64,000 nt of DNA from Methylomonas koyamae (GTDB lineage: Bacteria > Pseudomonadota > Gammaproteobacteria > Methylococcales > Methylomonadaceae): contig NZ_PPPU01000025.1 in the NCBI RefSeq assembly GCF_006483455.1, positions 62,001-126,000 of the forward strand, read 5' to 3'. Positions 1 to 64,000 of this stretch are shown here, piece after piece. The position numbers and the translations under genes were made by a program. How positions within the stretch are numbered: position 1 is the stretch's first letter; the number at the start of each line of letters is the position of its first letter. The notes under the pieces were generated by a model. That model saw only the letters and a program-made list of their open reading frames with translations. It had not been told where the DNA came from and made no database searches.

Positions 1-487
1 TCGACGCAATCTGGTAGAGTAGGGCGGTTTTTTTCCATAATGTCGCTGAGGGCGGTTCGTAAAACAAGGCGCTAATGCGTTGGCAATAGCCGATCAGTTG
101 TAGGGCGTGGAAGATTGCGATCGGTTGCGACTCCGCCGCCAGTTGATTGGATTCGACCGTCCGGCACAACGCCAAACTCAAATGGCGCAGGAGCTGTACA
201 GCCAGTTTGGCGATTTTATAGGCTTTACCCTGGGCTTCGGCGCGGGCCAGATTGGCCAGACTGTTGGCGAGGTGCAGCGTCAGCGGGCTCAGATTGATTA
301 ACAACGGCAGCAACGGGGCGGCATCGGCGTTGGTCCGCGCCAATTCTTTCAGGGCCAGATTGAGCTGGTTGGCGGCAACGGCCGGCGCCAGCGAACTGAG
401 CGATTTCAACCAGCCTGCCAGCGATTCGCTGGTCAGTTGGAACGGCAAGGATGCGGTGTCTGTCATGAACGGCGCGTTGATATGCAT
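1..487 (-). CDS. Hypothetical helical protein, C-terminus off the left edge
   Basis: An uninterrupted frame reads from an ATG at 487 leftwards through base 1, so at least 162 codons are open and the stop lies outside the window. A second in-frame ATG is seven codons downstream. The visible part is rich in Leu and Ala and looks all-alpha, with no signal peptide and no clear membrane segment. It is divergent from lnt, with about 110 bases between the starts. I do not recognise the family. Reading quality (consistent codon use, no stops) supports a real gene. Confidence 0.6.
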   Translation of the reverse strand, partial: MHINAPFMTDTASLPFQLTSESLAGWLKSLSSLAPAVAANQLNLALKELARTNADAAPLLPLLINLSPLTLHLANSLANLARAEAQGKAYKIAKLAVQLLRHLSLALCRTVESNQLAAESQPIAIFHALQLIGYCQRISALFYEPPSATLWKKTALLYQIAS

Positions 488-597
488 AGTAAAACCCAAA
501 CAAGTTTAGAACAGAATAACCGCTGCAACGTTGGCGGATTTTGAATAAGCGCACGTGGCTGCATAAAATGCCGCTCCATTTGCACTCCGGTTTGTTC

Positions 598-2109
598 ATG
601 TTTCGAATCTTTCGTCACCGCCCCGAAATCGCCGCGCTCGGCAGCGGCAGCTTTTTGACTCTGGCCTTCGCCCCATACGCCTACGCCTATCTTGCGCCTA
701 TTGCGCTGGCCTTACTTTATCTGAGCTGGAGCGGGCGCACTCCCCGGCAAGCGGCTTTGGTTGGCTATTGCTTCGGCTTGGGCTTGTTCGGTTCCGGGAT
801 TTGGTGGGTGTTTATCAGTATTCACGAGTTCGGCGGCGCCGACGCGGTCAGTGCCGCTGCCTTGACCGCGTTGCTGGTGGCGGTATGGGCCTTGTTTCCG
901 GCGCTGGCGGCTTGGTTGATTGCGATGACGCCGTGGCCTGGCGTTTGGTCGCGGGTTGCCGGAGCCGCCTTGCTGTGGTTGGCGGTCGAGTACTTCCGCG
1001 GCAATTATGTGCTCAATGGTTTCCCCTGGCTGCAGATCGGTTACAGCCAGACCGCTACGCCGCTGGCCGGCTTCGCTCCGCTCGGCGGCGCCTATTCGGT
1101 CGGCTTTTTGCTGGCGTGGTCCGGGTTTGCGATGGCAGAGATCGTTCAAGGCCGATTGTCTTGGCGGCTCGGCTCGGCGATGTTGCTGGCGATATGGGCT
1201 GGCGGTGCCGGGATGCAGGCTATCGCCTGGACTGAAGCCGCCGGCGCGCCGATCGATATTACTTTGGTGCAGGGCAATATCGGCCAAGGCGACAAATGGC
1301 AGGCGAACCAGCAGCTGGCAACCTTGAAGTTGTACCGTAAGCTGACCGAACAACACTGGGATTCCGACGTTATCATCTGGCCGGAGACCTCGATCCCGGC
1401 TTTTCTGGAAGATGTGAAGCCGTTTTTTATCGACCCTCTGCACGCCGCAGCTCGCGAGCGCGGCGTCGATATCGTGGTCGGTTTGCCCAGCAGCGGCCAG
1501 GGTAAGGATTACTACAACAGCGTGTTGGCTCTGGGCGAAACGCAAGCGCTCTACCACAAAATCCATCTGCTGCCGTTCGGCGAATATTTACCGTTGCAAC
1601 CCTTGTCGGGTTGGGTGTTGGACCAATTGGCGATCCCGCTTGGCGATTTCGCCGCCGGCGGCGCCCGCCAACCGCTGTTGCGGGCCGGCGGCCATGCCTT
1701 TGTCACGACCATTTGTTACGAAGATGCATTCGGCGAACTGGTCGCGCGTCAGGCGGCCGAGGCCGGGTATATCGTCAACATGACCAACGATGCCTGGTTC
1801 GGCGACTCGGCCCAACCCCACCAGCATCTGCAGATGGCGCAGATGCGGGCGCTGGAAACCGGCCGCTATTTGGTACGGGCCACCAACACGGGCGTGACCG
1901 GCTTCATTGCCCCGGACGGAACCGTCAAGCGCCAAGCGCCGTTGTTCAGCACCGTCGCAATTACCGACCGTATTGTGCCGATGCGCGGTGCTACGCCTTA
2001 CCTGCGTTTAGGCGATAGCGGCGCGTTTGCGGCCATGGCGCTGCTGGTGTTATCGATTGCTGCCGGCGAGCGCCGCCAGACCCGGCGGGCAATGTGCGAA
2101 ACCGTGTAA
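598..2109 (+). CDS. lnt: Apolipoprotein N-acyltransferase
   Basis: Lnt is an inner-membrane enzyme that transfers an acyl chain from phospholipid to the N-terminal Cys of apolipoproteins, the last step of lipoprotein maturation. The N-terminal 200 or so residues form several hydrophobic segments, followed by a nitrilase-type domain. The catalytic triad is visible as Glu in WPETSIPAF, Lys in KIHLLPFGEYLP and Cys in TICYEDAFGE. The ATG at 598 gives 503 residues, close to the usual 500-512. An in-frame TTG at 541 would add 19 residues that do not look like part of the family, so I prefer 598. It appears monocistronic here. Confidence 0.95.
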   Translation: MFRIFRHRPEIAALGSGSFLTLAFAPYAYAYLAPIALALLYLSWSGRTPRQAALVGYCFGLGLFGSGIWWVFISIHEFGGADAVSAAALTALLVAVWALFPALAAWLIAMTPWPGVWSRVAGAALLWLAVEYFRGNYVLNGFPWLQIGYSQTATPLAGFAPLGGAYSVGFLLAWSGFAMAEIVQGRLSWRLGSAMLLAIWAGGAGMQAIAWTEAAGAPIDITLVQGNIGQGDKWQANQQLATLKLYRKLTEQHWDSDVIIWPETSIPAFLEDVKPFFIDPLHAAARERGVDIVVGLPSSGQGKDYYNSVLALGETQALYHKIHLLPFGEYLPLQPLSGWVLDQLAIPLGDFAAGGARQPLLRAGGHAFVTTICYEDAFGELVARQAAEAGYIVNMTNDAWFGDSAQPHQHLQMAQMRALETGRYLVRATNTGVTGFIAPDGTVKRQAPLFSTVAITDRIVPMRGATPYLRLGDSGAFAAMALLVLSIAAGERRQTRRAMCETV

Positions 2110-2447
2110 TACATTTCGCCAAACCTTAATCGGATTGACACCTTGTTTTGTTGCGAGCGGATTAAGATCGATAACAAGCAGGGCAGTACGGTTTGGTTTT
2201 TCGATTCCGTAGCGTCCGCTTGCCGATGCCGCCGCTCGGCAAACCATCGCCACAGGGATGTGAACTTATCTGGTCTGGTTGGGATTGGGGGCGCGAATCG
2301 AGCGCAGGCTTGAATCCGACTTCTGCGGCCATTTTGTCCGCCGCAAGTTCAAGCCCTTGCAACGGCAGCCGTTCGATTCGGCGAGGAGTTACCGGCGCGA
2401 GCGACGATCCGGTAACGACACGTGTCGGGGCTGAAAGCTGATTATCG
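2110..2447. other. Intergenic, no gene seen
   Basis: This 338-base gap lies between the convergent ends of lnt and the TauE-like gene. Short open frames exist on both strands but none has a ribosome site or recognisable product. No clear terminator with a T tract was found. Confidence 0.5.
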
Positions 2448-3698
2448 TTAGCGCAGGATTTTTTGCCACCGTTCGCGAAATAGGTGTAACAGCCGTTGCA
2501 AGACAGTCTCCCCGGCATCGACTGCGGCGGGCGAGGCGGTATCGGGTACCGCCGGCTTGACGTCGTCGACGACGATAAACGTACCCGGAATCATGCCCAT
2601 CCAGCAGCTCCACGCTACCACGCCGGCTTCAGGCGGAGTGAATTCGACCACTTGCGCACCTTGCCGCAGCTGAATTTCCAGGCCGTAGTCGCGGACTACG
2701 ATTTCTTTGTTGCATTGATTGAGCTCTTTGACGTCAATGACCCATTTCACCGGGACGCCTTTGCGCAAGGTGAATTTGTTCGGAGAAAAACGGTTTTCCA
2801 GCACCTCCATCCGGATGGTTTGTTCGTTCTCGCAGCTCTGGGTTTGCGCCGAGGTCGGGGCGAATTCCAGCGACAGCCGCGCCAGCAGCGTGTTGAAATC
2901 CGCACCGCTGCCCGTTACCGACAGACCCCGGTTCAGCATAATGACGCCCAAAGCGATCACAATCACGCCGGATGCTTTCAGCAATTTGGGGGTCAAATTA
3001 GCCGATAACAGGCTGGTCAAAACACCGAAGCCCATCAACAGCGGCAAGGTGCCCAGGCCGAAAAACAACAGAATGGCGGCGCCTTGCGACCAACTGCCGC
3101 TGCCGGCCGCCATCACGTACATGGCTTGCAGCGGGCCGCAAATAATCATCAGGCCGTTCAGCAGTCCGATCACGAACGGATTGCTGTGCTTGCGGTATTC
3201 TTTGCCGACGAAACGCATGACAAAAGCCGGTGTCTTGAACTGGAAATGGTGCAAAGCCGGAAATATTTCCAACATATGGATGCCGAACAGAATCAGGAAA
3301 AAGCCGGCGGCCACGCCGATCACGCCTTGGGTAAACGGGGTGAAGGCGACCATGGCACCGAATGCGCCGAACAGTGCGCCGATTGACGCGTAGGAAACCG
3401 TCTTGCCGGCGCCGTATAACAGATGGGCGGTATGCGAATGTTGCCCGGCCTTGGCACTTTTGGCGATATAACCCAGGATCAATGGGCCGCACATGCCGAC
3501 GCAGTGGAAGCTGGTCAAAAAGCCGATCAGAAACAGCAGGCCGAAATTCAGGTCGCCGTTCAAATCCGGCATGCCGGCATGATCCATGAACCAGCTGTCC
3601 AGCCACAAGATCAGCCCGATTCCGACTAAGGCAAAACCGATAGTCAGTATTTTTTTAAAAACGCTGCCGGAACCGGGTGGGGTAGGGGCTGATGGCAT
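2448..3698 (-). CDS. TauE/SafE-like membrane protein with C-terminal cupredoxin domain
   Basis: 416 residues. After one hydrophobic helix near residues 12-32, residues about 45-260 form a six-helix TauE/SafE (DsbD-like) module starting with the motif FHCVGMCGP, typical of proteins linked to copper handling and cytochrome oxidase assembly. Residues about 290-385 look like a cupredoxin-like domain (NRFSPNKFTLRKGVPVKW, later EAGVVAWSCWMGMIPGTF), with Cys and Met residues that could bind copper. The combination suggests metal transfer across or at the inner membrane. The family name mentions sulfite export, but that function is not indicated here. The stop is far from the neighbours, so it is probably transcribed alone. 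Confidence 0.75.
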   Translation of the reverse strand: MPSAPTPPGSGSVFKKILTIGFALVGIGLILWLDSWFMDHAGMPDLNGDLNFGLLFLIGFLTSFHCVGMCGPLILGYIAKSAKAGQHSHTAHLLYGAGKTVSYASIGALFGAFGAMVAFTPFTQGVIGVAAGFFLILFGIHMLEIFPALHHFQFKTPAFVMRFVGKEYRKHSNPFVIGLLNGLMIICGPLQAMYVMAAGSGSWSQGAAILLFFGLGTLPLLMGFGVLTSLLSANLTPKLLKASGVIVIALGVIMLNRGLSVTGSGADFNTLLARLSLEFAPTSAQTQSCENEQTIRMEVLENRFSPNKFTLRKGVPVKWVIDVKELNQCNKEIVVRDYGLEIQLRQGAQVVEFTPPEAGVVAWSCWMGMIPGTFIVVDDVKPAVPDTASPAAVDAGETVLQRLLHLFRERWQKILR

Positions 3699-3877
3699 AG
3701 TGGAATCTCGGATAATCGATTTGGCGGCTAAATTTAAGGGAATTGACCGCGCAACAAAACTGGAGCAAGATTAGTGAAGTCTGATATACCGGTCAAGCCT
3801 GTGCCAGATCGTAGCCGGCCACTTTGGCGTCGACTGCATGGCGCAGGCTAATTCCCGTTGCCAACACGGAGACAGTT

Positions 3878-4238
3878 ATGAGCGACCACAGCATTACCGC
3901 CCACGAACAGCACGATCCCCGTAAAAAATCCGGAACCGGTGGCCGCAAAGCCAAACGGATGGCTCCGCCGACCCGAGGCGAGGCCTTGGTCAAAGGCGTA
4001 TTCATGGGCATCGTCATTTCCGGCGTCACCCACGCCAGCAAAAGCATTACCGGGGCCTTGGTTCGCCACCGGCGTGGTCAGCGGTTACCTGACCCACAAA
4101 TACCGCAAAGAAATCATCCTCGTCGGCAGCCGCACAGCTGTGGAGAGTAAGAACTTTCTGTTGCGGCAACGCGAGAATGTGCTGGATTTGGTTGCCGAAA
4201 GCCGCGAATATGCCGCCCGGCGCGATGCAGCCGAATGA
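3878..4238 (+). pseudogene. Small membrane protein gene split by a +1 frameshift; paralogue of the next gene
   Basis: The frame from the ATG at 3878 (MSDHSITAHEQHDPRKK) runs well to about base 4050, then loses sense. The next frame continues with PWFATGVVSGYLTHKYRKE and ends at 4238. Removing one G from the run of four at 4052-4055 joins them as SITGPWFATGVVSGYL, giving a protein of about 119 residues. The joined C-terminal half matches the pattern of the following gene (HPLVWFGAGVALGVVAYKYRRE), so the two are tandem paralogues. The shift may be a real mutation or an error in a homopolymer. Function unknown; one hydrophobic stretch suggests the membrane. Confidence 0.7.
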
Positions 4239-4329
4239 AGCCGATCCAACAGGCCCGGCCGCTAAAACGGTTTCGGATCCAGCCGGAGGCTTGCATTACT
4301 TTATTTTTATAGCGATTGAGGTGATTACC

Positions 4330-4587
4330 ATGGCACATGTACACGGAGCGAAAGCGGCGGGCAAGGCCGGCAGCAAAATGGTCGGCACGGCCATGAAGAT
4401 GGGGGAAGGCATGATGCATCCGGCGCTGGCCGGTGCCGTGGCGGGGGCGGTTGCCACCACCAAGGTCGGCTTGGTCAGAAAAATTCTGCGGCACCCGTTG
4501 GTCTGGTTCGGCGCCGGCGTGGCGTTGGGTGTGGTGGCCTATAAATACCGCCGGGAATTGGCTGAAAAAGCGGAGCACGGCGAGTAG
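4330..4587 (+). CDS. Small hypothetical membrane protein
   Basis: 85 residues starting at the ATG at 4330, with GAGG a few bases upstream at 4317-4320. The N-terminus is rich in Gly, Ala, Lys and Met; residues about 34-72 contain one or two hydrophobic stretches, and the C-terminus is charged (YKYRRELAEKAEHGE). It shares the W-F-G-V-Y-K-Y-R-x-E pattern with the frameshifted gene just upstream, and both lie on the same strand, so they are probably duplicated and co-expressed. I do not recognise a named family. It converges with the arsenite pump gene acr3. Confidence 0.65.
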   Translation: MAHVHGAKAAGKAGSKMVGTAMKMGEGMMHPALAGAVAGAVATTKVGLVRKILRHPLVWFGAGVALGVVAYKYRRELAEKAEHGE

Positions 4588-4711
4588 GTGGCCGGCATCG
4601 ACCGGAGCAATAGCAGTCTACTTCGGAAACTCAGATCCGGAAACTTGGCGCCATGACCGCTTCCGGATCGGAATACTTTGGTTGATGTCGTGCATCCGGC
4701 GCCCATCCGCC

Positions 4712-5773
4712 CTAGCCGACGGCGGGGAACAAGCGTTTTCGAAACCAAAATGCCACGTTGACCAGACCCACCATGACCGGAACCTCGATCAACGGGCCGA
4801 TCACAGCGGCAAAGGCGGCGCCGCTGTCGATGCCGAACACCGCCACCGCCACCGCAATTGCCAGTTCGAAGTTGTTGCTGGCGGCGGTGAAAGCCAAGGT
4901 GGTGGTTTGGCCGTAGTCGGCGCCGATCAATTTGCCGCTGGCAAAGCTCACCAGAAACATCACCACGAAATACACCAGCAGCGGCAGCGCGATGCGCAAT
5001 ACGTCGAGCGGCAGTTGCACGATCAGTTCGCCTTTCAACGAGAACATCACCACAATCGTGAACAACAGCGCAATCAAAGTCAGCGGGCTGATTTTCGGTA
5101 CGAACAGCTCTTGGTACCAAACCTTGCCCTTGGCTCTGATCAGAATCCAGCGGCTGCTAAAACCGGCAATGAACGGGATGCCCAGATAAATAAACACGCT
5201 GTGGGCGATATCGCCGATGGTAATGTCTACCAGACTGCCGGGCAGGCCGAACAGCGGTGGCAGCACCGTGACGAACAGCCAGGCGTAGACGCTGAAAAAC
5301 AACACCTGAAACACGCTATTGAACGCGACCAGTGCCGCGCAATATTGGTTGTCGCCGCGCGCCAGTTCGTTCCAGACGATCACCATCGCAATGCAGCGCG
5401 CCAGGCCGATCATGATCAATCCGGCCATATATTCCGGATAGTCGCGCAAAAATAAAATCGCCAGGCCGAACATCAAAATCGGCCCGATAATCCAGTTTTG
5501 CACCAGCGACAAGCTCAGTACCCGCCAGTTGCGAAACACGTCGCCCAATTCCTCGTAATGCACCTTGGCCAGCGGCGGATACATCATCAGGATCAGACCG
5601 ATCGCGATCGGGATATTGGTGGTGCCGACGGAAACCGTTTCGTTGATCTGCTTGACCTGCTCGGGCAGTGCAAAGCCCAGGCCGACGCCGATGGCCATCG
5701 CGATAAAAATCCAGAGCGTCAAAAACCGGTCCAGGAACGACAAACGCGGGCTAGGGCAGAGTGGGGTATTCAT
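4712..5773 (-). CDS. acr3: Arsenite efflux permease, ACR3 family
   Basis: 353 residues with about ten hydrophobic segments and many ACR3-typical stretches ([51 protein letters not shown]). Cys127 in GLARC corresponds to the Cys known to be essential for As(III) transport in this family. It exports arsenite across the inner membrane. It is the last gene of the minus-strand ars operon, 55 bases after arsI. With ArsA and ArsD upstream, it may work as an ATP-coupled pump, although ArsA is classically paired with ArsB rather than ACR3. Confidence 0.95.
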
Positions 5774-5828
5774 ATAAAATTTCCTCCAAACGGTTTTCCG
5801 GAAAGGGTGTCCGAATCATTGCAAACGA

Positions 5829-6272
5829 TCACTGGCTGGGATCGTTTTGGGTGGAGCCGCAGCAGGTCGCAGCCGGCGGCATCTGGATCACATCGTCTGC
5901 GCCGAACATCGGGATCTGTTCCAGGGAGTGGAAGGCTTCCCAGGCAATGCCCTGCGGGTCCACCGTCCAATACTTGTCCGACTTGGCGTAGCAGCAGGCG
6001 GCCTGCTTTTGCTCGGCCAGCGGTACCGCCGCAGCGGTCAAGCCCGATTGCACCGCTTCCAGCTCCGGCGCCGATTCGACTTGTATGCCCAGATGATCCA
6101 GGCCCGGTTTGCGCCCGCGCTGCGATATGGCAAAGTTGACGCGCGGATCGTCCAGCAACCACTTGGCGTAATCGCTCTGCAGCACTGTGGGTTCGGCTTG
6201 AAATAGCGCGTTATAAAAGCGGATATTGGCTTCGAGGTCGTCGACGGCGATATGGATATGAAGACGTTTCAT
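5829..6272 (-). CDS. arsI: ArsI-like VOC-fold dioxygenase (C-As lyase candidate)
   Basis: 147 residues of the vicinal-oxygen-chelate (glyoxalase/CadI) type. ArsI enzymes cleave the carbon-arsenic bond of trivalent organoarsenicals with Fe(II). Likely metal ligands are His5 or His7, His60 (LDHLGI) and Glu112 (AWEAF). The vicinal Cys pair Cys93-Cys94 (QAACCYAKSDKYW) matches the As(III)-binding pair that separates ArsI from other VOC proteins. The ATG at 6272 overlaps the stop of the upstream arsC by four bases, so the two are translationally coupled. A longer frame upstream exists but crosses arsC and is not the start. Confidence 0.85.
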   Translation of the reverse strand: MKRLHIHIAVDDLEANIRFYNALFQAEPTVLQSDYAKWLLDDPRVNFAISQRGRKPGLDHLGIQVESAPELEAVQSGLTAAAVPLAEQKQAACCYAKSDKYWTVDPQGIAWEAFHSLEQIPMFGADDVIQMPPAATCCGSTQNDPSQ

Positions 6273-6805
6273 GGCGGCAATATCCTCGGTTCGGAAGGTG
6301 AGTGGCTGTCGGCGGCACTGCGGCCGATTTCGTCGATTCTTTGGGTCAGGGTCAGACTGTCCAAGGTCGGCAGCGGTAACGCGCAAAACAATTCGATACG
6401 GCGTTTCAACAGGCTGTAAACCTCGAAAAATAATTGCTTGCGTTGCTGTTCCGAGCCGTAGAGTAGTGCCGGGTCCGGCACGCCCCAATGGGCCCTTGCC
6501 CGTTTCGGCCAGACCGGACAGGGTTCGCCGGCCGCTTTGTCGCAAACGGTGAACACAAAATCCATTGGCGGCGCCTCGGTACCGCTGAATTCGGACCAAT
6601 GTTTGCTGCGTAAGGGTCGTGTCTCGTAACCCAGCCGGCTTGACAGCTCGATGGTCAACGGATGCACGCTGCCGGCGGGTTCGCTGCCCGCGCTGAATGC
6701 CTGGAATCTGCCGGGGCCCACTCGATTGAGGATGGCCTCGGCCATGATGCTGCGCGCCGAGTTGGCCGTGCACAGAAATAAAACAGTCGCAATTCGTTCC
6801 GGCAT
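6269..6805 (-). CDS. arsC: Arsenate reductase-like protein, low-molecular-weight phosphatase fold (second copy)
   Basis: 178 residues. The N-terminal loop is CTANSARS, with Cys12 as nucleophile and Arg18. It resembles the phosphotyrosine-phosphatase-type arsenate reductases, with later Cys88 and Cys96 in TVCDKAAGEPCPVWP and HWGVPDP typical of the family. It differs from the other copy in the operon, which has CTGNSCRS, and carries a longer C-terminus (about 20 extra residues after DEIGR). It probably reduces arsenate to arsenite using a thiol partner. It lies between arsA and arsI, overlapping arsI by four bases. Confidence 0.85.
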   Translation of the reverse strand: MPERIATVLFLCTANSARSIMAEAILNRVGPGRFQAFSAGSEPAGSVHPLTIELSSRLGYETRPLRSKHWSEFSGTEAPPMDFVFTVCDKAAGEPCPVWPKRARAHWGVPDPALLYGSEQQRKQLFFEVYSLLKRRIELFCALPLPTLDSLTLTQRIDEIGRSAADSHSPSEPRILPP

Positions 6806-6814
6806 CGAAAAATC

Positions 6815-8572
6815 TCAGTGATCCGAGCCGGTCAACTGTTGCAGGCGGGCGATTCCGACCGGCTCGTCCTGCAGCAACGGTACCACGGCGTAGCGCGGCG
6901 CATGGCGCTTGGCGACGGCGGCAATTTCGGTCAGTTCGTTACTGGCGCGTTGCCGCAATAGCGGCGAGGTCGCGTTGGCGGCGGCGATGCTGTTATTGAT
7001 TATCCAGGCCCAGGGCTCGATACCCGCCCGGCGCAAATCCTGTTGCAGATTGGCGGCTTCCAGCACCGGCGTGGTTTCCGCCAGCGTGGCAATCAGCACT
7101 TTGGTTTGCCGGCTATCCTGCAATTGCATCATCGGCGTCTGATAGTGAATACCGGGTTGCATTTGCCGCGCCACCTCGCGATGGTAGGCGCCGGTGGCGT
7201 CCAGTAACAGCAGCGTATGGCCGGTCGGCGCGGTATCCATCACCACGAATTGCCGGCCTGCCTCGCGGATGATGCGGGAGAAGGCCTGGAACACGGCGAT
7301 TTCCTCGGTACACGGCGAACGCAGATCTTCTTCCAGCAGCGCCCGGCCTTGGGCGTCCAGGCGTGCCCCCTTGGTAGCCAATACCTGCTGGCGGTAGCGT
7401 TCGGTTTCCTCGGCCGGATCGATCCGGCTGACAGTCAACTGTTCCAGCGCGCCGACCAACGTTTCCTGCAAATGCGCGGCCGGATCGGAGGTCGTTAAAT
7501 GCACCGGCAGGCCGCGCCGGGCCAGATCGACCGCAATTGCCGCTGCCAGCGTGGTCTTGCCGACGCCGCCTTTACCCATCAGCATGATCAGGCCGTGGCC
7601 TGCTTGTGCGATTTCTTCGACTAACTCGGCCAAACCGGGATGGGCTTCGGGCCGGCAAGGCTCGCCGGCCGGGTCCAGGCCTTCGCCGCCGCCGGTCAAC
7701 AAGTGGCGTAACGCAGCCAATCCCACCATGTTGAAAGGCCGCAGCATCACCGCGTCGCGAGGTAAGGCGGCGAGGACGTCGGGCATGTTCGCCAATGCGG
7801 CTTGTTCGCGTTGATGGATCGCCATTGCCAGCGGGTCGTCCGCGACTTGCTCGGCCGGCAGTATCGCGTTGATCAGCAAGTATTGATTGTGCAGGCCGAT
7901 CTCGGCCAGTTCCCGATGGGTCCGCGCCACTTCCCGCAATGTGGACTGCTGGGCGCGAGCGACCAGAATCAAGCGGGTACGGGTGCTGTCCGCCAGCGCA
8001 TCCACCGCAGCTTTGTACTGGGTACGTTGTTTGTCCAGGCCGGCCAGCGGCCCCAGACACGAGGCATCGCCTTTGCCCGCTTCCAGAAAGCCGCTCCAGG
8101 CGCCGGGCAATTGCAACAGGCGGATGGTGTGGCCGGTGGGCGCGGTGTCGAAGACGATGTGGTCGTAACCCGCTACCAACTCGGCATCGGTCAATAAGCC
8201 GGTGAATTGGTCGAAGGCGGCGATTTCGGTGGTGCAGGCGCCGGAGAGCTGTTCCTCGATCCCCTTGACCACGTTATCCGGCAACAAGCCTTTGACCGGG
8301 CCGACGATGCGGTCGCGGTAAGCTTGGGCGGCGGCTTGCGGGTCGATTTCCAGGGCACTCAAACCGGAGACGGCGGGAACGGCGGCGATGCGATTGCCGA
8401 TATCCAGGCCGAAAACCTGGCCGACGTTCGAGGCCGGGTCGGTGCTGACCAATAGCACTTTAGATCCGCTATCGGCCAAATGAACGGCGCTGGCGCAAGC
8501 CACCGAGGTCTTGCCGACGCCGCCCTTGCCGGTGAAAAACAGAAAGCGCGGCGCTTGCTGCAGAAAGTTCAA
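6815..8572 (-). CDS. arsA: Arsenite pump ATPase ArsA, two-domain
   Basis: 585 residues in two homologous halves. Each half has a P-loop GKGGVGKT (residues about 15-22 and about 332-339) and a DTAPTGHT signature. Metalloid-binding Cys are visible in LSGACTTEIAAF, ASCLGPL and LRSPCTEEIAVF, corresponding to the Cys113, Cys172 and Cys422 set of the plasmid R773 enzyme. ArsA hydrolyses ATP at the cytoplasmic face to drive arsenite export and accepts As(III) from ArsD. The length equals the usual 583-590. It sits between arsD and the second arsC with short spacers. Confidence 0.95.
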   Translation of the reverse strand: MNFLQQAPRFLFFTGKGGVGKTSVACASAVHLADSGSKVLLVSTDPASNVGQVFGLDIGNRIAAVPAVSGLSALEIDPQAAAQAYRDRIVGPVKGLLPDNVVKGIEEQLSGACTTEIAAFDQFTGLLTDAELVAGYDHIVFDTAPTGHTIRLLQLPGAWSGFLEAGKGDASCLGPLAGLDKQRTQYKAAVDALADSTRTRLILVARAQQSTLREVARTHRELAEIGLHNQYLLINAILPAEQVADDPLAMAIHQREQAALANMPDVLAALPRDAVMLRPFNMVGLAALRHLLTGGGEGLDPAGEPCRPEAHPGLAELVEEIAQAGHGLIMLMGKGGVGKTTLAAAIAVDLARRGLPVHLTTSDPAAHLQETLVGALEQLTVSRIDPAEETERYRQQVLATKGARLDAQGRALLEEDLRSPCTEEIAVFQAFSRIIREAGRQFVVMDTAPTGHTLLLLDATGAYHREVARQMQPGIHYQTPMMQLQDSRQTKVLIATLAETTPVLEAANLQQDLRRAGIEPWAWIINNSIAAANATSPLLRQRASNELTEIAAVAKRHAPRYAVVPLLQDEPVGIARLQQLTGSDH

Positions 8573-8588
8573 GGCAGTCCCCGGCCGA

Positions 8589-8945
8589 TCAGCAGCAGCG
8601 GCTGCCGCTGCAGCAGGCCGCTTCCGGTTTGTCCGTCGCCGTGTCGAGCGCGGCCCAGCGTGCCAATTCGTTTCGATTCGGATAGCGGCCGGTCAAGGCA
8701 ATTTCGCCGTCGACCAAAACCAGCGGCAATCCCTCCGCGCCCGACCGCTCCAGGAAAGCTTTCACAACCGGATTTTCGGCAAAGGCCAAAGGCTGCTGCG
8801 CCAGATTGAAGCGTTCGATGGCGGCACCGCTTTGCTGGGCCCAGGCGATGTCGGCGGCGACATCGACCAGTTGCTGATCGACCTCCACGCCGCAGACGCC
8901 GCTGCTGCAGCACAGCGAGGGATCGAAGATTTGAATGCTGCTCAT
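8589..8945 (-). CDS. arsD: Arsenic metallochaperone ArsD
   Basis: 118 residues with a thioredoxin-like fold. Cys12, Cys13 and Cys18 (SLCCSSGVCGVEVD) form the As(III) site needed to pass arsenite to ArsA. The C-terminus carries two more vicinal pairs (Cys111-112 and Cys117-118), as in R773 ArsD. It also contains the family stretch LPLVLVDGEIALTGRYPNRNEL. It lies directly before arsA, separated by 16 bases, the usual arsDA order. ArsD can also act as a weak secondary repressor in some operons. Confidence 0.95.
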   Translation of the reverse strand: MSSIQIFDPSLCCSSGVCGVEVDQQLVDVAADIAWAQQSGAAIERFNLAQQPLAFAENPVVKAFLERSGAEGLPLVLVDGEIALTGRYPNRNELARWAALDTATDKPEAACCSGSRCC

Positions 8946-8962
8946 GGCTGTTCTCCTGCTGG

Positions 8963-9445
8963 TTAAGGTAAAGACACGCCGATCCGGTCCATCTCCGCTT
9001 TCAAGCGTACCGGGTCGTGTTGCAATTCGGTCAACGGTAAAGCCAGAAATTGTTCGATGCGATAGCGCAGAATGGCGTAGGCCGTTTCAAATGCGGCTTT
9101 GATTTCAGCTTCGGTGCCTTCGGCATGGGCTGGATCTTCCACGCCCCAATGGCTGCGCAGCACTGGGCCCAGATAGGCCGGGCAAGTTTCGTTGGCGGCA
9201 TTGCCGCAGACGCTGACGACGATGTCGGGCGTGACCGGCAGATCGTTCCAGGACTTGCTGTAGTAGCCGGCGGTGGCAATGCCTTTTTCCTCCAGCAAGG
9301 CCACGGCGCCGGGATTGAGCCGGCCGAGCGGCTTGCTGCCGGCGCTGATGGCATGCCAACCTTGCGGCGCCAGATGGTTGAAAATCGCTTCGCCCATCAG
9401 CGAGCGGCAGGAGTTACCGGTACAAAGAAAGAGAACGTTCATCAT
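8963..9445 (-). CDS. arsC: Arsenate reductase, thioredoxin-coupled type (first copy)
   Basis: 160 residues of the low-molecular-weight phosphatase fold. The catalytic loop CTGNSCRS holds Cys8, and Cys80 and Cys88 (VVSVCGNAANETCPAY) fit the Cys10/82/89 relay of thioredoxin-linked arsenate reductases. It reduces arsenate to arsenite in the cytoplasm. It follows arsR by 67 bases and precedes arsD by 17. A single operon with two such reductases of different sequence is uncommon enough to note. Confidence 0.92.
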   Translation of the reverse strand: MMNVLFLCTGNSCRSLMGEAIFNHLAPQGWHAISAGSKPLGRLNPGAVALLEEKGIATAGYYSKSWNDLPVTPDIVVSVCGNAANETCPAYLGPVLRSHWGVEDPAHAEGTEAEIKAAFETAYAILRYRIEQFLALPLTELQHDPVRLKAEMDRIGVSLP

Positions 9446-9512
9446 AGATCGGGATGCTGAATTGGGATTAGGGTTATCGTGACGAGCGACCGCTCCGGCA
9501 ATCGCCCGGATT

Positions 9513-9842
9513 TCATGTTTGGGGCTCGCAGCGGCTGACCGAGGCCCCCGAACAGTCGTTTCCGCCGCAGCAGTTCTCGCTCAAAAACGCCAGGAGCTGG
9601 TTCATCGCCGCGAAATTGGCCGAATAGATGACGAAGCGGCTTTCGTTGCGGGACTCTATCAAACCGGCATGAACCAGTTCTTTTAAATGAAACGACAACG
9701 ATGACGGCGAAATTCCCAGCATTTCGCTGATCTTGCCCGCTGCCAAACCGGCCGGCCCGGCCTGGACCAGGGCGCGGAACAGCGATAAGCGGGTTTCTTG
9801 GGCCAGTGCGGCGAGGGCGGTAACGGCGGTTTTATTTTCCAT
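9513..9842 (-). CDS. arsR: ArsR/SmtB-family arsenic repressor
   Basis: 109 residues. A winged-helix domain (residues about 5-85) includes the recognition helix SPSSLSFHLKELVHAGLI. There is no ELCVCDL-type metal site in the DNA-binding helix. Instead the C-terminus has Cys91, Cys92 and Cys97 (ENCCGGNDC) plus Cys105, resembling the C-terminal As(III) site of Acidithiobacillus-type ArsR. It is first in the ars operon and should repress it until arsenite binds. The start at 9842 lies inside a perfect inverted repeat, and no clear ribosome site precedes it. Confidence 0.92.
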   Translation of the reverse strand: MENKTAVTALAALAQETRLSLFRALVQAGPAGLAAGKISEMLGISPSSLSFHLKELVHAGLIESRNESRFVIYSANFAAMNQLLAFLSENCCGGNDCSGASVSRCEPQT

Positions 9843-9864
9843 ATTTCAAAATTAGTTGAAATAT
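9841..9864. promoter_or_regulatory. Inverted repeat, candidate ArsR operator
   Basis: Nine-base arms ATATTTCAA and TTGAAATAT, spaced by six bases, match perfectly. The site overlaps the arsR start codon and lies between arsR and the divergent phosphatase gene. Position and symmetry suggest autoregulation by ArsR; this is inference. Confidence 0.55.
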
Positions 9865-9947
9865 GGAAATAAGTCAACCCGTTTCACGAAATTGTCATGT
9901 TCGGCCATTAAGCTGCCGGTTTCCGAATCTAATGTTGGAGCCAACAC

Positions 9948-11540
9948 ATGAAACAAGCCAAACTAGCCGCGGCGCTGGGCGCCTTTGGTATGACGCTTTC
10001 AATTGCCGCGGTAGCAGACGACAACTACCGGCACCATCACGACTTACCGGCGGGCCAAGTTCCGGAATCCGCCAGCGAATGGTTCCAAGCCGGCCAAGCA
10101 GCTGTCAGGCTTAACAAATACGAGTTGCCTAATCTGCGCAGAGCCAAAAATGTGATTTTGTTCGTCGGCGACGGTATGGGCGTTTCCACCGTTACCGCCG
10201 CCCGCATCCTGGAAGGCCAGATGAACGGGCGCGACGGCGAATTCAACCGGCTCAGTTTCGAAAGATTCAACCACACGGCGCATTCGGTTACCGCTAGCGC
10301 CAACCAGCAGACTTCCGACTCGGCGCCGACTGCGACAGCGATGGTCTCTGGCGTCAAAGCCAACGATGGTGCGATTTCTGTCGATCAAAGTGTTGCCCGT
10401 ACCGAAACGAGTGCCGACGTCACCGCAGCGAAGAGTGTAAAAACCATCCTCGAGCGTGCCGAGGAGCGCGGTATGTCTACCGGGGTTGTGACGACCGCCC
10501 GCTTTACCCACGCCACTCCGGCCGTCAATTATGCTCACATTGCCGATCGCGACTGGGAGGCTGACAGCAATCTGCCGGCCGGCGCGACGGTGAAAGACAT
10601 CGCCCGCCAATTGCTCGAGTTCCCCTACGGCGACGGTTTGGAAGTGGCCTTGGGCGGCGGCCGCAGCTACTTCATGCCGAAAACGGCGACCGATCCGGAA
10701 TATCCGACCCAAAAGGGCCGCCGGGCCGATAGCCGCGATTTGACCGCCGAATGGACGGCCAAATACAACAACTCGGAGTATGTTTGGAACCAAGCCCAAT
10801 TCGATGCGGTGAATCCGGCTAAGACCGATCATCTGTTGGGTCTGTTCGAACGCTCGCACATGCGTTACGAAGCCGATCGGAAAGACGATGCTGCAGGCGA
10901 GCCTTCCTTGGCGGAAATGACCGAAAAAGCGATCAAAGTTCTGCAAAAAAACCGCAAAGGCTTTTACTTGATGGTTGAGGGCGGACGGGTTGACCATGGT
11001 CATCATGCCGGCAACGCTTACCGGGCATTGACAGACGCGATAGCGCTGTCCGATGCAGTGAAAAAAGCCAAGCAACTGACCAACGACAAGGACACCCTGA
11101 TCCTGGTTACCGCCGACCACAGTCATGTGTTCACCATCGCCGGTTACCCATCGCGCGGTAATCCTATTCTGGGCAAGACGGCAATTGACGGCGTCGAATC
11201 GAAAGATTCTTTGGGCTTGCCGTATACCACCTTATCCTATGCCAACGGCCCGGGCTGGACCGGCGGCCTGCAACGCAAGGAGTTCAACCCGGCCAATGAA
11301 GGCACTGTGGCGGCAGAGTATGCCGGCAACAAGCTGCGCCCGGATTTGAGTGCGGTAGACACCGAAAATCCTAACTATATGCAAGAAGCAACCGTGCCGA
11401 TGGGTTCGGAAACCCATGCCGGCGAAGACGTGACGATCTATGCCGACGGCCCCGGTGCCTACTTGGTGCGCGGCACGTTGGAGCAAAACGTGATCTACCA
11501 CATCATGGCGGACGCGCTGGGCTGGAACGACCGCCGCTAA
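9948..11540 (+). CDS. Alkaline phosphatase, PhoA superfamily
   Basis: 530 residues with a Sec signal peptide (about residues 1-23, cleaved after AVA). The nucleophile is Ser125 in TSDSAPTAT, with the metal-binding Asp75 in FVGDGMG. Further metal ligands are seen in EGGRVDHGHHAGNA, VTADHSHVF and GSETHAGEDV. It should hydrolyse phosphate monoesters in the periplasm to supply phosphate. It is divergent from arsR and is followed by a terminator, so it forms its own unit. It is longer than E. coli PhoA (471), as is common in this branch. Confidence 0.9.
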   Translation: MKQAKLAAALGAFGMTLSIAAVADDNYRHHHDLPAGQVPESASEWFQAGQAAVRLNKYELPNLRRAKNVILFVGDGMGVSTVTAARILEGQMNGRDGEFNRLSFERFNHTAHSVTASANQQTSDSAPTATAMVSGVKANDGAISVDQSVARTETSADVTAAKSVKTILERAEERGMSTGVVTTARFTHATPAVNYAHIADRDWEADSNLPAGATVKDIARQLLEFPYGDGLEVALGGGRSYFMPKTATDPEYPTQKGRRADSRDLTAEWTAKYNNSEYVWNQAQFDAVNPAKTDHLLGLFERSHMRYEADRKDDAAGEPSLAEMTEKAIKVLQKNRKGFYLMVEGGRVDHGHHAGNAYRALTDAIALSDAVKKAKQLTNDKDTLILVTADHSHVFTIAGYPSRGNPILGKTAIDGVESKDSLGLPYTTLSYANGPGWTGGLQRKEFNPANEGTVAAEYAGNKLRPDLSAVDTENPNYMQEATVPMGSETHAGEDVTIYADGPGAYLVRGTLEQNVIYHIMADALGWNDRR

Positions 11541-11561
11541 CGGCTGTCGCTATTGCTTTGT

Positions 11562-11591
11562 CGGGGGCGGCTAAAATGCCCCCGGCTTTTT
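11562..11591 (+). terminator. Rho-independent terminator after the phosphatase
   Basis: Arms CGGGGGC (11562-11568) and GCCCCCG (11578-11584) form a 7-bp stem with a nine-base loop, followed by GGC and five T. Confidence 0.75.
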
Positions 11592-11615
11592 CGTCAATCC
11601 CGTATCCGCTTATTC

Positions 11616-12371
11616 ATGGCTCAAATTGTTAATTCGCTTTCCAAGCTCCTCTTTGTCTTCGCTACGGCGGTAATTCTGGCCGCATGTAGCCAGACACCCC
11701 ATCATCAAGCCGTGCCCGGCGGACTTGTCGACTTAGCATCCACCAACCTGCCGCCCGCCGCTGCCGAATATAGAACCACGCTGTCCAAAGGACCAGGCGA
11801 GCATGGGCACGATTTGGCCGACGCGGACGCGGAACCTGTGACGTGGCGGTTTTGGCGCGATGCCAAGCAAATCGTCATCGAGCGGCCGCAACTCGGCTTG
11901 GGCGAGCTCTGGCAACGCGACGGCAAGACTTTAATTCACCGCAAGCTGTATCACGGTGACCGCCGGGCGCTCGAATTTCAAGAAGATGATTTGAAAATGC
12001 TCGGCAGCAAACCGGCTTGGCAGAAATTGGCGCTATTGATCGATCCGGCCGTGTTGGAACGGTTGGAAGCCGGTAGCGAGGATCGACTGGACGGTAAACC
12101 GGTGCGTGAATACCAAGGTACCGTGGCCGGTGCCGAATGGCATGTCGTCATTCGGCTGGATCTGGGCCTGCCGGTGTTGATCGAACGCGAAACCGCCACT
12201 GCCGTCGAACGGACCGAGTTGCTGAACGCCTACGCCCTCGGCTCCGCTCCCTGGCAACCGATCCCGAGCGACAGCTATGAGATTGTCGATTTCGCGGACC
12301 TGGGCGACAAGGAATACGATCCGTTCGTCGTCAAAGTTCAGGCGCAAATGGGACACGATCACCGTCACTGA
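11616..12371 (+). CDS. Hypothetical lipoprotein
   Basis: 251 residues from the ATG at 11616. The N-terminus is a lipoprotein signal with the lipobox LAAC (Cys24). The rest is soluble, moderately acidic, with no recognised domain. The middle includes ERLEAGSEDRLDGKPVREYQG, and the overall mix of strands suggests a beta-rich periplasmic fold of the LolA/outer-membrane-carrier sort, but this is weak. It lies 75 bases after the alkaline phosphatase on the same strand, past a terminator. An earlier in-frame ATG at 11553 would destroy the signal sequence and was rejected. Confidence 0.7.
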   Translation: MAQIVNSLSKLLFVFATAVILAACSQTPHHQAVPGGLVDLASTNLPPAAAEYRTTLSKGPGEHGHDLADADAEPVTWRFWRDAKQIVIERPQLGLGELWQRDGKTLIHRKLYHGDRRALEFQEDDLKMLGSKPAWQKLALLIDPAVLERLEAGSEDRLDGKPVREYQGTVAGAEWHVVIRLDLGLPVLIERETATAVERTELLNAYALGSAPWQPIPSDSYEIVDFADLGDKEYDPFVVKVQAQMGHDHRH

Positions 12372-12458
12372 CCGGCAGCGGGCAGCCATTCAGGGATTGA
12401 CGGCGTAAGAGGTACCGGGAGCGGTGGGAGAACGGGGAATAGGGACCGGACAGCGTTG

Positions 12459-12758
12459 CTACCGGGTGTGAGAGGCTGCCATGATTTGAGTGCCGATTTC
12501 ACAACGGCCTAATTCCGGGCATTCGGTGCAGCGATTTGCCGCGTCGGATAAAATCTCGATTTGTCCGGACTCGGCGATAGATCGCAACAGCTGTGCCGTG
12601 AAAGTAACGTCCGGCAAGTTCCGGATAAAATCCGGATAACCAAATCCGCACAGCAAGGCGCCGGCAAACTGCGATTTACGGCCGCCGGCGTCTAACATCG
12701 ATATTTTCTGCAAATAACGGGTAAGCGGGCAGTTCTGCCCGAAATCTATTTTGTCCAT
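12459..12758 (-). CDS. Hypothetical Cys-containing small protein
   Basis: 99 residues from the ATG at 12758; a start 11 codons further up is possible. It has no signal peptide. The C-terminal part has CTECPELGRC, a spacing like a small zinc or iron-sulfur knuckle, and Cys10 and Cys37 lie further upstream. The family is unknown to me. It is in a 500-base interval between the convergent lipoprotein gene and the PAS regulator, with AT-rich DNA upstream that could hold its promoter. Confidence 0.5.
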   Translation of the reverse strand: MDKIDFGQNCPLTRYLQKISMLDAGGRKSQFAGALLCGFGYPDFIRNLPDVTFTAQLLRSIAESGQIEILSDAANRCTECPELGRCEIGTQIMAASHTR

Positions 12759-12884
12759 TGTTTGAGTTGTTGCGCGTCCAACATAGGGCAAGCATAAGAC
12801 AACGGTACAAAAAAATAACCACCATAATATGGTAACTCTATAGCGTATATATGCTAATTTCCGCGCGCAGCCGACTAGGCCGGC

Positions 12885-14312
12885 TTATTTGGAAGGAAGT
12901 AGGCCGTGATCGATTGCAAACTTGGTGACTTCGGCGGTGCTGTGCAGATCCAGCTTCGCCATGAGGTTGCGGCGGTGCGAAATGACCGTTGGCGTCGCCA
13001 GATGCAAGCGCTTGCCGATTTCAGCCGAAGTCATGCCGATCGCGATCAGCCCCAGGATCTGCCGCTGGCGTTTGGTCAGACTTTCCGCGGTTTTGCCTTC
13101 TGCCGTTGCTGCAGAGGGGGACGATGAACTGTCGCGTATCAACGATTCGATCCGCTTCAACAAATCCATGCCTTCTTCGTTCAGACGCTTGCGCATCGTA
13201 ATATCTTGAATGGTGCCGACCATGCGCAAGGGCATGCCGTCCTTGTCCCGGCGAGTCACCTTGCCTTTGGCTTCGACCGTAACCCAATGTCCGTCTTTAT
13301 GCCGCAACTGGTGTTCGCTTTCGAAGCTGGCGGTTTCGCCATGCAAATGTGCTTGAAGCTTGTGGCTAAAGCGTTCCAGGTCCCGAGGATTTATTAAGGC
13401 CATCCAGTCGTCTTCGTCCGTACCCAGTTCCGCGTCGGTGTAGCCGAGCAAGTCGAACCAGCGATTCCCGGCGGTGACCTTGCGTTCAGGTATATTCCAG
13501 TCCCATAGCACCAGCCCCGAGGCTGCCAACGCCATTTCCAGCCGCTCGTCGCTTTCGCGCAGGTCCGATTCGATTTGTTTCAGACGCGTGATATCGCGGC
13601 CGACCGATTGAATTTCTTTCAGATTTCCGGTTTCGTCGTAAAAGCCGCGATTGACGAATTGCATCCAGCGCAGCTCGCCGCCGGCGATGAAGACCCGGTT
13701 CTCGATCACGACGACAGGCTGATCCGGCGCCATTGTGCCCAGTCCGGCTTCGATCATCGGCACGTCGTCGGGATGGGCTACGGGTTGCCAGCGGTGGCCG
13801 ATCAATTCGGCGGCGGATTTTCCGAATAGCCGGCAATAGACCTCATTGACGAACAAGAACGTACCATCCGGCAAAAAGCGGCTGATGACTTCGGTCTGGT
13901 CTTCCACGACCGACCGGTAGCGTGATTCGCTCTGTTCGAGTTTTTGCACCTCGCGATGGCAGGCGGTGCGGTCGACGATGGCGCCTATGGCCATGTCAGG
14001 ACAGCCGGCAAGGCCGGAAACGTTGAATTCGTACCAGCCCGTCGTGCCGTCCTTGCGTCTTTGCGGGATGGTTCCGGTATAGGTTCGGCCAGCCGCTATC
14101 GCCGAATACGCCTCGCGGCCGAACGCCTCGTACCCGGCCTGATCCAGAAACAGCTGGCGAGTGGCTTGGCCCACCAATTCGCCCGGTGCGTAACCGAATA
14201 TACGATGCATCGCGGCGTTGGCCCAGACGACGTGCCGGTCTTTGACGATCGCAATGGCGATGAAGTCGCTGTCTAGAATTGCGGCGGACTGGCCGATGGC
14301 GTTTTCGGGCAT
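12885..14312 (-). CDS. Three-PAS sensor protein with LuxR-type HTH
   Basis: 475 residues, cytoplasmic. PAS domains lie at about residues 8-120, 125-250 and 255-375, each ending in a PAC-like stretch (QSVGRDITRLKQIE, MVGTIQDITMRKRL). A LuxR/FixJ-type DNA-binding helix-turn-helix occupies about 410-470 (LTKRQRQILGLIAIGMTSAEIGKRLHLA). There is no receiver or kinase domain, so the signal is probably sensed by PAS and passed directly to DNA binding. Ligand and targets cannot be read from the sequence. It is likely a one-component regulator. Confidence 0.85.
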   Translation of the reverse strand: MPENAIGQSAAILDSDFIAIAIVKDRHVVWANAAMHRIFGYAPGELVGQATRQLFLDQAGYEAFGREAYSAIAAGRTYTGTIPQRRKDGTTGWYEFNVSGLAGCPDMAIGAIVDRTACHREVQKLEQSESRYRSVVEDQTEVISRFLPDGTFLFVNEVYCRLFGKSAAELIGHRWQPVAHPDDVPMIEAGLGTMAPDQPVVVIENRVFIAGGELRWMQFVNRGFYDETGNLKEIQSVGRDITRLKQIESDLRESDERLEMALAASGLVLWDWNIPERKVTAGNRWFDLLGYTDAELGTDEDDWMALINPRDLERFSHKLQAHLHGETASFESEHQLRHKDGHWVTVEAKGKVTRRDKDGMPLRMVGTIQDITMRKRLNEEGMDLLKRIESLIRDSSSSPSAATAEGKTAESLTKRQRQILGLIAIGMTSAEIGKRLHLATPTVISHRRNLMAKLDLHSTAEVTKFAIDHGLLPSK

Positions 14313-14531
14313 AGGAGGCTTTGGCCTTGTCTGGCACTGAATGTTCAGGTGGAAGAATCCGGTTTTTGCGGCTTGGAGCGCCGGTTACTCATGGTATGGG
14401 GCGGGAGTTTAAGCCGCGATCAAGGCGCTCGGCTCGCAAAAAATGCACGGTAACCCAACTATACCCTATGCCATGATCGGCTTCCAAAAACGCCGAATTG
14501 TTAAAGTTCGAACCGAAGCAACTGGCGCGTT

Positions 14532-16019
14532 TCAGTGGGGCCGCGACGCCGTCAGAATCGCCTGCACCGCGCGTTGGGCCGATTCGACTGCGCCGTTGGA
14601 ATGGGTGTCTTCGCTAAAGTCGCCGGCGAAGTAGACTCGGCCTTGGCCTGCTCGCAGCGCATCGGCCAGTTCGTCGAAGCGCGAGCGCCCCACCGGCCAA
14701 GAAGCGATGGCCCGCGGATGATAGCGGTAGAACTGCATCCGCTTGATCGCCGGCCGCACGCCGGGCCAGAGCTGGTCGAACGCGACCAGCAATTCCTCCC
14801 GAATTTGGTCCGGGTCGTTGACGCGGGAATTGAAGCGCTCCGCGCTGGCACCGTTGACCAGCAGATTCAACAAGATGTCGCGGCCGGGCTGGGACTGACC
14901 GGCATAAATCACGCCCAGCGGGCCGTCGCTGAGGATGGGCAGCACGCTCTGGCCTTGCACGGTCCAGAACCGGGCGGCGTCGGGGTCGAGAAACACGTGG
15001 GCCGTGAAATAGGCGCCGGCGGATTGGGTTCGAATCGCCTGTTTGCGCTCGGCACTCAACGGCGGTTCGAATTGGATATCGTTCAGACGGAACAACGGAA
15101 TGGCGGTAATTACGTAACTGGCCCGGTAAATCCGCTGGCGAAAATTGCTTTGATCGACGGCGGTGACTTCCACGCCTTCCGCCGTGGCGGTGATATGCGT
15201 CACCAATTGGTTCAACCTGATCCGCTTGCGGCCGACCGCATCGGCCAACCTTTCCGCGGCGCGCTGGTTGCCGCCGATTACGTGGTACGGCGTCGCGCCG
15301 TCGCCGGAGAACAAGCGCCATTCGGCGATGCCTTCCAACGCGCTGATCTTGCGCCAGGAGGTGGCGAATTCCGGTTCGGTTTCGATCCGCACCAACTGCT
15401 GCGCGGTTTCCGGAAAGCCGCTGCGGGTTTCGATCCATTCGGCGAACGAGATATCCTGCAAGGCCCGCAATTCGGGACTCAGCGGTTTTTGTTCCAGTTG
15501 CCGCTGCAAAGCCGACATGTTGCTATCCCAGGCTTGGTAAGCCTTCAGCTCGGCCGGATCCAGCACCGATTCCAGAAACGCCCGGTTGGAATTCTGAGTA
15601 AACGGATACAAACGGCCCTGGCGGTAAAAGCTGGAAAAACTGCTGTACGAGGTTTCCAACGGAATCTTCAGCGCCCGGAACAACTCGATGGCCGGGCTGT
15701 TGCTCCAAAACTCTTCCAGGCCGATTTCGGCATGGGCGCCGTCCGGATAGTGTGCGGTCCGAATCCGGCCGCCGATATGCGGGCTCATTTCCAGCAGTGT
15801 CACGCTGTTCCCGGCCTGCTGCAAATAGTAGGCGGCGCTGAGCCCGGATAGACCGGCGCCGACGATGACGACGTCACTGTGCTGCGGTTTCGCAATCGCC
15901 GGCGGTAAAGCCAAAACCAGGCATAACATCAGCCAAATCGAAGCAACAACTTGGTTGCGAACGGTGGGCGACTGACAACTGTTAGCCGCTCGACCGCAAG
16001 GCTTATCGCGCATACCCAT
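14532..16019 (-). CDS. Secreted FAD-dependent amine oxidase family protein
   Basis: 495 residues. The N-terminus (to about residue 43) looks like an export signal with the core VASIWLMLCLVLALPPAIA. It is followed by the dinucleotide-binding motif VVIVGAGLSGLSAAYYLQQAG and GGRIRT, both typical of the flavin monoamine oxidase/phytoene desaturase superfamily. The C-terminal FAD-binding stretch is GRVYFAGDFSEDTHSNGAVESAQRA. Substrate unknown. It is divergent from the sulfide dehydrogenase pair, with 248 bases between the starts. Confidence 0.82.
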   Translation of the reverse strand: MGMRDKPCGRAANSCQSPTVRNQVVASIWLMLCLVLALPPAIAKPQHSDVVIVGAGLSGLSAAYYLQQAGNSVTLLEMSPHIGGRIRTAHYPDGAHAEIGLEEFWSNSPAIELFRALKIPLETSYSSFSSFYRQGRLYPFTQNSNRAFLESVLDPAELKAYQAWDSNMSALQRQLEQKPLSPELRALQDISFAEWIETRSGFPETAQQLVRIETEPEFATSWRKISALEGIAEWRLFSGDGATPYHVIGGNQRAAERLADAVGRKRIRLNQLVTHITATAEGVEVTAVDQSNFRQRIYRASYVITAIPLFRLNDIQFEPPLSAERKQAIRTQSAGAYFTAHVFLDPDAARFWTVQGQSVLPILSDGPLGVIYAGQSQPGRDILLNLLVNGASAERFNSRVNDPDQIREELLVAFDQLWPGVRPAIKRMQFYRYHPRAIASWPVGRSRFDELADALRAGQGRVYFAGDFSEDTHSNGAVESAQRAVQAILTASRPH

Positions 16020-16167
16020 TTCCCCTGGATGGTGGTTACGGGCGAGATTAGCCGAGCAATGTGGCGGAATTATGACAATCGTTGCTGCATCGGCTTCGGC
16101 GGCGTCCTTTTACAGCTGAGGCAAAGAATAGACGGTATAAAAACCACAGTTTTCACCGGATTTTAAT

Positions 16168-16179
16168 CTTGAATTCAAG
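16168..16179. promoter_or_regulatory. 12-bp palindrome upstream of fcc genes
   Basis: CTTGAATTCAAG is a perfect palindrome about 90 bases before the cytochrome gene start, in the divergent intergenic region. It could be an operator half of a two-site arrangement with the longer palindrome at 16212. Confidence 0.3.
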
Positions 16180-16211
16180 TTGGATTCATCTTGGCGGCTT
16201 AATGTATTAGA

Positions 16212-16234
16212 GCTTCATTATTAAATAATGAAGC
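16212..16234. promoter_or_regulatory. 23-bp perfect palindrome, candidate operator of fccAB
   Basis: Two 11-base arms (GCTTCATTATT and its complement) flank one central A. The site is 34 bases before the cytochrome start, close to where a promoter would be. There is no T tract after it, so an operator fits better than a terminator. The regulator is not identified. Confidence 0.55.
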
Positions 16235-16267
16235 GATGCTCTGCACCAGGAGACGAGGAGAACTATC

Positions 16268-16618
16268 ATGAAAAAAAACGTGTTGTTAGTGTTGCTGGCC
16301 GTTGCAGCAACAGAGGTTGCCGCCGCATTGCCGGCGGATTGTAGCGTGACCGACGCCAACGGCGTGCAGCGGGTCATGCAGCCGAACGGAGAATTGCTGG
16401 CGGCGCAATGTTATCAATGCCACGGTTACCAGGGGCGATCGTTAGGTGAAATCGATTCCATCGGCGGCAAGTCCGCCAGCGATTTATACGGCGATTTGCG
16501 GGAATTCAAGAGCAACGGCAAAGCGGACATCATGAGTCTGCAAGCCCGCGCTTATCGCGATTGCGAGCTGAATGCAATTGCCCAATACCTGTCGACTTTG
16601 CCAAATCAAGGGGATTAA
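16268..16618 (+). CDS. fccA: Monohaem cytochrome c, FccA-like subunit of sulfide dehydrogenase
   Basis: 116 residues with a Sec signal peptide (about 1-19) and one haem-binding motif CYQCH. The strong ribosome site GAGGAGA lies just upstream. It ends two bases before the flavoprotein gene start, so the two are co-translated. By context it is the electron-accepting cytochrome subunit of flavocytochrome c sulfide dehydrogenase in the periplasm. It is the short monohaem form rather than the dihaem Allochromatium form. Confidence 0.8.
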   Translation: MKKNVLLVLLAVAATEVAAALPADCSVTDANGVQRVMQPNGELLAAQCYQCHGYQGRSLGEIDSIGGKSASDLYGDLREFKSNGKADIMSLQARAYRDCELNAIAQYLSTLPNQGD

Positions 16619-16620
16619 CC

Positions 16621-18009
16621 ATGGATAGAAGAACGTTTGTCAAAAAATTGGGCCTCGGCACCGTCGCTTCGGCTGCAGTCGCCGGTACCCTGGCTAAAGC
16701 CGATACCGGCGCCGCTGCCGTTGCCGCGGCCGATCCGTTGGAAATCGTCGTGGTCGGCGGCGGCTTCGGCGGGGCTTCGGTCGCGAAATACATCGCCTTG
16801 TGGGGTGGGACAGCCGTCAAAGTCACCTTGGTCGACAGCAATGCCGCCCACGTTTCCTGCATCTTGTCCAACCTGGTTTTGAACAACCAGAAAACGTTGG
16901 CGAATTTAACCTTTCCGTTAGTCAAAGCCGCTGAAAAATACCAATTTGCCTTCAAACAAGGCGCCGTGGCCGGGATGGGAGCCGAACTCAACGGCAGTCG
17001 CTTCGTCACGCTGGCGGACGGCAGCAAGATTTACTTCGACAAACTGGTGCTGTCGCCCGGTATCGATTTCGATTTTCCGCCGGGCATGCTGCAGAACGGC
17101 TGGACCGACACCAATACCCCGTTTCCGCATGCCTGGAAAGCGGGCCTGCAAACCAATAATCTGCGCGATCAATTGAAAATGTTGCCGAGCGGCGGTAAAG
17201 CCCGGGTGGTGATGACGATTCCGCCCAAGCCCTACCGTTGTCCGCCAGGGCCTTACGAGCGCGCTTGTTTGATCGCCGATTATTTAAAAAACAAAAAGGG
17301 CGGCGGCAAATTGTTCGTGCTGGACGCGAATCCGACGATCCAAGCCGAACCGCTGAATTTCGGCAAGGCTTTTTCGGGACTGTATAAAGGCATAATCGAG
17401 TATCAACCCAATGCCACGGTCAACGCCGTCAGCGCCGCCGCGGCCTTCAATCCGCGCCTGGCCTTGCCTCAGGACAAAACCATCAACGTCAGTTATACCG
17501 GAGCATTGCCGGCCAACCCGATTGGTTCCGCGCAAAAATTCCATTTGATCAACGTGATTCCGAAACAAAAGGCGGCCGATTTATTGTTCGGAACCGACTT
17601 CCGGCATTTGCTGGGCGGAAAGGCCTGGGCCGGCGTTCATATCGACACTTACCAGTCGCTTTACGATAACGATGTCTACGTGATCGGCGATGCCCACGAT
17701 TCGGTGCAACCCAAAGCCGGCCATATCGCCAACTCCGAGGCCAAAGTCTGCGCCGACGCGCTGTTGCGCCATCTACAGTTAAGGCCGGCAAGAGTGATGC
17801 CGGACGAAGCGCCGGTCACCAATTCCGCCTGTTTCAGTCCGATCACGGCCAGCACGGCGTCGTTTTTGACCGCCGGTTACCGCTATAACCCGGCGCTGGA
17901 TGCGATGGAAAAAATCGCGGCCGCCTCCGGCGAAGCCGAGCAGATTAACTCCGACAATTACAAGATGATGTTGGCGTGGGCCAATAACCTGTTTGCGGAA
18001 GTATTCTGA
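16621..18009 (+). CDS. fccB: Flavocytochrome c sulfide dehydrogenase flavoprotein
   Basis: 462 residues. A Tat-type signal (DRRTFVKKLG) precedes the FAD-binding motif EIVVVGGGFGGAS. Cys80 in HVSCILSN corresponds to the Cys that holds FAD covalently in FccB. Cys207 (YRCPPGPYERAC) and Cys404 (NSACFSP) match the redox-active disulfide pair. The enzyme oxidises sulfide in the periplasm and passes electrons to its cytochrome partner, encoded directly upstream. Length and motifs are complete. A strong terminator follows 42 bases after the stop. Confidence 0.93.
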   Translation: MDRRTFVKKLGLGTVASAAVAGTLAKADTGAAAVAAADPLEIVVVGGGFGGASVAKYIALWGGTAVKVTLVDSNAAHVSCILSNLVLNNQKTLANLTFPLVKAAEKYQFAFKQGAVAGMGAELNGSRFVTLADGSKIYFDKLVLSPGIDFDFPPGMLQNGWTDTNTPFPHAWKAGLQTNNLRDQLKMLPSGGKARVVMTIPPKPYRCPPGPYERACLIADYLKNKKGGGKLFVLDANPTIQAEPLNFGKAFSGLYKGIIEYQPNATVNAVSAAAAFNPRLALPQDKTINVSYTGALPANPIGSAQKFHLINVIPKQKAADLLFGTDFRHLLGGKAWAGVHIDTYQSLYDNDVYVIGDAHDSVQPKAGHIANSEAKVCADALLRHLQLRPARVMPDEAPVTNSACFSPITASTASFLTAGYRYNPALDAMEKIAAASGEAEQINSDNYKMMLAWANNLFAEVF

Positions 18010-18050
18010 TTAACAGTCGATAAACCGATTCCAGTTCCTCGCTGGTCTAG

Positions 18051-18086
18051 CCGGGTCTGCCAAAATTGGCAGGCCCGGTTTTTTTT
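18051..18086 (+). terminator. Rho-independent terminator of the fcc operon
   Basis: Arms CCGGGTCTGCCAA (18051-18063) and TTGGCAGGCCCGG (18066-18078) pair with one G-U, followed by eight T. Confidence 0.9.
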
Positions 18087-18295
18087 CGATCTCAAAAAGG
18101 GCGATGTGAAGACAGGGTTGGAAATGATCTCAACACGCGTTAAAGCCGCAGTAGCCGGTTAATGCATGCTGGGTTGAAATCGAAGGGAATTTAGCGTCAA
18201 TAACTTTCCTGAGATTGGTTGGAACTCTCGGTCTTTAGGCTCCTGCCGACCAAAAGCCGGGACACGAAACAAAATTGCCAATGTCAACAGTCCAG

Positions 18296-18379
18296 CCCAA
18301 AGCAGGCGTAGGGTGTGGTGAGTTTATGAACCGCACCGATCGCGAACGATGCGGTGCACGTTGTTTACCGCATCCTACC
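18296..18379 (+). repeat. Long REP/BIME-like repeat, copy 1
   Basis: About 84 bases running from CCCAAAGCAGGCG to CATCCTACC. It contains the hairpin GATGCGGT/ACCGCATC that also flanks the RAYT gene at 51.7-52.3 kb. An inverted copy with roughly 90% identity lies at 54694-54776. It sits between the fcc terminator and the last gene of the cassette array, touching that gene's stop. The rest of 18087-18295 shows no gene. Confidence 0.8.
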
Positions 18380-18959
18380 GTGGTCCGGGTTGGAGGCCCG
18401 TGTGCAAGGCAGACTGCATGTCATCGGCTAGGCCGGCGACGCCCCGGACGACACCTGGGCCGCCATTCTTCCAGTGCACGACAAACTGGCGCACTTCAGC
18501 GGCTGACTGAGGCGAGTATTCAGCAATGCGCAGGACCACTTCGGTTCCGCCTTCAACCAGCGCCAGAGACGACAGGAGCTTGACAATCGGGCCAAGCTCG
18601 CGGACCTCAATGCCAACTACCGAGCCGACCGGCTCGCGTGTGTTGCCAAGCGCCGCTTGGACTGTCGCCGGCGCCAGCGCCTGCACCCTGCGGAGTTCAG
18701 TGCGGGCGAAACAGCCCGATTGAGCAAAGAACTGGTTCAGACCGGAGGCGGCGGCTTCCTCGCGCGCGGTCCGGTCCTTTTGATCGGGACGCCAGTTAGG
18801 CGCCCACAGGACGAGCGCGTTGGTCGAGGAAGTGCAGACAGGAGCCTGTGGCGTGGGCTGCAAAGTGACGCTTGTGCTGGCGCACCCGGCAAGTAGAGCG
18901 CAAGCCGCGAAGGTAGCGAATCGCGGTGCGATGCCGCGAAGGCTCGGGTTGATCGACAT
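18375..18959 (-). CDS. Cassette-borne hypothetical lipoprotein
   Basis: 194 residues from the ATG at 18959; a longer frame upstream overlaps the neighbouring gene. The lipoprotein signal ends in LLAGC (Cys26). The mature part is soluble (VLWAPNWRPDQKDRTAREEA, then VGSVVGIEVRELGPIVKLLSSLA), resembling DUF4410-like lipoproteins, though this is a weak match. It starts one base after the acetyltransferase stop with no attC between them. It is the last gene of the cassette array in the direction of transcription, and a REP element touches its stop. Confidence 0.65.
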   Translation of the reverse strand: MSINPSLRGIAPRFATFAACALLAGCASTSVTLQPTPQAPVCTSSTNALVLWAPNWRPDQKDRTAREEAAASGLNQFFAQSGCFARTELRRVQALAPATVQAALGNTREPVGSVVGIEVRELGPIVKLLSSLALVEGGTEVVLRIAEYSPQSAAEVRQFVVHWKNGGPGVVRGVAGLADDMQSALHTGLQPGPR

Positions 18960-18960
18960 G

Positions 18961-19479
18961 TTAGGCTGTATTTGGGCGGCCCCGCACCAGCGCCCAGCGC
19001 TCGTGGTCGCGCCAGCGGCCGCCGAGCTTGAGATACGCGGGCGAGTAGCCTTCCTGCCTGAAGCCGCAGGCGCGAACAAGTGCGATGGAGGCTAGATTGC
19101 CGGGCTGAATGTTCGCTTCCAGGCGATGTAGCCTCAGCTCGCGGAAGGCGTGGCGTACGACAAGAGACAAACCCCGCTTCATGTAACCACGGCCTTCGTG
19201 GCCCTGGAATGCGAAGTAGCCGAGGTAGCCGCTCTGAAACAGCCCGTAGACCACGTTCGTGAGGTTGATCGCACCAACGAGTTCCCCGGACTTCGCAAGC
19301 ACGACCACGAAGCCAAAGTTGTTCCGGGCATCAAAGCGGGCAAGGTATCGCGTGAACGCCGCTTCATCGCAAGGCGCCGATGTCCATGGCCGATGAAGCT
19401 CGCGGCTTCGTCGTGCAGCCAAAATGAACTCATGCTGGTCTGACGCAGCAACGGCTCGGATCACAATCGTCGGAGACAT
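18961..19479 (-). CDS. Cassette-borne GNAT acetyltransferase, RimJ/RimL type
   Basis: 172 residues with the GNAT fold: residues about 5-165, acetyl-CoA site YFAFQGHEGRGYMKRGLS and the typical LHRLEANIQPGNLASIALVRACGF. Such enzymes acetylate the N-terminus of ribosomal proteins or small molecules; the substrate here is unknown. An attC-like site precedes it (19493-19540). Its stop (TAA) is followed by C and then the ATG of the lipoprotein gene. Acetyltransferases are common cargo of integron cassettes. Confidence 0.88.
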   Translation of the reverse strand: MSPTIVIRAVAASDQHEFILAARRSRELHRPWTSAPCDEAAFTRYLARFDARNNFGFVVVLAKSGELVGAINLTNVVYGLFQSGYLGYFAFQGHEGRGYMKRGLSLVVRHAFRELRLHRLEANIQPGNLASIALVRACGFRQEGYSPAYLKLGGRWRDHERWALVRGRPNTA

Positions 19480-19492
19480 GCTGCCTTACGTG

Positions 19493-19540
19493 GAGGTGAG
19501 GGGCGCGCAGCGAAGCGTCCCTTTGAGCGCGGGGTTAGGG
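19493..19540 (-). repeat. attC-like site 1 (short, degenerate)
   Basis: Read on the minus strand it begins CCCTAAC and ends GTAAGGC, about 48 bases, with the inner palindromic pair GGGACGCTTCG/CGCGCCCC. One core (GTAAGGC) deviates from GTTRRRY. The stop of the gene before it lies in the first core. Confidence 0.65.
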
Positions 19541-19795
19541 TTGCTTAGATAGCTCATCCAGTTTTTCTCCAATATCAACACGATTCGGGGTCTCCAGTTG
19601 GGCCTTCTTGAGTACTTCAATTGCTTTCTTTCTTAGCCCGTAGGCCAGATAAACCTCTGCTTCTGCAATTGGATCAGATTGTTGATTCTTGCGTTTGGGG
19701 TACTTGATTCGTTGCCAAACCGTCAGACCGAGAAGAGCGATAGTGAATATTCCTGCAAGTACTAGCCCGGCGAGTTGTGAGTTTTCAAGACTCAT
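19535..19795 (-). CDS. Cassette-borne small protein with membrane anchor and TPR-like tail
   Basis: 86 residues. An N-terminal membrane segment (about residues 9-26) is followed by a basic patch (RIKYPKRKNQQ) and then AEAEVYLAYGLRKKAIEVLKKAQLETP, which resembles the C-terminal TPR-like repeat of FimV-type proteins. It may anchor a protein interaction at the inner membrane; function unknown. It is flanked by attC sites on both sides, and its stop overlaps the following site. Confidence 0.75.
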   Translation of the reverse strand: MSLENSQLAGLVLAGIFTIALLGLTVWQRIKYPKRKNQQSDPIAEAEVYLAYGLRKKAIEVLKKAQLETPNRVDIGEKLDELSKQP

Positions 19796-19800
19796 AGTCG

Positions 19801-19863
19801 CCCTAACGTAGAGCTAAGGGGCGCTTAGCATAGCGGAGCGTCCCTATGAGCGATGTGTTAGCC
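19801..19863 (-). repeat. attC-like site 2
   Basis: On the minus strand the site runs from GGCTAAC through a mostly self-complementary middle (GGGACGCTCCGC, GCGCCCC) to GTTAGGG. The stop of the gene at 19858 lies in its first core. It is about 63 bases, the common attC size. Confidence 0.8.
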
Positions 19864-20187
19864 GACATAGTTTGCAACCAAACCAGAGAGATCGTCTTTG
19901 TATTCCAAAAATGCCTGATCCTCTTCTTCAAAAGCATCACTGTCAGGTGAAACCTGCTCGAGGACTTCCTGACGGGCATCTCTATCTTTTGGAGGCATAC
20001 CTCCAGGAAATTTTGCGCAAGCGGCTCGCACTATATTCGCAGTATGTTCTGCGCCAATTGAACTAAGTGCGCTGATAATGTCTGCGGCTTTGTCACCTGC
20101 TGAGTTAAAAAAGAATTGATCGAAGCCACCATTATTTATTTCAGCTTCCAATTCATCAATCAGTTCTTTTACGAGTTCAGTTTCCAT
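19858..20187 (-). CDS. Cassette-borne DMP19/DUF4375-like protein
   Basis: 109 residues from the ATG at 20187, preceded by GGAG. The stretch ELEAEINNGGFDQFFFNSAGD is typical of the DMP19/DUF4375 family, whose Neisseria member mimics DNA. The protein is acidic (SPDSDAFEEEDQAFLEYKDD), which fits. Biological role here is unknown. The frame is open for 41 more codons upstream, but that part is the attC site. Flanked by attC sites at 20203 and 19801. Confidence 0.82.
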   Translation of the reverse strand: METELVKELIDELEAEINNGGFDQFFFNSAGDKAADIISALSSIGAEHTANIVRAACAKFPGGMPPKDRDARQEVLEQVSPDSDAFEEEDQAFLEYKDDLSGLVANYVG

Positions 20188-20202
20188 AATTGATCTCCTG
20201 AT

Positions 20203-20293
20203 GGCTAACGATAAGGGTAACTTGCCGGCAAAAGCGTAGCGACGATAGGCGCGGAGCTTCCTTTTTGTGGTCAAGTTAACGCGTTGGTTGGGC
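20203..20293 (-). repeat. attC-like site 3
   Basis: On the minus strand it starts GCCCAAC (a perfect RYYYAAC core) and ends GTTAGCC. The middle contains complementary AACTTG-rich arms. It is closely similar to the site at 21335-21420, suggesting a shared attC family. Confidence 0.8.
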
Positions 20294-20297
20294 ATTT

Positions 20298-20741
20298 TCA
20301 TTGAGTACACTCAAGTACGGCCTCATTACTTGATCCGTTTTTAAGACCATTTAATTCATTTAGCCAATTATCAAACAAGACCGGCTCTGTCTTAAGATAT
20401 AAAGTTGCGTTGCTTGCAACTTTTGTGTGAGTAAAATCATTCCAATCTGACTCCGCCTTAGCTGTAATTGATAATTTTCCATTTCCAGAGCGGTGAAACT
20501 CGAAACGCGCATGAAATGCACCGCTAGCATACTCCGGTCCAAACTCTCCAAACCTCAAGTCATAGAGGCCACCATAAATTTGATTTTTGAAAACGCTAAG
20601 ATCGTTTACAGCTTCGGCCATTGTTTGATGGCCAACATAAACATCACATTGGAATAGTGATTTGCCATCTGAAAAAGATATGGTCAGTTCTACCATATCA
20701 TCATCTTCCCAAATTTTTTTAAATGCTATAGCTGGCTTCAT
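20298..20741 (-). CDS. Cassette-borne hypothetical protein
   Basis: 147 residues, soluble, no signal peptide. It reads as a beta-rich domain (MVELTISFSDGKSLFQCDVYVGH, later GAFHARFEFHRSGNGKLSITAKAES). Lower GC and different codon use from the flanking chromosome fit its place in the cassette array. I do not recognise a named family. Flanked by attC sites on both sides. Confidence 0.75.
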   Translation of the reverse strand: MKPAIAFKKIWEDDDMVELTISFSDGKSLFQCDVYVGHQTMAEAVNDLSVFKNQIYGGLYDLRFGEFGPEYASGAFHARFEFHRSGNGKLSITAKAESDWNDFTHTKVASNATLYLKTEPVLFDNWLNELNGLKNGSSNEAVLECTQ

Positions 20742-20748
20742 TTTTTAT

Positions 20749-20810
20749 GCCCAACGCCAAGCTAAAGCGTGCGCAGCGAAGCGGAGCGTCGCTTTGAGCG
20801 CCGGGTAGGC
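20749..20810 (-). repeat. attC-like site 4
   Basis: On the minus strand it ends GTTGGGC, a perfect GTTRRRY core, and has the inner pair AGCGACGCTCCGC/GCGCACGCT. The outer core on the other side (GCCTACC) is degenerate. Confidence 0.72.
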
Positions 20811-20823
20811 TCCGTGGCTCACA

Positions 20824-21327
20824 CTAGCCAACTGACAACAAGCCAATTTCGTTACCATGCACTTGGTGCAACCACTCCTTCAAAGTGCTCCACGCTTCCT
20901 GAACGGGAATGACCCAATCGGATGCGTCATAGCCCCGGTCATCTTCTTCGAAATAGGCTCGAATCTTAGCATCGCCGGGAGGTTCAGAACCCAGTGCCGA
21001 CAAAGCCTCCTGCGCTTCGTGTTCCGTGAACGATAAATAGGTGCTGTCCATCGCCTTGGCAATACGAATGCCTAAAGACGATTTACTAATAGCGGTAACA
21101 TCAGGGAACAGCGCGAATAACTCGACAAAAGCAAACCCAGAGTATTCGTATTCATTCAACTCCGATACGTGGTTAGCTACGAAGTCCCAGAACTTCGTTT
21201 TTGTATCCACCACCTTTTTAGGAAATATCCCCAGAAATTTTTTCTGGGCTGGAATCAACTCTGCCAAAGAGACAAGTTCTTCTGCTTGAGACGCTTTCAC
21301 GAGGTAAAACGAAGCGATGTAGCTCAT
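20824..21327 (-). CDS. Cassette-borne hypothetical protein
   Basis: 167 residues, cytoplasmic, acidic in the second half (FEEDDRGYDASDWVIPVQEAW). The start MSYIASFYLVKASQAEELV and the general layout recall small immunity or DUF1877-like proteins, but the match is too weak to assign. Bounded by attC sites 20749 and 21335. Confidence 0.75.
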   Translation of the reverse strand: MSYIASFYLVKASQAEELVSLAELIPAQKKFLGIFPKKVVDTKTKFWDFVANHVSELNEYEYSGFAFVELFALFPDVTAISKSSLGIRIAKAMDSTYLSFTEHEAQEALSALGSEPPGDAKIRAYFEEDDRGYDASDWVIPVQEAWSTLKEWLHQVHGNEIGLLSVG

Positions 21328-21334
21328 ATTTTCT

Positions 21335-21420
21335 GCCTAACGATAAGGGTAACTTGACGGCGAAAGCGTAGCGACGATAGGAGCGTAGCTTTTGCCGTCA
21401 AGTTGACCCGCTGGTTATGC
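21335..21420 (-). repeat. attC-like site 5
   Basis: On the minus strand it starts GCATAAC and ends GTTAGGC (perfect GTTRRRY). Long inner arms (AACTTGACGGCAAAAG and TTTCGCCGTCAAGTT) make it strongly foldable. It includes the stop of the gene at 21415. Confidence 0.85.
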
Positions 21421-21726
21421 ATTGCCGCCACCCATGTAATTTTTGAAGTTCTTGATGTAGTCGTTTAGGTTTTCGTCTAGCATCTTTCGGTACTCATTTA
21501 CGAAGTACTCAATGGTTTCTTCTTTTGCGGCTTCCATTTCTTCTGAATTGGCCCAGCCGGTTGCGCTCACCCACGAATTGAACCTTGCTGTGGCGTACAT
21601 CATTGATGCACTGACTTTGCCTTTCGTGACGCCTCCAGAAATCTGATCGTTCGAAAGATGAATATGTGCATCTGCACGATCAAAGAATTTGTCATCGGGT
21701 TCCTGCACAGATATCTCCTGATGCAT
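21415..21726 (-). CDS. Cassette-borne DUF3144-family protein
   Basis: 103 residues. The stretch FFDRADAHIHLSNDQ and the following VSASMMYATARFNSWVSA fit DUF3144, a family of small cytosolic proteins of unknown function. A Gly-rich tail (YMGGGNA) ends at the attC core. The start at 21726 overlaps the next attC core (GTTATGC), so its translation start moves with the cassette. Confidence 0.82.
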   Translation of the reverse strand: MHQEISVQEPDDKFFDRADAHIHLSNDQISGGVTKGKVSASMMYATARFNSWVSATGWANSEEMEAAKEETIEYFVNEYRKMLDENLNDYIKNFKNYMGGGNA

Positions 21727-21783
21727 AACGCAGAGCTAAGGGGCGAGTAGCGAAGCGGAGCGTCCCTTTGAGCGCGTTGTTAG
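21723..21783 (-). repeat. attC-like site 6, interrupted by an inserted element
   Basis: On the minus strand this part starts CTAACAACGCGCTC, has the inner pair GGGACGCTCCGC/ACTCGCCCC and ends GTTATGC. Its outer core is duplicated on the far side of a 129-bp inverted-repeat element (21784-21912), where GCCTAAC touches the stop of the preceding gene. Confidence 0.8.
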
Positions 21784-21912
21784 CAGGTTGGTGAAAAACT
21801 CTTTTTTGGCTTTGAATGACTCTATATTTAGTGACGATGAAGCCGATTTCCTACTAAATGTTGGTTCGATTGAGCAAAATTAGCGTCTCAAATATGGTTT
21901 TTCACCAACCTG
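21784..21912. mobile_element. 129-bp MITE-like element inserted in an attC core
   Basis: Terminal arms of 16 bases are perfect: CAGGTTGGTGAAAAAC at 21784-21799 and its complement at 21897-21912. The 97-base centre has no gene. TTAG occurs on both outer sides (21780-21783 and 21913-21916), a 4-bp target duplication of the YTAR kind used by IS5-type elements. The element must have been mobilised by a transposase located elsewhere. Confidence 0.75.
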
Positions 21913-22353
21913 TTAGGCATGATATTGCCAAATATAAATATGAGGACCAATTTCCCCATTTTTCCACCATTGTTCTAATTCTTCAAATGCATTGATTAGC
22001 TCATCCACAACTTCCTGCGGCTTATAGTTCCATTGAAGGGTGAATAGTCTATGTAAAAGAGGTCTTCTTACACTAAACCAACATGCCATTGAGCCACCTC
22101 GCTTTCGTTGAAGGCGACCGCCATAACTCCAGCGTGGATCATCTGTTTCCTGCTTCTTAAAATTCAGAACAAAATAAGGTCGCCAATATTTGTCCCACTG
22201 AACTTCAAAAAAATCTTCCCCCACAGAGGTTTGCCTTTTGAATTCAGTAAAATGGGGATCGCTAGACTTTAGCTTTTCAAATCCTCTTGATATTACCAAC
22301 GGATAGAATCGCTTCCTTAATTCGTCATTTAGAGGCTTCGCTTTCGATGCCAT
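21913..22353 (-). CDS. Cassette-borne DUF4304-like hypothetical protein
   Basis: 146 residues, soluble. The pattern LRKRFYPLVISRGFEKLKSSDPHFTEFKRQTSVGEDFFEVQWDKYWRPYFVLNF resembles DUF4304-like proteins, without certainty. It is rich in Trp and basic residues. The TAA stop lies in the target-site copy created by the MITE insertion, so the coding region itself is intact. The next attC upstream is at 22359. Confidence 0.72.
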   Translation of the reverse strand: MASKAKPLNDELRKRFYPLVISRGFEKLKSSDPHFTEFKRQTSVGEDFFEVQWDKYWRPYFVLNFKKQETDDPRWSYGGRLQRKRGGSMACWFSVRRPLLHRLFTLQWNYKPQEVVDELINAFEELEQWWKNGEIGPHIYIWQYHA

Positions 22354-22358
22354 GAAGC

Positions 22359-22430
22359 GCCTAACGCCAGCGTAACGGGCCGGTTTGGAGCGCCAGCGGA
22401 AAACCGGTCACGTTGACGCAATCGTTATGT
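22359..22430 (-). repeat. attC-like site 7
   Basis: On the minus strand it runs from CATAACG to GTTAGGC, with inner arms GACCGGTTTTCCGC and CCAAACCGGCCCG that can pair. Its inner sequence differs from the other sites, so this cassette probably came from another source. Confidence 0.82.
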
Positions 22431-22434
22431 TTTT

Positions 22435-23013
22435 TCATATCCATCCTTTGAATTCATGCACTTTGAAGTCTTTAGGCGTTAATGATTTTTCATACTCGCA
22501 CACTTCATTAAGTGCTTGGGAAACTATCGTATCACTACTAGGCCATGCGTCTGAAAACGCTTGCCAGCAGATACCTTTCGCTATCTCGGTAAGTGTTGCA
22601 GATGCAAGTAACGCCATTCTCAGATCAAAAGTGTCCGATGAGCCAAAATTGAATAAGGTTGATTTCGTGCATTTTTTAAGCCGTTGATCTATTTCCGCAT
22701 TAGCGAAATATGCAACGGGTACTGGTTTTCTCAAGAGTTTATCTATCCATGATTGTTTAGGCTGCTTTATATGCTTATTGACATCGAAATGGTCGTAATA
22801 GAACTCAAACCCTGCATAGTAATCTTTGCCTATTAAGTCAGGGTGAGAATGGTCCCGTATATTGATTTTAAAAGGCAAAAACCCCGAATGCGTGCGAAAC
22901 GAGAACTCGGGATGAATTTGGCAAGACATGCCGAGCTCTTGCATTTTTTCTAACCAAATTGGAACGATTGAATCGTCCAACTCATTTAGAAATACATTTA
23001 TATCCATACTCAT
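22435..23013 (-). CDS. Cassette-borne hypothetical protein
   Basis: 192 residues from the ATG at 23013, with TTGGAG upstream. The protein is soluble and begins MSMDINVFLNELDDSIVPIW. It has a pattern seen in small polymorphic-toxin immunity-like proteins (HPEFSFRTHSGFLPFKI), but I cannot assign a family. It is first in the visible array. A GTTATGT core-like sequence about 16 bases before the start (near 23030-23036) may mark the cassette border. Confidence 0.72.
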   Translation of the reverse strand: MSMDINVFLNELDDSIVPIWLEKMQELGMSCQIHPEFSFRTHSGFLPFKINIRDHSHPDLIGKDYYAGFEFYYDHFDVNKHIKQPKQSWIDKLLRKPVPVAYFANAEIDQRLKKCTKSTLFNFGSSDTFDLRMALLASATLTEIAKGICWQAFSDAWPSSDTIVSQALNEVCEYEKSLTPKDFKVHEFKGWI

Positions 23014-23092
23014 GGTATTTCGCTCCAAGAAACATAACTAGTAATTAGATGGTTCTGTATATCTACCGAAAAATGATCCTCGAAACGATAAA

Positions 23093-23380
23093 TCATTGAT
23101 CAGCATATGGGTTTCCCTTCTGTATATCATCGGAACCTGGTAGGTATGACTGGTAAACATCAGGCGGAGGCCATTGAATCAGATTAGGCGATAGACCGCA
23201 ACGGGCCGTTTTACTCATTCGCGTAAGCAAAAGCTGGAATGTCAGCCATTGAATTGACCGAGCTAAATTCGCGAGTTCGACCAAAGCGGCCCTTATTGAA
23301 TCCCAACCGCAGTTTGCACGAAACAGACCTAGGGAATCAGGTAGTGCGTCACCCCTGTATTGCACAACTCGGGTAATCAT
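23093..23380 (-). CDS. Doubtful small ORF upstream of the cassette array
   Basis: A 95-codon frame without a clear ribosome site or known domain. It could be a cassette gene remnant or chance. It lies in the 474-base stretch between the first cassette gene and the nucleotidase gene, where an attI site and integrase would be expected but neither is visible. Confidence 0.2.
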   Translation of the reverse strand: MITRVVQYRGDALPDSLGLFRANCGWDSIRAALVELANLARSIQWLTFQLLLTRMSKTARCGLSPNLIQWPPPDVYQSYLPGSDDIQKGNPYADQ

Positions 23381-23426
23381 CTTTGCGGGTGGACGTTGCG
23401 CTATCCAGCCTTAGAATGCACATTGC

Positions 23427-23458
23427 AAAAAAAGCCCGCCGTAAGCCTACCGGCGGGC
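23427..23458 (-). terminator. Rho-independent terminator after the nucleotidase gene
   Basis: On the minus strand GCCCGCCG and CGGCGGGC (23451-23458 and 23434-23441) form an 8-bp stem, followed by seven T. Confidence 0.9.
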
Positions 23459-23487
23459 AAAGTGCTGCAGAGCTTTAGCCTGAAACT

Positions 23488-25263
23488 TTAGGGTGCCGGC
23501 GCCAACAAGATCCGGTTGCGCGGGCCGGGGTTGACGCTGCCGTTGGCGAGGAAGTAGCTTTCCAGGGCGTCCAAATCCAAGGCGCCGCCCAAGCGGTTAC
23601 TGCCCTGGGTCAACACGTAGTATTGGTCGCCGCCGTCGGCCATGAAGTTGTTGACGGTCACCCGGTAGCCGGCGGCCGGATCGACCACGACACCGTTGAT
23701 TTTGATGCTGGCCGGATCGACGTTATCGCACGGTGTGCCTTTTTCCGACCACTCGTAACTAAAACCTCCCGAAACTTGCATGATCCGGTTGAACGGCTGG
23801 CCGCTAGCCGGCGCGCCGGCCGGGTAACCCGCGGTGCAACCGGTGAATTGCTGTTCCAGCAAAGTGTGGATTTGGGTGCCGGTCAGGGTCAATGTCACCA
23901 AGGTGTTGCCGAACGGTTGCACGGTAAAGGCTTCGGCGTAAGTGACCTTGCCGTCGCCTTCACCGGCGCTGCTGCCGGGATAGGTCAAATCGGCACGGAT
24001 GCCGCCCGGATTCATAAACGAAACCACCGCTTCGCCGAAACCGGCCGGGCTGGTCGCCGCCAATTGGGCGTCGGCGATCACGTCGCCCAGCGCGGATTCG
24101 CCGGCAGCCGTTGCGGTGCGGGTAATCGCCGCGCTGATGGTTCCGATCACCCGGTTGGCGATCGGCGTGGCCAGCGCTTTGTAGTTGTCGACGATGGTTT
24201 TGATGCCGGCATTCGGTGTGATGGCCGGGTTGTTGCGCACCACCGCGATGTTCTCGGCATTGACCGCGCTGACTTCGCCGGTCCGGGTGTCGATCGTGAC
24301 GTCGATGTCGGTCAATACCCGGCCTTGGGAGTTGGCGCTGGTCACCGAAATCAAACGGCCGGCTTTGTTGGCGATTTGGCAGTTATAGGCTTGATGGGTG
24401 TGGCCGGAAATCACCAAGTCCACTGCGTCGTCCAGTTGGTTGACGATGGTTTTGATCGGCGAACCGGCCAGGCCGCCGTCGCAATTGTTGATTGTGGCAA
24501 CGCTCTGCGTGACCGGAATCGTGCCGCCTTGGTGGATCAACACCACGACCGCTTCGACGCCGCGGGCGCGCAGTTTCGGGATCAACGCATTGACGGTGGC
24601 GGCTTCGTCGGTAAACGTCAAGCCGGCAACGCCAGTGGGGGTGACGATGGTCGGGGTTTCTTTCAAGGTCATCCCGATGAAGCCGACCCGGACGCCGCCG
24701 ACGACTTTTATCGCGTACTGCGGAAACAGGGTTTTGCCGCTGGCGGTTTCGACCACGTTGGCGGCCAGGAATTTGAACTTGGCGCCCTCGAACGGCACCG
24801 GCGTCCCGACCTCGGCACCTTTGCAGCTATTCGGATCGGTCGGGTGGCAGCCGCCCGTTTGCATCCGCTTCAATTCGTTCTTGCCTTCGTCGAATTCGTG
24901 GTTGCCGACCGCGTTGAATTCCAGGCCCAGCCGGTTCATGGTTTCGATGGTCGGTTCGTCATGGAACAGTGCCGAAACCAGCGGCGTGGCGCCGATGATG
25001 TCGCCGGCCGAGACGACGATGGTGCTGGGGTTTTGCGCTTTCAGGTCGGCCACGTAGCCGGCCATCCAATCGACGCCGCCGACCGGGATGGTCGAAGCCG
25101 CATCGGTCGGCAGGTTGCGGAAATTGCCCGGCGATTCCAGTTGGCCGTGGAAGTCGTTGAAGGCGACGATTTTGATCGTCGTGGCCGGCATGGTGGTTAC
25201 CGCTTGGGCGGTTGCGGCGCTCAGGCCCAAAGCGATGGCGCCGGCTAAGGTATGCAGATTCAT
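23488..25263 (-). CDS. Secreted 5'-nucleotidase/metallophosphatase, UshA family
   Basis: 591 residues with a Sec signal (about 1-21). The N-terminal calcineurin-like phosphatase domain shows FNDFHGQLE, GDIIGATP, GNHEFDEG and SGHTHQAYNC, all metal-binding motifs. The C-terminal 5'-nucleotidase domain includes GGIRADLTYPG and the substrate loop NNFMADGGDQY. It likely hydrolyses nucleotides or UDP-sugars outside the cytoplasm. It starts four bases after the stop of the PEP-CTERM-like gene upstream, so they probably form one operon. Confidence 0.92.
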   Translation of the reverse strand: MNLHTLAGAIALGLSAATAQAVTTMPATTIKIVAFNDFHGQLESPGNFRNLPTDAASTIPVGGVDWMAGYVADLKAQNPSTIVVSAGDIIGATPLVSALFHDEPTIETMNRLGLEFNAVGNHEFDEGKNELKRMQTGGCHPTDPNSCKGAEVGTPVPFEGAKFKFLAANVVETASGKTLFPQYAIKVVGGVRVGFIGMTLKETPTIVTPTGVAGLTFTDEAATVNALIPKLRARGVEAVVVLIHQGGTIPVTQSVATINNCDGGLAGSPIKTIVNQLDDAVDLVISGHTHQAYNCQIANKAGRLISVTSANSQGRVLTDIDVTIDTRTGEVSAVNAENIAVVRNNPAITPNAGIKTIVDNYKALATPIANRVIGTISAAITRTATAAGESALGDVIADAQLAATSPAGFGEAVVSFMNPGGIRADLTYPGSSAGEGDGKVTYAEAFTVQPFGNTLVTLTLTGTQIHTLLEQQFTGCTAGYPAGAPASGQPFNRIMQVSGGFSYEWSEKGTPCDNVDPASIKINGVVVDPAAGYRVTVNNFMADGGDQYYVLTQGSNRLGGALDLDALESYFLANGSVNPGPRNRILLAPAP

Positions 25264-25267
25264 GCGC

Positions 25268-25828
25268 TTAAACTCCGGATTTGGATTGGCGGCGGGCGGT
25301 CAAGCCCATGAGGCCGGTTCCGGCCAGATACAACCAGGCGGCGGCCGGTAACGGCACGGCGGTCAGGCTGATCGCGCCGACCGTGGCATTGATGGCGCCG
25401 GCGCTGTCGTCCAGCGCCGATTGGCTCAGTAAGCCGCTGATGCTGTAACTGCCCGGCCCCAGCAGGAATACGCCGCGGCTGTAACGGTTGTCGGCAAAGG
25501 CTGCGTCGAAATCCAGGCCCAGCGAGTCGGGGTAATTATTGCTGGCCGCCGAGGTCCGGCCCAACAGCAGGTTGCCGTTGAACACGTCGAAACGGTCGCC
25601 GGCAAAACCGCCGTCGACGATTCTTAAAATGGCCGAGCCCGTCAGGGTAAAATCGAAACTCAAGGCGTTGCCGTCCAGGTCTATCCATTCCAGGCCGGCG
25701 GAAGCGGAGACAGCTTCGTCGACGTCGAACGGATGCCATTGGCCGTTAGCATTCAGCACCGCGGCGCCGGCATTGGCGGATAGCGCCGACAGTAACACTG
25801 TCTGGCAAAGAAATTTTTGGTTGAACAT
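25268..25828 (-). CDS. PEP-CTERM-type exported protein (VPLPAAAW)
   Basis: 186 residues with an N-terminal signal peptide (to about residue 22). The C-terminus carries VPLPAAAWLYLAGTGLMGL followed by a basic tail (ARRQSKSG), the layout of exosortase/PEP-CTERM sorting signals. The body is a small beta-rich domain with many Asp, Asn and Gly. It is first in a two-gene unit with the nucleotidase. The sorting enzyme is not in the window. Confidence 0.85.
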   Translation of the reverse strand: MFNQKFLCQTVLLSALSANAGAAVLNANGQWHPFDVDEAVSASAGLEWIDLDGNALSFDFTLTGSAILRIVDGGFAGDRFDVFNGNLLLGRTSAASNNYPDSLGLDFDAAFADNRYSRGVFLLGPGSYSISGLLSQSALDDSAGAINATVGAISLTAVPLPAAAWLYLAGTGLMGLTARRQSKSGV

Positions 25829-26203
25829 TTAAGCGGCTCCGGTTGTGTTTGGTGTTGAGTGGCGGCCGCTGCAGTGAATGGGGGACACTGCGGCAACAAA
25901 GGTTCGTCCGATCGCCTCGCCACAAAACAAAAATCCTAATTGGTGGGCCGCAGCAGTCCGTTACTGGTCGGCACGCCGGGCACAATAGGGATGTTTTGTG
26001 ATGAAGTTGTGATTGTTCGATGAAGATTTGGTGAAACGTATTACAAATGCGGGCAAAGCCTGATAAAGCGTCGGCGAAAGTTGCGCCTAACGCCAATTCC
26101 GGTCCCGGCTTATTTTTCGCGGCCGCCGCGATAGAATAGCCGCCCGTGCCGCCGAACCTTAGGCGTCCAGCCGATCAATTCTAATCAGCCCGCTCAACGA
26201 ATC
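25829..26203. other. Divergent intergenic region, no gene seen
   Basis: This 375-base stretch lies between the divergent starts of the PEP-CTERM gene and the methyltransferase gene and should hold both promoters. I see no convincing gene, terminator or repeat. Confidence 0.45.
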
Positions 26204-27130
26204 ATGCCGTCTCCATCCAACCTTTCCCAACGCCGCCGGCATCCCGCCCGGCCCAAAGTCAGCACTCAAGCAGCGCAGCCCGAAAACCGGCGGGAATACG
26301 CCGCAGCCTGGTGCGATTACGAATTGCTGGATGCCGGCGGCGGCCGGAAGCTGGAGCGGTGGGGCGAGGTGGTGACCATCCGGCCCGAAATCAACGCCGT
26401 CGCCGCCGCGTTATGGCCGCTTACCGAATGGCGGGAACTGGCGCACTGGGAGTTTGTGGAAACGTCCTCGACTCGAGGCCGTTGGCAAAAATTGCGCGCC
26501 GATGCGCCGGAGAGTTGGAGCATCGGCTACCGGCAACTGCGCTTTAATTTGAAGCTGACCCAATTCAAACACCTCGGCCTGTTTCCGGAACAACAGGCCA
26601 ATTGGCGCTTTATCGCCGAGCGGGTCGCCCCCGGCGCCAGAATTTTGAATCTGTTTGCTTATACCGGTGCCGCCTCGCTGGTGGCGCGCGCGGCCGGCGC
26701 CGACGTGACCCATGTCGATTCGGTCCGGCAAATGCTGGATTGGGCCAACGCCAACCAGGCGCTGAGCGGCTTGGCCGATATCAAATGGGTGTTGGAAGAC
26801 GCCTTGAAATTCGCCGGCCGCGAACTGAAACGCGGCAAGTGCTACGACGGCATCATCATGGACCCGCCGGCCTGGGGGCTGGGCGCCAACGGCGAGAAGT
26901 GGAAGCTGGAACACCAGTTGCCGCGGCTGGCGGAAACCGCGCGCGGCCTGCTGCAGCCCGGCGGCTTTCTGGTGTTGAATACCTACTCGCCCCAAGTCGG
27001 GCTGCAGGAATTGGCCGCCGCGGCCGGACTGCATTTTGGACAAGGTCAAAGCGAAACCAGGCAACTGTGGGCCCGCAGCCGGACCGGCAACGCCTTGTAT
27101 TACGGCAATTTGCTGCGGGCCGTGGTTTGA
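26204..27130 (+). CDS. Class I SAM-dependent methyltransferase, RlmI/RlmK-like
   Basis: 308 residues. The N-terminal part (ELLDAGGGRKLERWGEVVTIRPE) is an accessory domain. The Rossmann fold follows with ILNLFAYTGAASLVARAAGADVTHVDS, and the catalytic-site stretch IIMDPPAWGLG resembles m5C-type 23S rRNA methyltransferases of the RlmI family. It lacks the RlmI PUA domain. Cofactor binding is intact. The RNA target is not certain. Confidence 0.85.
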   Translation: MPSPSNLSQRRRHPARPKVSTQAAQPENRREYAAAWCDYELLDAGGGRKLERWGEVVTIRPEINAVAAALWPLTEWRELAHWEFVETSSTRGRWQKLRADAPESWSIGYRQLRFNLKLTQFKHLGLFPEQQANWRFIAERVAPGARILNLFAYTGAASLVARAAGADVTHVDSVRQMLDWANANQALSGLADIKWVLEDALKFAGRELKRGKCYDGIIMDPPAWGLGANGEKWKLEHQLPRLAETARGLLQPGGFLVLNTYSPQVGLQELAAAAGLHFGQGQSETRQLWARSRTGNALYYGNLLRAVV

Positions 27131-27195
27131 CCGGCGGTTTCGAGTGCGCCGGGACGCCCGCGCTTGGCGGTTTGCCCGGCGTTGCCGGTGCTGGG

Positions 27196-27912
27196 TTAGC
27201 GCGATCGCTTGATGCGGCCGAATCGGCTGACGGCCGCCAGCGCCGAACCGAACAACCATAGCGCAGCGGGTACCGGTACCTGGCTGGGATCGATTTGATT
27301 CAGCAACAGCTGGTGGGTTTGCGAACTGGCGTTCGGAAACGCGTCGGACCAGTCAAAACCGTTGACGAAAATGTAGCCGGCGCCGTAACTGCCGCCGACA
27401 ATGACAGGCGCGCCGGAGCTACCCCTTGTCGCCAGGATGCTGCCGCTGCCTAACGCATCGAAGTCCTGAAAAAATTCCGTCCGATCGCCATCGCGGTAAC
27501 TGGCCCCGATGAGTTGTCCCAAACCCAGCGCCAATCCGCTGGCGCTGAAATTTATCGAGTCGTTGGTGATGTAGCCGTCGTAATTATCGCTGGCGTGGCC
27601 GCCCAGCAAATTCATGCCATATTGCGAGCTGCTCCATTCGGTAATTAACTTGCCGCCGGCATAAATGAAGTCGGCCAAAGCGATGTTGCCGCTGATGGTG
27701 CGGTCCATGATTACCACATCCACATCCAGCAGGTCGGTGCCGGTAATCTCCGCTTCGCCGCGATTGCTGGCGGCGTTACCGGTGGTGTTGAGCCAATTCG
27801 TAATGTCGGTTGCGTAGTAACCGCCGTAAACAGCGATGTTGGCGGCGTTTGCGTCGAACGTCGTACTTAAAGTAACGACCACTATCCATTTTAAAATCGA
27901 TTGCAGCTTCAT
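27196..27912 (-). CDS. PEP-CTERM-type exported protein (VPVPAALW)
   Basis: 238 residues. A signal peptide (to about residue 23) starts the protein, and the C-terminus has VPVPAALWLFGSALAAVSRFG with a basic tail, the PEP-CTERM layout. The body contains IAVYGGYYATDITNWLNTTGN and GGKLITEWSSSQYG, typical of DUF4350-like or ThuA-like folds with a glutamine-amidotransferase-like topology. It is convergent with the methyltransferase gene. Second sorting substrate in the window. Confidence 0.82.
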   Translation of the reverse strand: MKLQSILKWIVVVTLSTTFDANAANIAVYGGYYATDITNWLNTTGNAASNRGEAEITGTDLLDVDVVIMDRTISGNIALADFIYAGGKLITEWSSSQYGMNLLGGHASDNYDGYITNDSINFSASGLALGLGQLIGASYRDGDRTEFFQDFDALGSGSILATRGSSGAPVIVGGSYGAGYIFVNGFDWSDAFPNASSQTHQLLLNQIDPSQVPVPAALWLFGSALAAVSRFGRIKRSR

Positions 27913-28348
27913 ACCGGCTCCTGGAAAAACGGGTTAAAAGCCGTCCGTCGGTTTGGCAATGGGACTGTTCCGCATTGCGTTAAAACTGGCGGCCGGCGTT
28001 AGCTTGGAACCGACTCGGCGTAGTCGCTTGCATCGCACGCCAGGGCCTGATTCCAACGGATTTCCCCCGATTCGCGGTTTGATCCTTATCACCGCGGGTT
28101 GCGGGTTCGCCTACCTGGGTACAAATAGTCCTTCCCGGCGGCGAGCCTGCGACTCAGTTATAAGTTAGTCAGCAAATATGTCAAATTAATTTTATTGCGA
28201 GTGATTAGTGAAAAATTTTGTTGACGTTGCAGATGGGCGGTGGCGGGGTAGAGATAACGCGGCGGCGCTTGGATCGCTCGGCATCGGCCTAACTTGAAGG
28301 TGACGGCGGAGAGGCCTTGTCGGCCGGGCCAGCGCCATCGTCCAAAAA
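27913..28348. other. Intergenic, no gene seen
   Basis: 436 bases between the start of the PEP-CTERM gene and the end of the AraC gene. A 71-codon plus-strand frame exists but has no ribosome site and no domain. No riboswitch or repeat recognised. Confidence 0.45.
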
Positions 28349-29344
28349 CTAAGCCTGCATCTGCCGGTAATCGCTGGGCGTGCAGCCGAAATGGCGTTTG
28401 AAGGCGCGGCTGAAGTGGGCCATGTCGTTAAATCCCCAGCACAGAGCAATTTCGGTCAAACTGCGGCCGGCATGTTGCTCGGACCGCAGTTCCTCGGCGC
28501 AATGTTGCAGCCGGCGCAGCCAAACGTAGCGCATCAGCGAGGTGTTTTCGGCGTTGAAGAGGGCGTTGAGGTAACGCGGCGACAGGTGCGCCGTGCGGGC
28601 GATTGCCGCGCTGTCCAGCGCCGGGTCGGTCAGGCGGGCTTCGATCAGGCGTTTGATGCGGTTCAGAGTCAACGTGCGGTGGTCGGCTAATTCGAATCGG
28701 CCGGGCCGTAGCGTGTTCAATGTCAACGCCAGCAAATCCAGCGCCTGACCGGCCAGCGGTGCAAACCGGGCGACGTCGATGCAATCGGCCTGGCGCGCGG
28801 CGCTACGCAAGAAATCGGCCGTTACCGCGCCGAGGCCGGAGTCGCCGGGAATCTGCAACGCCGAACAACGCTCGACGCCTGGCAAGCGTTGTTTCAACAT
28901 TTGGCGCGGAATCGACACCAACAGTTTGGCAAACGGCTCCGGGCAGTCGATCCGGTGGGGCCGGGTGGCGTCGTACAACGCGATGTCGCCGGGTTGCAGT
29001 TCCGCTGCGCGGCCGTCCTGCTGCAGCCGGTAGCGGCCGCTGAGCAAGACCACCGCGAAATAAGCATCCTGGCTGGCGGTTTCCGGTTCGCATGGCGGGC
29101 AGTGCAGGCCGATGCTGTGCGAGCGGATCGCCGACAGCCGCAGTTCCCGCCACGGGTAAATCGTCATCTCGTTGAACAGCTCGGCTTGCTTCGGCGGTGT
29201 GATCCGGACCTTGGCGTACTCGCGGCCGATCACCTCGTGTAACCAGTCCCGCCGCTGTGCCGGCGGCAGGTCGGCGGTCGATAGGCGTAACGCCGGATTG
29301 GCGGATGGCTTCACGGTATAGCTCCCTAAATTCGATGTGCCCAT
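28349..29344 (-). CDS. AraC-family transcriptional regulator
   Basis: 331 residues from the ATG at 29344 preceded by GGCGAGG; a start 17 codons upstream is less likely. The N-terminal half (about 35-210) is an AraC-binding-like cupin region (SGRYRLQQDGRAAELQPGDIALYDATRPHRID). The C-terminal 100 residues contain two helix-turn-helices, the second with the signature ALCWGFNDMAHFSRAFKRHFGCTPSDYR. Targets are unknown; the divergent gene for a small membrane protein is a candidate. Confidence 0.9.
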   Translation of the reverse strand: MGTSNLGSYTVKPSANPALRLSTADLPPAQRRDWLHEVIGREYAKVRITPPKQAELFNEMTIYPWRELRLSAIRSHSIGLHCPPCEPETASQDAYFAVVLLSGRYRLQQDGRAAELQPGDIALYDATRPHRIDCPEPFAKLLVSIPRQMLKQRLPGVERCSALQIPGDSGLGAVTADFLRSAARQADCIDVARFAPLAGQALDLLALTLNTLRPGRFELADHRTLTLNRIKRLIEARLTDPALDSAAIARTAHLSPRYLNALFNAENTSLMRYVWLRRLQHCAEELRSEQHAGRSLTEIALCWGFNDMAHFSRAFKRHFGCTPSDYRQMQA

Positions 29345-29457
29345 GATAGCCTCGCCGGCACCTTTGCAGTCAAGCGATAGCGCCGTCCCGGTCAAGCCGG
29401 CCGCGTGTCTGGCGGCTAGGATAACCGCATCGATTGAGAGAACCGAGGGAGAAGAAG

Positions 29458-29913
29458 ATGGCTAAGAACAATCCGGCGCCGACCGATATTTTGTTGTTGA
29501 AAGGCGCGGCGTTATGGCTGCTGGTGGCGTTGCTGCTGGCCTGGTGCATGGTTGGTTTGAACCTGGAACTGGCGCCGCTGCAGGTGCTGTTCCCCGGCAA
29601 GCCTGCGCGTTTGTTGCAGGCGCATTTGGACTATTTACTGATGAGCGCGTTGTTGTTTGGCTTCGCGGCGGCCGGCATCGGCTTGCCCCGGTTGGTGGCG
29701 TGGGCGATGGTGGTTGGAGCTTGCACCAATTCCAGCCTGTTCTTGCTGATGGCGCTGTTTCCGCACCTGGACGGCCCGCAGCCGCAGGCGGACGGCTGGT
29801 TGCTGTTATTTAAACTCTATACCTTTGCCAGCATCGTCACGACCAGTTACGGCTTCGGCCGTGCCGCCTGGTTGTTGTTGGCCTGGACCCGGCAGCGGCC
29901 GGGCTCGGCTTAA
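29458..29913 (+). CDS. Small four-helix membrane protein
   Basis: 151 residues from the ATG at 29458 with GAGGGAGAAG upstream. About four hydrophobic segments are visible (residues 14-36, 53-75, 79-103 and 123-145). The layout and HLDYLLMSALLFGFAAAG recall hydroxylaminobenzene mutase or styrene-oxide isomerase-like small membrane proteins, but key residues cannot be confirmed. It is divergent from the AraC gene, which may control it. Its stop overlaps the end of the convergent amidohydrolase gene by four bases. Confidence 0.65.
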   Translation: MAKNNPAPTDILLLKGAALWLLVALLLAWCMVGLNLELAPLQVLFPGKPARLLQAHLDYLLMSALLFGFAAAGIGLPRLVAWAMVVGACTNSSLFLLMALFPHLDGPQPQADGWLLLFKLYTFASIVTTSYGFGRAAWLLLAWTRQRPGSA

Positions 29914-31160
29914 GCGGCGCTTGGTCGGCCGGCGGCGAAAAACGGCCGGGTCGCGAAGATACGGTCGGCAAAGCGTTTGCCTTGCCAGGACAAGGTGCGT
30001 TTCAACACGAAGTCGAAGCGAAACGGATGATAGTCCTGCAGGGTTTGCAGCGGTGCTATCGCTGTTTCCGGCAACAGGCCGGCCTCGGCTAAGGCCGGCA
30101 CCGAAATCAACGGCAAGATGCCGGTCAGCGGGTAATCGGAGCCGAACAGCAACCGATCATGCCAGCCGGATTCGCTGAGCAGGGTTTTGATAACCTCCGG
30201 ATCGCGGTTGCGCAGCACGATTGCGGAAATGTCGCCGAACAAGCGGCCCTGCCATTGGCGCTCGCTCATGAGCTGGGCGAATAAATCGAAACTTCTGACT
30301 TCGCGGCCGTCGGCATCGACGTCCTGGCCGATTGTGGCGCAATGGGCGATCACCACCCGCACCCCGGTTTCCAGTGCCCGCCGCAGTCGTAACGGATTGC
30401 CGAACAACGGTTGGTCGGCGCCGTGCAAGGCCTTCTCCTCGCCGCCGTGGGTGATGATCGGCATATTCAATGCTGCCGCAGCTTTATAAAACCGGTCGCA
30501 CAGCGGCGAGGCCGGATCGATCCCCATCACCGGCGGTAGCCATTTCACCGCCCGCGCGCCTTTGGCGGCGGCTTGCTGCAGGGCTTCGACGCAATCGGCG
30601 CGGTAGGGATGGATGCTGGCGACCCATTCGAAGCGGTCCGGATCAGCCTTGGCCAGGCGTTGGGCGTATTCGTTCGGTACAAAAAACGCCGTGTTGGCGT
30701 GATCCGGGTCGCCGGTGGCGCCGTGGGCGCGGTCGAAGGCGTATAACATGGCCTTGGCGCCTTTGGGCATGGTGTCCATCAAGGCCCGCAGCCGATCGAC
30801 GAAGGCCTGGTCCTGATTTTGGTCCGGAATGCAGGCGGCATTGGCGTAGGCCCAATGCTGCAGGGTTTGAATCGGATGGCGCAACGGCGCGTGCATGTCC
30901 GGGGTTTGGGTGATACCGCTACCGCCGTCGCCGGAGCCGACGATATGAGTATGGCAATCCCACCAATCGGCCGGATCGATACCTTGCCAGGCGGCTGTTT
31001 CCAACTCCAGCATCGGCGTTTCAGTCGGATTCAGGCAAGGGTTATTCAGGCGGAACAGAGCATTTGCTGCCGGGCTCAGTGCTGCCAGGCCGGCTGCGCC
31101 GAGTTGCAGGAAACGGCGCCGGGCCGGGCGAAATGGGGCGAAACGCGAATCGATAGTCAT
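29910..31160 (-). CDS. Tat-exported amidohydrolase (TIM-barrel metal hydrolase)
   Basis: 416 residues from the ATG at 31160. The N-terminus has a twin-arginine signal (RPARRRFLQLGAAGLAAL). The first metal motif is DCHTHIVG, with later IITHGGEEKAL, VVIAHCATIG and LLFGSDYPLTG, typical of the amidohydrolase superfamily (PF04909-like decarboxylases and hydrolases). The substrate is unknown. Export by Tat suggests a folded metalloprotein in the periplasm. Confidence 0.82.
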   Translation of the reverse strand: MTIDSRFAPFRPARRRFLQLGAAGLAALSPAANALFRLNNPCLNPTETPMLELETAAWQGIDPADWWDCHTHIVGSGDGGSGITQTPDMHAPLRHPIQTLQHWAYANAACIPDQNQDQAFVDRLRALMDTMPKGAKAMLYAFDRAHGATGDPDHANTAFFVPNEYAQRLAKADPDRFEWVASIHPYRADCVEALQQAAAKGARAVKWLPPVMGIDPASPLCDRFYKAAAALNMPIITHGGEEKALHGADQPLFGNPLRLRRALETGVRVVIAHCATIGQDVDADGREVRSFDLFAQLMSERQWQGRLFGDISAIVLRNRDPEVIKTLLSESGWHDRLLFGSDYPLTGILPLISVPALAEAGLLPETAIAPLQTLQDYHPFRFDFVLKRTLSWQGKRFADRIFATRPFFAAGRPSAA

Positions 31161-31294
31161 GTCGGATGTTGGCGGTTGCAAGGCGGACGCTGAATGAACT
31201 GAACGGTTAGGGGTTGCAGACGGCAAATATAGCCCGGCTTACAAATTCCGTTGCGTTTACACACGCCGATTTGCTGTCGCAGGATGGTTCCGCG

Positions 31295-31798
31295 CTATCC
31301 GTTGGCGCTGGGCGTAACCGCAAGCTTTGCAGCGCAAGCCGCCATCTCAGTCGGCGCGCCCTGTAGCAGGTCCAGTGCAAAGCGGGTGGCTTGGGCCAGA
31401 TTGGCCTGAGCCGCCGGGCTCAAGGCTTCGCCCAGTTCGAAACTATGGCCGCGGATGCTGAGCAGGTAGGCCGGTGGCGGTTCGCCGTGGAGCGAGCGGT
31501 AAACGCCGAGCAATGCCGCCGGACTCAGCGCGTGGGTGGTATGGCTCAGGGCTGGTTCTGGCGTCAGCATGGTGAATTCGAAACTTGGCTCCCGAACCGA
31601 CGCGTCGATGAAAATCACCAGTTGCCGGTCCTGCAAGTCCAGCGAATGTTCGATCTGTAATTGAAAGTCGACGATGCATTCGACCAGGTCCGGATCGGCA
31701 TGCTCGGCCAGCGCCTCGAGCAATAGCGGTCCCAAGGCGTCGTCGCCCCGGCTCGGATTGCCGCAGGCCAGCAGCAAAACCGGCTTGGCCGTCATCAA
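31295..31798 (-). CDS. hoxW: Hydrogenase maturation protease
   Basis: 167 residues of the HycI/HoxW family: CGNPSRGDDALGPLLLEAL with the nickel-sensing Asp, and FIDASV in the centre. It removes the C-terminal tail of the hydrogenase large subunit after nickel insertion. It overlaps the hoxH stop by four bases and is last in the hox operon, so it is made together with its substrate. The last about 20 residues are a poorly conserved tail. Confidence 0.9.
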   Translation of the reverse strand: MMTAKPVLLLACGNPSRGDDALGPLLLEALAEHADPDLVECIVDFQLQIEHSLDLQDRQLVIFIDASVREPSFEFTMLTPEPALSHTTHALSPAALLGVYRSLHGEPPPAYLLSIRGHSFELGEALSPAAQANLAQATRFALDLLQGAPTEMAACAAKLAVTPSANG

Positions 31799-33300
31799 AC
31801 CGCGTCGCCGCGGGCGAATTCGCCGTTGCTGTGCCGCAGCAAACGATCGACGACTTGGCCGGCGGCATCGACCAATTCCACCTGCAACGGCATCTTGCCG
31901 ACCGCATGCGTCGCGCAGGACAGGCAGGGGTCGTAAGCGCGGATCGCCACTTCCAACTGGTTCAGCAGCGGTTCGGTCAATTCCCGGCCGGACAGGTATT
32001 CGGCGGCGACCTGGCGTACCGATTCGTTCATGCCGGTGTTGTTGCTGGTGGTGGAGACGATCAGGTTAGCCTTGGTGACGATGTCGTTGTCGTCGATCTG
32101 GTAATGGTGGAACAAGGTGCCGCGCGGCGCTTCGATCACGCCGATGCCTTCGTAACGTTTGCTGCCCTGGGCTACCAGCTCGCTGCTGAGCAAATCCGGG
32201 TCGGCCAGCAATTGTTCGATGCTTTCGGCGCAGTGCAGCAGCTCGATCATCCGCGCCCAGTGGAAGGCCAGCGTGCTATGCACCAAGGCCGGATCTGCCA
32301 GTTGTTGTTTGAATTCGACGCGAGCCGCCTCGGCCAACGGCGTGTCGATGAAATCGCAGTTGTTGACCCTGGCCAGCGGCCCGACCCGGTACCAGCCGTC
32401 GGCTTTGCCCAGAGCGGTCAGGTAGGGGAATTTCATATAGGTCCACGACCGCACTTCCTCGCGAATCAAATCTTGGTAGTCGCAGTAATCGTAATGGTCG
32501 AACAGGGTCGCGCCGTCGGCGTTTTTGGCGCGAATGCCGCCGTGGTAAAGCTCCAGCGCGCCGTCGGCGTTGACCAGGCTCAGGTAATTGCTGCGGATCG
32601 TGGCAAATTGGTCGTTAAACGGCCGGTTGGCGCTATGCAAGCGCTTGACCAAGGCCACCGCTGCCTGCGCCCAAGCCATAATCTGGCCGATGTCCTGCAA
32701 CAAATAGTCGCGCTCCTCGCGGCTCAGCGCCTTGTTCATGCCGCCCGGAATCGCGCCGGTGCCGTGCACGCGTTTGCCGGATACCAGGCGGATCACTTCC
32801 TGGCCGTATTTGCGCAGCTTGACGCCCTGCAAGCCGATCTCGGGATGGTCGGCCAGTACCGCGACAATGCTGCGCTGACCGATCTCACTGTCGAAGCCGA
32901 ACAGCAAGTCCGGGCTGGACAGATAAAAAAAGTGCAACGCATGTGACTGCAGGACTTGGCCGAAATGCAGTAGTCGGCGCAGTTTGTCGGCGGCCGGCGG
33001 CAGATCGGCCGGATCGATGCCGACCAACTGGTCGATGGCTTTGGCCGCGGCCAAGTGGTGGCTGACCGGGCAAATCCCGCACAGCCGTTGCACCAGCACC
33101 GGCAGTTCCCAATAGGGCCGGCCCTGAATGAATTTCTCGAAGCCGCGAAACTCGACGATATGCAGCCGGGCCTGTTGCACCCGGTTCCGGTCATCCAGCA
33201 ACAAGGTGACTTTGCCGTGGCCCTCGACCCGGGAGACCGGATCGACCGCGACCCGCTTCAGGCCGGCGGGATTGGCGGCGGTTTCCAAATGTTCGTACAT
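31795..33300 (-). CDS. hoxH: NAD-linked [NiFe] hydrogenase large subunit
   Basis: 501 residues. The two nickel-binding motifs are complete: RLCGICPVSHH (Cys74, Cys77) and DPCLSCATH (Cys459, Cys462). A tail of about 36 residues follows His465 and is the expected substrate of HoxW. This belongs to the bidirectional group 3d enzymes that interconvert H2 and NAD(H). It follows hoxY by 12 bases. Confidence 0.95.
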   Translation of the reverse strand: MYEHLETAANPAGLKRVAVDPVSRVEGHGKVTLLLDDRNRVQQARLHIVEFRGFEKFIQGRPYWELPVLVQRLCGICPVSHHLAAAKAIDQLVGIDPADLPPAADKLRRLLHFGQVLQSHALHFFYLSSPDLLFGFDSEIGQRSIVAVLADHPEIGLQGVKLRKYGQEVIRLVSGKRVHGTGAIPGGMNKALSREERDYLLQDIGQIMAWAQAAVALVKRLHSANRPFNDQFATIRSNYLSLVNADGALELYHGGIRAKNADGATLFDHYDYCDYQDLIREEVRSWTYMKFPYLTALGKADGWYRVGPLARVNNCDFIDTPLAEAARVEFKQQLADPALVHSTLAFHWARMIELLHCAESIEQLLADPDLLSSELVAQGSKRYEGIGVIEAPRGTLFHHYQIDDNDIVTKANLIVSTTSNNTGMNESVRQVAAEYLSGRELTEPLLNQLEVAIRAYDPCLSCATHAVGKMPLQVELVDAAGQVVDRLLRHSNGEFARGDAV

Positions 33301-33312
33301 AACGGTTCCTTA

Positions 33313-33852
33313 TCAGTCGTAATGGACTAATTCATAAGGCAAGCTCGGCTCGCGACCTTCGATCAGCGCGCTCAGGAAGGTCCAGAACACGTCGGCGGAC
33401 GGCGGGCAGCCGGGCATGAAGTAATCGACCTTGACGATTTCGTGGATCGGATGCACTTTGTCCAGCAACAACGGCAACTCGGGATCGCTCGGGATTTGCG
33501 GGTTGTCGACGCCGATGCCGTCGCGGTAGGCTTCCAGTAAACATTCCTCGACCGAAACGAAATTTCTTAACGCCGGCAGACCGCCGTTGATGGCGCAGGC
33601 GCCGACCGCGACCAGCACCTTGCAATTCTTGCGGAACTCGCGCAGCACGTGCACGTTTTCGGAATTGCAGACGCCGCCTTCGATCAGGCCGATGTCGCAG
33701 GGGCCGCAGTGTTCGATGTCGGTCAGCGGCGAGCGGTCGAATTCCACCACTTCCGCCAACGCGGTGATGCGCTCGTCGATATCCAGAAATGACATGTGGC
33801 AACCGAAGCAGCCGGCCAGCGAGGTGGTCGCGATTTTGATTTTAGGGCTCAT
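33313..33852 (-). CDS. hoxY: NAD-linked hydrogenase small subunit
   Basis: 179 residues starting MSPKIKIATTSLAGCFGCHMSFLD at 33852. Cys in CFGC, CGPCDIG, VGACAINGG and FMPGCPPS would hold the proximal [4Fe-4S] cluster. It is the short, soluble type without signal or C-terminal extension, as expected for a cytoplasmic HoxY. The start overlaps the end of hoxU by 11 bases. Confidence 0.95.
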   Translation of the reverse strand: MSPKIKIATTSLAGCFGCHMSFLDIDERITALAEVVEFDRSPLTDIEHCGPCDIGLIEGGVCNSENVHVLREFRKNCKVLVAVGACAINGGLPALRNFVSVEECLLEAYRDGIGVDNPQIPSDPELPLLLDKVHPIHEIVKVDYFMPGCPPSADVFWTFLSALIEGREPSLPYELVHYD

Positions 33853-34558
33853 GGTCAACCTCCGCGGACAGCGCAACCTCGCTGATTTGGCGTTGGTCGT
33901 ACAGGCGTTGGCCGATCGGCAACTGGTAGCCGCTACGCTTGATCAGAATCGCGCCGGTCGGGCAGACCTGGGTGGCTTCGTCGGCGACGCTGATGTCGCT
34001 GTCTTTCAACTTGCCGCTGGCCGAATTGACGATCAAGCGCTTGTTGATACCGCGGCCGGCGATGGCGAACACGTTTTTGCCGTCTTTATCCCGGCTGGCC
34101 CGCACGCACAGATTGCAGAAAATACAGCGGTTGTGGTCCAGCAAAATGTCCGGATGCGAAGCGTCCACTTCTCGCTGCGGGTAGAAATGCGGGTAGTGGT
34201 TGTCCAGCATGCGCAAATGGTAGGCCACGCCTTGTAGTTGGCAATTGCCGGACTTTTCGCAGGACGGGCAGAAATGGTTGCCTTCGACGAACAGCATCTG
34301 GGTCAGGCGCAGCCGGTCCTGCTGCAGTTCCGGGGTATCGCTGACCACGTTCTGGTTGGCTGCCGCCGGAAAGGTGCAGGCCGACGTTTTGCGGCCGTTG
34401 ACGAACACCGTGCACAGCTTGCAACTGCCGTGCGGCGCGTAGCCCGGCTTGTGGCACAGGTGAGGAATGTAGACGCCGGCACAACGCGCGGCTTCGATCA
34501 CGCTTTGCCCTTCCGCGAACGGAATGGTCTTGCCGTCTATGGTCAGCGTGCCGCTCAT
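33842..34558 (-). CDS. hoxU: Hydrogenase diaphorase subunit, iron-sulfur protein
   Basis: 238 residues related to the N-terminus of NuoG. A plant-type [2Fe-2S] domain shows HLCHKPGYAPHGSCKLCTV, followed by a His/Cys cluster (HFCPSCEKSGNCQLQ) and a ferredoxin-like part (RCIFCNLCVRA). It relays electrons between HoxF and HoxY. It is one base after hoxF and overlaps hoxY. Confidence 0.94.
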   Translation of the reverse strand: MSGTLTIDGKTIPFAEGQSVIEAARCAGVYIPHLCHKPGYAPHGSCKLCTVFVNGRKTSACTFPAAANQNVVSDTPELQQDRLRLTQMLFVEGNHFCPSCEKSGNCQLQGVAYHLRMLDNHYPHFYPQREVDASHPDILLDHNRCIFCNLCVRASRDKDGKNVFAIAGRGINKRLIVNSASGKLKDSDISVADEATQVCPTGAILIKRSGYQLPIGQRLYDQRQISEVALSAEVDHEP

Positions 34559-34559
34559 G

Positions 34560-36341
34560 TCAATTCTCCACTTGGTTCAAATGCGCAGCGGCATCGTCGC
34601 GCTGGGCCAGGCGGCGGGCCGCCGCCAAGGTCGCGTCCAGATCGAAGCCCGGCGCGAATTCCCTGACTTGCAATTGTTGCAGGTAATGCTCCGGATAACT
34701 CAGCAGCGTGGTCAATATCGGATTGGCCGCCGACTCGCCCAAGCCGCAATGACTATTGTTCTTGACCACTTCGCATAAGGCGCTGAGCTGTTCCAGGTCT
34801 TCGGCGGCGCCGTGGCCGTCGGCAATTTTCGCCAACTGGTTTTTCAGCAACGCAGTGCCGACCCGGCACGGGGTACAGAAGCCGCAACTCTCGTGGGCGA
34901 AAAAGTCGATAAAGTTTTGGGCGATGGCGAAAAGGTTGCGCGAGCGGTTGAACACCATGAACGAACCTGCCGTCGATAGATCTTCGAACGCCACGACCCG
35001 GTCCAGTTCCCGGTTCGAGATAAAAGTGCCGGACGGGCCGCCGACTTGCACGCCCATCACTTCGTCGGCGCCGCAATCCAGCAGAATCTGGCGCACCGGG
35101 GTGCCGAACGGGTATTCGTAAATTCCCGGCCGCCGGCAGTCACCGCTGATGCTGAGTAGTTTGGTGCCGGTCGACTGCGGCGTGCCGACTTCGGCAAACC
35201 ACTGTCCGCCTTGAATGGCGATGTGGGTGGCGGCGAAAAAGGTTTCGACGTTGTCGACTACGGTCGGTTTGCGCTGGTAGCCGCACACCACCGAATTGGG
35301 CGGCTTGGTGCGCGGGATGCCGGGCTTGCCTTCCAGCGATTCGATTTGGGCCGAGGCTTCGCCGCAAATGTAGGCGCCGGCGCCCATGCGGATTTCGATG
35401 TCGAAATCGAAGTCTTCCCGGCCCAAGATCGCCTTGCCGAGCAAGCCTTGCTCGCGCCGGGCCTGCAGCACCGCCAGCAGCTTGTCGCGCAGGAACAGGT
35501 ATTCGGCCCGCAGGTAGACCAGGCCGTGGCTGGAGCCGATGATCGCGGCGCAGACGGTCATGCCTTCGAAGACTTGGTCGGCGTAAAGGTCGAGCAACAT
35601 GCGGTCTTTGAAGGTGCCCGGCTCGCCTTCGTCGGCGTTGCAAATCACATAGCGGGGCGTCGCCGCTTGCTGCGAGCAGGTGCGCCACTTCAACGCGGTT
35701 TTAAAGCCGGCGCCGCCGCGGCCGCGCAAATTCGATAGGTCGACTTCGGCCAGGGTTTCGGCCAGCCCGCGGGCGAACGTGGTCTGCAACGCCTCGCCGC
35801 TGCTGAACGGCTGCTTCAGCAGCAAGTCCGCGCGGCAAATCGGTTCGTCAACCTGAAACAGCTCGGCCGGCCAGTCCGCCAGCGGCACTTGCTTTTCGAT
35901 CAACTCCGCCACCGCAGCGATTTTGGCCGGGGTCAGACGCGGCAGCGGATAGCCGTTGACCAGCCCGGCCGGGCCCTGGTCGCACATGCCGGTGCAGGAA
36001 GTGCGGTTCAGGCTGACCAGACCGTCGCCGCGCACGCTGCCGACTTGGACTTGCAAGCGCGCGGCCAGCGCGTCCAGCACTTGCCGGTTGCCGAGCATGT
36101 GGTCGGTAATCGAGTCGGAGACCAGCAGATCGTAGCGGCCTTGTGGCGTCAGATGCAGAAAGCTGTAAAACTCGGCGACCGCGATGATTTGCGTGCGCGG
36201 AATTTGCAAACTCGCAGCTATCTGCGCTATGGCCGGCTCCGGAATGTGGCGGAATTCGGCTTGCACCGCCCGCAAAATTTCCAGCAATCGGGCCGGCTGC
36301 AATTCGGCCTGGGTCAGAACCTTGTCTACAAAAGTCTTCAT
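34560..36341 (-). CDS. hoxF: Hydrogenase diaphorase subunit with FMN and NAD sites
   Basis: 593 residues. The first 150 resemble NuoE with TSCTGMCDQGPAGLVNG (Cys cluster partly shared), then a NuoF-like part with LRGRGGAGFKTALKW (NAD and FMN site), ICNADEGEPGTFKDR and the [4Fe-4S] site ESCGFCTPCRVG. It oxidises or reduces NAD(H). It is first in hoxFUYHW, so the promoter lies in the 270 bases between it and the SMR gene. Confidence 0.94.
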   Translation of the reverse strand: MKTFVDKVLTQAELQPARLLEILRAVQAEFRHIPEPAIAQIAASLQIPRTQIIAVAEFYSFLHLTPQGRYDLLVSDSITDHMLGNRQVLDALAARLQVQVGSVRGDGLVSLNRTSCTGMCDQGPAGLVNGYPLPRLTPAKIAAVAELIEKQVPLADWPAELFQVDEPICRADLLLKQPFSSGEALQTTFARGLAETLAEVDLSNLRGRGGAGFKTALKWRTCSQQAATPRYVICNADEGEPGTFKDRMLLDLYADQVFEGMTVCAAIIGSSHGLVYLRAEYLFLRDKLLAVLQARREQGLLGKAILGREDFDFDIEIRMGAGAYICGEASAQIESLEGKPGIPRTKPPNSVVCGYQRKPTVVDNVETFFAATHIAIQGGQWFAEVGTPQSTGTKLLSISGDCRRPGIYEYPFGTPVRQILLDCGADEVMGVQVGGPSGTFISNRELDRVVAFEDLSTAGSFMVFNRSRNLFAIAQNFIDFFAHESCGFCTPCRVGTALLKNQLAKIADGHGAAEDLEQLSALCEVVKNNSHCGLGESAANPILTTLLSYPEHYLQQLQVREFAPGFDLDATLAAARRLAQRDDAAAHLNQVEN

Positions 36342-36613
36342 GGTCTGTTTTTTCTTCCTGTTAACGGCAATCGCGGTCGAAACGAGTCTGCCAAATCAAG
36401 GCCGGGTCCGGCGCCGCGGCAAGCGGGCGTTAATCCAGGCTGGCCCGACGGACAATTTATCGAAATTGGCGACATTAATAAACCACCGAATTCGGCAATA
36501 GACTGTATGCCGGTTTAGCAATGCTGCGGCCTTGGTCGGTTGATTCGGCGTTGACCGGGCAAGCCGATTCGGGCTAATAATGTCGGGGTCGTTCCATAAA
36601 CAGGCAGGTGGAT

Positions 36614-36946
36614 ATGAATCCGTGGTTGTTATTAGCCGTGGCAATCGGCAGCGAGGTGGTGGCGACTTCGGCGCTGAAAGCCAGCGACGGCTTTACCCGG
36701 CTTTGGCCGGCGCTGATCGTGGTGGCCGGTTACGCGGTGTCGTTTTTCTTTATGGCGCTGGCTTTGCGCTATATCCCGATCGGCATCGTCTACTCGGTCT
36801 GGGCCGGAGTCGGCATCGTTTTGATCGCGTCGGTAGGTTGGCTGTTGTTCGGCCAGCAACTGGATGTTCCGGCGCTGGCCGGCATGTTTCTGATCGTGTC
36901 CGGCGTGGTGGTGATCCGGGTGTTTTCCAAAGCCGCCGCCCTGTAG
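36614..36946 (+). CDS. Small multidrug resistance (SMR) family transporter
   Basis: 110 residues with four membrane helices. Glu14 in IGSEVVATSALKASDGF is the essential proton- and substrate-coupling residue of the family, and the sequence IGIVYSVWAGVGIV is typical of EmrE rather than SugE/Gdx. It exports quaternary cations or guanidinium-like compounds by proton exchange, probably as a dimer. AGGTGG lies just before the ATG at 36614. Monocistronic. Confidence 0.92.
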   Translation: MNPWLLLAVAIGSEVVATSALKASDGFTRLWPALIVVAGYAVSFFFMALALRYIPIGIVYSVWAGVGIVLIASVGWLLFGQQLDVPALAGMFLIVSGVVVIRVFSKAAAL

Positions 36947-36972
36947 TCGCCAAAAAACGTGCCGGACCCGGA

Positions 36973-37596
36973 CTACTCGTCGTCCTGGCAACCGAAGTGG
37001 TATTGGTAATCGGCCATGGCCCGTTTGATCACTTCGTGCGCTTCTTCGCGGTTGTAAACGTGGGTGATTTCGCAGACGTTCTTCTCGCTGGGCAGATGTT
37101 TGTAGGTCAAAAAATAATGTTTCAGCCGATTGATGTAGGAATCCGGGCAGTCCGAAACATCGCGCCATTGCCGGTAAAACTCGTCGCCCTTCATCACCGC
37201 AATGATCTTGTCGTCGGCCTCGCCGCCGTCCAGCAGCCGGAAACCGCCGATCGGGATCGCTTGCAGCAGGATGTCGCCGTGGGTCACGCTACGTTCGCTC
37301 AATACGCAAATATCCAGCGGGTCGCCGTCGCCCTTGGTCACGTCACGGCCGGAACGGCTGGCGGCGAATTCGGCGATGCGTTCCGCACAGTAACTGCGCG
37401 GAATGAACCCGTATAAAGTCGGAATCATGTTGGAAAACTTCTGCGGCCGGTCGATCTTCAGATAACCGCTGTCTTTATCGATTTCGTATTTGACCGTGTC
37501 CGACGGCACGATTTCGATGAAGGCCGTGACGATGTCCGGCGCATTGTCGCCGGGATGGATGCCGTGCCAGGGGTGTGCTTTGTGTTTAATATTCAT
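36973..37596 (-). CDS. Inorganic pyrophosphatase, soluble family I type
   Basis: 207 residues. KYEIDKDSGYLKIDRP, GFIPRSYC and GDGDPLDICVLSE form the active-site region with Asp-rich magnesium ligands. It is longer than E. coli Ppa (176) with a C-terminal extension rich in acidic residues and His (DYQYHFGCQDDE). It hydrolyses pyrophosphate in the cytoplasm. The insert AERIAEFAASRSGRDVTKGDG places it in a diverged bacterial branch. Convergent with the SMR gene. Confidence 0.88.
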   Translation of the reverse strand: MNIKHKAHPWHGIHPGDNAPDIVTAFIEIVPSDTVKYEIDKDSGYLKIDRPQKFSNMIPTLYGFIPRSYCAERIAEFAASRSGRDVTKGDGDPLDICVLSERSVTHGDILLQAIPIGGFRLLDGGEADDKIIAVMKGDEFYRQWRDVSDCPDSYINRLKHYFLTYKHLPSEKNVCEITHVYNREEAHEVIKRAMADYQYHFGCQDDE

Positions 37597-37718
37597 CAGG
37601 GTTTTAGGGCTGGGGAGGAAACTGGTTACCGGCTTGGTTTACCAGGGCCGGGATGATGTGCAAGGCTGGCGGGGGCGGCGGCATGCCGGTCGCCGCCAAT
37701 CGACCGGCGTCGTCATGA

Positions 37719-38771
37719 TTATTCTGCCGCCACGGTCGCCGGTTTGCGTTTCAAATCTTTGTTCAGACGCTGCAGGCGTTTGACCATCTCCTTTTTCATT
37801 TGCTCGCGGCCGATCGAGTGTTTCAGGCTGCTACCCATGCCGGCAACCTGGTCGGTGGAACTGCGGATCGAATAGAACACCAGCGTACCGTCTTTATAGG
37901 GCAAACCGCCGGCGACGACCTGGCTGGAGTTGTAGGAGTGGCCGACGTAAAACTGGCGGGACAGGATGATGCCGCCGGCATCGCCGACTGAGATTAGCCT
38001 ATGATTCAGAATCGCGGTGGGCCGGTCTTCCACCCGCCGATTCAACCAAATGAATTGCTCGGTCGTATTGGCAGGTAATGCGGCCGGATAAGTCAACCAG
38101 GCTTGCTGCAATTCCGGAAAGTAGCGGGCCCAGGCTTTGCTGTTGACGGCGTCGGTGCGCAACTCGGCAGCGGGGTCGGCGCTGCCGCCGTCGCGGATGT
38201 AGGCGGCGATGCCGTTCAGGCCGTTTTTTTTGTACGCCAGCAGGCGCTGCAGCAAGAACTCGCGGTAGGTCTGGTTGGCGGTTTTCAACAGGGTCTTGTC
38301 GTCGGCGTCTTCCAGTTGGGGTTGCAGGCTGTTCAGGCGGTCCAGCTCGGCTTTGGAGAGGTTGAATTCGTCGCCGGCTTCGGCGGCCAGAAAGGCCTTG
38401 GCTTCGTCCAGTTGTTTGTCGGTGAAGGCGAATTTTTTAAAGCTGTCGCTGCTCGGATTCGGGCCCAGCGTCGCGCTGGCCAGAATGTCGCTTTCGATCG
38501 CATTCATATTGCCCTTCTTGATGTAATCGGCAATCTGCGCCAACGGCACCGGCAATACCATTGCCACCCCTATCGCCAACTCCTTTTGGCTGGTTTCGCT
38601 GACGTCGTAGCCGACAATCTCGCCGCGGTCCAACTGGGCGATTTGCTCGGTGCCGATGCCGAAGTTTTGCAGGGCTTGCAGCGGCGAAGGCGCCTCCTGA
38701 GCTGTGGCCGGCGCGGCGGCCATTGCGCAGCTCAACAGCAGTGCTGCGGCGAATGGGATCTTGATCGGCAT
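37719..38771 (-). CDS. Exported hypothetical protein
   Basis: 350 residues with a clear signal peptide (MPIKIPFAAALLLSCAMAAAPATAQ). The mature part is mostly helical and has no domain I can name; its C-terminus is conserved-looking (QFYVGHSYNSSQVVAGGLPYKDGTLVFYSIRSSTDQVAG). It is on the same strand as the pyrophosphatase gene, 122 bases upstream of its start. Periplasmic location is inferred from the signal alone. Confidence 0.7.
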   Translation of the reverse strand: MPIKIPFAAALLLSCAMAAAPATAQEAPSPLQALQNFGIGTEQIAQLDRGEIVGYDVSETSQKELAIGVAMVLPVPLAQIADYIKKGNMNAIESDILASATLGPNPSSDSFKKFAFTDKQLDEAKAFLAAEAGDEFNLSKAELDRLNSLQPQLEDADDKTLLKTANQTYREFLLQRLLAYKKNGLNGIAAYIRDGGSADPAAELRTDAVNSKAWARYFPELQQAWLTYPAALPANTTEQFIWLNRRVEDRPTAILNHRLISVGDAGGIILSRQFYVGHSYNSSQVVAGGLPYKDGTLVFYSIRSSTDQVAGMGSSLKHSIGREQMKKEMVKRLQRLNKDLKRKPATVAAE

Positions 38772-38852
38772 ACAGGCTCCTTTGCAGCGGGGCGCCGGAT
38801 TGGCCCCGGTTTCAACCCTAAGTGTCGGCCATCAGCCGCCGTTTGACAACCG

Positions 38853-41800
38853 TCAATCGCGTTCCGGCTCGCCGTCGGCAGATCTGTTAGTGGCGGAATC
38901 GCCGTCGGCGGCGGCTTGGGCCTCGATCAGGTTACTACCGAACAAGTCGGCAAATTTTTCCGCCGGTAACGGCTTGGAGAACAGATGGCCCTGGCCGTAA
39001 TCGCAACCGGCGGCCCGCAACAGCTGCATTTGCTGCCGGGTTTCGATGCCCTCGGCCACGACTTTCAGGCCCAATTTGTGGGCCATGACAATGATCGCTT
39101 CGCACAATGCCAGATCGCTGGCGTCAAAACCCAGATTGCGGACGAAGCTTCGGTCGATTTTCAGGTAATCGATGTCGAATTTTTTCAAATACGACAGCGA
39201 CGAATAGCCGGTACCGAAATCGTCGATCGCAACCTGGATGCCGGCATCGCGGTAGGCGTACAAGTGGTCGCGGATCACGTTGTCGGCATCCAGCAACAGA
39301 CCTTCGGTGATCTCGATCACGATTGCCTGCCCGGCCAGGCCCAGCGATTGCAAGTAAGCCAGCCACTCGCTGTCGACTCGGTTATGGCGGGCGAACTGGA
39401 CCGGCGATTTGTTGATGCTGATTTTGAAATCCGGCGCGTGGCTGGCGCGCCAGCGGGCGATTTGCTGGGCCGCCACCCGGAACACCCAGTCGCCGATGTC
39501 GACGATCAGGCCGGTTTCCTCGGCCAGCGGTACGAACTCGGCCGGACTGACTCTGCCGCGCTTCGGATGGCGCCAGCGCAACAGCGCTTCGGCTTTATGC
39601 ATGGCGCCGGTGGTCAGGTCCACGACCGGCTGGTAATGCAGTTCCAATTCGCCGTTAACCAAAGCTTGGCGCAGATCGTTGGTCAGCCGCATGCGGTTTT
39701 GCGCGACTTGTTCCATCTCGGCGGTAAAGTAACTGTAGCGGTTGCGGCCTTGCTGCTTGGCGCTATACATGGCCTGATCGGCGTTTTTCATCAACTGCTC
39801 GGCGGCGGTGGCATCCTGCGGATACAGGGTGATGCCGATACTGACCGAGATATACGCGAGTTCGTCGCCCAAGCGGAACGGCTCGCTGAGACTGTGCAGA
39901 ATGGCCTGCGCCACCCGGTCGGTGTCGGCCTGCGATTCCAGTTCGCCGAGGATGATGGTGAATTCGTCGCCGCCCAGGCGGGCCACGGTGTCGGCTTGGC
40001 GAACGCAGTCGAGCAGGCGTTTGGCCGCTTCCTTCAATAATACGTCGCCCATACCGTGGCCCAGCGTATCGTTGACTTCCTTGAATCGGTCCAGATCCAG
40101 CAGCATTACCGCCAAGCCTGTGCGGTCGCGTGCCGATTTTTTGATCTCCTGGTTCAGCCGGTCCTGGAACATGCGGCGGTTGGCCAGATCGGTCAGCGGA
40201 TCGAAATTGGCCTGGCGCCAGATGGCCTGTTCCACGTGTTTTTGTTCGGTAATTTCGGAGAACATGGCCACGCGGCGTTCCAGCTCGCCGTTTTCGCTAT
40301 AGATACTGTTGATCACCAGCCACTCGTGGTAAATCTCGCCGTTTTTGCGTTTGTTCCAAATTTCGCCTTGCCAGTGGCCGGTCTGCAGCAACGAATGCCA
40401 CATGTGCTGGTAGAAGTCGGGGCTGTGGCGGCCGGATTTCAAAATATCGGTGGTTTTGCCGATCACTTCCTCTTCACGGTAACCCGTCAGGCGGGTAAAG
40501 GCGTCGTTTATGGCGATAATCCGATTGTTGGCGTCGGCGACCATCACCGCTTCGCCGATGGCTTGGTGGATCATCGCCATCAATTGCATTTCCCGTTCCA
40601 GGCGTTTGCGTTCGCTGACGTCGTGCACCGATACCAATACGGTATGTTGATTGTTGATTTCGAGCGGGTTCAGACTGATTTCCACCGGAAACTGGCTGCC
40701 GTCGGCACGCAGTGCCGCTAGCGAGCGGTTGGCGCTCATCGGCCTGGCTACGTCATCCCGCATGAAACGCTCGCGCAACGCGGCATGGTTCAGGTTGGCC
40801 GGAAACGGCACCAAATCGTCGACGTTACGGCCGATCAGGGCCTCGCGCGCATAGCCGAATACGGTTGCCGCCGGTTGATTGGCCAGCAGGATGTTGCCGC
40901 TGGCTGCGACCAGTAGCGCCGCTTCCGGCGCGCCGGCGACGATTTTTTCCAATTGTTGCCATTGCAGCAGCTTACGTTTGGAAATATCGGTGTGAGTGCC
41001 GATCATCCGCAAGGCCTTGCCGTTGGCGTCGCGTTCGATGACCAGGCCGCGACTCAAGATCCAGCGCCAGTCGCCGTCGACTTTGATTCGGTGTTCGTTA
41101 CTGAAACGTGGGTTCAGATTATTCAGATGGGCCTGTAAATCGGCCATCAGTTTCGGGCTGTCTTCCGGATGGATGCTGGCTTTCCAATTGCGGTAGTTAT
41201 CGCGGGCGTCGAGTTCGTCGAAATTGAGGATTTCCATGCAGCGCGGCGATAGAAACACTTGGCCGCTGGCCAGGTCCCAGTCCCAGACCCCGTCGCCGCC
41301 GCTTTCCAAGGCGAATTTCCAACGCCGCTCGCTTTCTTGCAGCCGTTTTTCGGCCGCCTTGCGCTCGCTGATGTCGGTGCAAATGCCGCAGACTGCGTAG
41401 ATGTCGCCGCCGGGGGTGCGTAGCGGGAACTTATGCACCAAGTAGGTTCGGAGCGTACCGTCCCGGTGCGGGATTTGCTCTTCGAAGATCATGGGCTGCC
41501 CGGCCTCTAATACCATGCGGTCGTTGCCGCTCAGGCTGGCGGCAATCTCGGCCGGGAACAGGTCGGCATCGAAATGGCCGCGCACCTCGTCTTCGTTCAG
41601 GCCGAATATTGCAGCGAATTGCCGGTTGACCATTTGGTAGGCGCCGTCCGGGGTTTTCGTGAAAATCATCGTCGGCGTATGGTCCAGAATGCTCTGGAAC
41701 CGGGCTTCCGATGTGGATAGCGATTGGCCGAACTGGATTTGCGTCGACTCGTCCTTCACCAGTTCGATTACCCCGACAATGCGGTCGTCGGCGTCGCGCA

Positions 41801-42971
41801 ACGGTGTCTGCACCGAACCGAGCCAACGACCGTCCACGCTTTGGAACGGGGCGTGGTAGACGGTTTCTCCTTTCAGGGCACGCTTGATCCCGGCCGGGAC
41901 CTCGGTTGCCGCCAGCCAGGGAAATTTTTCCAGCGGTGTCCGGCCCAAACAGTCGTCTTCGCCGATGCCGGTGAGGGTCTGCATAAACCGGTTCCATAGC
42001 TGGTACCGGCCCTGAGCATCGTAGATCACCACGCCTTGTTGCAGCGACTCCAGAATCTGCCGGTTAAACGCGCTCAGCGATTTGGCGGCCAGCTCCGCGC
42101 GTTTGTGGTTTTCGACGGCCAGGGCCAGCATGATGCCGAGGACCGCGCAGAGCAACAGGTACGACCATTCCAGGTAGGGCCCGCTGTGAGGATCGACGCC
42201 GGCAAAGTAACCGCGGCCGAGTGCGGCGCCGAGCAGCGTTTGCATCGCTATTGTCGCGACCAAGGGCAAAACGCCGGGTAGGCCGAAATTTAATGCCCCG
42301 TAACCGATAAAGGCCAGCAGGTAAAAGGCTTTGCCGAAAGCGCCCGGATAAAGCGGCCAATTTAAAAAGACGATATGGCCGGCCAAGAGGGCTAGCGCCA
42401 GATGGGCCGCGCCGTGGCTGTAACGCCAGACATTCCAGCGGACCAGGGGACGGTATTGCCGGAGCAGCAGTATGGGGGTGGCGATGGCGATGCCCAGCAA
42501 ATCCGCCATCCACCAATGCAGCCAGTCGTTGGTCCACTGTCCGGCCGGGCTCAATTCGAAAACACGTAACGCCGTGGCGGCGCAAAACGCCGAGATGACC
42601 GATACCAGGCTGCCGCAGAGCAGTAAGCGCAGGAAATCCTGCGGGGTTTGCAACAGAGTGGGGGAATGGCGCAATAAACGCTGGCCGGCCAATGCCGATA
42701 CGGCGGCTCCGCCGGCGAAGGCCAATGCCGCCAGCGGCGGGCTGCCGGCCCACAGGTTGCCGGCCAGAGCGCCGGAAAACACGGCAGGCCAGTAGCGGCG
42801 GCCGCCCAGCAACAATCCGCCCAAGGCAATCCCGCTGGCCGGCCAGATAATGGCGACCGTGCCATAGGACGCAAAAAAATCTGCGGCCAGCTTTGCCGCC
42901 AGCGCGTAGGCCAAGGCCAGTGCGGTTGCTGCAAGCGGATTGCCGCTGAAAGGGGAAAATATAGTTTGCAA
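38853..42971 (-). CDS. MASE1-PAS5-GGDEF-EAL membrane signalling protein
   Basis: 1372 residues. Residues 1 to about 300 are the MASE1 membrane sensor. Five PAS domains follow at about 305-420, 425-545, 548-670, 675-795 and 800-920, then GGDEF (930-1090) and EAL (1110-1350). The GGDEF motif is intact with an inhibitory-site RQAD five residues before it. The EAL motif (EALLRW), IEITEG and DDFGTGYSS are intact. So it may both make and degrade c-di-GMP, with the direction set by the sensor input. No ligand can be read off. Confidence 0.93.
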   Translation of the reverse strand: MQTIFSPFSGNPLAATALALAYALAAKLAADFFASYGTVAIIWPASGIALGGLLLGGRRYWPAVFSGALAGNLWAGSPPLAALAFAGGAAVSALAGQRLLRHSPTLLQTPQDFLRLLLCGSLVSVISAFCAATALRVFELSPAGQWTNDWLHWWMADLLGIAIATPILLLRQYRPLVRWNVWRYSHGAAHLALALLAGHIVFLNWPLYPGAFGKAFYLLAFIGYGALNFGLPGVLPLVATIAMQTLLGAALGRGYFAGVDPHSGPYLEWSYLLLCAVLGIMLALAVENHKRAELAAKSLSAFNRQILESLQQGVVIYDAQGRYQLWNRFMQTLTGIGEDDCLGRTPLEKFPWLAATEVPAGIKRALKGETVYHAPFQSVDGRWLGSVQTPLRDADDRIVGVIELVKDESTQIQFGQSLSTSEARFQSILDHTPTMIFTKTPDGAYQMVNRQFAAIFGLNEDEVRGHFDADLFPAEIAASLSGNDRMVLEAGQPMIFEEQIPHRDGTLRTYLVHKFPLRTPGGDIYAVCGICTDISERKAAEKRLQESERRWKFALESGGDGVWDWDLASGQVFLSPRCMEILNFDELDARDNYRNWKASIHPEDSPKLMADLQAHLNNLNPRFSNEHRIKVDGDWRWILSRGLVIERDANGKALRMIGTHTDISKRKLLQWQQLEKIVAGAPEAALLVAASGNILLANQPAATVFGYAREALIGRNVDDLVPFPANLNHAALRERFMRDDVARPMSANRSLAALRADGSQFPVEISLNPLEINNQHTVLVSVHDVSERKRLEREMQLMAMIHQAIGEAVMVADANNRIIAINDAFTRLTGYREEEVIGKTTDILKSGRHSPDFYQHMWHSLLQTGHWQGEIWNKRKNGEIYHEWLVINSIYSENGELERRVAMFSEITEQKHVEQAIWRQANFDPLTDLANRRMFQDRLNQEIKKSARDRTGLAVMLLDLDRFKEVNDTLGHGMGDVLLKEAAKRLLDCVRQADTVARLGGDEFTIILGELESQADTDRVAQAILHSLSEPFRLGDELAYISVSIGITLYPQDATAAEQLMKNADQAMYSAKQQGRNRYSYFTAEMEQVAQNRMRLTNDLRQALVNGELELHYQPVVDLTTGAMHKAEALLRWRHPKRGRVSPAEFVPLAEETGLIVDIGDWVFRVAAQQIARWRASHAPDFKISINKSPVQFARHNRVDSEWLAYLQSLGLAGQAIVIEITEGLLLDADNVIRDHLYAYRDAGIQVAIDDFGTGYSSLSYLKKFDIDYLKIDRSFVRNLGFDASDLALCEAIIVMAHKLGLKVVAEGIETRQQMQLLRAAGCDYGQGHLFSKPLPAEKFADLFGSNLIEAQAAADGDSATNRSADGEPERD

Positions 42972-43218
42972 ACAAATACCTTAGGTCAAAACGAAGAGCC
43001 GGGATTCGGGGTGCCGAAACCGACCGTTTATCGCACAAATGATAAGGTTTTGTCATCCATTGCAGCCGGCCGCGGAGGCTGGCCGGTTGAGAGCGGCGCC
43101 GGTTCGCTCAATTGATAGCGCCTTTGGTCCCTTGGGTAGGGAGTGTTTCGAAGTGCGGGTCAGCTGGGCCTTAGACAGGTTCAGCCCGAACCGAATACCC
43201 GCAATAAACCGCGCCGGT

Positions 43219-44100
43219 TTATTGGCCCAGGTTTTCCATTTCGACGCTGACGCTCAACTCGTGGTCCTGGCCGCCGAAAATGACGCCTTTCAGCGGCGTG
43301 ACGTCGCTGTAGTCGCGGCCCCAGGCGACGACGATGTGCTGGTCGCCAGGGGTTTGGTTGTTGGTCGGGTCGAAGTCCATCCAGCCCAGGTCCGGCAAAT
43401 ACACCGAAAACCAGGCGTGCGAGGCGTCGGCGCCGACCAGCTTTGGTTGGCCCGGCGGTGGCAGCGTTTCGATGTAGCCGCTAACGTAACGCGCCGCCAG
43501 CCCCTGGGAGCGGATGCAGCCAATCGCCAAGTGGGCGAAATCCTGGCAGACGCCGCGCCGGTGTTCCAATACGGTTGCCAGTGGCGTGCTCAAAGTGGTG
43601 AATTCCGGATCGAAGGTGAAATCGCGGTAGATGCGTTGCATCAAATCGCGTATCGCTTCCGGTAGCGCTCTGCCCGGTGCGAAGGATGGCTTTGCATACG
43701 CCGCCAGCTCCGGGCCGGCGCTGACCAGCGGCGAATCCAGCGCATATTGGCGCGCGTCCAGGGTCGGTTCGCTGATCTCGCTGTGCAGTATCTGTTTGGC
43801 GGTTTCCCAGGCGACGCCGTGACTGAGATCCATTTGTGCCGGCTGGCGGATGCCCCGGACTTCGCTAACGGCGGTGACTTCGAACGTCTGGTGCGGTTCG
43901 CGGATCGAAAACCAAGCCACCTGGTTGCCGAAAAAATCGTTCCGTACCCGGTATTCGCTGGGGCTGGGCAAAATCTGCAATTGGGTGTCGATCACCTGCT
44001 GATTTGGGGTCGGCCGCGGCAACATGCGGACTTCGTTGTAGGACAATCCGACCGTTTGCTGGTAGCTGTAAGCCGTGGTATGAGTCACCTTATAACGCAT
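43219..44100 (-). CDS. Transglutaminase-like cysteine protease of the Anbu/ATP-grasp cluster
   Basis: 293 residues. The N-terminal beta domain (MRYKVTHTTAYSYQQTVGLSYNEVRMLPR) is typical of the bacterial transglutaminase-like N-terminal type, followed by the catalytic triad Cys (HRRGVCQDFAHLAI), His (DASHAWFSVYLP) and Asp (WMDFDPTNN). It may act as a peptidase on the product of the ATP-grasp protein. It is last in the cluster, nine bases after the ATP-grasp gene. Confidence 0.9.
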   Translation of the reverse strand: MRYKVTHTTAYSYQQTVGLSYNEVRMLPRPTPNQQVIDTQLQILPSPSEYRVRNDFFGNQVAWFSIREPHQTFEVTAVSEVRGIRQPAQMDLSHGVAWETAKQILHSEISEPTLDARQYALDSPLVSAGPELAAYAKPSFAPGRALPEAIRDLMQRIYRDFTFDPEFTTLSTPLATVLEHRRGVCQDFAHLAIGCIRSQGLAARYVSGYIETLPPPGQPKLVGADASHAWFSVYLPDLGWMDFDPTNNQTPGDQHIVVAWGRDYSDVTPLKGVIFGGQDHELSVSVEMENLGQ

Positions 44101-44109
44101 GGCAAGCCC

Positions 44110-46641
44110 TCAAAGCAGCGATTGCGGCGCATCGCCGTGGCGGAAATAGGTCGCCGTCAGCGTTTCCGACAGATTGGCCAATAGCCCGTATATTTTGCCG
44201 AGTTGGCTGTCCAACGCTTCGCGGCTGCCGCTTGCGGCGACAGTCTGCAATTCTTCGATGTTGGCGATGTGCAAAATGCAACTGGCCTCCAGCAGCAAAC
44301 GTTCCTCGGCACCGATGCGGCGGTTGCCGGCCTCGCGCGGCAGTTTGGCGACGTGTTCTTGTAGCCGGCCGATTTGGTAAGCCAGGGAACGCGGATTGTT
44401 CGGGTCCAGCAACAGCAATTCCAGAAAAGGCGCCAGCTCCAGGTTGGCGCGGTAATGTTGCCGGTAGCAGATCAGATTGTCGCTGCTGTCCAGCAAGGAT
44501 TCGATTAGCCGGGTTTCGGCGGCTTCGCTTTGCGGTTCGGCGAATGCGGTGCGCAGCAGCGACACCAGTTGCAGGCCGCGTTCCAGGCGGCGGCCAATGT
44601 CCAGAAACAGCCAGCCGTCGCCGCGGGTCATGCTTTCCATGGCCAGGCCGCTGAAGGCGGACAAGGTCGTGACCAATTGGTCCATCTGTTCCTGCATCGA
44701 CCACAGTCCGGACTTGCGCAGGCGTTGCGCCGCGGCGATTTGCTCTTCGATTTCGTCCACCACCCGCCAGGTATCCGACGACCACAAGTCGCGCACGGCA
44801 TAGGCCGACTGCGCCATGCGGTTGATGGTATCGGGCAGGCTGCCGATGCGGTCGGCATCGGTGGCCAATGCCAGCAACTCGGCTTCCGGCGCCTTCAGCA
44901 ATTCCTCGGCATCTTCGCCAAAGAAACCGGGGTAGGAACCGGTGGTGCCGGTGACGCAGCGCAGCAGGGTATGCATGCTGTGTTGGTAATCGGGATTGTC
45001 GCGTTCCGGATTGATGAATAATTTTTTGATCGTGGCCCGGATCAGGCGAATGCCGCCTTCGGCGCGTTCCGCGTTGCGGCCGACCCAGAAAATATTATCG
45101 GCCGCGCGGCTGGGCAGGGCGCTGGCATGGCCGCTGAGGCCGTTATCGCCGGCTTGCGGCAGGGTAGTGATTTGCGGTTCGCTGGCGATGACCCAGGTGT
45201 CCTTGCTGATGCTGCCCATCTGGTTCGTGATCAGCATCTCGCCGTAACTGTGGGCACTGCGGGTCAAGCCGCCCGGCATCAAGGTATAGCCGTCGGCTCG
45301 AGCCACCATGAAGCAGCGCAACAAGGATTGCCGCGGCTGATAGCTGCCTTCGGCCAGACTCGGCGCAGTGGAAAAGCTTTCGTACTCCTGGCCGACGTAG
45401 ATAGCCGGCCGCGCCTGAATCCGCTGGCGCCAGGCGGCCAGTTCGGCCCGGCTCAGTTTGTGGCCGAACACGGCGTGCTCGCCGGGTTTGCGGTAAATCG
45501 GCTTGATCACCAGCCGTGGCAAGTTGGCCAACACGTAGCTCAGTTCCAGACTTTGCCCGCACCACCAGGTCGCGATTGAATTCAATTTCAGCGACTGGCC
45601 CAGAAAGTATTCGGCGATACCGGGCAGGAAGGCCATCAGACCGGGGTTTTCCAGCACGCCGCTGCCCAGCGGGTTGGCGATGGCGACATTGCCGCGGCGG
45701 ACGACCTCCAACAAACCGGGTACGCCCAGCCGCGAGTCTTCCCGCAGTTCCAGCGGATCGCAGTAATTGTCGTCGACCCGGCGCAGGATCACGTCCACCC
45801 GTTGCAGGCCGGTCAGCGATTTCAGCCAGACGCAACCGTCGCGCACGGTGAGGTCGTCGCCTTGGACCAGCGGATAGCCCAGGTAGGCAGCCAGATAGGC
45901 GTGTTCGAAAAAGGTTTCGTTGAGCGGTCCCGGCGTCAATACCACGACCCGCGGCAATTCGTGGTGTTTTGGCGCGATTGCGTTCAGACCGGCGCGTAGC
46001 GACTGGAAAAAACGCGCCAGCCGATGGACTTGGTTGTCGCGAAACAAGCTGGGCAGCACTCGGGACATGGCCAGCCGGTTTTCCAGCGCATAGCCGGCGC
46101 CGGACGGCGCTTGGGTCCGGTCGCCCAACACCCACATTTTTCGATCCGGGCCGCGAGCCAGATCGGCGGCATAAAGTATCAGTTGGTGCTGCCCGGCCAA
46201 GCGAATCTGGTTGCAGACCCGCAAAAAGCCGCCGTGGTTGTAAACCAGTTCCAGCGGCAACAGGTTCTTTTTGATCAGCTCGCGCGGGCCGTAGAGGTCG
46301 GCCAGGATCAAGTTCAGCAATTCGGCCCGTTGCAACAGGCCGGCTTCGATATCGAACCATTCGTCGCTGGAGACCAGCAGCGGCACCGGGTCCAATCCCC
46401 ACGGGCGGCTGGCACCGTCCGGGTCGCCGTAGACATTGTAGGTGACGCCGTTTTCCCGCAACAGCCGCAATGCTTCGCGGTGGCGTTGCGCCACCTCGTC
46501 CGGGCCAAGCTGGATCAAGGCTTGCATCAAATGCAGCCAATGGCCGCGGATCTGGCCGCTCTCGTCCAGCATTTCGTCGTAGCACTCGGGCTGTTGGCGG
46601 TACGCGGATGCGAAAGCTTCTGGCAGGCTGAAAGTGGTCAT
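44110..46641 (-). CDS. Circularly permuted ATP-grasp protein fused to alpha-E domain
   Basis: 843 residues. The first about 470 form a type 2 circularly permuted ATP-grasp domain (GLDPVPLLVSSDEW, VVVLTPGPLNETFFEHAYLA, RRVDDNYCDPLELREDS, NLPRLVIKPIYRKPGEHAVFG). The remainder is the helical alpha-E domain (ADNIFWVGRNAERAEGGIRLIRATIKKLF). In many genomes these two are separate genes; here they are one. The family is thought to ligate or tag peptides, by analogy with amidoligases. It lies 267 bases after the small secreted protein and nine before the transglutaminase gene. Confidence 0.88.
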   Translation of the reverse strand: MTTFSLPEAFASAYRQQPECYDEMLDESGQIRGHWLHLMQALIQLGPDEVAQRHREALRLLRENGVTYNVYGDPDGASRPWGLDPVPLLVSSDEWFDIEAGLLQRAELLNLILADLYGPRELIKKNLLPLELVYNHGGFLRVCNQIRLAGQHQLILYAADLARGPDRKMWVLGDRTQAPSGAGYALENRLAMSRVLPSLFRDNQVHRLARFFQSLRAGLNAIAPKHHELPRVVVLTPGPLNETFFEHAYLAAYLGYPLVQGDDLTVRDGCVWLKSLTGLQRVDVILRRVDDNYCDPLELREDSRLGVPGLLEVVRRGNVAIANPLGSGVLENPGLMAFLPGIAEYFLGQSLKLNSIATWWCGQSLELSYVLANLPRLVIKPIYRKPGEHAVFGHKLSRAELAAWRQRIQARPAIYVGQEYESFSTAPSLAEGSYQPRQSLLRCFMVARADGYTLMPGGLTRSAHSYGEMLITNQMGSISKDTWVIASEPQITTLPQAGDNGLSGHASALPSRAADNIFWVGRNAERAEGGIRLIRATIKKLFINPERDNPDYQHSMHTLLRCVTGTTGSYPGFFGEDAEELLKAPEAELLALATDADRIGSLPDTINRMAQSAYAVRDLWSSDTWRVVDEIEEQIAAAQRLRKSGLWSMQEQMDQLVTTLSAFSGLAMESMTRGDGWLFLDIGRRLERGLQLVSLLRTAFAEPQSEAAETRLIESLLDSSDNLICYRQHYRANLELAPFLELLLLDPNNPRSLAYQIGRLQEHVAKLPREAGNRRIGAEERLLLEASCILHIANIEELQTVAASGSREALDSQLGKIYGLLANLSETLTATYFRHGDAPQSLL

Positions 46642-46908
46642 GGCGACGAGTTTGCCGGTTTAAGGCGAATTACGCAATCGATAGTGGCAGTCTCGGTTGC
46701 TTGGCCGCTGCCGGTTTTCCGACAGCAAATGTCGTGCCGCTGCGTTCGGATTGGGGCGTCGGATTCCGGAATGGGCGGTCCGCGGCTCGCAGGCGACATA
46801 CCGCGGGTGCCGCAGCAATATCAAGGCCGCGCCAAACCGGAGCGCAGTGCTCGCTATCGGGGCAATGGCGCGAGCGGGTTCGGCGCCTGCAGAAAAGGGC
46901 TGGTCGAT

Positions 46909-47247
46909 TTAGTAGTGGTAGCCAAATTCGCAATTGCCGCCGAGGCGTTCGCTGAGCGGGGCGGTACCGAGGGTGTTTTGGTTTAAATCCATATTGCAGT
47001 CGACGTCGACATTGGATTTGCGGCTTTTCCGCGAACCAATCAAATTTTGCTCGCGGTTATCGGCCAACGTCGGGCCACTTTGCGCCGGCCGTTCGTCCAG
47101 CCAGCGGTCCGATGGCATGCTGAGGATCAATTCCGGGCGGGATTCGGGCGTCGCGGTGGGGGTGGCGCCGGTAGTGCCGGGCCAAACGGCAAAAACGGCG
47201 ATGACTGCCAACAACTTGGCGGGGCGGGCAACAAGTAGGATTTTCAT
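46909..47247 (-). CDS. Small secreted protein in the Anbu/ATP-grasp cluster
   Basis: 112 residues with a good ribosome site (TTGAGGAGA) and a Sec signal peptide (about 1-28, ending in GATP). The mature part is about 80 residues, polar, with two Cys in the second half (VDCNMDLNQ, GNCEFGYHY) that could form one disulfide. I know no family. It is on the same strand between the Anbu protease and the ATP-grasp gene, which makes it a candidate partner or substrate of that pathway; this is inference. Confidence 0.6.
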   Translation of the reverse strand: MKILLVARPAKLLAVIAVFAVWPGTTGATPTATPESRPELILSMPSDRWLDERPAQSGPTLADNREQNLIGSRKSRKSNVDVDCNMDLNQNTLGTAPLSERLGGNCEFGYHY

Positions 47248-47554
47248 GGCACTCTCCTCAAGCCCCTTAGGCTTGGATGACGAGTTTTTTGGTGTAAAAG
47301 GCTTTAAAAATGGCCTGTAAGGCGTGGAAAAGTATAGACAAAATTTTCAGATTGTGGAGGGTTTTTTCCGGACTCTGGCGTGTTGAAATTTGACGGCAAC
47401 GCTGATCCAACCGCGGTTGGACAGTGTTGGCGGGCGTTATATCCCGCTGGACGGCGGATCGGTTGGCGTGCGTAGCGTCCAATTTGGACGCCGGACGGTT
47501 GGGCCCGGCCGAAAGAGTCAGGCCGGGCGGCAAGGGGGTATGGTCTGGGGGCGT
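47248..47554. other. Intergenic, one inverted repeat, no gene seen
   Basis: 307 bases between the Anbu gene and the secreted protein gene. A perfect 8-bp inverted repeat (GCCCGGCC/GGCCGGGC, 47503-47528) has no T tract in either direction and may be a pause or stability hairpin. Overlapping short minus-strand frames look like chance. Confidence 0.45.
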
Positions 47555-48307
47555 TCAGCAATTCATCGGTAGCGGCCGGGAATCGGCCTTGCTGAATTGC
47601 GGCAGCGTCGCGAAGGCTTCCTTCAGCTTTTCATGCCACATGCGGCGCAGTTGTATCAGGTATTCGTTATCTTCCTGGAAGCAGTAGTATTCGTCGAGAG
47701 CCAGGCTGTCCTTGTGATAGACCAGCAGTTCCACCGGTGCGCCGACGCTGGCGTTGCTGCGCATGGTCGAGTCCATCGAAATCAGACAGCAGCGGCCGGC
47801 TTCCTGCAGCGATGTTTCGATTTTCAGAAACCGGTCGAGGACCGGTTTGCCGTATTTGTTTTCACCGATTTGCAAATAGGGGGTTTGGCGGGAGGTGGTA
47901 ATGCAATTGCCTTCCGGATACACCAGATAGGCGCCGTGCGGCTCCTGGCCGATCTGCCCCGCCAGGATGAAGGTGGCCGAGGGGTTGAAACTGCTTTGGC
48001 CTTCATCGACATGCCGCCGTTGCTTTTCCACGCTGACATGGCCGACGTAATCGGCGGCTTCGGACAAATAGCTGACGCTGTCCAAATTGACTTCGGCCTG
48101 CTCCTTGATGTCCCGTTTCAATTGGTCGATCACCGCCTGCGTGGTAGCCAGATTGCCGGCACTGAGCAGGATGATCTTGCGATCGCTGGCCGTGGTAAAG
48201 GCATGCATTTTGCCGTAGGTGCTGACGTTGTCGATGCCGGCGTTGGTTCGGGAATCCGAGGTTAACACCAATCCGTCCTTCAGAGAGACGGCGATACAGT
48301 AAGTCAT
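47555..48307 (-). CDS. Proteasome-type protease Anbu
   Basis: 250 residues of the Ntn-hydrolase fold. The chain starts MTYCIAVSLKDGLVLTSDSRTNAG, so Thr2 becomes the N-terminal nucleophile once Met is removed; Lys in DRKIILLSAGN may be the general base. Anbu (ancestral beta subunit/BPH) self-assembles into a ring-like protease in the cytosol. The ATP-grasp/alpha-E protein and transglutaminase genes lie downstream on the same strand, the usual Anbu neighbourhood. Confidence 0.9.
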   Translation of the reverse strand: MTYCIAVSLKDGLVLTSDSRTNAGIDNVSTYGKMHAFTTASDRKIILLSAGNLATTQAVIDQLKRDIKEQAEVNLDSVSYLSEAADYVGHVSVEKQRRHVDEGQSSFNPSATFILAGQIGQEPHGAYLVYPEGNCITTSRQTPYLQIGENKYGKPVLDRFLKIETSLQEAGRCCLISMDSTMRSNASVGAPVELLVYHKDSLALDEYYCFQEDNEYLIQLRRMWHEKLKEAFATLPQFSKADSRPLPMNC

Positions 48308-48437
48308 AAGCGCAGAGTCTGAAACATTAGGTTAACCGCAGTGTACTAGAGATAAACCGCAAAGGCCAACGCCGGTCTTGGTGGACTGAGGCCGAGAGTT
48401 TGGCCGGATCGCGGCTACCGGGTCCGACGTCCGGCCG

Positions 48438-49658
48438 TCAAAACACGATGTCGTCATCCGCCGCGATTTTTAAGGTCTGCTTGGTTTCCTGCACGGTGCT
48501 CTCGCGGGTTTTGTCCAGATAGCCTTTGGCCTTGTCGATTTCCGTGCTCAGCGATACCACGGTTTGTTTCATGTTGGCGAGGGCTTCCAGTTTGTAATTG
48601 GCCACCGTGTCCATCGTGTCGTAGATGTTTTTGAAGGCCACGGCCAGTTGATCCAGGCTGACCGCAGCCGTGCCGGCCTGTTGCTGGATTTGCCCGGCCT
48701 GCTGCTTGAGCAGCGCCGAGGTGGATTCGATCAGGTTGCCGGTGGTGGCACGCAGCGCGCCGATCTGATCCAACACCAGCTTTTGGTTAGCCAGCGCCTG
48801 CGCCACGATCACGGCGGTGCGCAAGGCGGAGATGGTGGTGGTCGTGGCCCGGTCGACGCCCTTGATCAACTCCAGATTGTTCTTGCGGATCAGGTCCATC
48901 GCCAGATAACCCTGGATGGTCACGGCGAGCTGGGTCATCAAATCCTGCACCTTCTGCCGCAAGTAAAACAGCAGTTCTTCGCGAATGATGCGCGCCTTTT
49001 CCGGGTCGGCCGGCTCGATCTCGGCCAGCTTGGCTTCCAGCGCTGCGTCGATGCTGCGGCCGACGTGGATGTATTGCTCCAGCTTTTCCATGGTGTGCCA
49101 GGCGTTGACTTTCTCTTCTTCGATGGCGGCGTTGTCCTTGCGCAGTTCGTCCTGGCCGCCGTAGAGGGCGACGATTATGGCATCGATATGCTGCTGGGCC
49201 GATTGGTATTGCTGGAAATAATCGTGCAGCCGGTTGCCCCACGGAATCAAGCCCAGCAATTTGCGCGGTTGCAGCAAGTCGCCCTGGCGGCTGGGATCGA
49301 GCGCTTCCACTTGGTTGCGCAGATCGACCAGCGAACGGGAGATTTTCGAACCCTCGGTGAACACGCCGGCATCCAGCGCTTGGGCCGGACGCGCCAGCAG
49401 GCGGTTGGAAATGGCGGCGGCTTCCTTAATTTCGCCGGCACCAAGCTGGTGAACGCTATCCACCTTGGCCTTGAAGGCCGGGCTTTGGCTGGATTCCGCC
49501 AACACCGTATCGATGAATTCGGCGACGCGCTGGTCCAGTTTGACCACGGTTTCGGCCGGCAGTTTGACCATGGAAACCGCTTGCTCCTTGGCGATCGGCA
49601 ACACCGGGGCCGGTGCGGTCAGAGTTTCCGGTGGGGTCAATTCGGGGATATTGCTCAT
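48438..49658 (-). CDS. TelA/toxic anion resistance family protein
   Basis: 406 residues, mostly helical coiled-coil. LLGLIPWGNRLHDYFQQYQSAQQHIDAIIVALYGGQDELRKDN is a hallmark of TelA-type proteins, originally tied to tellurite resistance but widely linked to envelope or stress response. Two membrane helices are not evident, so it is cytoplasmic or peripheral. It is divergent from the PspC-domain gene, 230 bases apart. The Pro-rich N-terminus is probably flexible. Confidence 0.9.
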   Translation of the reverse strand: MSNIPELTPPETLTAPAPVLPIAKEQAVSMVKLPAETVVKLDQRVAEFIDTVLAESSQSPAFKAKVDSVHQLGAGEIKEAAAISNRLLARPAQALDAGVFTEGSKISRSLVDLRNQVEALDPSRQGDLLQPRKLLGLIPWGNRLHDYFQQYQSAQQHIDAIIVALYGGQDELRKDNAAIEEEKVNAWHTMEKLEQYIHVGRSIDAALEAKLAEIEPADPEKARIIREELLFYLRQKVQDLMTQLAVTIQGYLAMDLIRKNNLELIKGVDRATTTTISALRTAVIVAQALANQKLVLDQIGALRATTGNLIESTSALLKQQAGQIQQQAGTAAVSLDQLAVAFKNIYDTMDTVANYKLEALANMKQTVVSLSTEIDKAKGYLDKTRESTVQETKQTLKIAADDDIVF

Positions 49659-49888
49659 CGTGGGTCTCCCTGCTGCTGGCGTTAAATGTGGGCGGGTCCG
49701 GAACCGGATTGCTAGTGCCGATCTGCGCCGGCAAGTGGCGGCCAGTGGCGCGGCCTATGATAACCCGGATTGGATTGGCGCCCGATCGCGTTCAGCCGCG
49801 CGGCCCGTTTCGGTTCGGATCGGCTGGCGAATTGGGGTATGATCGGCTTTCGACACGTCTCGCCAAAACCCAACTCTTTGAGGGCGCC

Positions 49889-50941
49889 ATGCCAATATTC
49901 CCGGAAGCTGCCGCAAGCCGCAAACTCGAACGCGATCTCGACCGGCGCCGGTTGGGTGGCGTCTGCAGCGGGCTGGCGCGTTATACCGGTTTTAGCGTCA
50001 CCGCCGTGCGGTTTATTTTTCTCGGCTCGATATTTTTCAGTTTCAGCCTGACGTTCTGGCTTTACCTGGTGTTATGGATCGTACTGCCGGGGCGGCGCTC
50101 GTCGGTATCGGAACTGTCCTGGCGCTTGCGGCGCAAGGCCCGGCGCCTGGAAAAACTGATCGAGACCACCCAGGCCCGCTTGCGCCAGCCCGCGGCCCGG
50201 TCGGCGCTGGAGCATACCCATCAACTGGTACTGAACCTGCTGCCGGATTTCGACGGTCTGTCCAATCGCAGCAGTAATGAACTGGCCGCGGCCAAACGCG
50301 CGGTATTGGAACAGTTGCCGACTATGCTAGAACACTACCTGCGTCTGTCGCCGTCCGATCCGGAACCGGCGGGCGGTTCCGCGGCCGAGGAACGTTTGGG
50401 CCAGGAGTTGCAACGCCTGGAAACGCAATTGCGCGGGACGGCGGAAACGCTGTATTACCAGCGGATCGAGAAAGCCGGGGCAAATTCCGCCGCCCACCAA
50501 ACCCCAACGCAGCAAGCCGTTCTGTTGCCGGTTCGTCAGCAACTGGAATCCCTGCAGCGCCGCGTCGCCGGCAGGGTCGACGACGAGGTGGAACGCAAAA
50601 TCACCGGCATCGTCGATACTTTGATGACGCTCTTGTCGCGCCTGCCGCAAACCGCCGACGCCACCGACCCCGACCATTACAACCTGCAGCAAATCGCCGG
50701 CGACTACCTGCCCGGCGCCATCGAACGCTACCTGGCCCTGCCGCCCATGCTGGCCCGCACCGAACCGGTGAGCCAGGGCAAGACCGCGCATGCCTTATTG
50801 GCGGAACAATTGGACCTGCTCGACCGCTCGCTGCATAGCATGCTGACCAGCCTGTATCGGCACGACGCCCAAGGCCTGTCGATCCACGGCCGCTTCCTGC
50901 GCGATAAATTTGTGGAACATACGGACGATTGGTCGCAATGA
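49889..50941 (+). CDS. PspC-domain protein with long coiled-coil tail
   Basis: 350 residues from the ATG at 49889; the frame is open further up, but there the codon use is poor and GAGGGC sits just before this ATG. A PspC domain (about residues 14-70: RRLGGVCSGLARYTGFSVTAVRFIFLG) includes one membrane helix with the family GG-C motif. The rest is a soluble region rich in Leu, Arg and Gln, with several helical coiled-coil stretches. It probably links envelope state to a cytoplasmic partner. The divergent TelA gene suggests a shared role. Confidence 0.82.
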   Translation: MPIFPEAAASRKLERDLDRRRLGGVCSGLARYTGFSVTAVRFIFLGSIFFSFSLTFWLYLVLWIVLPGRRSSVSELSWRLRRKARRLEKLIETTQARLRQPAARSALEHTHQLVLNLLPDFDGLSNRSSNELAAAKRAVLEQLPTMLEHYLRLSPSDPEPAGGSAAEERLGQELQRLETQLRGTAETLYYQRIEKAGANSAAHQTPTQQAVLLPVRQQLESLQRRVAGRVDDEVERKITGIVDTLMTLLSRLPQTADATDPDHYNLQQIAGDYLPGAIERYLALPPMLARTEPVSQGKTAHALLAEQLDLLDRSLHSMLTSLYRHDAQGLSIHGRFLRDKFVEHTDDWSQ

Positions 50942-51002
50942 TTGCGCTTTCGCAACGGCTTAGCGTAAACCTGCCCAACCTTTCAGGCCAACCGGAACAC
51001 CC

Positions 51003-51389
51003 ATGCGCAATAAGTTTTTAAGCACCGGCCAACCGGGCTACCACCCGCTACGCAAAATCAAGGTGTGCCTGTCCGGCTTGCGTTACGCCGTTGTTTACGA
51101 CTTTAGTGTCGCCTACAAATGCGTGCTGTCGGTGCCGGTATTGGCCGCATGTTTTTATTACCGGCAATGGCTCGATTTTTTGTCGGTGTTTGCCGCGACC
51201 GGCTTGATGCTGATCGCGGAAATGTTCAACACTACCATCGAAGCGCTGTGTGATTTCGTCGAATCCGGCCATAACGACAAAATCCGTATCATCAAGGACG
51301 TCTCCGCCGCCGCCACCGGCATCGCCATATTGATCTGGATTGCGGTTGTCGGCGCGGAATTGAGCAGGTTATGGCAGGCGTTAACCTGA
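51003..51389 (+). CDS. Diacylglycerol/undecaprenol kinase, DgkA family
   Basis: 128 residues, three membrane helices. The active-site stretch AEMFNTTIEALCDFV and DKIRIIKDVSAAATGIAIL are diagnostic of DgkA-type integral-membrane kinases. It phosphorylates diacylglycerol (or undecaprenol) with ATP at the inner membrane. It lies 61 bases after the PspC-domain gene on the same strand, so the two are probably co-transcribed. Similar in size to E. coli DgkA (122). Confidence 0.9.
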   Translation: MRNKFLSTGQPGYHPLRKIKVCLSGLRYAVVYDFSVAYKCVLSVPVLAACFYYRQWLDFLSVFAATGLMLIAEMFNTTIEALCDFVESGHNDKIRIIKDVSAAATGIAILIWIAVVGAELSRLWQALT

Positions 51390-51688
51390 GCAATTAAATT
51401 GCGCATACAGGCCGGCGCTTCGCCTGCCGGTTTTCCGATTGGCAAAGGCTTCGGTCGTGCATGGTGAAGCAGGTTGGCGACAGCGATATTTTTTGCTGGG
51501 TTCGACTTTGTCGGAACAGGTTGGACTAATAGCGGCGCTTTCAAACGATCTGGCCCGTAAGGTTGATGTGATGCGAGAGCGAACAATAAATATTTACGGC
51601 GAAGTGCCTTGCGGGTAGCCCGGCCGTGATGAAAGATCGCTCACTCTATCGGGAAATGGCAAATGCCTTTGGTAAGGCAGATATCCTT

Positions 51689-51724
51689 GTAGGATGCGGT
51701 GAGGAACGAACCGCATCGATCGAG
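51689..51724 (+). repeat. REP element left of the RAYT gene
   Basis: GTAGGATGCGGTGAGGAACG and the following AACCGCATCGATCG fold into a hairpin with the stem GATGCGGT/ACCGCATC. The downstream copy at 52281-52315 is the inverted form. The rest of 51390-51688 shows no gene. Confidence 0.85.
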
Positions 51725-51744
51725 AAAGGAGCTAAATAACAACT

Positions 51745-52278
51745 ATGACAGACTATCGCCGCTTTCAATATCCCGGAGCCACGTGGTTTTTTACGGTCAA
51801 TCTGGCTGAGCGTCGTGGCAACCGATTGCTGACAGACCAGATCGATCCACTACGAACCGCCTTCGCGCAGGTTAAAAGCTGCCACGCTTTTGAAATTGAC
51901 GCGATTGTTGTGCTGCCAGAGCATTTGCATTGCATTTTGACCTTGCCGGTTGGCGATTCCGATTTTTCTACCCGCTGGGGATTAATCAAAGCCAATTTTT
52001 CCCGGCGAGTCGCCAAAGGCGAGAGAATATCGAAAAGTCGAGAAAAACGAGGCGAACGGGGTGTCTGGCAAAGGCGATTCTGGGAGCATCTGATTCGCGA
52101 TGAAACCGACTACCGGCAGCATATCGATTATATTCATTGGAACCCAGTCAAACATGGATGGGTTCAGGTAGTCAAAGATTGGCCTTATTCCAGCTTTCAT
52201 CGTTATGTGAAATTAGGTTTGTATGCCGAGAATTGGGGGCATGAAATCAACTTATCGAAGATAGCGGCGAGAGAGTGA
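51745..52278 (+). CDS. REP-associated tyrosine transposase (RAYT)
   Basis: 177 residues of the Y1 HUH/IS200-like transposase group. The metal site is His60-x-His62 in LPEHLHCIL, and the catalytic Tyr129 lies in HIDYIHWNPVKHG, the standard RAYT motif. RAYTs are single-copy genes that bind and cut REP hairpins, and are flanked by them. Here REP elements lie 20 bases upstream of the start and 3 bases after the stop, in inverted orientation. Full-length for the family. Confidence 0.95.
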   Translation: MTDYRRFQYPGATWFFTVNLAERRGNRLLTDQIDPLRTAFAQVKSCHAFEIDAIVVLPEHLHCILTLPVGDSDFSTRWGLIKANFSRRVAKGERISKSREKRGERGVWQRRFWEHLIRDETDYRQHIDYIHWNPVKHGWVQVVKDWPYSSFHRYVKLGLYAENWGHEINLSKIAARE

Positions 52279-52280
52279 CG

Positions 52281-52315
52281 CGATCGATGCGGTTCACGTT
52301 GTTCACCGCATCCTA
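52281..52315 (-). repeat. REP element right of the RAYT gene
   Basis: Read on the minus strand: GTAGGATGCGGTGAACAACG followed by TGAACCGCATCGATCG. It matches the left copy but for two base substitutions (AC for GG in the loop) and two extra bases, in opposite orientation. Confidence 0.85.
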
Positions 52316-52483
52316 CGTGCTCCGCTTGATTCAATGTCGGCAATTCAGACTTAACCGGTCACACTTAATGATGAACGGAAAAAATTCAATACATTGACCG
52401 CAAGCTATTAACTTGCAATTGACTCATTCAACAAATTTTTGGCCTGATTTTGCCCACTCAGGTTTGTGTTTCGCATATAGTGT

Positions 52484-52876
52484 CTATTTAAGTTCAAAAA
52501 AAGGTAATACGTGTAATACTGGTTCGTAAAGGCTAGATTTATTAGTTTTAAGCTTTTCAAGAAAGCCATTTACTGTACATTCGTTGCTTTCCAGGCAATC
52601 CCGAAGCAGGGTTAGCATTTTTAGGCTCCGATTATGTTCCATAACATGATCTCTGCTGCCTCTGGTTATATCAGAATATAGTTTTTTTTCTACATACTGT
52701 ATTGACTTCATAACAAAAACGGAATTTGAATAAAAAGGTGCGGCAATTATCAGTATTTTTCTATCAATTATTTCGCAGTCTGCGGCAAATGGCGAGTAGT
52801 TAAAGTTATCATTATCAACGATGATTTTGATCCGCTGATGATCGTCTTTATTTTCTCCGGTGTGACAGCTGATCAC
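52484..52876 (-). CDS. Unknown protein, probably the C-terminal part of the HTH protein upstream
   Basis: 130 residues from a GTG at 52876; no domain recognised. The frame is open upstream of this GTG to about 52930 and encodes KFFKILQKQKIGILNN, which joins sensibly to the end of the HTH protein in the -1 frame. No good independent ribosome site precedes the GTG. AT-rich, unlike the neighbourhood. I favour one protein split by a frameshift (or made by recoding) over a separate gene. Confidence 0.55.
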   Translation of the reverse strand: MISCHTGENKDDHQRIKIIVDNDNFNYSPFAADCEIIDRKILIIAAPFYSNSVFVMKSIQYVEKKLYSDITRGSRDHVMEHNRSLKMLTLLRDCLESNECTVNGFLEKLKTNKSSLYEPVLHVLPFFELK

Positions 52877-52890
52877 ATTATTTAAGATTC

Positions 52891-53427
52891 CTATTTTCTG
52901 TTTTTGGAGAATTTTGAAAAATTTCCAAAAGCGAATTCAAGTATTGCTCTAAGGGGGTAGTATTCTTTGTTGTCTATTCCGTTCTTGTTGAGCAGATCGA
53001 AGCGTTTTTTCCGATTAGGATCGTCGTTTGGATAATAAATCATGCTAGGGAAACTGTTCAAAACGGCATATCTGCCACCATGACGCTCCTCATAGTCAAA
53101 CAAAAAAGCATTGAGATTGCATTCATCCTCAAAATGCTTGAGCTTAAAACTGCTAAATTTTTCCGCATATTCTTTCTTGACAATATCCTGCATATCAACA
53201 TCTAGCAAATCCTCCAGCTCAAGCAAACCATTCAGTCCGATTGCGGATTGTCCTTTTATAAATCGACTAAATCCGTTGGGGTTGGTATTGAGAGGGCGGT
53301 AGCCAAGTTTTGATAATACTTGATCCTCCGAAATCCGTTTTTCATTCATGATTTGCCTAATTTTTTCACCGCAATGAGTGGGAGTGATTTTGCTGTTTTC
53401 TCTTCTTATTGATTCTTTATCTGACAT
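52891..53427 (-). CDS. HTH (XRE-like) protein of the AT-rich island
   Basis: 178 residues from the ATG at 53427, with GGTGGTGG before it; a TTG four codons up is possible. Residues about 20-70 (GEKIRQIMNEKRISEDQVLSKLGYRP, then FIKGQSAIGLNGLLELEDLLDV) fit a helix-turn-helix of the Cro/CI kind. The C-terminal half is unrecognised. The chain ends FGNFSKFSKNRK; the -1 frame continues for 140 residues or more, so this may be the short form of a longer protein. Divergent from the small polar protein gene at 53640. Confidence 0.65.
   Translation of the reverse strand: MSDKESIRRENSKITPTHCGEKIRQIMNEKRISEDQVLSKLGYRPLNTNPNGFSRFIKGQSAIGLNGLLELEDLLDVDMQDIVKKEYAEKFSSFKLKHFEDECNLNAFLFDYEERHGGRYAVLNSFPSMIYYPNDDPNRKKRFDLLNKNGIDNKEYYPLRAILEFAFGNFSKFSKNRK
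52918..52924 (-). other. Candidate -1 slippery heptamer A_AAT_TTT
   Basis: In the frame of the HTH gene the bases read GGA AAT TTT TCA, so A-AAT-TTT fits the X_XXY_YYZ pattern of -1 frameshift sites. A slip here enters exactly the frame of the downstream ORF. No downstream stem-loop is obvious. A one-base deletion in this run would look the same. Confidence 0.35.
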
Positions 53428-53452
53428 AACCACCACCAAAAACTGATGAATT

Positions 53453-53466
53453 TTCCAATGTTGGAA
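53453..53466. promoter_or_regulatory. Inverted repeat before the HTH gene, candidate operator
   Basis: TTCCAA-TG-TTGGAA, perfect, 26 bases upstream of the HTH protein start. It could be an autoregulatory site, since it overlaps where this gene's promoter should be. Confidence 0.4.
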
Positions 53467-53546
53467 TTTTATATCAACTGTAGTTATGAGAGGTCAAGTC
53501 TGGCAAGTTAATCAAATATAAGTTATTGATTTAATTAAATAAATCA

Positions 53547-53574
53547 TTGACTTGCGGCGTTTTTTGTTTATTCT
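53547..53574 (+). promoter_or_regulatory. Putative sigma-70 promoter of the small polar protein
   Basis: TTGACT (53547-53552), 16 bases of spacer, TATTCT (53569-53574), 65 bases before the start at 53640. A short palindrome CGTCA-ACGGA-TGACG (53581-53595) follows and could bind a regulator. Confidence 0.4.
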
Positions 53575-53639
53575 ATAAGTCGTCAACGGATGACGTTTTA
53601 AGCAACTGGTAGGGATTTTTAATATTTCGGAGAATAGCT

Positions 53640-53834
53640 ATGAGCGACAACCACTTACTTAATCCATTTAGAAATCATGACGGTAGTACAAGCTGGGAAG
53701 GGCAAAGAAACGCTGGGATTTTCGAATCTCAGCGGGGTTATTCGCCATCGCCACAGCAAAGCTGGGAAAGCCATGATTGCTACCAGAATCGTCTGAATTC
53801 GTATTCTTACGATAGGAATAATCAGAACAAATAA
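53640..53834 (+). CDS. Small polar hypothetical protein (Asn/Ser/Gln-rich)
   Basis: 64 residues with a good ribosome site (CGGAGAAT). No hydrophobic segment and no signal peptide. Rich in Asn, Ser, Gln, Tyr and Arg (SPSPQQSWESHDCYQNRLNSY), with one Cys; probably disordered. No family known to me. The secreted Cys-rich protein gene follows on the same strand, with a hairpin between, so the two may share a transcript. Confidence 0.6.
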   Translation: MSDNHLLNPFRNHDGSTSWEGQRNAGIFESQRGYSPSPQQSWESHDCYQNRLNSYSYDRNNQNK

Positions 53835-53901
53835 AAATAAAAGGGAGGGAGACGGGCGAAGTTGGCCTCGTCATGACCTGCCAGAATATTAAAAAAGTCT
53901 T

Positions 53902-53925
53902 CACCCTCGGCTGTGCCCGAGGGTG
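53902..53925. terminator. Strong hairpin between two island genes
   Basis: CACCCTCGG and CCGAGGGTG form a perfect 9-bp stem with a six-base loop. No T tract follows on the plus strand; six A at 53891-53896 give a T tract on the minus strand. It may be a partial terminator, an attenuator or an mRNA stabiliser between the two plus-strand genes. Confidence 0.45.
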
Positions 53926-53952
53926 ATTCAAATTGATTTTGGAGTTGCCCTT

Positions 53953-54597
53953 ATGAAAAAAATTTTTTCTATCGTTATTTTCTGGATTTTTTTAGTTGAA
54001 ATCGCCGTCTCGGCACCTTATCTATGTCAAGGAAAAGTCAAATCAATTCTCATCGAAGGTCAAGATCAGTCATTGACCGTGTTATTAGATACTCCCGGCT
54101 TTAATCATTGGCGAATATGTCACGTCGATCGAGACTCAGACACGGTTTACTACGATGGTACAAGAGGGTACATTCCCCCAGAAATATGCAATGCTTGGCG
54201 AGCCAGCCTCATGCAGGCGCAATTAACGAAGGCTCCTGTTTACATATCCTTCAATGACACGTTTTCGTGCAATACCCGACCTGACTGGTTTAACGGAACG
54301 CCATACACCGTTGAAATTCAACAGGGGCTGAGTTTCACTGGTCCACAAGGGCCGGCAGGGGCTATGGGACCGCAAGGCCCAGTTGGGCCAACAGTTAAGT
54401 CGCTTGCGAGTTGCACATCTAATCTTCCTCCGAACGCAACTAACCAGTGCTCTTGTGCCGGCAAGACGATAAGCAGAGTGATCAATCAGGTGAGTTGCAG
54501 CGTAACTGCAGAAACAGGTTCATGTACTGGCGTCGGTTTAAGCGAAAACGGCATTTTGAAGCGTGCAGCCAGTTGCTGTTCATGCGTGGCTAGTTAA
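53953..54597 (+). CDS. Secreted Cys-rich protein with collagen-like segment
   Basis: 214 residues from the ATG at 53953, with GGAG nine bases before it. Signal peptide to about residue 20. The chain has 12 Cys; nothing like a known catalytic domain. Residues 130-147 read as six collagen-like triplets (GPQ GPA GAM GPQ GPV GPT), then a Cys-rich C-terminus ending in CCSC. This points to an extracellular, disulfide-bonded, possibly trimeric structure. AT-rich codon use differs from the core genome, suggesting transfer. Confidence 0.7.
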   Translation: MKKIFSIVIFWIFLVEIAVSAPYLCQGKVKSILIEGQDQSLTVLLDTPGFNHWRICHVDRDSDTVYYDGTRGYIPPEICNAWRASLMQAQLTKAPVYISFNDTFSCNTRPDWFNGTPYTVEIQQGLSFTGPQGPAGAMGPQGPVGPTVKSLASCTSNLPPNATNQCSCAGKTISRVINQVSCSVTAETGSCTGVGLSENGILKRAASCCSCVAS

Positions 54598-54618
54598 TAC
54601 TGCTATAGGGGGATAAAA

Positions 54619-54696
54619 ATGAGTATTGGACCGATTATTACGGCCAACCGATTTGTCAGCAAACAATGCTTTTTCTTTAACCTATCAGCTCGCTAG
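54619..54696 (+). pseudogene. Short ORF apparently cut by a REP element
   Basis: A strong ribosome site (AGGGGGA) precedes ATG at 54619, and 25 codons follow (MSIGPIITANRFVSKQCFFF and five more). The stop TAG lies at the first bases of the REP element (54694). A start this good with so short a product suggests the original gene was truncated when the repeat entered. Confidence 0.35.
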
Positions 54697-54776
54697 GATG
54701 CGGTAAACAACGTGCACCGAATCGTTCGCGATTGGTGCGGTTCGTAAATTCACCACACCCTACGCCTGCTTTTGGC
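54694..54776 (-). repeat. Long REP/BIME-like repeat, copy 2 (inverted)
   Basis: Read on the minus strand it runs from GCCAAAAGCAGGCG to CGCATCCTA and matches the copy at 18296-18379 at roughly nine of ten positions. It marks the right border of the AT-rich island. The 197 bases after it, up to the HlyD gene, hold no gene I can see. Confidence 0.8.
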
Positions 54777-54973
54777 TAGATATTCGCCATTAACACTTTT
54801 ATTCCATTCGGCGGCTAATGGCCGTTACGAGCCAAGTACCGATTTCCCCGAGTATGGGGCGGACTGATCTCAAACGGGTGCCAGCTTGCCTGTGGGCAAC
54901 CCACCGGCGTCTTAACCCGGACTCGGCCATTGGCTATACTGCAGGCTTCAGGACAACTGGCGGGTAGCGGAGC

Positions 54974-56002
54974 GTGGCGACGAAACGAAGGTTGGCGATT
55001 ATCGGTGCGTTACTCGCGGTTGGCGCAGTCGGCCTGGGCTGGCAGGCCAGCCGAAACGGCGGCGATCCGGATGTGTTGCTGCTGCACGGCAATATCGATA
55101 TCCGCCAGGTCGAGTTGAGTTTTCGCGACCCGGAGCGGATCGAGCGGGTCGAGGTGCAGGAGGGCGAGCGGGTCGAGCGCGGCCAGCTGTTGGCGACGCA
55201 AGCGCTGGAACGTTTTCAATATGCCAAGGATCAGGCGGCGGCGACGCTGGCCGTGCGCCAACACCAGCTCGACAAGCTATTGCACGGCTCCCGGCCGCAG
55301 GAAATTCGCAAAGCCGGTAACGATGTCAAAGCCGCCGAAGCCGCCGTGGTGCTGGCGGAAAAAGAGTTGGCCCGCTTGAAAACCCTGGTGGCGCGCAAAC
55401 TCAGTTCCGTAGAGTCGGTGGATCGGGCCAAGGCCCAATACGACTCGGCGCGGGAGTCGCTGCACGCCTTGCAGCAGCAGTACGCATTGGCCGAGATCGG
55501 ACCGCGGCGCGAGGATATCCGGGCGGCCCAAGCCCAGGTCGAGGCCGACCGCGCCGCGCTGCAACTGGCGGAAAAAGCCTGGACCGACGCCCATTTGTAC
55601 GCACCGCAGACCGGCGTCGTCCAAAACCGCATCCTGGAACCGGGCGACATGGCCGGCCCGCAGACGCCGGTGTTGACCCTGGCCCTGCCGGAGCCGCTGT
55701 GGGCCAGAACCTATCTGGCCGAAACCGATCTGGGCAAGGTCCGCCCCGGAGCGCCGGCCAGCGTCTACAGCGACAGCTTTCCCGGTAAGGCTTATCCCGG
55801 CTGGGTGGGCTATATCTCGCCGACCGCCGAATTCACGCCCAAAAGCGTCGAAACCAGCGAACTGCGCACCAGCCTGGTCTACCAGATCCGGGTATTCGTC
55901 TGCGATAGCCAGGACCAGTTGCGCTTGGGGATGCCGGTCAGCGTGACGATCGATACCCGGCAGCAACCGCTGGCGCAACCGGGCTGCGGCCCGCGGCCGT
56001 GA
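54974..56002 (+). CDS. HlyD/YbhG-type membrane fusion protein
   Basis: 342 residues from a GTG at 54974. One N-terminal membrane anchor (about 7-24), a lipoyl-like region (DVLLLHGNIDIRQVELSFRDPERIERVEVQEGERVERGQLLA), a long coiled-coil hairpin with HGSRPQEI, and the beta-barrel ending LRLGMPVSVTIDTRQQ. It bridges the inner-membrane ABC transporter to an outer-membrane channel. It overlaps the ATPase gene by four bases (GTGA), the first gene of a four-gene operon. Confidence 0.9.
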   Translation: MATKRRLAIIGALLAVGAVGLGWQASRNGGDPDVLLLHGNIDIRQVELSFRDPERIERVEVQEGERVERGQLLATQALERFQYAKDQAAATLAVRQHQLDKLLHGSRPQEIRKAGNDVKAAEAAVVLAEKELARLKTLVARKLSSVESVDRAKAQYDSARESLHALQQQYALAEIGPRREDIRAAQAQVEADRAALQLAEKAWTDAHLYAPQTGVVQNRILEPGDMAGPQTPVLTLALPEPLWARTYLAETDLGKVRPGAPASVYSDSFPGKAYPGWVGYISPTAEFTPKSVETSELRTSLVYQIRVFVCDSQDQLRLGMPVSVTIDTRQQPLAQPGCGPRP

Positions 56003-57762
56003 ACCAATCCGCTAGTGCCTGCGCGCTGCGCTTTGCTGCGGTCAGCAAGGCGTTTGCCGATACCGGCCCGGCCCTGCGCGACATCGACCTGGCTTTGCCG
56101 GTCGGCGGCATCACGGCGCTGGTCGGACCCGACGGCGCCGGCAAAACCACGTTGCTACGTTTGGCTGCCGGTTTGCTGCTGCCCGACCGCGGCCGCATCG
56201 AAAGCTTTGGTTTGGATAGCATCACGGCCGGCGGCCAGTTGCACAGTCTGATCGGCTACATGCCGCAGCGCTTCGGCCTCTATGAAGACCTCAGCGTGCA
56301 GGAGAACCTGCAACTGTATGCCGATCTGTACGGCATTGCGCAAACCGAGCGCCAAAGCCGCTTCGCCGATTTGATGCGGATGACCAATCTGGCCAAGTTC
56401 GGCGAGCGACTGGCCGGCCGCTTGTCCGGCGGGATGAAGCAAAAGCTGGGCTTGGCCTGCACTTTATTGAACCGGCCGCGGCTGCTGCTACTGGACGAAC
56501 CGTCGGTCGGCGTCGATCCGCTGTCGCGCCGCGAGTTGTGGCAGATCATCGCCACGCTGGTGGCAGAATTCGGCACCACGGTATTGCTCAGCACCGCTTA
56601 CATGGACGAAGCCGAACGCTGCCAGCGGGTGGTGTTGCTGGATCGCGGCGAAATCCTGCACCAGGACGCGCCGGCCGCATTCCACGCACTGGCCGGGGAT
56701 TGCAGTTTCCTACTGTCCAGCCCCCGCAGTTCGAACCGGGCCTTGCAACAACGCTTGGCGGCGCACCCCGACGTGGTCGACAGCGTCGTGCAAAGCGGTG
56801 CGGTACGCACCGTGGTCAGGCCGGGTAGCCGGCCGGATTGGTCCAAGTTGTTTCCGGGCGCCGAAACCTTGATCGCCCGGCCGGTGGCGCCGCGTTTGGA
56901 GGATGCCTTTATTTTGTTGCTGACCCGGTGCCACAGCAGCCTAGCGGATGCGGAGACGGTTTGTTTCAACCCTCACGGCGCGGGCGCCAAACTCGGCGGC
57001 AGCCGGACTCCTGTGATCGAGGTCGATCAGGTCGACCGCTGGTTCGGCCGGTTCCAGGCCGTGAAAAAATTGTCGTTTCAGGTCGGCCGCGGCGAAATCT
57101 TCGGTTTGTTAGGCGCCAACGGCGCCGGCAAGACCACGACCTTCCGCATGCTGTGCGGTCTGCTGCCGGCCAGCAACGGCACCTTGCAGGTGGCCGGGCT
57201 GGATTTGCGCCGCGCCGCCTCGCAAGCCAGAGCCCGGCTGGGCTACATGTCGCAAAAATTCTCGCTGTACGGCCAATTGTCGGTCCGGCAGAACCTGGAG
57301 TTTTTCAGCCAGGCCTACGGCCTGCACCAGGGCCGGCGCCGGGAACGGATCGATTGGGCGGTGGGCCAATTCGGCTTGCAAGCCTTTCTGGAGCATAACA
57401 GCGCCGATCTGCCCTTGGGCTACAAGCAGCGCTTGGCGTTGGCCTGCGCCTTGATGCACGAGCCGGAAATCCTGTTTTTGGACGAACCCACTTCCGGCAT
57501 CGACCCGCTGGCGCGGCGCGAATTCTGGGCCAGGATCAATCAATTGGCGGCGCAGGGCGTGACGATTCTGGTTACGACCCATTTCATGGAAGAAGCCGAA
57601 TATTGCGACCGCTTGCTGATCATGCGCGAAGGCGACATTCTGGCGGCCGGCACGCCGGCCGAGATCAAACAGCGCAGCCAGGCCGGCGGCGCAGAGCCGG
57701 TAACGACGATGGAAGAGGCCTTTATCCGGCTGGTCGAAGCCGGCGGCGAGGCCGGCGGATGA
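55999..57762 (+). CDS. Duplicated ABC transporter ATPase, YbhF type
   Basis: 587 residues, two ATPase domains in one chain. First: Walker A GPDGAGKTT (about residue 46), signature LSGGMKQ, Walker B LLLLDEPSVGVDP. Second: Walker A GANGAGKTT (about 375), Walker B ILFLDEPTSGIDPLARRE, with the degenerate signature LPLGYKQR. Starts with GTG overlapping the HlyD stop. It powers export by the two permeases that follow. Confidence 0.93.
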   Translation: MNQSASACALRFAAVSKAFADTGPALRDIDLALPVGGITALVGPDGAGKTTLLRLAAGLLLPDRGRIESFGLDSITAGGQLHSLIGYMPQRFGLYEDLSVQENLQLYADLYGIAQTERQSRFADLMRMTNLAKFGERLAGRLSGGMKQKLGLACTLLNRPRLLLLDEPSVGVDPLSRRELWQIIATLVAEFGTTVLLSTAYMDEAERCQRVVLLDRGEILHQDAPAAFHALAGDCSFLLSSPRSSNRALQQRLAAHPDVVDSVVQSGAVRTVVRPGSRPDWSKLFPGAETLIARPVAPRLEDAFILLLTRCHSSLADAETVCFNPHGAGAKLGGSRTPVIEVDQVDRWFGRFQAVKKLSFQVGRGEIFGLLGANGAGKTTTFRMLCGLLPASNGTLQVAGLDLRRAASQARARLGYMSQKFSLYGQLSVRQNLEFFSQAYGLHQGRRRERIDWAVGQFGLQAFLEHNSADLPLGYKQRLALACALMHEPEILFLDEPTSGIDPLARREFWARINQLAAQGVTILVTTHFMEEAEYCDRLLIMREGDILAAGTPAEIKQRSQAGGAEPVTTMEEAFIRLVEAGGEAGG

Positions 57763-58880
57763 GCGGTTTCGGTTTGCGTTTGCGCGGTTTGATGCGCAAG
57801 GAGTTCCTGCAAGTCTGGCGCGACCCCAGCAGTCTGGCGATTGCCTTCGCGATGCCGGTGTTTCTGCTGTTGCTGTTCGGCTATGGAGTATCGCTGGATG
57901 CCAAGCAGGTGCCTATCGGTCTGGTCATCGAGCAAAGCTCGCCGGCCGCGCGCGAATTTGCCGGCGGCTTCGCGCAGTCCGACTATTTCGCGCCGCGCTA
58001 TTTCGCCAATCTGCACGAGGCGGAAGCGGCTTTGCTGGCGCGGCAGATCAACGGCATCGTCCATTTGCAAAGCGATTTCGCCCGGCGTTTGCAAACCAAT
58101 GCGCCGGCACCGATTCAAGTGATTCTGAACGGCGTCGACGCCAATACCGCCAGGCTGGTGTCCGGTTATGTGCAGGGCGTGTGGGACAAATGGCTCGGCG
58201 TCCACGCCGAACACAGCGGCCGGACGGTAAACCGGCCGGTGCAGATGGAAGCGCGGATCTGGTTCAATAGCGCGTTGCGCAGCCGCAATTTTCTGGTGCC
58301 GGGCTTGATCGCCGTGATCATGACCCTGATCGGCGCCTTGTTGACCGCATTGGTGGTGGCGCGGGAATGGGAGCGCGGCACGATGGAAGCCTTGATTTCG
58401 ACGCCGGTGACGGTGCGCGAAGTGCTGCTGGGCAAACTGTTGCCGTATTACCTGTTGGGTATGGGCGGCATGTTGTTGTCGATCGGCATGGCGGTGTTTT
58501 TGTTTCAGGTGCCGCTGGCCGGCTCGCTGTGGGTGTTGCTGCTGGCCGGCACCTTGTTTTTGCTGGCGGCCTTGGGCATGGGCCTGTTGATTTCGATTGC
58601 CGCCAAAAACCAGTTCGTCGCCGGCCAGATCGCGATTATCGTTACCTTTCTGCCGGCGTTTATCCTGTCCGGCTTTATATTCAATATCGACAGCATGCCG
58701 CCGGCGGTGCAACTGATCACGCATCTGGTCGCGGCGCGCTATTTCGTGGCTATTTTGCAGACCGTGTTCCTGGCCGGCGACGTCTGGGAGGTGATTCTGC
58801 CCAATGCCCTGGCCTTGTTGGTGATGGCCGCGGCCTTTCTGGCCCTGGCCCTGTGGCGCGCGCCGCGCCGCTTGGAGTAA
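57759..58880 (+). CDS. ABC-2 type permease, YbhS-like
   Basis: 373 residues from the ATG at 57759, which overlaps the ATPase stop (ATGA). One N-terminal helix, a large extracytoplasmic domain (about 45-180), then five hydrophobic helices, with the motif EWERGTMEALISTPV before the second one. Same order as ybhS in E. coli. The exported substrate cannot be told. Confidence 0.92.
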   Translation: MSGFGLRLRGLMRKEFLQVWRDPSSLAIAFAMPVFLLLLFGYGVSLDAKQVPIGLVIEQSSPAAREFAGGFAQSDYFAPRYFANLHEAEAALLARQINGIVHLQSDFARRLQTNAPAPIQVILNGVDANTARLVSGYVQGVWDKWLGVHAEHSGRTVNRPVQMEARIWFNSALRSRNFLVPGLIAVIMTLIGALLTALVVAREWERGTMEALISTPVTVREVLLGKLLPYYLLGMGGMLLSIGMAVFLFQVPLAGSLWVLLLAGTLFLLAALGMGLLISIAAKNQFVAGQIAIIVTFLPAFILSGFIFNIDSMPPAVQLITHLVAARYFVAILQTVFLAGDVWEVILPNALALLVMAAAFLALALWRAPRRLE

Positions 58881-58883
58881 GCG

Positions 58884-59996
58884 ATGTGGTGGCGGGTTTA
58901 TGCCTTGTTGGCTAAAGAATTTTTGAATTTGCTGCGCGACAAGAAAAGCCGCTTCGTGCTGATCGTGCCGCCGCTGGTGCAATTGTTCGTGCTTAGCTAC
59001 GCCGCCACCTTCGATCTGAACCAGATGCCGATTGCGATTTACAACGAAGACAGCGGACAAGCGGCGCGGGATTTGATCGCCCGCTTTACCGGTGCGCCGG
59101 CCTTCCGCGAAGAGCTGCGGATTACCCGGCAGGAGCAGATCGCTGCCGCGCTGGACAGCAGGCGGGTGTTGCTGGTGTTGCACATCGGCCGCAATTTCAG
59201 CCGCGATCTGCTCGGCGGGCACCAGCCGGCCAGTCTGCAAGTGTTGCTGGACGGGCGCGATTCGAATACCGCGCAGATTGCCCAGGGTTATCTGCGTTCG
59301 GTATTGAGCCGGTTCAACAACGACTGGGCGGCCGGCCGCGGCCAGGCCGGGCCGCCGGCGGAACTGGTGGTGCGGGCCTGGTTCAACCCCAATCTGGAAA
59401 GCCGCTGGTTTATCGTGCCGGGCATCGTCGGCCTGCTGACCCTGGTGGTGACGATGACGGTCTCGGCCTTGTCGGTGGCGCGGGAGCGGGAGCAGGGCAC
59501 CTTTGACCAACTGCTGGTGACGCCGTTTACCCCGACCGAGATTCTGTTGGGCAAGGCGATACCTGGCCTGATCATCGGCGTGCTGGAGGCCTCGCTCAGT
59601 ATCTTTTTTGCCGTGTTCTGGTTCCGGGTGCCGTTGCTGGGCAGCCTGCCGGCGCTGTATCTGGGGATCGTGTTGTACGTGTTTTCGGTGATCGGCGTCG
59701 GCCTGATGATTTCGTCGCTGTCGCTGACCCAGCAACAGGGCCTGCTCGGCGGTTTTCTGGTGATCGTGCCCGGCGTGATTTTGTCCGGCTACGCCACGCC
59801 GATCGAAAACATGCCCGAGCTGGTGCAGCATTTCACGCTGATCAACCCGCTGCGCTATTTTCTGGTCATCATCCGCGGCGTGTTTCTGCAAGGCTTGCAG
59901 ACCGCCGACTTGCTTGACCAATACTGGCCGCTGGCGATCATCGGCCTGTTCTGTCTGAGCTGCGCCGGCTGGTTGTTTCGCAAGCGCTTGTATTGA
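58884..59996 (+). CDS. ABC-2 type permease, YbhR-like
   Basis: 370 residues, starting three bases after the first permease ends. Same layout as its neighbour, with REREQGTFDQLLVTPFTPTEILLGKAIPG. It probably forms a heterodimer with the preceding permease. Drug or lipid export is typical; the substrate is unknown. No outer-membrane channel gene is visible next to it. Confidence 0.92.
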   Translation: MWWRVYALLAKEFLNLLRDKKSRFVLIVPPLVQLFVLSYAATFDLNQMPIAIYNEDSGQAARDLIARFTGAPAFREELRITRQEQIAAALDSRRVLLVLHIGRNFSRDLLGGHQPASLQVLLDGRDSNTAQIAQGYLRSVLSRFNNDWAAGRGQAGPPAELVVRAWFNPNLESRWFIVPGIVGLLTLVVTMTVSALSVAREREQGTFDQLLVTPFTPTEILLGKAIPGLIIGVLEASLSIFFAVFWFRVPLLGSLPALYLGIVLYVFSVIGVGLMISSLSLTQQQGLLGGFLVIVPGVILSGYATPIENMPELVQHFTLINPLRYFLVIIRGVFLQGLQTADLLDQYWPLAIIGLFCLSCAGWLFRKRLY

Positions 59997-60600
59997 GCTG
60001 CGCCGGAGAGGGTAAACGCTACTACCGTTCGCGTTGCGCTGGTCTCAGCGCAAGCAGTCTTTTGCCGGGCGCACGGGAAAAACTCCCGAACTCGGTCAAG
60101 AACGCATTGATTCTGGAATTCGGGAGGATTTCCTGAGCGATGGAGTAAGACAATGGATTCGCGTCGTATCTGCGACCAATTCGGCCAGTTTGGATATCGA
60201 ATCAACTCCCGTTTGATGCCGGCCCTAGCGGATTGGGGGACTCGCCGGCAGCCAAGGTGTGCCCGGCGCAGGGTGTAATTAGGCGCCGCGTAGAGGCTGC
60301 GAAAACGTCCGCTGCAAATATTGAATTTAGTTTTCGGAAACCGGTCGGCTAATGTCGAGTGGACTGGAGCGGCATGGATGTCGCCACGCAAGGATGCGTT
60401 TTTTATCGGCCTGCGGCCGCTAAACTTTCTGAAATCGGACCGGCCTCGACGCTTCGTCCGCCTTACGGAAGCCAACTCCCGCCAATTGCACGTTAATATC
60501 GGCCGATAAGCCGTTCCGCTGCCAATTCATCGGCATAACGCATACAATTTCCGCTGGTCTAGAACCTGAATTTGTCCCTCTTTCTCGTCAAGGAGATGCC
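59997..60600. other. Intergenic, no gene seen
   Basis: 604 bases between the exporter operon and the LuxR gene. Short frames occur on both strands but none has a ribosome site or recognisable domain. It should contain the promoter of the LuxR gene. Confidence 0.4.
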
Positions 60601-61227
60601 GTGCCCATCCGTTTGTTGATGGTACAGTCCGCGTTATTTGACTATCCGATCGATGCCGGCGTGTTAGCCGAGCTTGGCGTGCAACTGGCGTTTGCGCCTT
60701 GTGCCGATTTGAGCCAAAGTGACACGCGCGGTTGCTTGCAAGCAGATGTGGTAGCGTTTGCCGACCGGGCGGGGCTTGGTGTCGAACAACAAGTGGCTGA
60801 GATGCGCAAACTGGCTCCCGATTGTCGGGCATTGATCGTGTCGGGTGTTAGCGGCAGCCGGGCCTTGGCCTACCTGCAGGCTGGCGTGGTTGGAGTCGCC
60901 GATTTCGGTACGGATACGCAACGTCTGGCCGAAATAGCCCATCGAGTTCAGGGCGGGGCCTATTATCTGGACCCGGATATCGCCCAAGTCTTGGCGATCC
61001 GCCACGTCAAGCGCTTGTTGGAGCCGTTCAACGCATTGAGCTCGCGCGAGTTCGACGTGTTTTGCATGTTGGCCGAGGGATTTGCCTTGCAAGACATCGC
61101 CGAGCAGTTGGGCATCAGTTCCAAGACCGTTTCCAACTGTCAGACCTCGTTGAAGCTGAAACTTGGCTTGGACGGTCGGGACACGATGAAAAAATTTGCC
61201 GAAAGCCATGGCTTGATCTCGGGTTGA
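60601..61227 (+). CDS. LuxR-type regulator with degenerate receiver domain
   Basis: 208 residues from a GTG at 60601, with AAGGAG nearby upstream. The first 120 look like a receiver fold, but the acidic pair after the first strand is missing (RLLMVQSALFDYPID in place of DDH) and the phospho-site region reads ADVVAFADRAGLG. It is likely a pseudo-receiver that does not depend on phosphorylation. The C-terminal HTH is intact (LSSREFDVFCMLAEGFALQDIAEQLGISSKTVSN). The nearest well-known relatives are GacA/UvrY-type regulators. No partner kinase in the window. Confidence 0.8.
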   Translation: MPIRLLMVQSALFDYPIDAGVLAELGVQLAFAPCADLSQSDTRGCLQADVVAFADRAGLGVEQQVAEMRKLAPDCRALIVSGVSGSRALAYLQAGVVGVADFGTDTQRLAEIAHRVQGGAYYLDPDIAQVLAIRHVKRLLEPFNALSSREFDVFCMLAEGFALQDIAEQLGISSKTVSNCQTSLKLKLGLDGRDTMKKFAESHGLISG

Positions 61228-61281
61228 AGGGTATGATTCCCGTCGTTCGGGAATTTTTCCTTTTTTTATGTGAGGTGAGTT

Positions 61282-61806
61282 ATGAAGAAGATATCGGTAA
61301 AAACCGCGGTAATGGCCGGTTTGGGTTTGTTGTCGCTGGGTGCGGTGGCGGCCGATCAGGGTTTGGAAAGCTGTATCCAGGCGGTGAAAAAAGAAAAATC
61401 AGGCGACTTGGTCAAGTTGGAGAAGTTGAATGTGGCCGGCAAGGGTGTTTACGAGCTGGAATTACGCGACGGCAACCGTCAGGAATGGGAATTCATGTGC
61501 GACGCCGATAGCGGCAAAGTGACCGAGCGGGAATCGGAAGTCGCCGATCCGAATAGTCAGGCCTTCAAAAAGAGCGTCAAGGTTACTGAAGAAGACGCCG
61601 CGGCGACCGCATTGAAAGCCAATCCCGGCACCATAGAAGAAGTCGAATATGAGATCGAGGAAAACGGCGCCGCGTCTTATGAATTCGATATCGTCAACGA
61701 CAAAGGCGTCGAAACCAAGATAGAAGTCGATGCCGCCAGCGGCAAGATCATCGAGACTGCCACCGAGGAATGGGAAATCGGCGAAGAGGCCGACGAACGG
61801 CGTTAA
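61282..61806 (+). CDS. Exported PepSY-domain protein, acidic
   Basis: 174 residues with a signal peptide (to about residue 23). Two PepSY repeats are visible: residues about 25-85 (YELELRDGNRQEWEFMCDADSGKVTERES) and about 105-165 (ASYEFDIVNDKGVETKIEVDAASGKIIETATE). The protein is strongly acidic. PepSY domains often inhibit peptidases or assist metal-reducing or sensor systems. It follows the LuxR gene by 54 bases on the same strand. Confidence 0.82.
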   Translation: MKKISVKTAVMAGLGLLSLGAVAADQGLESCIQAVKKEKSGDLVKLEKLNVAGKGVYELELRDGNRQEWEFMCDADSGKVTERESEVADPNSQAFKKSVKVTEEDAAATALKANPGTIEEVEYEIEENGAASYEFDIVNDKGVETKIEVDAASGKIIETATEEWEIGEEADERR

Positions 61807-61927
61807 GCAATAATCTCCTCGATTGCGACAGTCCTGTTGCAATCGCTTCCTCTCTTCAGCTACCAGGGGGCGGAGGAGGTTTTCTAAACAAATCTCCTCT
61901 CCACTCTGCTTATTTCCGGCCCCGACA

Positions 61928-63944
61928 TCAGAACTCGAACCTTACCCCGGCATTGATGGCGTGGCGCGAGGTGTTCTCCAGGCCCAAGGTCGTATCGTAC
62001 TGCACGAAGGCCGAACCGCCGTAAGGCAATTGTGCCGAAACCGCGGCCCTGACGTTCAAATAATCCTGGTCGACCACGTAGGACGCGGTGGTGAATTTGA
62101 CGTTGGGTTGGTCGGCAAAACCGGTCTTCATGCTGGGTAACTTGTCTATCCACTGCCGCTCGTATTCGACGTTGATTTGCGACACCAGTACCCCGAACGG
62201 CAGGCTGAAGCTGCGCATGACGACGGCGCCGACCGCGCTGGTCAGCGAATCGTATTTCTGGTCGTCGATAATCAGGTTCATGCCCAAATTGGCGCCGTGT
62301 TCCTTCCGTCCGGCGATGGACATACGCGCGTATTCGCCGCGGGCGCGCAAACCGAAAGTCCACTCGCCGACCGGCAAATCGTAGCCGCTGGACAGGCTCA
62401 ACTGCTGTTGCCAGCCGTCGGTTTTGCTTTTTGCGGTTTCGTTGACGGCATTGCCGTTGGCGTCGGTATAGGCCGTGGTGCGGTTGGTATGGTATTGGTT
62501 GTAAGTCAGGTTGCCGACGGCATCGATATACCAGTTGTCGGTCAGATTCAACGAGCTGAACAGCGATGCGGTATAGCCGCCGATGGACTGGTCGCCGCCG
62601 TTGTTGGCGACTTCGGCGAACGTGTTGCCGTAACCGATCGAGGTACCCAATAAAAACCGCTGGCTGAAGCGGTAGTCGGCGCCGGCCGTAACGCCGTAAA
62701 GCGCCGAGCGATAGCCGCGCTGCACCAGTGTCGAGCTGCGGTCCACCCATTCGAACTGGCCGTTCAGGAAAAACCCCAGGTTCTTGAACGACGACAATAA
62801 ATCGGGCGGGCTGTCCCGGTCGCTTTGCAGATTGATCGACAGCGCGCCGGAACCGGGCGTGGCGCCGGGCGCCTGGCCGGAGCGGTCAGCGCTTGTCGGT
62901 GCGCCGCCTGCGGGAGAGGGGGCGGACGTGGGCGCCGCTGCCGGTGACCGGGCCGTTCAACACCAGGTTGTTGCCATTGGCGCCTAGCGTACCCTGGTTG
63001 ACCAACTGGCCGCCGACGCTGCCGTCGATGATAAATTTGCCGGGTCCGAGCATGGAACCGCCGGACAAGGTTGTCGAAGACACTCTCAATTCGCCCGGTC
63101 CGGATAAGGTGCCGCCGGTCTGAATGTACTGGTCGACTTCGGTGACGGCCGCCGCGAAAGTGACGTGGCCGTCGTTAATCACCAGGGTTTGACCCAATAT
63201 CGCCGGCGTCGATGAGGCGAAATTGACTTTGCCGCCATTGATTGTCGTGGTGCCGCTGACGGTGTAGCCGGCGTTGATATTGGTGGTGTCGACGTTTTCG
63301 GCGCCGCTAAAAGTCGCATTGGTCGCGGTTAGCGCTGCGTTCAGGGTGTTGGTACCGCCGCTGGTGATCTGGTTGCTATCGCCGCTGAAGGTCAAATTGG
63401 TGGTGGCGATTGTCGCGCCGGTCGCGAACTGGTTGGTGCCGCCGAAATTCCAAGGTGCCGGCGTCGGTATAACTGCCGGTAAGCGTGTGGTTGCCGCTGC
63501 CGTTGAAAATCAAGGTCCCGGCGTTGACCTGGATCGTGCCGGTGTAGCTGTTGTCGCCACTGACGAACCGGATTGCAGATTGTAGGTCGTGTTCGAGGTT
63601 AAAACCCCGCTGCCGCTGACCGTGCCGGATTGCCAATCGAATGCGCTGTTCGAAGTCAACGGCCCGCTACCTTGCAGTACGGCGCTGGGGGAAGCCAGGG
63701 TGAATTTTTGGACGGTGGCGGCAACATCCAGATCCAGGTTGTTGTCCGTATTCAGCAGCGCGTCGTCGGCATTGCCCGGCACGGCCGCGCAGCTCCAGTT
63801 ACCGGGGGTGGACCAGACCGAGTCGCCGCCCTCCCAGGTACAGACCGCGGCAAGGGCCGGCCCCGGCAAGGACAGAAACGCTACGCCCAACCGGACCGAA
63901 AATCCTAAAACGCCCATCGCGGCGGGAGAACGAAACCTGTTCAT
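61928..63944 (-). pseudogene. Autotransporter gene broken by three frameshifts
   Basis: Reading from the ATG at 63944: signal peptide (LGVAFLSLPGPALA), then a beta-helix passenger with Asn/Thr/Gly repeats. The frame shifts near 63575 (to FVSGDNSYTGTIQVNAGT), back near 63445 (GGTNQFATGATIATTNLTFS), and again near 62930, after which a Pro/Ala/Gly linker leads into a beta-barrel domain ending in NAGVRFEF with C-terminal Phe. If corrected it encodes about 670 residues, a small type V autotransporter. Single-base indels explain all three shifts; sequencing error is possible. The last 56 bases of the window hold nothing recognisable. Confidence 0.8.
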
Positions 63945-64000
63945 AAGCGTTGGCCCAGCTCCATATTAAGGTCGTAGACGCGTTATCCGTTGGCCAGCAG

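Follow-up and report, generated by a model that had tools for sequence, protein, structure and literature searches.

A run of short genes on the minus strand, separated by sites of the kind that close integron cassettes, raises the question of how such an array could have been built at a locus with no integrase gene. The first-pass annotation of the window, by which we mean the whole 64-kb stretch of DNA analysed here, read the run as an array of integron cassettes without integrase (CALIN). Its array, its attC sites and the missing intI all hold, whereas it overlooked an attI-type leader in front of the first cassette, the scatter of that leader over this and related genomes, and the fact that cassettes have been exchanged downstream of the leader. 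On account of these three features, we regard the locus as a probable satellite platform of an integron with many attI sites, rather than as a mere cluster of attC sites.

Seven cassettes and their attC sites

The minus strand carries seven attC sites at 22430-19483, each closing one cassette. The G of the R' core lies at 23038, 22365, 21729, 21341, 20755, 20209, 19807 and 19489, and the cassettes measure 673, 636, 388, 586, 546, 402 and 318 nt from core to core. These core-to-core units share one orientation and their genes are unrelated to each other, which agrees with the initial description of short, unrelated minus-strand genes. The separators had been given as 48-91 bases; they are attC sites, and S1-S7 span 58-91 nt. 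The features, with the leader discussed below, are as follows.

23032..23209 (-), dispersed attI-type leader, about 178-179 nt (repeat family; HMM match 23133-23034)
about 23209-23134 (-), left half of the leader
23133-23035 (-), attI-like part of the leader, ending in CTAATTACTAGTTA, with the rest of the core next
23118..23128 (-), GATATACAGAA, distal one of the leader's two direct repeats
23053..23063 (-), GATATACAGAA, proximal one of the leader's two direct repeats
23032..23038 (-), core GTTATGT, joint of the leader with the first cassette
22435..23013 (-), cassette 1 gene, 192 aa, no Pfam match
22359..22430 (-), attC S1 (covariance model R3)
21913..22353 (-), cassette 2 gene, 146 aa, nothing above the Pfam cut-off
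21781..21915 (-), MITE of 135 nt with the target TA at both sides, within the R'' box of attC S2
21723..21785 (-), attC S2, R'' box reconstituted at the edge of the MITE (models R1 and R3)
21415..21726 (-), cassette 3 gene, DUF3144 (PF11342; Pfam)
21335..21420 (-), attC S3 (R3; fold z -4.8)
20824..21327 (-), cassette 4 gene, 167 aa, no Pfam match
20749..20810 (-), attC S4 (R1 and R3)
20298..20741 (-), cassette 5 gene, 147 aa, no Pfam match
20203..20293 (-), attC S5 (R3; the weakest, E=0.03)
19858..20187 (-), cassette 6 gene, DMP19-like (PF14300; Pfam)
19801..19863 (-), attC S6 (R1 and R3)
19535..19795 (-), cassette 7 gene, 86 aa, no Pfam match
19483..19540 (-), attC S7, degenerate R' (GTAAGGC) (R1 and R3)
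18961..19479 (-), GNAT acetyltransferase gene, distal cassette also present in G061 and G012 (Pfam, genome comparison)
18375..18965 (-), lipoprotein-like gene, overlapping GCCTAAC (18966-18960)

An alignment of all seven sites with MAFFT was rejected because long and short sites looked misaligned, and the attC models were therefore built from four short sites and then extended. Model R1, trained on S2, S4, S6 and S7, recovers those four by construction and scores S1 at just E=0.83. Model R3, for which the window contributed the same four of 53 training sites, recovers all seven, including S1 (E=1e-6), S3 (1.5e-5) and S5 (0.03), and no further site at E<=0.5 on either strand of the 64 kb; the covariance-model check proposed with the annotation thus finds every site. 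In an alignment of 107 attC sites that had been fitted to attC structure, paired columns covary, with changes on both sides in 268 cells against a shuffle mean of 87.7, and pairing is 90.7%, against at most 46.1% after sliding; for one of the five covariation measures, the number of further pair types, the sites (31) do not exceed the shuffles (31.3). The sites have the R''/L''...L'/R' architecture with an extrahelical base, the latter judged by eye. When the sites are folded singly as DNA, two are conspicuous (S1, z -2.5; S3, z -4.8), and z for the remaining five is between -0.2 and -1.7; a scan of the window with Rfam at gathering thresholds gave no match. The attC identity assigned at first reading is thus upheld, and the covariation disposes of its alternative, that the separators are one dispersed repeat.

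Among the cassette genes, Pfam bears out the DUF3144 call, and the gene first called DUF4375-like belongs to DMP19 (PF14300), presumably the same family; the DUF4304-like call has no Pfam match at E<=0.1. Two weak PADLOC matches (E 0.002, 0.007) were dismissed as chance. A stretch 79% identical to the DUF3144 gene occurs in the array of G061, a second genome of the window's species. With R3, no attC closing the GNAT and lipoprotein-like block was found in the window. This right part of the array (19479-18375) is missing from G002, and we therefore count the block as part of the variable region.

The leader and the integrase of its relatives

No match to an integron integrase in the window's whole genome exceeds the TIGR02249 cut-off (best 106 of 265 bits), no remnant of the integrase introduced below, IntI-B, is among the matches listed, and G061 has no intI at the thresholds used. 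The intI of a complete integron was thus not found in the genome, and the CALIN label formally fits. Three candidates (L017, L018 and L020; frames of 291, 294 and 322 aa) were rejected: their family match breaks off at positions about 179-237, which we take to be the place of the integron-specific insertion, and they are read as presumably Xer- or IS91-type recombinases.

The array is not headless, since the leader immediately precedes its first cassette core. This leader is a dispersed repeat with at least 228 matches in at least 33 of 37 genus genomes, at least 12 of them in the window's genome; the total is a lower bound, as no more than 108 candidates from any one genome were scored with model R2. 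Single genomes hold up to at least 17 matches, mostly without an adjoining intI. On the left the family ends abruptly, and on the right it closes with a core, which reads GTTA in 61 and GTTG in 7 of 82 copies; GTTATGT in the window is one base away from the GTTRRRY consensus. A crossover core, direct repeats and (by eye) an L box, all features of attI, are present, and the core region carries an inverted CTAAT/GTTAG. By eye, no terminal inverted repeats or target duplication of the unit were seen; comparison of the C89 locus with G061 for an empty leader site gave unrelated content and no insertion junction. A search of 22900-23500 on the cassette strand for the Pc-type promoter that attI sites have nearby gave no consensus-like sigma-70 promoter.

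Over its last ~98 nt the leader matches an attI that belongs to a distinct integrase, which we name IntI-B. Among the loci tested in other organisms, 8 of 31 have the leader 34-41 nt from a divergent intI-B gene, the records including Methylovulum, Candidatus Methylobacter oryzae and Nitrosomonas, and in G007 an intI-B match lies 33 nt from a leader copy, also divergent. The G007 protein, of 462 aa, is the sole full-length open IntI-B seen; in G003 the frame is open over 432 aa near a contig end, without a clean start, and other copies are broken, with remnants adjoining leaders in G024, G028, G034 and G002. Thus, the leader family stands beside and divergent from its cognate intI, as an attI site does, and it is this neighbourhood that identifies the window's copy, itself without intI, as attI-type at the level of sequence. 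An intI above the family cut-off is present in 14 of the 37 genus genomes, mostly not IntI-B, and the leader matched one of 15 genus intI loci, that of G007. At five loci (L057, L059-L062) a different sequence, ...GATAATCAATAGTT(A/G)..., rather than the leader precedes intI, and we accordingly set these aside as a different integron.

Cassette exchange behind conserved leaders

We compared 81 leader loci, comprising 23 from the window's genome, G061, G007, G012, G002 and G009 and 58 high-ranking loci from the at least 228, a sample that leaves out at least one listed row (G008:C187). An attC follows downstream on the same strand in 57 of the 81, and at 24 (one ending at a contig edge) there is none at E<=0.01. 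When a single leader, the first, serves as the reference point at each locus, 104 of 107 attC matches are downstream on the same strand, none is upstream and three are on the opposite strand.

Leaders with matching upstream flanks (compared over ~300 nt for most loci) form 22 pairs, one linked solely through a third copy, and the downstream DNA differs in all 22. Homology stops no more than 5 nt from the final A of the GTTA core in 16 pairs and 12-55 nt short of the core in six. Conversely, leaders with non-matching upstream flanks can be followed by the same first cassette, in close copies from the core on (e.g. 95% over 593 nt). The window's upstream flank and leader are present also in G012, G002 and G061; at this locus, homology to two relatives resumes no more than 2 nt from the core of the last attC, and the right breakpoint of strain and species comparisons falls at 19491, in S7. 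At C43 and C7, the arrays end on the right in repeats rather than at an attC core.

Origin of the array and its relation to known systems

Taken together, the comparisons make it probable that the array arose at one of the satellite attI sites of an integron with many such sites, served by one integrase in trans that was later lost. The genus would have inherited an integron with the long integrase IntI-B and its cognate attI-B, and an intI-less attI-B unit of about 179 nt would have come to lie at many places of the chromosome. Working in trans, IntI-B would then have inserted and exchanged circular cassettes at these dispersed attI-B copies, recombining attC with attI at the core G/TT. The attC sites, the leader's neighbourhood, the junctions, the differing cassettes behind the same leader and the absent intI are direct observations; that IntI-B was the agent, that it acted in trans and that the reaction is the one familiar from other integrons is inferred, and the genus's other integrase type could have done the work instead. 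Since no integrase gene was found in either examined genome of the window's species, the arrays would now be frozen or reliant on an integrase from outside. Most leaders may be relics, given that intI-B is full-length and open in G007 only, other copies being broken or without a clean start.

Could the locus instead be an ordinary degraded integron, a standard CALIN in which intI was deleted and a normal attI and cassettes stayed behind? Broken or truncated intI-B genes in several genomes are consistent with this, as is another locus of the species (2.556 Mb in G061; C54 here) that resembles a platform that lost intI. However, the window's leader has the left half typical of dispersed copies and not intI sequence, no intI-B is among the matches listed for the same flank and leader in G012, G002 and G061, and the window's genome holds at least 12 leader matches, so that we consider this origin unlikely. 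Less probable still is passive carriage of the leader, as the end of a cassette or within larger mobile units, in which case the copies would not be working platforms. A second leader does lie inside the G061 array, and attI-ended cassettes, active in mobile integrons, are described in the excerpt of PMC12901181. Those Delta-attI-type cassettes likewise carry attI sequence away from intI, but there attI replaces attC at the cassette end, whereas here it precedes arrays at fixed chromosomal loci that retain their upstream neighbours between genomes (11 clusters) while the DNA behind differs. Off-target insertion at attG-type genomic sites, with the leader a coincidental hotspot, is a published process (excerpts of PMC12444791 and PMC12901181) that also places cassettes away from the integron and would give single cassettes at scattered loci the same appearance, but it is very improbable here, as attG sites are described as divergent from classical att sites and the target is one conserved ~98-nt family homologous to attI, which contains direct repeats, has an inverted CTAAT/GTTAG at its core and is found beside intI-B in other organisms.

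The usual picture of an integron is one integrase, one attI and one array. For the many-attI reading, we put the chances slightly above even that the system is a distributed integron, in which attI itself behaves as a short unit of about 179 nt that carries no integrase, is dispersed (at least 17 matches in the richest genome) and is served by one integrase in trans. It would share attI, cassette array and attC structure with sedentary chromosomal integrons, and the divergent intI-B/attI-B pair of G007 has their textbook layout; these typically have one attI near intI, according to the excerpt of PMC9024848, in contrast to the many attI-type matches per genome here. The same excerpt gives the IntegronFinder 2.0 count of a CALIN as at least two attC sites with no intI nearby, and the window's array, which has both properties, differs in its attI-type site, repeated genome-wide with cassettes exchanged behind it. 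Xanthomonas CALINs also occupy several conserved chromosomal loci distant from intI, but the excerpt of PMC12444791 describes them by neighbour genes, not by a shared attI repeat. Among the matches listed in open-licence PMC literature (titles and abstract openings), there is no description of dispersed attI copies.

If attI does multiply and spread, cassette acquisition and expression would not be confined to one locus, and some CALINs would be attI-bearing arrays so far unrecognised. This would add a further testable route for CALIN formation to the off-target insertion, intI loss and rearrangement proposed in the excerpt of PMC8618304. Cassette exchange in a species with two intI-less genomes would then call for recent losses of intI or for an outside integrase. 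A distributed integron would turn many chromosomal loci into docking sites for cassettes, and many cassettes could hold first position at once.

The leader as an attI site

The roughly 178-nt leader that precedes the first window cassette has a copy in the comparison genome G007 beside a full-length integrase gene (462 aa), which we call intI-B; the match to that gene is divergent and 33 nt away. A subset of 31 of the 80 loci carrying intI-B relatives was tested for the leader, and in eight of these it lies 34-41 nt from the integrase gene in the same arrangement as in G007 (E 5e-18 to 0.008). The eight records are named as Methylovulum, Candidatus Methylobacter oryzae, Nitrosomonas, Competibacteraceae, Zetaproteobacteria, Deltaproteobacteria (two) and Desulfobacteraceae. 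Partial matches at greater distance occur in three of the 31 loci (L227, L218, L214), L221 has a match that is not adjacent, and the other 19 have none at E<=0.1. Fragments of IntI-B adjoin leaders in G024, G028, G034 and G002. Because copies stand divergently beside intI-B in G007 and in eight of the 31 other loci, and beside fragments elsewhere, we read the leader as attI. The part common to the integrase-linked copy in G007 and the other leaders is the last ~98 nt only; the left ~80 nt are a property of the dispersed copies.

IntI-B itself (L078:3552-4937 in G007) has Pfam matches spanning residues 149-448, with none to its N-terminal ~150 residues. Full-length relatives are found in many MAG records labelled Deltaproteobacteria or Desulfobacterales, and a relative (49%) lies on a contig labelled as a Klebsiella pneumoniae MAG (L281), perhaps through a labelling or binning error. 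The genus also has a different integron integrase, present in L057 and L059-L062 (G008, G009, G011, G013, G034), preceded by ...GATAATCAATAGTT(A/G)...

A dispersed leader family and its cassettes

BLAST with the leader finds eight copies in this genome and matches in 29 of 61 genomes, all within the genus (29/36 within, 0/25 outside). With the leader model R2, 33 of the 37 genus genomes yield at least 228 matches between them, 12 of these here and nine in the conspecific G061, with a maximum of 17 in G034. Among ten genomes outside the genus that were reached through intI-B relatives, seven have a leader match: 11 in a Methylomicrobium-labelled MAG, weaker matches numbering five, four and two in another three, and a single match in each of the remaining three, including Methylovulum and Candidatus Methylobacter oryzae. 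These counts indicate that not every member of the lineage has scattered leaders. By eye, the leader unit shows no terminal repeats, and the one presence/absence comparison, of the C89 locus with G061, found unrelated content on the two sides and hence no insertion junction. Dispersed attI copies appear in no title or abstract start among the matches listed from the open-licence PMC literature.

Conservation across 80 copies begins at TCGACCCGTTGCGG and extends over 179 nt including the core, reaching 0.95-0.98 at the Ts of GTT and falling to 0.54 at the second base past GTTA and to 0.27-0.51 thereafter; among 82 copies, 61 end in GTTA and seven in GTTG. In L101 (8710), L085 (3287), L155, L159, L160 and L170 the final ~24 nt give way to an alternative attI end (AACAGCTTAATAACTTGTT or a close variant), and the two forms of end differ even between two strains at one locus.

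We examined 81 leader loci, 23 taken first and 58 from the upper part of the ranked R2 matches. At least one attC site (E<=0.01) follows on the same strand in 57 of them, at 270-2488 nt (median 542); the other 24 have none at that threshold, one of them ending at a contig edge after 119 nt. Of 107 attC matches, 104 share the strand of the first leader of their locus and lie downstream of it, none lies upstream on that strand and three are on the other strand, in scans of 116 kb upstream plus leader vs 417 kb downstream. Two of these three are palindromic twins of sites already counted, and the third (L141) follows a second, partial leader that shares its strand. On the short contig C72 of this genome, a sequence with 81% identity to the window leader over 97 nt precedes a separate set of cassettes.

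In the window, the minus strand from 23038 to 19483 comprises seven core-to-core units of 673, 636, 388, 586, 546, 402 and 318 nt, each with one gene and one closing attC site (S1-S7). By eye, S3 is typical, GCATAAC-cagc-GGGTcAACTTGACGGC ... GCCGTCAAGTTACCC-ttatc-GTTAGGC, and its L'' carries an additional base. The attC covariance model R3, trained without S1, S3 and S5, matched exactly these seven sites and nothing more on both strands of the 64-kb window (E<=0.5); two of the seven stand out in single-sequence folding. The stem shows covariation over 107 sites: double-changed cells number 268 vs 87.7 in shuffled alignments, with none of 500 shuffles reaching 268. The alignment was itself fitted to the structure, but the paired fraction drops to 46% or less when it is slid; one measure, further pair types, gave no excess over shuffles. 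Three of ten proteins tested from the region pass the Pfam cut-off (DUF3144, DMP19 and a GNAT acetyltransferase) and seven fall below it; the ORF at 23093-23380, one of these seven, partly covers the leader and is unlikely to be a real gene. GC content is 41-49% in six cassettes and 50% in the seventh, vs 58% in the window and 63% in the distal GNAT block (19479-18375).

Differing cassettes at shared leaders

Eleven sets of leader copies have upstream flanks in common between genomes. Comparison of the 600 nt downstream gives no match at E<=1e-8 in any of the 22 flank-matched pairs. In 16 of 22 pairs (the same list, with one chained pair exchanged for window vs G061), homology breaks off no more than 5 nt from the last A of GTTA. 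It stops 12-55 nt before the core in the other six, the 55 stemming from a short HSP; two of the six, window vs G002 and window vs G061, involve the alternative end AACAGCTTAATAACTTGTT. Conversely, near-identical first cassettes start at the core of leaders with unmatched flanks (G009/G024, 95% over 593 nt; G013/G034, 97% over 408 nt).

At the window locus, homology with G012 (95%) runs to 23035; G012 then carries a single 590-nt cassette and regains homology at 19491. The outer flank in G061 is 97% and the leader 92% identical, with homology ending 24 nt before the core; a different ~4.3-kb array follows, with a second leader inside it (L101:10984-11091), and homology returns at 19491, 2 nt from the S7 core. 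In G002 (88%) the GNAT block is also absent and homology returns at 18252. The DNA right behind the leaders on C43, C42 and C7 of this genome likewise differs from G061, and the right ends at the C43 and C7 loci are not clean attC cores.

A missing integrase

No TIGR02249 match exceeds the cut-off in this genome (4.54 Mb, 99.97% complete; best 106 of 265 bits), in which the IntI-B protein has only weak matches, to other recombinases. Likewise, G061 (one contig, 4.44 Mb) has no integrase by family at E<=1e-40 and none by IntI-B. A platform-like locus in G061 retains attI, and beside a hairpin repeat there the beginning of intI-B can be recognised by eye. The corresponding place here (C54:74650-77693) holds ~3 kb of other DNA with no leader match at E<=0.1 and no attC match at E<=0.05. 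These different lesions suggest, and do not prove, that the integrase was lost separately in the two genomes.

Taken together, these elements are consistent with an integron of one integrase and many attI sites that lacks its integrase in this species. In such a system a single integrase would act in trans on many attI sites, and IntI-B may be the one that served the leaders; an intI passes the family cut-off in 14 of 37 genus genomes, most of these being of another type. Integrase-less arrays are defined and counted as CALINs in one source (PMC9024848), and origins for them are proposed in another (PMC8618304). CALINs at fixed loci, with mention of attG, are described in Xanthomonas (PMC12444791), and a stand-alone integrase with scattered attC groups in Methylococcus Mc7 (PMC8527097); further sources are PMC2426708, PMC11551772 and PMC12901181.

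Two kinds of repeat accompany these loci. A MITE of 134-135 nt with ends TARCAGGTTGGTG and a TA target lies at window 21781-21915; this genome has 14 near-full copies at >=78% identity and a weaker fifteenth at C72:1640-1774, and two of the eight targets shown are integron parts, one an attC R'' box and one a leader core. Hairpin repeats (GTAGGATGCGG... / GTAGGTTGGGG...) are found at the right ends of arrays (window ~18320-18375 and the C7 array end), and also adjoin the broken intI at 2.556 Mb in G061.
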